Origin: Chloroflexota bacterium
GTDB taxonomy: Bacteria > Chloroflexota > Limnocylindria > Limnocylindrales > CSP1-4
Direction: 5' to 3'
Assembly: GCA_021802185.1 (NCBI GenBank)
Contig: JAKAAV010000018.1
Span: 1 to 12,754, forward strand
Length of the DNA stretch: 12,754 nt
Shown: positions 1-12,754 of the stretch, piece after piece
Layout: each line of letters opens with the position of its first letter
Position numbering within the stretch: the stretch's first letter is position 1
Notes under the pieces: model-generated
What the model was told of the DNA's origin: nothing
The model's input: only the letters and a program-made list of their open reading frames with translations
The model's database searches: none
Made by a program: the position numbers and the translations under genes

Positions 1-311
1 CATGATCTCTGCGAAGAACGCCGCGGTGTTCAGTCCGAGACCGATGATGGCCGACGTCCACGGGGACAGCGTGAGGATGTTGGCGGTGGCCAGCCCGAAG
101 TAGATCAGATACAGCTGGATGATCAGCGGAACGCCCCGCCAGAACCAGATGTAGGCCCGGGCTGACCAGTCGAGGAATGCGAGGCCGGAGAGCCGCATGG
201 CGACTAGGACAAGCGCCACGACCGTCGCCAGCAGGATCGCCTCGAACGTGACCGCGGCGGTGACGGCAGCCCCCCGGCAAGCTCTGGCAGATTGGAGACA
301 AGGACTCCCAA
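1..311 (-). CDS. Amino-acid-type ABC transporter permease (HisM family), partial, apparent N-terminal frameshift
   Basis: Inner-membrane permease of a polar amino acid uptake ABC transporter. Read on the minus strand in the frame with codons at 1-3, 4-6 and so on, it gives a hydrophobic first helix (AILLATVVALVLVAMRLSG), then YIWFWRGVPLI and QLYLIYFGL, then GLGLNTAAFFAEIM. These match the HisM-family order of first helix, RG-P-LIxQ motif, and the helix leading to the EAA loop. The C-terminal half lies beyond the left edge. This frame has no ATG, GTG or TTG between its upstream stop (313-315) and codon 31. The frame shifted by one base reads NLPELAGG just before AAVTAAVTFEAI. It starts at a TTG (309-311) with AGGGG 5 nt upstream. 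One extra base in the six-C run at 270-275 would join the two. A sequencing indel or a real frameshift are both possible. The family is clear; the N-terminus is not. Confidence 0.82.
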
Positions 312-646
312 GTCATCCCCTCGCCCTGAACGCGCGGGATCGACGCCCGTGGGCCTTTACGGGGCAGCGGATGCCCAAGCAGGGGCAGCCGGGGCAGGGG
401 CAGCCGGGGCAGGGGCAGCGGACGCTCCCGAGATCGTTCCCAGTCACTTGGCAAAGTCCGACTTGAACCGCACCTTTCAATACGGCAACCGAGTGCCGGT
501 CGACCCGCGCGCATCGGGCCGTTCAGCCCGGCGAGCCGGGCGCCCGGCGGTTCTCGGCTCAAGGGAGGGTCCTCGAAGTCATGGCTTGTCAGCGCGTTGA
601 CGAACCGCCCTCGAAGGTCCGGAATGCAGGCCATGGGATATGGTCG
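312..646. other. Gene-poor spacer between the permease and the lipoprotein gene
   Basis: I find no convincing gene in this 335-nt stretch. It contains the tandem repeat at 382-420 and the upstream region of the minus-strand permease. No substrate-binding protein gene for the transporter is visible here. Short open frames on both strands translate to Gly/Ala/Gln-, Arg/Pro- or Cys/Pro-rich low-complexity peptides created by the repeat. A strong AGGGAGGG stretch at 562-569 precedes an ATG at 581 that is in frame with the lipoprotein gene. It could therefore be that gene's ribosome binding site if the longer start is used. Confidence 0.6.
382..420. repeat. Short tandem repeat, 15-bp unit, about 2.6 copies
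   Basis: The unit GGGGCAGCCGGGGCA occurs at 382-396 and 397-411, followed by a partial GGGGCAGCG at 412-420. A further GGGGCAGCG lies just upstream at 361-369. The array is noncoding in every reading I trust. It lies about 70 nt upstream of the permease start region, so it could be a slippage-prone tract in that gene's leader, but no function is shown. Confidence 0.85.
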
Positions 647-1231
647 ATGCGTCGGCGCATGAAGCTCGGCTCCCGCGTGCTCGTCACGACGGTGCTGGTC
701 GCGACCGCCGCCTGCACGGGCACGCTGCCGAGCAGCGCGCCGAGTGCCTCCGCCCCTGCCTCGGCCGCCGCGGCGATGCCGTCGACGCCGATCACCGCGC
801 GGCCGACGGTCAGGCACACGGCCGCACCGGTGGCCGCCTGTCGGCCCACCGACCAGGACCGCTACATCTACCATCCGGCACGCCTGGCGGTGCTCGAGGC
901 CTGCATCAAGGTCACGGGCACGATTGCCTTCGTGCGGGATGAGGCAGACGGCGACCTGCACCTGGGCCTGGCGCTCGATCCCCCCTACGCGCACCTCGTG
1001 GTGGCCGCCAACGCGGGGGCCGAACGCGGCGACCTCGTCATCGAGCCGGTCTGCGAACTGCGCGTCACGCAGGCCGACGCGATCTCCACCTGCGCGGCCG
1101 ACCGCGACCCGCTGCGCGGGCTGCCGAGTCTCGGCGAGCACGTCTGGATGGAGGGTCGCTACGTGGCCGACCTGCAGCATGGCGGCTGGCGCGAGCTGCA
1201 CCCCCTGTATCGCTGGGGCGTCCTGCGGTAG
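647..1231 (+). CDS. Small lipoprotein with an OB-fold-like domain, unknown function
   Basis: A 194-aa secreted lipoprotein. The N-terminus is basic (MRRRMKLGSR), followed by a short hydrophobic helix and a lipobox-like VATAAC, so Cys23 would be the lipidated residue. A Ser/Ala/Pro/Thr-rich linker follows (about 24-64). The C-terminal domain (about 84-194) contains CIKVTGTIAFVRDEADGD, GDLVIEPVC and HGGWRELHPLYRW. The order V-x-G-x-I, D-G-D-x-H, then G-W-x-E-x-H-P near the end is a pattern I associate with small OB-fold-like exported proteins usually annotated as hypothetical. Four further cysteines (65, 86, 136, 149) could form disulfides. I chose ATG 647 because it puts the signal peptide at the N-terminus. 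An in-frame ATG at 581 has a better but distant Shine-Dalgarno and would add 22 residues; ATG 659 is also possible. It converges with the helicase gene 69 nt downstream. Substrate and role are unknown. Confidence 0.78.
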   Translation: MRRRMKLGSRVLVTTVLVATAACTGTLPSSAPSASAPASAAAAMPSTPITARPTVRHTAAPVAACRPTDQDRYIYHPARLAVLEACIKVTGTIAFVRDEADGDLHLGLALDPPYAHLVVAANAGAERGDLVIEPVCELRVTQADAISTCAADRDPLRGLPSLGEHVWMEGRYVADLQHGGWRELHPLYRWGVLR

Positions 1232-1300
1232 GCGCGCGGCGGCGTCGTCCTGTTCCGCGGTGCCACGCCCTGGCCGACGCGACGCCGGCGGCCCGCTCCC

Positions 1301-2932
1301 CTACCCCGCGAATCGTTCGCCGGGCAGGACGATGCGCCGCCCGCGCTGCGGCATCACGCCGGCACCGATCGAGGCGCCGGGCACGCGGCGCTGCTCGCCG
1401 GGCCCAGGGTGCCGTTCGTCACGGGCGCGGCGTTGCTCCCCGGGGCTCCGGCCCTGCTCCGGATGCGCTCCCGCCGGGCCAGACCGCTGGCGGCTGCTGG
1501 GCCGGTCGGCTTCGTGGCGAACGGGGGCTTCGCGCGGGGCGCGCGGGGCGGCGGTCTGACGGCCCACCGGAGCGGGGTGCATCGGCGACGGGGCCCTGCT
1601 GCCACCGGCCCTCTGCGGCGCCGGGCGCTCGCGGCCGCGCTCGGGGATCGGGCGACGCGAGGCAGCACGGTCGCCATCCGGCACGCGACGCGGCTGTGTT
1701 CCGGCCCCGCCGCTCCGGAGCCGGATGGGCTGGGGTCGCTCATTCCGGTCTGGCTCGAAGCCCGCCACGACCTCGGCTGGGATCCATCGGCCGAGCAGGA
1801 CCTCGATCTCACGGAGCAGCTTCGCCTCGTCCACGCACACGAGCGAGATTGCCTCGCCCGGTGAGCTCGCGCGTCCGGTACGACCGATCCGGTGGACGTA
1901 GTCGGCGGGAACCATCGGGAGCTCGTAGTTGACGACGTGGGGCAGCGATTCGATGTCGAGCCCGCGGGCCGCGAGGTCGGTGGCCACGAGCACCGCGACG
2001 CGTCCCGACTTGAAGTCGGCGAGCGATCGGACCCTCCGCGACTGGCTCTTGTTGCCGTGGATGGCGGTCGCGTCGATGCCGTCGCTCACAAGCTGCTCGG
2101 CCAGCCGGTTCGCGCCGTGCTTCGTCCGCGTGAACACCAGCGCCTGCTGCACGCGTCCAGACCGGATGAGGTGCGACAGGAGGGCCCGCTTCCGGTCCCG
2201 ATCGACCCGCAGCACGACCTGGGACACGAGGTCCGGCGGGGCGTTGCGCGCCGCGACCTCGACGGTGGCCGGATCATGCAGCAGCGCGGCAGCCAGGGAG
2301 CGCACGCCGTCGGAGAACGTGGCGGAGAAGAGCAGCGTCTGCCGCTGGCGCGGCAGGAGCGCCACGATACGCCGGATGTCGGGAATGAACCCCATGTCGA
2401 GGAGCCGGTCGGCCTCGTCGAGGACGAGGATGTCGACCGCCGACAGGTCGATCGTCGCCTGCCCGGAATGGTCCAGCAGCCGGCCGGGCGTCGCGACGAC
2501 GACCTCCGGGCTCCGGCGGAGCGCGCGTGCCTGTCCCTCGAACCCCACGCCGCCGAAGATGGCGGTCGATCGGATCGGCAGATGGGCACCGTACGTGCGC
2601 ACGCTCTCCTCGACCTGGAGGGCGAGCTCGCGCGTGGGCTCCACGACGAGGATCCGGACTGGGCGGCGATGCGACCCATCGTGCCGCGCCGCCCCCGTCG
2701 GCAAGTCCGCGCGATGCGCCGACTCCCCCGGCGACCCCGTCGTGAGCATTTGCAGGATCGGCAGGACGAACGCCGCGGTCTTGCCGGTGCCCGTCTGGGC
2801 GGAGGCGAGGAGGTCGCGACCCGCGAGGACGAGGGGGATCGCCTCCCGCTGCACGGGGGTCGGGTCGAGATAGCCCTCGTCGGCGACGGCGTGAAGGAGC
2901 TCGGGCGCGAGCCCGAGGGTGGAGAAGGACAT
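1301..2932 (-). CDS. DEAD-box ATP-dependent RNA helicase (RhlE/CsdA-like)
   Basis: A 543-aa superfamily 2 RNA helicase that unwinds short RNA duplexes using ATP, typically in ribosome assembly, mRNA decay and cold adaptation. Motifs in order: Q motif with GYLDPTPVQ (20-28), Walker A AQTGTGKT (45-52), PTRELA (99-104), GG (127-128), TPGR (148-151), DEAD (172-175), SAT (203-205), a second RecA domain with VFTRT (266-270), [10 protein letters not shown] (317-326) and HRIGRTGR (347-354). The core ends near residue 395. The last 145 or so residues are an Arg/Pro/Gln/Gly-rich disordered tail, typical of RNA-binding extensions. A non-conserved insert of about 25 residues lies between Walker A and PTRELA. 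Start ATG 2932 is supported by AGGAG 9 nt upstream and by alignment of the Q motif. The same frame is open far upstream, but that is GC-driven and not coding. RhlE, CsdA and DbpA subtypes cannot be separated by eye. Confidence 0.97.
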
Positions 2933-3049
2933 GTCGGAACGCTCCTGGCTGGCCCTCCCGCTTCGGCGGGGTCCGGTCAGGGCGTTGGGGATCGAGCGAA
3001 AGGTGGACGGGCGCGGACCGGGGCGTCGTCCTGAACCGAGAGAAGCATA
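2933..3049 (-). promoter_or_regulatory. Candidate promoter and structured 5' leader of the DEAD-box helicase
   Basis: A -10-like TATGCT (minus strand, 3049 to 3044) lies about 112 nt upstream of the helicase ATG, with no clear -35. The leader contains a hairpin at 2957-2970 (5-bp arms CCCGC/GCGGG around a 4-nt loop), just upstream of the AGGAG ribosome binding site. The leader length of about 100 nt resembles those of the cold-shock and 116-aa genes in this window. It also contains a C-rich CGATCCCC block like one in the cold-shock leader. Overall it does not share their four-block signature. Confidence 0.3.
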
Positions 3050-3091
3050 CCCGACAGGCCCCGCGACCGCCGTGATCGCCGATCGCGCTCC

Positions 3092-3334
3092 TCGGGCTAC
3101 GGCCTCGCGTCGTCGATCTTCACGAGGGACGTCGACGTCGCGATGCGCGCGTGCCGCGAGCTGAAGTTCGGCGAGACCTACGTCAACCGCGAGAACTTGG
3201 AGAACACGCAGGGGTTCCACGCGGGGTGGCGCAAGTCGGGGCTGGGCGGGGCGGACGGCAAGCACGGCGTGCTCGAGTACACGCGGACGCACGTCGTGTA
3301 CCTGCAGTACGACGCGGCCGCGGGCCGCGCATAG
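3092..3334 (+). pseudogene. C-terminal remnant of an AldA-like aldehyde dehydrogenase
   Basis: About 80 codons match the extreme C-terminus of the lactaldehyde/glycolaldehyde dehydrogenase (AldA-type) branch of the NAD-dependent aldehyde dehydrogenase superfamily. The sequence starts at [19 protein letters not shown] and continues through [12 protein letters not shown], then [19 protein letters not shown] and HVVYLQ, ending at TAG 3332-3334. The AldA signature [18 protein letters not shown] and terminal VVYLQ make the identification firm. The remaining 400 or so residues, including the NAD-binding domain and catalytic Cys, are missing. Upstream of about 3092 the frame turns into Arg/Ser-rich sequence with no dehydrogenase similarity, and the helicase leader begins close by. 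No internal stop or frameshift is present, so the truncation may be recent or a short product may still be made (ATG 3143 is in frame). No catalytic activity is possible from this piece. Confidence 0.87.
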
Positions 3335-3384
3335 CCGGTGGATTCGGCGCCGTCCGTGCCGTAGCGGCGCCGACCGTCGCGACA

Positions 3385-3418
3385 GAGGGGATCGGTCGGG
3401 GTACTGCCCGATCCCCTC
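3385..3418 (+). terminator. Terminator-like hairpin after the aldehyde dehydrogenase remnant
   Basis: A perfect 11-bp inverted repeat, GAGGGGATCGG (3385-3395) and CCGATCCCCTC (3408-3418), with a 12-nt loop. It begins 50 nt after the remnant's stop codon. The downstream side is C/T-rich (CCCCCGTCTCTCC) but not a real U-tract. The likely reading is the original terminator of the dehydrogenase gene. It also insulates the DUF554 gene downstream. Confidence 0.6.
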
Positions 3419-3513
3419 CCCCGTCTCTCCTGCGGGCCGCTCCTGGAGCCGAGTCTCGTCGGAGCGACCGCTCCACTGTCCGTTTTGATCCCAGGGCGAG
3501 CGGCCGGGGCCGG

Positions 3514-3519
3514 TATGAT
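3514..3519 (+). promoter_or_regulatory. Candidate -10 box for the DUF554 gene
   Basis: TATGAT, close to the sigma-70 consensus and unusually AT-rich for this window, lies 50 nt upstream of the chosen GTG start. No good -35 hexamer stands at 16-18 nt; TTGATC at 3485-3490 is too far (23 nt). It is supported only by base composition and position. Confidence 0.3.
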
Positions 3520-3568
3520 CGGTTCCCGTGCACCACGCCGTCCCGGGTGCCGCCAACCCGGAGGTCGT

Positions 3569-4318
3569 GTGGTCGGTCTCGGCACGCTGCTCAACGTGGC
3601 CGCGATCCTCGTCGGCTCGGCCGTCGGCGTCCTGTTCGGCGAGCGCCTGCCGGCGCGGACGCACCGCGTGATCACCGACGCGCTTGGCCTCGTCGTCCTC
3701 GTCATCGGCGGCCTGGACGTCGCGGCTCTCCTCGACCCTGATTTCGTCGCCGCAGTCGGAGCCCGGGTGACGCTCCTCATCGTCCTCGGTGCGCTGCTCA
3801 TCGGCGGCATCTCGGGTTCGCTTCTCGATGTCGAGGCGCGACTCGACGGGATCGGCGGGAAGCTGCAGCACTGGCTGGTTCGCGGTGCATCCGGCGGCAC
3901 CGAGTCGCGAGAGCGCTTCATCGAGGGGTTCGTCGACGCGTCGCTGCTCTTCTGCATCGGCCCGCTCGCTGTCCTCGGTCCGCTGCAGGACGGCCTCGGG
4001 CGCGGCATCGACCAGCTCGCCCTCAAGTCCGTCCTCGATGGCTTCGCGGCGATGGCGTTTGCCTCGACCCTGGGATGGGGCGTCGCCGCGTCCGCGCTGT
4101 CCGTCGGCGTGTGGCAGGGCACATTCACGATCATCGGAGCACTCGCCGGGTCGCTCCTGCCGGCAGCCGCCGTCGCCTCGCTCACGGCGACCGGCGGCGT
4201 CCTCCTGCTCGGCGTGGGGCTCCGGCTGCTCGAGGTACGGCGCGTTCCGGTCGCCGACCTGCTGCCGGCGCTGCTCGTCGCCCCGCTCCTCACGCTGGTG
4301 GTCAGCCGGCTCGTCTGA
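3569..4318 (+). CDS. DUF554 family multipass membrane protein
   Basis: A 249-aa integral membrane protein of the DUF554 family (YqgA/YdfK-like), whose substrate is not established. Family hallmarks: [18 protein letters not shown] (3-20) in the first helix, [14 protein letters not shown] (37-50), and the central block [20 protein letters not shown] (121-140). [20 protein letters not shown] (150-169) and [11 protein letters not shown] (180-190) follow. About six or seven hydrophobic segments are visible. A short hydrophilic loop (about 86-118) separates the N-terminal helices from the conserved block. I chose GTG 3569 because GGAGG (3560-3564) precedes it by 4 nt and the family normally starts with M-x-G-T-x-x-N. 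The longer open frame from 3485 adds a non-conserved Arg/Gly-rich stretch. Length is close to the usual 220-250. It converges with the UvrD-like gene, leaving 117 nt in which I see no clear terminator. Confidence 0.93.
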
Positions 4319-4435
4319 CCGACGCGACAGGGTCTGCGGATTCCGGGCGGTCGATCGGGATGGCTGTGGGCGCGACGTCCGGTTCGCACGCCTCGTCGTG
4401 GCGGGCAGAACGGTCCTCGAACCACGCACCCCGGT

Positions 4436-6616
4436 TCAGCCTGCGTCTCGGATGAGTTCCACGATCTCGGGGCCGTAGTGCTGGACGCGCGATGGGCCGA
4501 AGCCGCGCACGCCGGCGAGGGTCGCGATGTCGGCCGGCCGGATCGCTACGAGCGCCGCCAGCGTCGCGTCCGGGAACACCACGTACGCGGGCACACCGTC
4601 GAGCTGAGCGCGCTCCCGGCGCCAGGCGCGCAGGGCGGCCGCGAGCCGCACATCGGCCTCCGGCGGCGCCTCGATCCCGGACGGTGACGACGCGCCAGGG
4701 ATGGATGCCACCGCCGACGCGTGCCGCCCGCCACGGCGTGCCGGCGCGCCGGCCGATGGTGTCGCGGACCCGGGCGCCCGACGGCGCGCGGGGACCCGAG
4801 GGTCAGGACGGGTCGCGGACACGCGACGCGCCGGGGGCGGCGCGAGCGCTCCGAGGAAGCGCGAGCGCTGGCGCGCACTCTCCCGCCCGGTCTGTCCCGC
4901 CCGCTGGTGGGCCCATCCGAGCCACAGCACTCGCCGCGCCCTCGTCAACCCGACGTACAGGAGGCGCCGTTCCTCGGCCAGAGCCTCGGGATCGGCCAGC
5001 GCCTGGCGGATGGGCAGCGTGCCCTCCTCGAGCCCGGGCAGGAGGACCGCGTCCCACTCGAGCCCCTTGGCCCGGTGGAACGTGAGCAGTTCGACGCCGC
5101 CGGCGCCACGGGTGCTCCCCTCCTCTGCCGCGCGGGCCGAGAGGTCGTCGGCGAACGCGCCGAGGTCTGCCTCGGGGTGCGCAGCGACGAACGCCGCGGC
5201 GATCGCCCGCAGCGTCTGGCCCGACGCCTCGCGCTGGCGCGCGTCCTCGCCCGCGGCCGTCTCCTCGGCCGCGTCCGCGGCGACGACGTGCTCGATCACG
5301 GCCTCGGCACGGGCCAGCAGGCGCGCCGAGGTCGGCTCATCGGATTCGGCAGCGACGGGCCGGAGCCCGGCGCGTCGCAACTCGGCGATCACCTGCCTGA
5401 CCTCCGGCCGGGCGTAGAACCCGGCCCCGACGACCTGGTAGCCGATGCCGGCGGCGGCCAGCGCCGCCTCGAGCGACACGAGCTGCGCGTTCGTCCGCAC
5501 GAGCACGGCAACTTCCGAAGGGGCGATCCCTTCCCCCAGGTGGCGACACACCTCGCGCACGAGCGCCGCGAGCTCGGCCTCGGCGGTGGCGAAGGCGTGG
5601 ATCCCCGGTGCCGGGCCGCCATCCTGCATGGCCACGAGGCGCTTGGCTCGACCCTCCGATGCCAGCAGGCGGTTGGCCAGGTCGAGCACCTGGGGGCTCG
5701 AGCGGTAGTTGCGGGAGAGCGTCACCTCCCGGGCATCCGGGAATCGCGCCGCAAACTCGCGCAGGTAGGCGCTCGTTGCCCCGGTGAAGGAGTAGATCGT
5801 CTGGTCTTCGTCGCCCACGACGCACAGCTCGAGCCGCTCGCCCAGCCATGCGAGCAACACCGCGTAGCCCAGGGCGTTGGTGTCCTGGAACTCGTCGACC
5901 GTGAACCAGCGGTACCGCGCGCGGACCCGGGCGGCCACCGCGTCGTTCGACCCGATGAGCTCGAGTGTGCGCGCGAGCATGTCCTCGAAATCGATGGCCC
6001 CGGCTCGATCCTTCGCACGCTCGTAGTCGCGCCAGAAGGTGGCGAAGAGGGCGGGCGGCAGCGGGCCCGACCGCCCCGCTGCGACCAGGGGGTCGGCCTG
6101 ATACGTCGCGGGCGCGAGGCGCCGTACCTTGGCCCACTCGATCTCGTCGGCCAGGTCCTTGGCGGGTCGGAAGCGATAGCCGCCGGGGAGCGCCCGCGAG
6201 AGGGGCGCCACGAGCGGGAGCTTCGAGGCGAGGATCCTCGGGAACGGACGCGAGCTGACCTGCGGCCAGAAGTGGCTCAGCTGCCGGAGCGCGGCGGCGT
6301 GGAAGGTGGAGGCGGCGACGCCGGGTACCCCAAGGGCCCGAAGCCGCGCCTCCATCTCGCGTGCGGCGCGGTCGGTGAAGGTGACGACGAGCGCATGACG
6401 AGCATCCTGAGCGCCAGTCGCCGCGGCATATGCCACGCGTCGCGTGATGACCCGCGTCTTGCCGGAGCCTGCGCCGGCGTGGACGACGAGCGGCCCCCGA
6501 GTCAGCTCCACGGCGGCGCGCTGCTCAGGGTCGAGATCGACCAGGAGGTCCTCGGGCGAGGACCCGCGGCTTCGTGAAGGAGACTCGCGGCCGTGCCCGG
6601 GCACCCTATCTCTCAC
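4436..6616 (-). CDS. UvrD/Rep-family ATP-dependent DNA helicase with C-terminal HRDC domain
   Basis: A 726-aa superfamily 1A 3'-5' DNA helicase for repair or replication-fork processing, similar in layout to actinobacterial UvrD2. Motifs: Q motif LDPEQRAAV (28-36), Walker A HAGAGSGKT (46-54), Ia VTFTDRAAREM (78-88), Walker B/motif II DEFQDT (241-246), motif III VVGDEDQTIYSFTGA (266-280), motif IV LSRNYRS (300-306), motif V LTFHRAKGLEWDAV (511-524), and motif VI LLYVGLTRAR (552-561). After a Pro/Arg/Ala-rich linker (about 590-655) comes an HRDC domain (about 656-725) with PAYVVFPDATLAALV and GFGPSRVQHYG. Mycobacterial UvrD2 has a four-cysteine motif between helicase and HRDC; this linker has no cysteine. 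The start is uncertain: GTG 6616 gives the longest frame but has no Shine-Dalgarno, and GTG 6604 is an alternative with GAGAG nearby. The first 25 or so residues are not conserved. Confidence 0.96.
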   Translation of the reverse strand: MRDRVPGHGRESPSRSRGSSPEDLLVDLDPEQRAAVELTRGPLVVHAGAGSGKTRVITRRVAYAAATGAQDARHALVVTFTDRAAREMEARLRALGVPGVAASTFHAAALRQLSHFWPQVSSRPFPRILASKLPLVAPLSRALPGGYRFRPAKDLADEIEWAKVRRLAPATYQADPLVAAGRSGPLPPALFATFWRDYERAKDRAGAIDFEDMLARTLELIGSNDAVAARVRARYRWFTVDEFQDTNALGYAVLLAWLGERLELCVVGDEDQTIYSFTGATSAYLREFAARFPDAREVTLSRNYRSSPQVLDLANRLLASEGRAKRLVAMQDGGPAPGIHAFATAEAELAALVREVCRHLGEGIAPSEVAVLVRTNAQLVSLEAALAAAGIGYQVVGAGFYARPEVRQVIAELRRAGLRPVAAESDEPTSARLLARAEAVIEHVVAADAAEETAAGEDARQREASGQTLRAIAAAFVAAHPEADLGAFADDLSARAAEEGSTRGAGGVELLTFHRAKGLEWDAVLLPGLEEGTLPIRQALADPEALAEERRLLYVGLTRARRVLWLGWAHQRAGQTGRESARQRSRFLGALAPPPARRVSATRPDPRVPARRRAPGSATPSAGAPARRGGRHASAVASIPGASSPSGIEAPPEADVRLAAALRAWRRERAQLDGVPAYVVFPDATLAALVAIRPADIATLAGVRGFGPSRVQHYGPEIVELIRDAG

Positions 6617-6652
6617 CCGGGCGTCCGTGCCGGCCGCAGCGTGGCGGAGGAA

Positions 6653-6687
6653 GATGAACCCCGCGACCCGTGGCCGCGGGGTTCATC
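6653..6687 (-). terminator. Strong intrinsic-terminator-like hairpin downstream of the zinc-ribbon gene
   Basis: Perfect 13-bp arms GATGAACCCCGCG (6653-6665) and CGCGGGGTTCATC (6675-6687) surround a 9-nt loop. It lies 37 nt after the zinc-ribbon stop and just before the UvrD-like start, all on the minus strand. Read on the minus strand, the 3' side is followed by TTCCTCC, a weak pyrimidine tract. It probably ends the zinc-ribbon transcript and separates it from the helicase gene. Confidence 0.72.
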
Positions 6688-6724
6688 GGTGACGCGTCTC
6701 CTGGGGTCGTGTCTGCCCAGTGGC

Positions 6725-7078
6725 TCAGTACGAGCGGCGGTGCGTCTGGAAGCAGTCGCTGCAGTACACCGGCTTGTCGCCGCTCGGCCGGAACGGGACC
6801 TGGGCCTCGCGACCGCAGCTCGAGCACGTGGCGGTGAACATCTCGCGGGGGCCGCGATCGTAGCCCCCGGAGCGCGCGCCACCCGAGTACCCGCCGCCGG
6901 CCGAGTAGCCGCCGCGCGAGCTGTCGCCGCGCGCCGCCTTCCGGCTCGCGCGGCAGGACGGACAGCGGCGCGGCTCGCTGAACTGCCGGTCAGCGTAGAA
7001 CTGCTGCTCGGTCGCGCTGAACACGAACTCCTGGCCGCAGTCGGCGCAGGTCAGCGTCTTGTCGCTCTGCGAATACAA
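6725..7078 (-). CDS. Double zinc-ribbon protein (CxxC-x17-CxxC domain)
   Basis: A 117-aa protein with two four-cysteine zinc-ribbon modules. The N-terminal module (Cys11, 14, 39, 42) has TCADCGQEFVFSATEQQFYA and CPSC, as in the probable zinc-ribbon domain (zf-trcl type). The C-terminal module (Cys85, 88, 106, 109) is CSSC, 17 residues, then CSDC, which is the CxxC-x17-CxxC signature. A Gly/Ser/Tyr/Arg-rich linker (about 50-77) with repeated RGGYS/GGGYSGG joins them and resembles RGG-type nucleic-acid-binding low-complexity regions. I chose TTG 7078: it starts directly before the first ribbon and has AAGGAG 9 nt upstream. The longer ATG frame from 7252 adds a non-conserved Arg-rich stretch. 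Family function is not established; zinc binding and a nucleic-acid role are inferred from the folds and from neighbouring small genes. Confidence 0.9.
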   Translation of the reverse strand: MYSQSDKTLTCADCGQEFVFSATEQQFYADRQFSEPRRCPSCRASRKAARGDSSRGGYSAGGGYSGGARSGGYDRGPREMFTATCSSCGREAQVPFRPSGDKPVYCSDCFQTHRRSY

Positions 7079-7197
7079 CGAAGAACACTCCTTCTCGCGC
7101 GGCCTCAGCGAACCATCTCGCCGAGAACCGAGGAGAGGGAGTGATCGGAGCGGCCGCGTACTGCAACGGCGTCCATTTCGACGCACCGCGCACGATA
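7079..7197 (-). promoter_or_regulatory. Leader of the zinc-ribbon gene with possible Shine-Dalgarno-masking stem
   Basis: The 119 nt upstream of the TTG start contain a possible extended -10 (TGG then TATCGT, 7200 to 7192 on the minus strand) with no clear -35. Close to the start, TTCTCG can pair with CGAGAA, which abuts the GGAG of the ribosome binding site. An upstream CTCC can pair with that GGAG. A small inner hairpin (GCGA/TCGC) sits between the arms. This resembles the stem-plus-ribosome-binding-site layout of the two related leaders at 8455-8878, but the sequence similarity is only the short TTCTCG core. Confidence 0.3.
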
Positions 7198-7210
7198 CCA
7201 CCTGGCGGCA

Positions 7211-7233
7211 GCGCGCGAGGGGCAATCGCGCGC
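7211..7233 (-). terminator. GC-rich hairpin after the SH3/KOW-like gene, possible terminator
   Basis: Perfect 8-bp arms GCGCGCGA (7211-7218) and TCGCGCGC (7226-7233) with a 7-nt loop, 54 nt past the stop of the upstream minus-strand gene. A second small hairpin (CCGCG/CGCGG, 7244-7256) lies between. There is no U-tract, so factor-independent termination is uncertain. Confidence 0.35.
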
Positions 7234-7287
7234 GCAGCCGAACCCGCGACACGCGGACAGATCAGGGACCAGCGACGCGCGGATGGA

Positions 7288-7659
7288 TCAGGCGCCCTCG
7301 GCTCCTCCGGGCATCGCTCGGTCCCGTTCCATGCCGCCCTCCGGCGTGGCCCTTCCGCCTTCGGGCGCGACCCGCTCGAGGTCGATCGTCCGGACGCGGC
7401 GGGCAGATCCGGCAGCCGTCCGCACGAGCGCTGACGGGATCGCCGATCCGGCGAGGGCCTCGACGACGGCCGTCTCGCCGGCGTAGAGGCCCGTGCCCCT
7501 GATGCGCACCCGGTCGCCGACGGCGAAGGAACCTGCCCCGGCCCGCGCGGTCAGGTCGATCGAGACCACCGTGGGCCGCTGGATCGGCGTGTCCCGATTG
7601 GCGGCGCGCTGGCTCGTAGCGGTTCGGGCGGGAGGGTAGGACTGCTTTCGCTTTCGCAC
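7288..7659 (-). CDS. Small basic protein with SH3/KOW-like barrel
   Basis: A 123-aa protein of unknown function. The N-terminal 30 residues are basic (MRKRKQSYPPARTATSQRAA). Residues about 32-97 look like an SH3-type or KOW-like beta barrel: SIDLTARAGAGSFAVGDRVR, then IRGTGLYAGETAVVEAL, then VRTIDLERV at the end. The GDRVRIRGTG-YAGE pattern is the G-D-x-V core seen in KOW and related barrels. The C-terminal tail (98-123) is Gly/Glu/Met-rich. The start is GTG 7659, 2 nt after the TAG of the preceding gene, so the two are almost certainly cotranscribed and perhaps translationally coupled. No strong ribosome binding site of its own is visible. A nucleic-acid or ribosome-associated role is a guess from the fold. 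Confidence 0.74.
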   Translation of the reverse strand: MRKRKQSYPPARTATSQRAANRDTPIQRPTVVSIDLTARAGAGSFAVGDRVRIRGTGLYAGETAVVEALAGSAIPSALVRTAAGSARRVRTIDLERVAPEGGRATPEGGMERDRAMPGGAEGA

Positions 7660-7661
7660 GC

Positions 7662-7922
7662 CTAACCGCGCCCCCGAGGCCGCTGCGTCTGCTCCTTGCG
7701 GGGCCTCGGCTCGTGTCCGGGGCGAGGCGGCCGCGGTTGCGTTCCGGGCGCCATGTCGGGCTTCCGGGCCTCGGGCCCGCGGGCCCTGGCTGCCTCCACC
7801 GACTGCGCGAATGCCTGGGCGGTCTCCGCCGGGAGGCTCCGCACCCACGCGCTCTCGATCTCTCGCATCCGGTCGGTCTGCGCGGCGCGCCGTTCGCGCG
7901 CCTGCAACGAGTGCTTCGACAT
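7662..7922 (-). CDS. 86-aa hypothetical basic protein
   Basis: I do not recognise this family. The N-terminal half (1-50) is predicted helical and charged (MSKHSLQARERRAAQTDRMR, then EIESAWVRSLPAETAQAFAQ). The C-terminal half (51-86) is a disordered Pro/Arg/Gly/Gln-rich tail ending RPRGRG. The start ATG 7922 is supported by AGGGAG about 4 nt upstream. It is the first gene of a tight pair, with the SH3/KOW-like gene 2 nt downstream. The composition suggests a small nucleic-acid-binding or nucleic-acid-associated protein, but nothing specific can be assigned. A TACCTT -10-like box lies roughly 90 nt upstream on the minus strand. Confidence 0.72.
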   Translation of the reverse strand: MSKHSLQARERRAAQTDRMREIESAWVRSLPAETAQAFAQSVEAARARGPEARKPDMAPGTQPRPPRPGHEPRPRKEQTQRPRGRG

Positions 7923-8103
7923 GTGACTCCCTCTCGGGTCGCGCCGCGCCGGCCCGCATCCGATTGATCGGGTCGCGAAGCTCGGGCCGCACGAATCACC
8001 GATGCGCCCAAGGTACGCCCTTCCGGCTCTGAGCGCCCGCCATACGCTCCGGGCGGCCGCGCCTCTCCCGTGTCCGACCCGCTGGGCCGGGCTCGTTCCC
8101 GTG

Positions 8104-8454
8104 CTACTTGACCCGCGTCGTTCGAGGGCCGAACAGCACGAGGATCCTCGATCCATCCGCGTCGATCCTCGGAATGACGCGCACCTCCAGCCTGTGCCGT
8201 CGCGCGACATCGCCGAGCGCGACTGCGAGGGCCGACAGGCCGCGGACTCCCGCGGCGCTCACGTCGCGGACGTCCGCCTCGAGGCTCGAGGCGGAGGCGG
8301 AGTTGCCCAGCCACACGTCGAGGACGCCGCTCGACCCGGTCACCCGCAGGAGCGGGCCCCTCGCTTCTTCGGCGGCCGGCGCAGCCGTGACTGCGGGACC
8401 GACCAGGGGGTGGACCGAGGCAGCGCCGATGGAAGAAGTGGTCTCGGTGGTCAC
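8104..8454 (-). CDS. 116-aa hypothetical protein sharing the cold-shock leader
   Basis: I do not recognise this family. The first 33 residues are Thr/Ser/Ala-rich and probably flexible. Residues 34-110 look like a compact alpha/beta domain: GPLLRVTGSSGVLDVWLG (33-50), a segment ending ADVRDVSAAGV (60-70), a helix GLSALAVALGDVARRHRLEV (72-91), then strands VRVIPRI and SRILVLFGP. A STAS- or ACT-like fold is conceivable but unproven. There are no cysteines and no membrane segment, so it is probably cytoplasmic. The GTG 8454 start is firm, with GGAGGT 5 nt upstream. The gene is monocistronic and divergent from the cold-shock gene. Its 5' leader is strikingly similar to the cold-shock leader, so common regulation is the best functional clue. 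Confidence 0.8.
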   Translation of the reverse strand: MTTETTSSIGAASVHPLVGPAVTAAPAAEEARGPLLRVTGSSGVLDVWLGNSASASSLEADVRDVSAAGVRGLSALAVALGDVARRHRLEVRVIPRIDADGSRILVLFGPRTTRVK

Positions 8455-8559
8455 GGGGGACCTCCACTTGCTTCCCGAAAAGCAGCAGAACGCACGGTCA
8501 CTTCGAGAAGGTGGACGACCACGCGGGGCTCCGCCGGAGCGACGGGCCCTGCGAGTGTA
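8455..8559 (-). promoter_or_regulatory. Conserved structured 5' leader of the 116-aa gene (copy 1)
   Basis: Minus strand, from an extended -10 (TGC then TACACT, 8562 to 8554) to the GTG. Blocks in order: a hairpin GCTCC/GGAGC (8540 to 8528), CGCGTGGTCG (8525 to 8516), CCTTCTCGAA (8511 to 8502), GACCGTGCGT (8499 to 8490), and TTCGGGAAG (8479 to 8471), then GGAGGT. CTTCTCGAA can pair with TTCGGGAAG (9 bp with one U-G). CCAC just outside can pair with GTGG, which overlaps the ribosome binding site. All four sequence blocks recur in the cold-shock leader. Confidence 0.7.
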
Positions 8560-8571
8560 GCACGGTCGCTG

Positions 8572-8603
8572 CTCGATTCGATCGGCACTCGATTCGGTCG
8601 GCA
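8572..8603. repeat. Two 16-bp direct repeats overlapping the expected -35 of the 116-aa gene
   Basis: CTCGATTCGATCGGCA (8572-8587) is followed directly by CTCGATTCGGTCGGCA (8588-8603), differing at one position. The pair begins 12 bp upstream of the TACACT -10 on the minus strand, where a -35 or activator site would be. That position, together with the lack of a recognisable -35, fits a protein-binding site, but binding is not shown. Confidence 0.75.
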
Positions 8604-8623
8604 CGCCCGTCATTCGACGGGCG
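8604..8623. repeat. Perfect 8-bp inverted repeat in the divergent intergenic region
   Basis: CGCCCGTC (8604-8611), a 4-nt ATTC loop, and GACGGGCG (8616-8623). It directly abuts the two direct repeats. There is no U-tract on either side. It could be an operator, a DNA cruciform or an RNA hairpin on a longer transcript. The rest of the stretch up to the cold-shock promoter (8624-8750) shows nothing I can name. Confidence 0.7.
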
Positions 8624-8750
8624 AACGCACCTCCGGCCGTCCGTCGGGCGCGGCGGGACTGCCGTCGGCGGGGACGACCGCGGACGTGCCGCGACGGCCC
8701 TCCCACGGCCCCTTCGGAGGCCACCTCGGTTCTTCCCGGAGTCACGCACG

Positions 8751-8779
8751 TTGTGCAATCGCTCCCGGAGGAGTACCGT
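8751..8779 (+). promoter_or_regulatory. Candidate sigma-70 promoter of the cold-shock gene
   Basis: TTGTGC (8751-8756) and TACCGT (8774-8779) with a 17-nt spacer. Transcription would start near 8786 and give a leader of about 93 nt. The distance from the -10 to the first conserved leader block (27 nt) is nearly the same as in the 116-aa gene (28 nt), which supports both promoter calls. Confidence 0.45.
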
Positions 8780-8878
8780 GGGTACCAGCCACAGCTCGTG
8801 GCGCTTCGCGTGGTCGATCCCCCCCTTCTCGAACAGACCGTGCGTGGTGTTTGGTTCGGGAAGAGGAAAGGGTCTGAC
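8780..8878 (+). promoter_or_regulatory. Conserved structured 5' leader of the cold-shock gene (copy 2)
   Basis: Hairpin GCCAC/GTGGC (8788-8802), then CGCGTGGTCG (8807-8816), CCTTCTCGAA (8824-8833), GACCGTGCGT (8836-8845) and TTCGGGAAG (8855-8863), then the purine-rich ribosome binding site GAGGAAAGGG (8863-8872) and ATG 8879. CTTCTCGAA (8825-8833) can pair with TTCGGGAAG over a 21-nt loop. The run of seven C's just before it could pair with the GGG of the ribosome binding site. Long structured leaders are typical of cold-shock mRNAs; this sequence is not one I recognise. Confidence 0.7.
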
Positions 8879-9082
8879 ATGACCACAGGTACCATCAAGA
8901 AGCTCGTCAGCGAGCGCGGCTTCGGCTTCATCGCCGCCGAGGACGGGAAGGAATACTTCTTCCATCGCGGCGGTCTCGAGGCTCCCCTGGACTTCGACCG
9001 CCTGGCCGGCGGCGAGCGCGTCTCGTTCGAAGTCGAGGCGAGCCCGAAGGGCCCGCGCGCCGTCAAGGTCAGCGAGGCGTAA
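8879..9082 (+). CDS. Cold-shock domain protein (CspA family)
   Basis: A 67-aa single-domain cold-shock protein that binds single-stranded RNA/DNA and acts as an RNA chaperone. It begins MTTGTIKKLVSERGFGFI, with the RNP1-type motif RGFGFIAAEDG and the RNP2-type EYFFHRGGL, where the common V-F-V-H is replaced by Y-F-F-H. It ends GPRAVKVSEA. The length fits the 65-70 aa family. ATG 8879 has AAAGGG 6 nt upstream; a longer in-frame start at 8753 would lie in the structured leader and is not credible. It is probably monocistronic, with a strong terminator-like hairpin 14 nt downstream. Leader features suggest post-transcriptional control shared with the divergent 116-aa gene. Confidence 0.97.
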   Translation: MTTGTIKKLVSERGFGFIAAEDGKEYFFHRGGLEAPLDFDRLAGGERVSFEVEASPKGPRAVKVSEA

Positions 9083-9095
9083 CTTCCGCTCGGCG

Positions 9096-9134
9096 GGATC
9101 CGTGCCGGTTGCTCCATGCGACCGACACGGATCC
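9096..9134 (+). terminator. Terminator-like hairpin after the cold-shock gene
   Basis: Arms GGATCCGTG (9096-9104) and CACGGATCC (9126-9134) pair perfectly. After one C/A mismatch the helix continues with CGGTTGC and GCGACCG (one U-G pair) around a 5-nt loop. It starts 14 nt after the stop codon. No strong U-tract follows. It overlaps the most upstream GTG of the downstream open frame, which argues against that GTG as a start. Confidence 0.65.
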
Positions 9135-9230
9135 AGTTCGGTGTGCCCTGCCGGCCTGCGCCGCAGGCGAGGGTCCGCCGTGCCGTCCCGCGCGGGCAGC
9201 GCGAGCCATCTGCCCGGGGCGCTACGTCCC

Positions 9231-10463
9231 GTGCCCGATGCCGCGACCGCCCTGCCGCCTGATGAGAGGAGCTACGCGATTCTGCAGACGGCGTTTGTTT
9301 CCACCTACGCGCCGCACCGCTGCGGCATCGCCACGTTCACGTACGACCTCTCGATGTCGGTCGGCAGCAGGCAGATCGTTGCCCTTCATCCGGTTGGCGC
9401 GCAGGAGACCTACCCGCCCGAGGTTCGACACCGCGTCCGGCGCGACGTGCTCGCCGACTATCTTGCGGTGGCCGAGAGCCTGAACCGGTCGACGGTCGAC
9501 GTCGTCTCGATCCAGCACGAGTACGGCATCTGGGGCGGACGGGACGGCGAATACGTCCTCGATTTCGTTCGCGCTCTGCGGATCCCCGTGGTCACGACGC
9601 TGCACACCGTGCTCCGCGATCCGACGCCGTCCCAACGCCGGATCCTCGTCCGACTCATCGCGATGTCGGCCAGGACGGTCGTGATGTCGCGTGCTGCCGC
9701 GTCGCTCCTCGCCGACGCATACGACGTCGATCCGGCTCGCGTCGAGATCGTGCCGCACGGCGTACCGGCCCTTCCCCTCGTCGACCCGGCCGTGGTCAAG
9801 CCACGCCTCGGACTGGACGGCCGGCTCGTGATCCTGAGCTTCGGCCTCCTCGGGCCCGGGAAGGGCTACGAGTCGGCGATCGCCGCCATGCCCGCGGTCG
9901 TCCGCCAGATCCCGTCGGCGCTGTACGTGATCCTCGGCGCCACGCACCCGGGGCTGCTGCTGCGCGAGGGTGAGGCATACCGCGAGAAGCTGCAGGCGAC
10001 GGCAGCCGCGCTGGGCGTGACCGAGCACGTGAGGTTCGTCGACCGGTTCGTCAGCCGTGCCGAGCTCGGGACGTGGCTCGAAGCCGCCGACCTCTTCGTC
10101 ACCCCGTATCCCAACCTCGACCAGATCGTCTCCGGGACGCTGTCGTATGCGATGGGCGCGGGCAAGGCGATCGTCTCGACGCCATACGCCTACGCACGCG
10201 AGCGGCTGGCCGACGGTCGCGGCGTCCTGGTGGCCCCAGGCTCGTCCGCGCTGCTCGCGGACGCATTCATCGACCTGCTTGGCGACCCCGTGCGTCGAGC
10301 GTCGATCGGCAGGCGAGCCTACGAATACAGCCGGGGGATGGTCTGGCCCAGGATCGGTGCGGAGTATCGCCGCGTCCTCGAGCAGGCCACGCTGCCACGG
10401 CCGGCCCTGCCGGTGACGCCGTCCGCCGTGCTGCCCGCGCACGTCGGGGTGCCGCGTGGCTGA
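9231..10463 (+). CDS. GT4-family glycosyltransferase (GT-B fold)
   Basis: A retaining GT-B glycosyltransferase that transfers a sugar from a nucleotide donor, probably at the cytoplasmic side. From the 9231 start: FVSTYAPHRCGIATFTYDL (22-40) is the N-terminal glycine-rich acceptor-side loop. SIQHEYGIWGG (93-103) follows, then IVPHGVPAL (173-181) at the inter-domain hinge, and SFGLLGPGKGYE (203-214) at the start of the donor domain. DQIVSGTLSYAMGAGKAIVS (297-316) is the donor-site segment, where the first Glu of the classic E-x7-E is Asp. The subfamily with HEYGIWGG and SGTLSYA is one I associate with GH130 neighbours. The start is uncertain: GTGs at 9102, 9141 and 9180 lie in or just after the preceding hairpin. 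The best Shine-Dalgarno (AGAGGAG, 9265-9271) points to an ATT at 9279. First gene of a three-gene operon. Confidence 0.93.
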   Translation: MPDAATALPPDERSYAILQTAFVSTYAPHRCGIATFTYDLSMSVGSRQIVALHPVGAQETYPPEVRHRVRRDVLADYLAVAESLNRSTVDVVSIQHEYGIWGGRDGEYVLDFVRALRIPVVTTLHTVLRDPTPSQRRILVRLIAMSARTVVMSRAAASLLADAYDVDPARVEIVPHGVPALPLVDPAVVKPRLGLDGRLVILSFGLLGPGKGYESAIAAMPAVVRQIPSALYVILGATHPGLLLREGEAYREKLQATAAALGVTEHVRFVDRFVSRAELGTWLEAADLFVTPYPNLDQIVSGTLSYAMGAGKAIVSTPYAYARERLADGRGVLVAPGSSALLADAFIDLLGDPVRRASIGRRAYEYSRGMVWPRIGAEYRRVLEQATLPRPALPVTPSAVLPAHVGVPRG

Positions 10464-11589
10464 CAGGCCCGTCCACGCGATCCGGCGGGAGCACCTGGAC
10501 GCGCTGACAGGCGAGCTCGGCATCTGGCAGCACGCCTCCGGTCCAACACCGAATCTGGCGTACGGGTACTGCACCGACGACGTGGCGCGAGCCCTGGTCG
10601 TGGACCTGCTGCATGCCCGGGAGCTTGGCTGGGCGGCGATCAGCGGGAGCGCGTGGCGTTCGCTTCGATTCCTGCGCGCCGCGTTCGATCGGGACGACGC
10701 GTGGTTCCGCAACTTCCGGAGCCGTGACGGTTCGTGGAGCCGCGAACGCGGATCCGAGGACTGCCAGGGCCGCGCGCTGCTCGCGCTCGCCTCTGCTGCC
10801 GGTGCAACCGGAGATGGCCGATTCGCCGACGTCGCCCGCGAGCTCCTCGCCGAGGCGATGCCCGCGGCCGGGCGGCTCCGCGCGCTGCGGGCGATATCCT
10901 CTGCCCTCATCGCCTGCGACCTCGCGCTCGACGCGCGTTCGCTCCCGTGGGGCCTTCGCGCCCAGATCGTGGCCCGGTTCGAGCAGCTGGCGGCGGCACT
11001 CCGGGACGGGTTCGTGGCCGTGGACGTCGCCTCGGACTGGCCCTGGCCGGAGCCGGTGCTGACGTACGAGAACGCGCTGCTTCCGCGAGCCCTGCTCGTG
11101 GCCGGTCGCCGGCTCGATGACGAGGCACTCCGACGAGCCGGTCGCGGCGTCCTGGCGTGGCTGCTTCGCGTGCAGACGACGGCCGGTGGGGCGTTCTCGC
11201 CGATCGGCAGCGATGCCTGGTGGCGGCGAGGCGGCGACACGCGCAGCCGCTTCGACCAGCAACCGATCGAGGCGACCTCGACCATCCTCGCCTGCGAGGA
11301 GGCGTTCCGGCAGTCCGGCGACAGGGCCGGTCTCGTCGCGATCGAGTCGGCCTTCGCGTGGCTCCTGGGCGCGAACGACCTCGGGATTCCCGTGGCGGTG
11401 GTCGAGACGGGCGGCTGCCACGACGCGCTGACCCCTCTCGGAGTCAACCTCAACCAGGGGGCCGAATCGACGCTCATGTGGCTCACCGCGCTCGAGCACG
11501 TGCGACGGCTGCGCCGCGAGTCGGGCGTGCGGCCGCAGTACCAGAGGCCGCGGTCGGTCGCCGCGGTCGCGGCGGGAGGCCGTTCATGA
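10456..11589 (+). CDS. Carbohydrate-active (alpha/alpha)-toroid protein of the GT4-GH130 operon
   Basis: A 377-aa, probably cytoplasmic, all-helical protein resembling the (alpha/alpha)6-barrel proteins often annotated only as hypothetical or glycosyltransferase-associated beside GT4 and GH130 genes. Recognisable segments: NLAYGYCTDDVARAL (33-47), EDCQGRALLALA (101-112), DWPWPEPVLTYENALLPRAL (194-213), FDQQPIEATSTILACEEAF (266-284) and GVNLNQGAESTLMWLTALEH (329-348). Conserved acidic residues such as Asp41/Asp42, Glu205 and Glu272 are candidate active-site residues, but catalysis is unproven. The GTG start overlaps the end of the glycosyltransferase gene by 8 nt, and its stop overlaps the next gene's ATG (ATGA), so translation is probably coupled. 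No signal peptide. It could be a glycoside hydrolase, epimerase-like enzyme or polymer-length determinant; the sequence does not decide. Confidence 0.9.
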   Translation: MADRPVHAIRREHLDALTGELGIWQHASGPTPNLAYGYCTDDVARALVVDLLHARELGWAAISGSAWRSLRFLRAAFDRDDAWFRNFRSRDGSWSRERGSEDCQGRALLALASAAGATGDGRFADVARELLAEAMPAAGRLRALRAISSALIACDLALDARSLPWGLRAQIVARFEQLAAALRDGFVAVDVASDWPWPEPVLTYENALLPRALLVAGRRLDDEALRRAGRGVLAWLLRVQTTAGGAFSPIGSDAWWRRGGDTRSRFDQQPIEATSTILACEEAFRQSGDRAGLVAIESAFAWLLGANDLGIPVAVVETGGCHDALTPLGVNLNQGAESTLMWLTALEHVRRLRRESGVRPQYQRPRSVAAVAAGGRS

Positions 11590-12569
11590 ACACCGGCGAC
11601 GAAACGCAGCTCTTCCACCGCCACCCCGGGAACCCGATCATCACGGCGGCGTCGCTCCCCTACCCCGCGAACGCCGTCTTCAACGCCGGTGTCGGTCGCG
11701 TGGGCGACGACACGATCCTCCTGCTGCGCGTCGAGGACCTGCGCGGCATCTCCCATCTCCAGGTGGCCCGGAGCGCCGACGGCGAATCCGGGTGGCGGTT
11801 CGATCCCGCCCCGCTGCTCGCCCCCGCGCTCGACCGCCATCCCGAGGAGGTCTGGGGCTGTGAGGACCCCCGCCTGACATGGCTGCCGGAGCTGGACGAA
11901 TGGGCGATCGCGTACACGGCGTACAGCCGGCGGGGTCCGCTCGTCTCCCTCGCGATGAGCACCGACTTCACCGAGGTTCGCCGGCTCGGTCCGATCATGC
12001 CGCCGGAGGACAAGGACGCCTCCCTCTTTCCGCGCCGGTTCGACGGCCGCTGGGCGATGATCCACCGGCCATCACCCCTTCGCGGAAACGCGCACATGTG
12101 GATGTCGTACTCGCCCGACCTCCGGCACTGGGGCGACCACAGCCTGCTCCTCGAAGCACGCGACGGAGCCTGGTGGGATGCGGGCAAGATCGGCCTCGGG
12201 CCGCCGCCCCTCGAGACGCGCGAGGGCTGGCTCGTCTGCTACCACGGGGTCCACACGACGGCGGCCGGGCCGATCTACCGGCTTGGCCTCGCCCTCCTCG
12301 ATCTCGAAGACCCGAGGGTCGTCCTTCGGCGAACCGACGAGTGGATCTTCGGGCCGACGGCGCCCTACGAACGGGTCGGCGACGTGAACATGGTCGTCTT
12401 TCCGACGGGGTGGGCGCACGACCCTGCCACGGACCAGCTCTCGCTCTACTACGGGGCCGGGGACTCCGTGGTGGCTCTCGCGACCGCGCGGCTCGACGAG
12501 GTCCTCGACTGTGTGATGGCTGCACCCGAGCCGCAGCACCGCCAGCGCGCGAACGGCGACGCCTCGTAG
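11586..12569 (+). CDS. GH130 family beta-mannoside phosphorylase/hydrolase
   Basis: A 327-aa five-bladed beta-propeller enzyme of glycoside hydrolase family 130, which cleaves beta-mannosides, mostly by phosphorolysis to mannose 1-phosphate. Hallmarks: HPGNPIITAASLPYPANAVF (13-32), VEDLRGISHLQVARSADG (49-66), CEDPRLTW (92-99) with the conserved general-acid Asp94, DKDASLFPRRFDGRWAMIHR (142-161), GKIGLGPPPLET (200-211), and the C-terminal YYGAGDSVVALATARLDEVL (288-307). Basic residues in DKDA and HRP, positions used for phosphate binding in the phosphorylases, are kept. This favours phosphorolysis (1,2-beta-oligomannan phosphorylase-like) over hydrolysis, but that is inference. ATG 11586 overlaps the preceding stop (ATGA) and has GGGAGG 7 nt upstream. 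Last gene of the operon. Confidence 0.95.
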   Translation: MNTGDETQLFHRHPGNPIITAASLPYPANAVFNAGVGRVGDDTILLLRVEDLRGISHLQVARSADGESGWRFDPAPLLAPALDRHPEEVWGCEDPRLTWLPELDEWAIAYTAYSRRGPLVSLAMSTDFTEVRRLGPIMPPEDKDASLFPRRFDGRWAMIHRPSPLRGNAHMWMSYSPDLRHWGDHSLLLEARDGAWWDAGKIGLGPPPLETREGWLVCYHGVHTTAAGPIYRLGLALLDLEDPRVVLRRTDEWIFGPTAPYERVGDVNMVVFPTGWAHDPATDQLSLYYGAGDSVVALATARLDEVLDCVMAAPEPQHRQRANGDAS

Positions 12570-12655
12570 GCGCGGGCTCGGTCAATCCACCAGCGAATTG
12601 CCCAGTCGGTCGAGGCGAGGGTCCAGCGGCCGAGCTGCTCGATGCCACCCGGATG

Positions 12656-12682
12656 GCCCGCGAGATCACTCGCGTCGCGGGC
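12656..12682. terminator. Hairpin between converging genes, possible terminator
   Basis: Arms GCCCGCGA (12656-12663) and TCGCGGGC (12675-12682) pair perfectly over an 11-nt loop. An alternative pairing is CGCGAG/CTCGCG around ATCA. It lies 86 nt after the GH130 stop and overlaps the stop codon of the possible minus-strand gene entering from the right. There is no U-tract on either strand. Confidence 0.4.
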
Positions 12683-12754
12683 TCCCAGCGCTGAGCGGGC
12701 TCGGGTGCCTGGGCTGGTAGATCGCGATGTCGGTGCCGCCGGGCAGGGATAGGG
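12666..12754 (-). CDS. Possible C-terminus of a VOC (glyoxalase-fold) protein, partial
   Basis: On the minus strand the frame ending at TGA (12668 to 12666) reads LPGGTDIAIYQPRHPSPL followed by a short tail. The pattern L-P-G-G-x-x-I-x-I-Y-x-P-x-H-P resembles the last strand of some glyoxalase/bleomycin-resistance (VOC) proteins. Only about 28 residues are inside the window, so this is a tentative call. The opposing GH130 gene and the hairpin between the two are consistent with a convergent gene entering from the right. Confidence 0.42.
   Translation of the reverse strand, partial: LSLPGGTDIAIYQPRHPSPLSAGSPRRE

Follow-up and report, generated by a model that had tools for sequence, protein, structure and literature searches.

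The window (i.e. the whole 12,754-nt stretch of Chloroflexota DNA analysed here) contains two divergent genes with similar leaders. On the plus strand, csp (8879..9082) encodes a 67-aa cold-shock-domain protein (PF00313, E 1.7e-14). On the minus strand, P0001 (8104..8454) encodes a 116-aa protein of a conserved family of unknown function, without a Pfam match; its first ~5 codons (GTGACCACCGAGACC) are csp-like. Both readings agree with an earlier note on this DNA, which had described a cold-shock gene and a divergent gene of unknown function. Downstream of csp (9102–12569) lie a glycosyltransferase gene, a gene without a Pfam match and a GH130-type gene. Relatives of the glycosyltransferase occur in 56 of the 189 loci searched (some places being held twice), which suggests a conserved csp–glycosyltransferase neighbourhood. 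Adjoining helicase genes (DEAD/Helicase_C; UvrD with HRDC) occupy 1301–6616 on the minus strand and have no link to the leader.

The two leaders share four blocks (39 nt) in the same order on opposite strands of noncoding DNA. On the plus strand these are CGCGTGGTCG (8807–8816), CCTTCTCGAA (8824–8833), GACCGTGCGT (8836–8845) and TTCGGGAAG (8855–8863), with a span of 57 nt; on the minus strand, blocks 1–4 lie at 8525–8516, 8511–8502, 8499–8490 and 8479–8471, with a span of 55 nt. Boxes resembling a -10 element, recognized from sequence only, precede block 1 by 27 nt in the csp leader (TACCGT, 8774–8779, plus) and by 28 nt in the other (TACACT, 8559–8554, minus); a promoter scan of window positions 8400–9300 gave no match to the sigma-70 consensus. 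The core of the csp element is ~57 nt long, and ~100 nt separate its -10-like box from the start codon. A hairpin lies just 5′ of block 1 in both leaders (8788–8802 on the plus strand, 8549–8526 on the minus strand). Blocks, order, spans, box distances and hairpins had all been reported in the earlier note and were recovered at the same places. Its opinion that the likeness is hard to explain by chance also holds: local alignment of the two leaders scores 32, compared with a maximum of 20 in 2000 dinucleotide shuffles (mean 10.0, sd 1.9). The best 110-nt segment of the window outside the minus leader scores 19 against the plus leader (segments taken every 55 nt on both strands, excluding those around the plus leader). 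Chance likeness is rejected on this score and on the csp linkage found by a pattern scan (see below).

We then compared the occurrence of the leader among Chloroflexota. A query combining leader and csp matched 22 of 41 genomes searched, and all upstream regions of cold-shock genes inspected from this first search contain the blocks, with variation. Among the first 25 relatives, 12 lack a cold-shock gene, and no leader match in these 12 is stronger than E 0.006. R1, a model derived from 26 leaders and containing stem S2 alone, hit 90 of the 107 genomes in the window's family (f1) at E ≤ 0.01 (best E 4e-20) and 106 of the 177 in the class. Twelve low-scoring R1 matches (23.5–28.2 bits) are not followed by csp and were excluded as chance; the similarly weak matches L074, L133 and L142 do precede csp. 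Of 400 genomes drawn across the phylum, 58 were matched at E ≤ 1e-3 by a model with P0 and S1 (R2) and 70 by a model with P0 and S2 (R3). The R2 and R3 matches outside the class belong to families f9, f19 and f22: all 27 R2 matches precede a cold-shock gene, as do all 20 further R3 matches read (47 of 47 together). Two matches do not precede csp, one in the same class (L337) and one outside the phylum (L338).

A model-free scan for a DNA pattern made of parts of blocks 1 to 3, run on a collection of 84,980 species, gave at least 119 stretches, and 80 loci are among the matches listed. Within 140 nt downstream, a csp-like frame is present in 35 of the 35 Chloroflexi-type loci among the matches listed (titled Chloroflexi, Chloroflexota or, once, Dormiibacterota) and in 0 of the 45 others among the matches listed, two of which are titled only 'bacterium'; these 45 all lie inside open stretches of at least 219 codons. 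As a cross-check, all 34 R2 matches at E ≤ 1e-4 bear Chloroflexi-type titles. In the genomes of these 45 other loci, taken to represent other phyla, there was one model match (E 7.6e-4), which does not precede csp and is taken as chance. Within what was searched, the leader was found only in Chloroflexota.

A census of csp genes in the class by Pfam cold-shock-domain search (at least 150 gene rows) was compared with the R1 matches. In f1, the leader is present at 105 of 106 cold-shock-domain genes among the matches listed, and the sole exception lies at a contig end with 14 nt of upstream DNA. The f1 leader ends 18–26 nt before the domain match and thus about 11–19 nt before the start codon. 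In f5, 6 of 17 csp genes among the matches listed have the leader, and one of the 11 misses (L357) has a diverged copy recognizable by eye. In the sister family f4, the leader was found at 0 of 27 csp genes among the matches listed, in a match list that omits weak matches and with one match (G132, E 0.0097) not placed relative to csp; 13 of these 27 upstream regions were read by eye and contain no leader. The upstream regions of f4 csp genes L339–L351 differ, and by eye the leader is absent. By these counts and the matches outside the class, csp genes carry the leader as a rule in f1 and in part in f5; f4 apparently lacks it, and three more distant families have it. Sequence comparison thus indicates that the element is a conserved mRNA leader of Chloroflexota csp genes, and almost certainly a real RNA element. 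The further csp-linked copies that the earlier note had asked for in relatives are therefore plentiful, while the idea of a device of this one gene pair fails: the element is general to csp, and the minus copy is one of eight non-csp copies read.

These eight leaders precede six kinds of gene (P0001 and five others). The glycosyltransferase gene of L109 and the gene of L118, which resembles the gene at window positions 10456–11589, would be explained by csp loss, because their relatives lie downstream of csp in the window. In two congeners, the leader precedes zinc-ribbon genes (L079, 1227–1318; L081, 1236–1321) and has lost S2: P0, S1 and the start of L3 are intact, and S2 is no longer complementary, which may reflect decay or a separate role of S1. 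Behind the leader in L083 and L132, from two genomes, is a gene for a 66-aa protein that has a CVCGWHG motif and begins with six csp-like residues (MSNGTM); S2 of these two leaders is changed but largely paired. The gene behind L069 is unplaced. In L113, the leader precedes a csp-like frame outside the Pfam cold-shock-domain count. The earlier note had named csp, zinc-ribbon and helicase genes as possible followers; csp is confirmed, zinc-ribbon genes occur in the two genomes with S2 lost, and no helicase gene stands directly behind a leader among the loci read. Three non-csp kinds have csp-like first codons (GTGACCACCGAGACC in P0001, MSNGTM and VTxG), as if the leader had moved with its initiation region.

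A very large database contains 41 proteins of the P0001 family, including one that is nearly identical to P0001. Eighteen aligned relatives are alike over ~80 C-terminal residues (core LDVWLG...LEADVRxVS...ALGDVAxxHKLEVRVIPR) and differ at the N-terminus. The predicted structure (mean pLDDT 73) has a strand-strand-helix-helix-strand-strand core and 30 unordered N-terminal residues; compared with the PDB, it has no fold match at E ≤ 0.001 (best 0.17, POTRA domains). The leader before P0001 is a one-off among the family members seen. Two relatives lie near csp, one upstream of csp on the csp strand (G002, L191) and one in G092 (L060), and neither has a leader-model match of its own. A special link between csp and P0001 was rejected on this ground, and because none of the other non-csp genes that were read after a leader is related to P0001. 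The minus leader matches csp leaders from other genera best (E down to 1.6e-15), and the csp next to it does not figure among the 30 matches listed. A recent local copy was accordingly rejected, and this resemblance suggests that the minus leader is probably the remnant of an older second copy of csp rather than a fresh duplicate of its neighbour. A 13-nt match (ACTTCTTCCATCG) common to the minus gene and the csp codons possibly stems from a deletion inside a csp copy.

We then focused on the structure of the leader. Block 1 (CGCGUGGUC) pairs with block 3 (GACCGUGCG), with a tandem G-U/U-G in mid-helix, and block 2 (CUUCUCGAAC) pairs with block 4 (GUUCGGGAAG). The earlier note was right about the presence and order of the blocks but had missed this complementarity: they are arms of a pseudoknot and not separate motifs. 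In the csp leader, the P0 hairpin (GCCAC/GTGGC; 8788–8802), variable in sequence, fixed in place and supported by folding and covariation, is followed by (i) S1a (block 1, 8807..8815), the 5′ arm of stem 1; (ii) the C-rich loop L1 (8816..8824), complementary to the Shine–Dalgarno region; (iii) S2a (block 2, 8825..8834), the 5′ arm of stem 2; (iv) S1b (block 3, 8836..8844), the 3′ arm of stem 1; (v) the loop L3 (8845..8853); and (vi) S2b (block 4, 8854..8863), the 3′ arm of stem 2, which immediately precedes the Shine–Dalgarno region (AAAGGG, 8867..8872, from sequence). The S1 arms are supported by pair counts and the S2 arms by folding and pair counts; folding and energies favour the role of L1, and a coverage count speaks against it. 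In the minus leader, P0 (8526..8549) is assigned by folding, and S1a (8517..8525), S2a (8502..8510), S1b (8491..8499), S2b (8471..8479) and the Shine–Dalgarno sequence GGAGG (8461..8465) are read from the letters themselves. The arm order S1a, S2a, S1b, S2b gives two interleaved helices, as in an H-type pseudoknot, and comparison among relatives makes it very probable that the leader forms one.

Compensatory changes of the kind that the earlier note had proposed to look for occur in all three helices, with support weakest for S1. So that the counts would not be circular, the alignment used for either pseudoknot stem had been fitted with that stem left out; 12 low-scoring R1 matches without csp and identical leaders were dropped before the 116-row alignment was made. 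Self-inverse artefact rows (L071:1410 in A3, L184:1281 in A5) are included in the main S1 and P0 counts and removed in a recount. For P0, 26 of 26 segments fold into a hairpin (-6.7 to -23.4 kcal/mol); GC-rich pieces fold easily, so the pair counts weigh more than the fold energies. All seven P0 pairs are changed on both sides in some rows of A3, and the energies of own versus permuted arms give z -12.5. For S2 on A4 (fitted to P0 and S1), 94.3% of cells are paired, 7 of 10 pairs have double changes, and 31 double-change cells compare with 9.0 in shuffles; 17 of the 31 represent one change, in f22 and four scan loci of untold family. Own S2 arms also outperform permuted ones (z -5.5).

For S1 on A3, 96.0% of cells are paired and five pairs have double changes, compared with 0.8 in shuffles (0 of 500); without the artefact row, four double-change cells are left (L116, L021, L131 and L070). 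Covariation score and pair types on A3 are not above shuffles (110 and 80 of 500 at least as high as observed). On the phylum-wide alignment A5, 93.8% are paired, 11 double-change cells compare with 1.3 in shuffles, and the score is reached by 1 of 500 shuffles; the number of pair types is not above shuffles (222 of 500 at least as high). Eight of these 11 double changes are U-A to C-G (seven f19 rows and one f1 row), so independent S1 events on A5 are few. The S1 permutation test is null (z +0.3), probably because S1 hardly varies, and S1 and S2 together on the first 26 rows have no support (score below 498 of 500 shuffles). The centre of S1 is weak: of 89 rows, 72 and 74 have G-U and U-G there, and 14 and 9 have no standard pair; loops of other sizes occur elsewhere. 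Folded singly, leaders are not clearly more stable than their shuffles (z -0.96 and -1.55). The nested minimum-energy fold contains S2 and lacks S1, because the method cannot draw S1 together with S2. One csp leader (L142) has no clear S2, and L3 differs in both length and sequence from one part of the phylum to another.

The leader matches no Rfam family. Rfam 15 gave no match in the window at E ≤ 1, and 11 diverse leader loci (E ≤ 0.5) gave one match to RF01766 (20.7 bits against a cut-off of 78), which covers csp coding DNA and beyond (L172, 1246–980) and overlaps the leader only at its final bases. Membership of a known Rfam family was thus rejected, in line with the earlier note, which had recognized no named cold-shock leader or riboswitch. 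We also found no description of this csp leader in the available portions of open-licence PMC papers (including PMC4166951, PMC2864571, PMC9450479, PMC4496569 and PMC9947658).

Cold-shock control by mRNA structure is known best from E. coli cspA, whose long element runs ~60 nt into the coding region. Its leader is reported to adopt alternative folds, with a ribosome-binding site that is blocked at 37 °C and accessible at 10 °C, and a cold form stabilized by a pseudoknot (PMC4496569). The Chloroflexota element resembles the cspA thermoregulator in being the 5′ leader of a csp gene; comparison supports a pseudoknot in it, and gives modest and mixed support to an alternative pairing. It differs in its ~57-nt core, its unrelated sequence and a score below the RF01766 covariance-model cut-off. 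By analogy, we hypothesize that it would work like E. coli cspA without belonging to RF01766. H-type pseudoknot leaders such as those of r-protein S15, preQ1-II and SAM-II have two interleaved stems beside the ribosome-binding site; the Chloroflexota leader shares this layout and differs in sequence and target. The Chlorobi-RRM motif (RF01697) leads genes for RRM RNA-binding proteins. It appears in PMC2864571 as a structured-RNA candidate from a single phylum, identified by comparative analysis. The present leader is likewise a one-phylum candidate; it differs in phylum and protein family and does not match RF01697 in Rfam.

We propose that the leader is a cis-acting RNA in csp mRNA, in which P0 followed by S1a-L1-S2a-S1b-L3-S2b would set translation initiation. 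In a first state, S1 and S2 would form together and L1 would be kept off the ribosome-binding site. In a second state, S1 would be unpaired, leaving L1 and the 3′ half of S1a to pair with the Shine–Dalgarno region. Cold would favour the longer S1, so that the site opens and more Csp is made. The minus copy would be a leader of this kind that stands, together with its initiation region, in front of an unrelated gene. We regard translational control by the leader as likely from the comparative evidence, and the whole explanation (structured csp leader, pseudoknot, L1/Shine–Dalgarno switch and cold-on direction) as somewhat probable on balance. The direction of the switch and the temperature signal are a guess, to which model energies lend weak support.

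Several observations bear on this proposal. In 123 of 133 csp leaders, the 3′ end of S2b lies 11–20 nt ahead of the called start, with the Shine–Dalgarno region in between; the other 10 have closer called starts, some of which are probably upstream in-frame codons. Both window leaders, when folded to their nested energy minimum, have L1 paired with the Shine–Dalgarno region. Across 63 diverse leaders, the pairing of L1 with its own Shine–Dalgarno region beats all 1000 permutations (z -3.8), whereas five control pairings fail the same test (z +0.1 to +2.5; e.g. L3 +2.2 and P0 +0.9). These 63 were thinned by similarity from 160 distinct leaders, and the automatic placement of S2, visibly off in several, was kept. 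The set of 160 excludes 18 loci (the 12 low-scoring matches, L337, L338, the duplicates L191–L193, and L142), identical leaders, and leaders with N or shorter than 75 nt; an L1/Shine–Dalgarno leader set left out L142 and L130. Measured against nearest relatives, L1 pairing gives -0.47 (se 0.23) in f1 and f5 (L1 alone, -0.32, se 0.22) and -1.04 (se 0.47) in the other families, i.e. about two standard errors. L1 covers at least 4 nt of the Shine–Dalgarno zone in 76 of 106 f1 and f5 leaders (permuted 0.71) and in 13 of 27 leaders of the other families (permuted 0.45), with no excess in either. An alternative L1/Shine–Dalgarno fold that excludes S1 thus has modest and mixed comparative support. 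According to model energies for 133 leaders, S1 has a mean advantage over the L1/Shine–Dalgarno pairing of -4.6 kcal/mol at 37 °C and -6.0 kcal/mol at 10 °C, and is ahead at 37 °C in 88% of leaders. Since S1 is already ahead at 37 °C, a temperature flip is not predicted outright and the cold-on switch is put forward as a hypothesis, which by these energies could apply although we would not bet on it.

A possible alternative, which we hold with reserve, is autoregulation: Csp would bind its own leader or melt the pseudoknot and so repress or boost its own translation, as r-protein leaders do. The element tracks csp, an RNA-binding family, almost one to one within f1, its blocks show conservation not only of pairing but also of sequence, and E. 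coli CspA is reported to act on its own mRNA (PMC9947658). The eight copies before six kinds of non-csp gene argue against autoregulation, although a trans-acting Csp would permit them. It seems rather unlikely that the pseudoknot is simply repressive, i.e. that the knot itself blocks the 30S site until cold, protein or ligand opens it, with the L1 pairing incidental. The S2b ends given above, mostly 11–20 nt before the start, fall within the usual ribosome footprint, and L1 coverage of the Shine–Dalgarno zone is no commoner than in permuted pairs; by contrast, the L1/Shine–Dalgarno energies beat all permutations and those of the controls do not.

We consider a metabolite riboswitch improbable. 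The conserved S1 and L3 nucleotides would form a ligand pocket, with csp as one target, and strong nucleotide conservation within the class, a compact H-type architecture and copies before glycosyltransferase and zinc-ribbon genes would suit it. However, the targets have no evident common pathway, csp-linked copies dominate, and neither the length nor the sequence of L3 is constant across the phylum. A DNA-level element (binding sites of one regulator or a duplicated promoter region), for which the strongly conserved blocks at a fixed distance from the -10-like box would speak, is very improbable, since stem changes are compensated on both sides and the sequence of P0 is free yet always forms a hairpin. 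Accordingly, of the two readings in the earlier note, a shared homologous RNA element is upheld by the copies before csp, the compensatory changes and the lack of an Rfam match, and binding sites for one regulator are disfavoured in their purely DNA-level form.

In brief, comparison points to a real structured csp leader with a pseudoknot, whose function is probably translational. If this is true, a short pseudoknot in an environmental phylum would have the same target as that of cspA, and 160 natural variants would make the switch mutationally testable. It would also reveal whether leader-RNA control in the cold has a single origin or several. More tentatively, the leader may be a minimal, independently evolved cold switch serving csp in several Chloroflexota lineages, with a pseudoknot shorter than 60 nt that exposes the ribosome-binding site at low temperature, and a portable cassette that puts other genes under cold-shock control. 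The copies before other genes would then be natural fusions, with which to ask what cold-shock control is worth to the cell.
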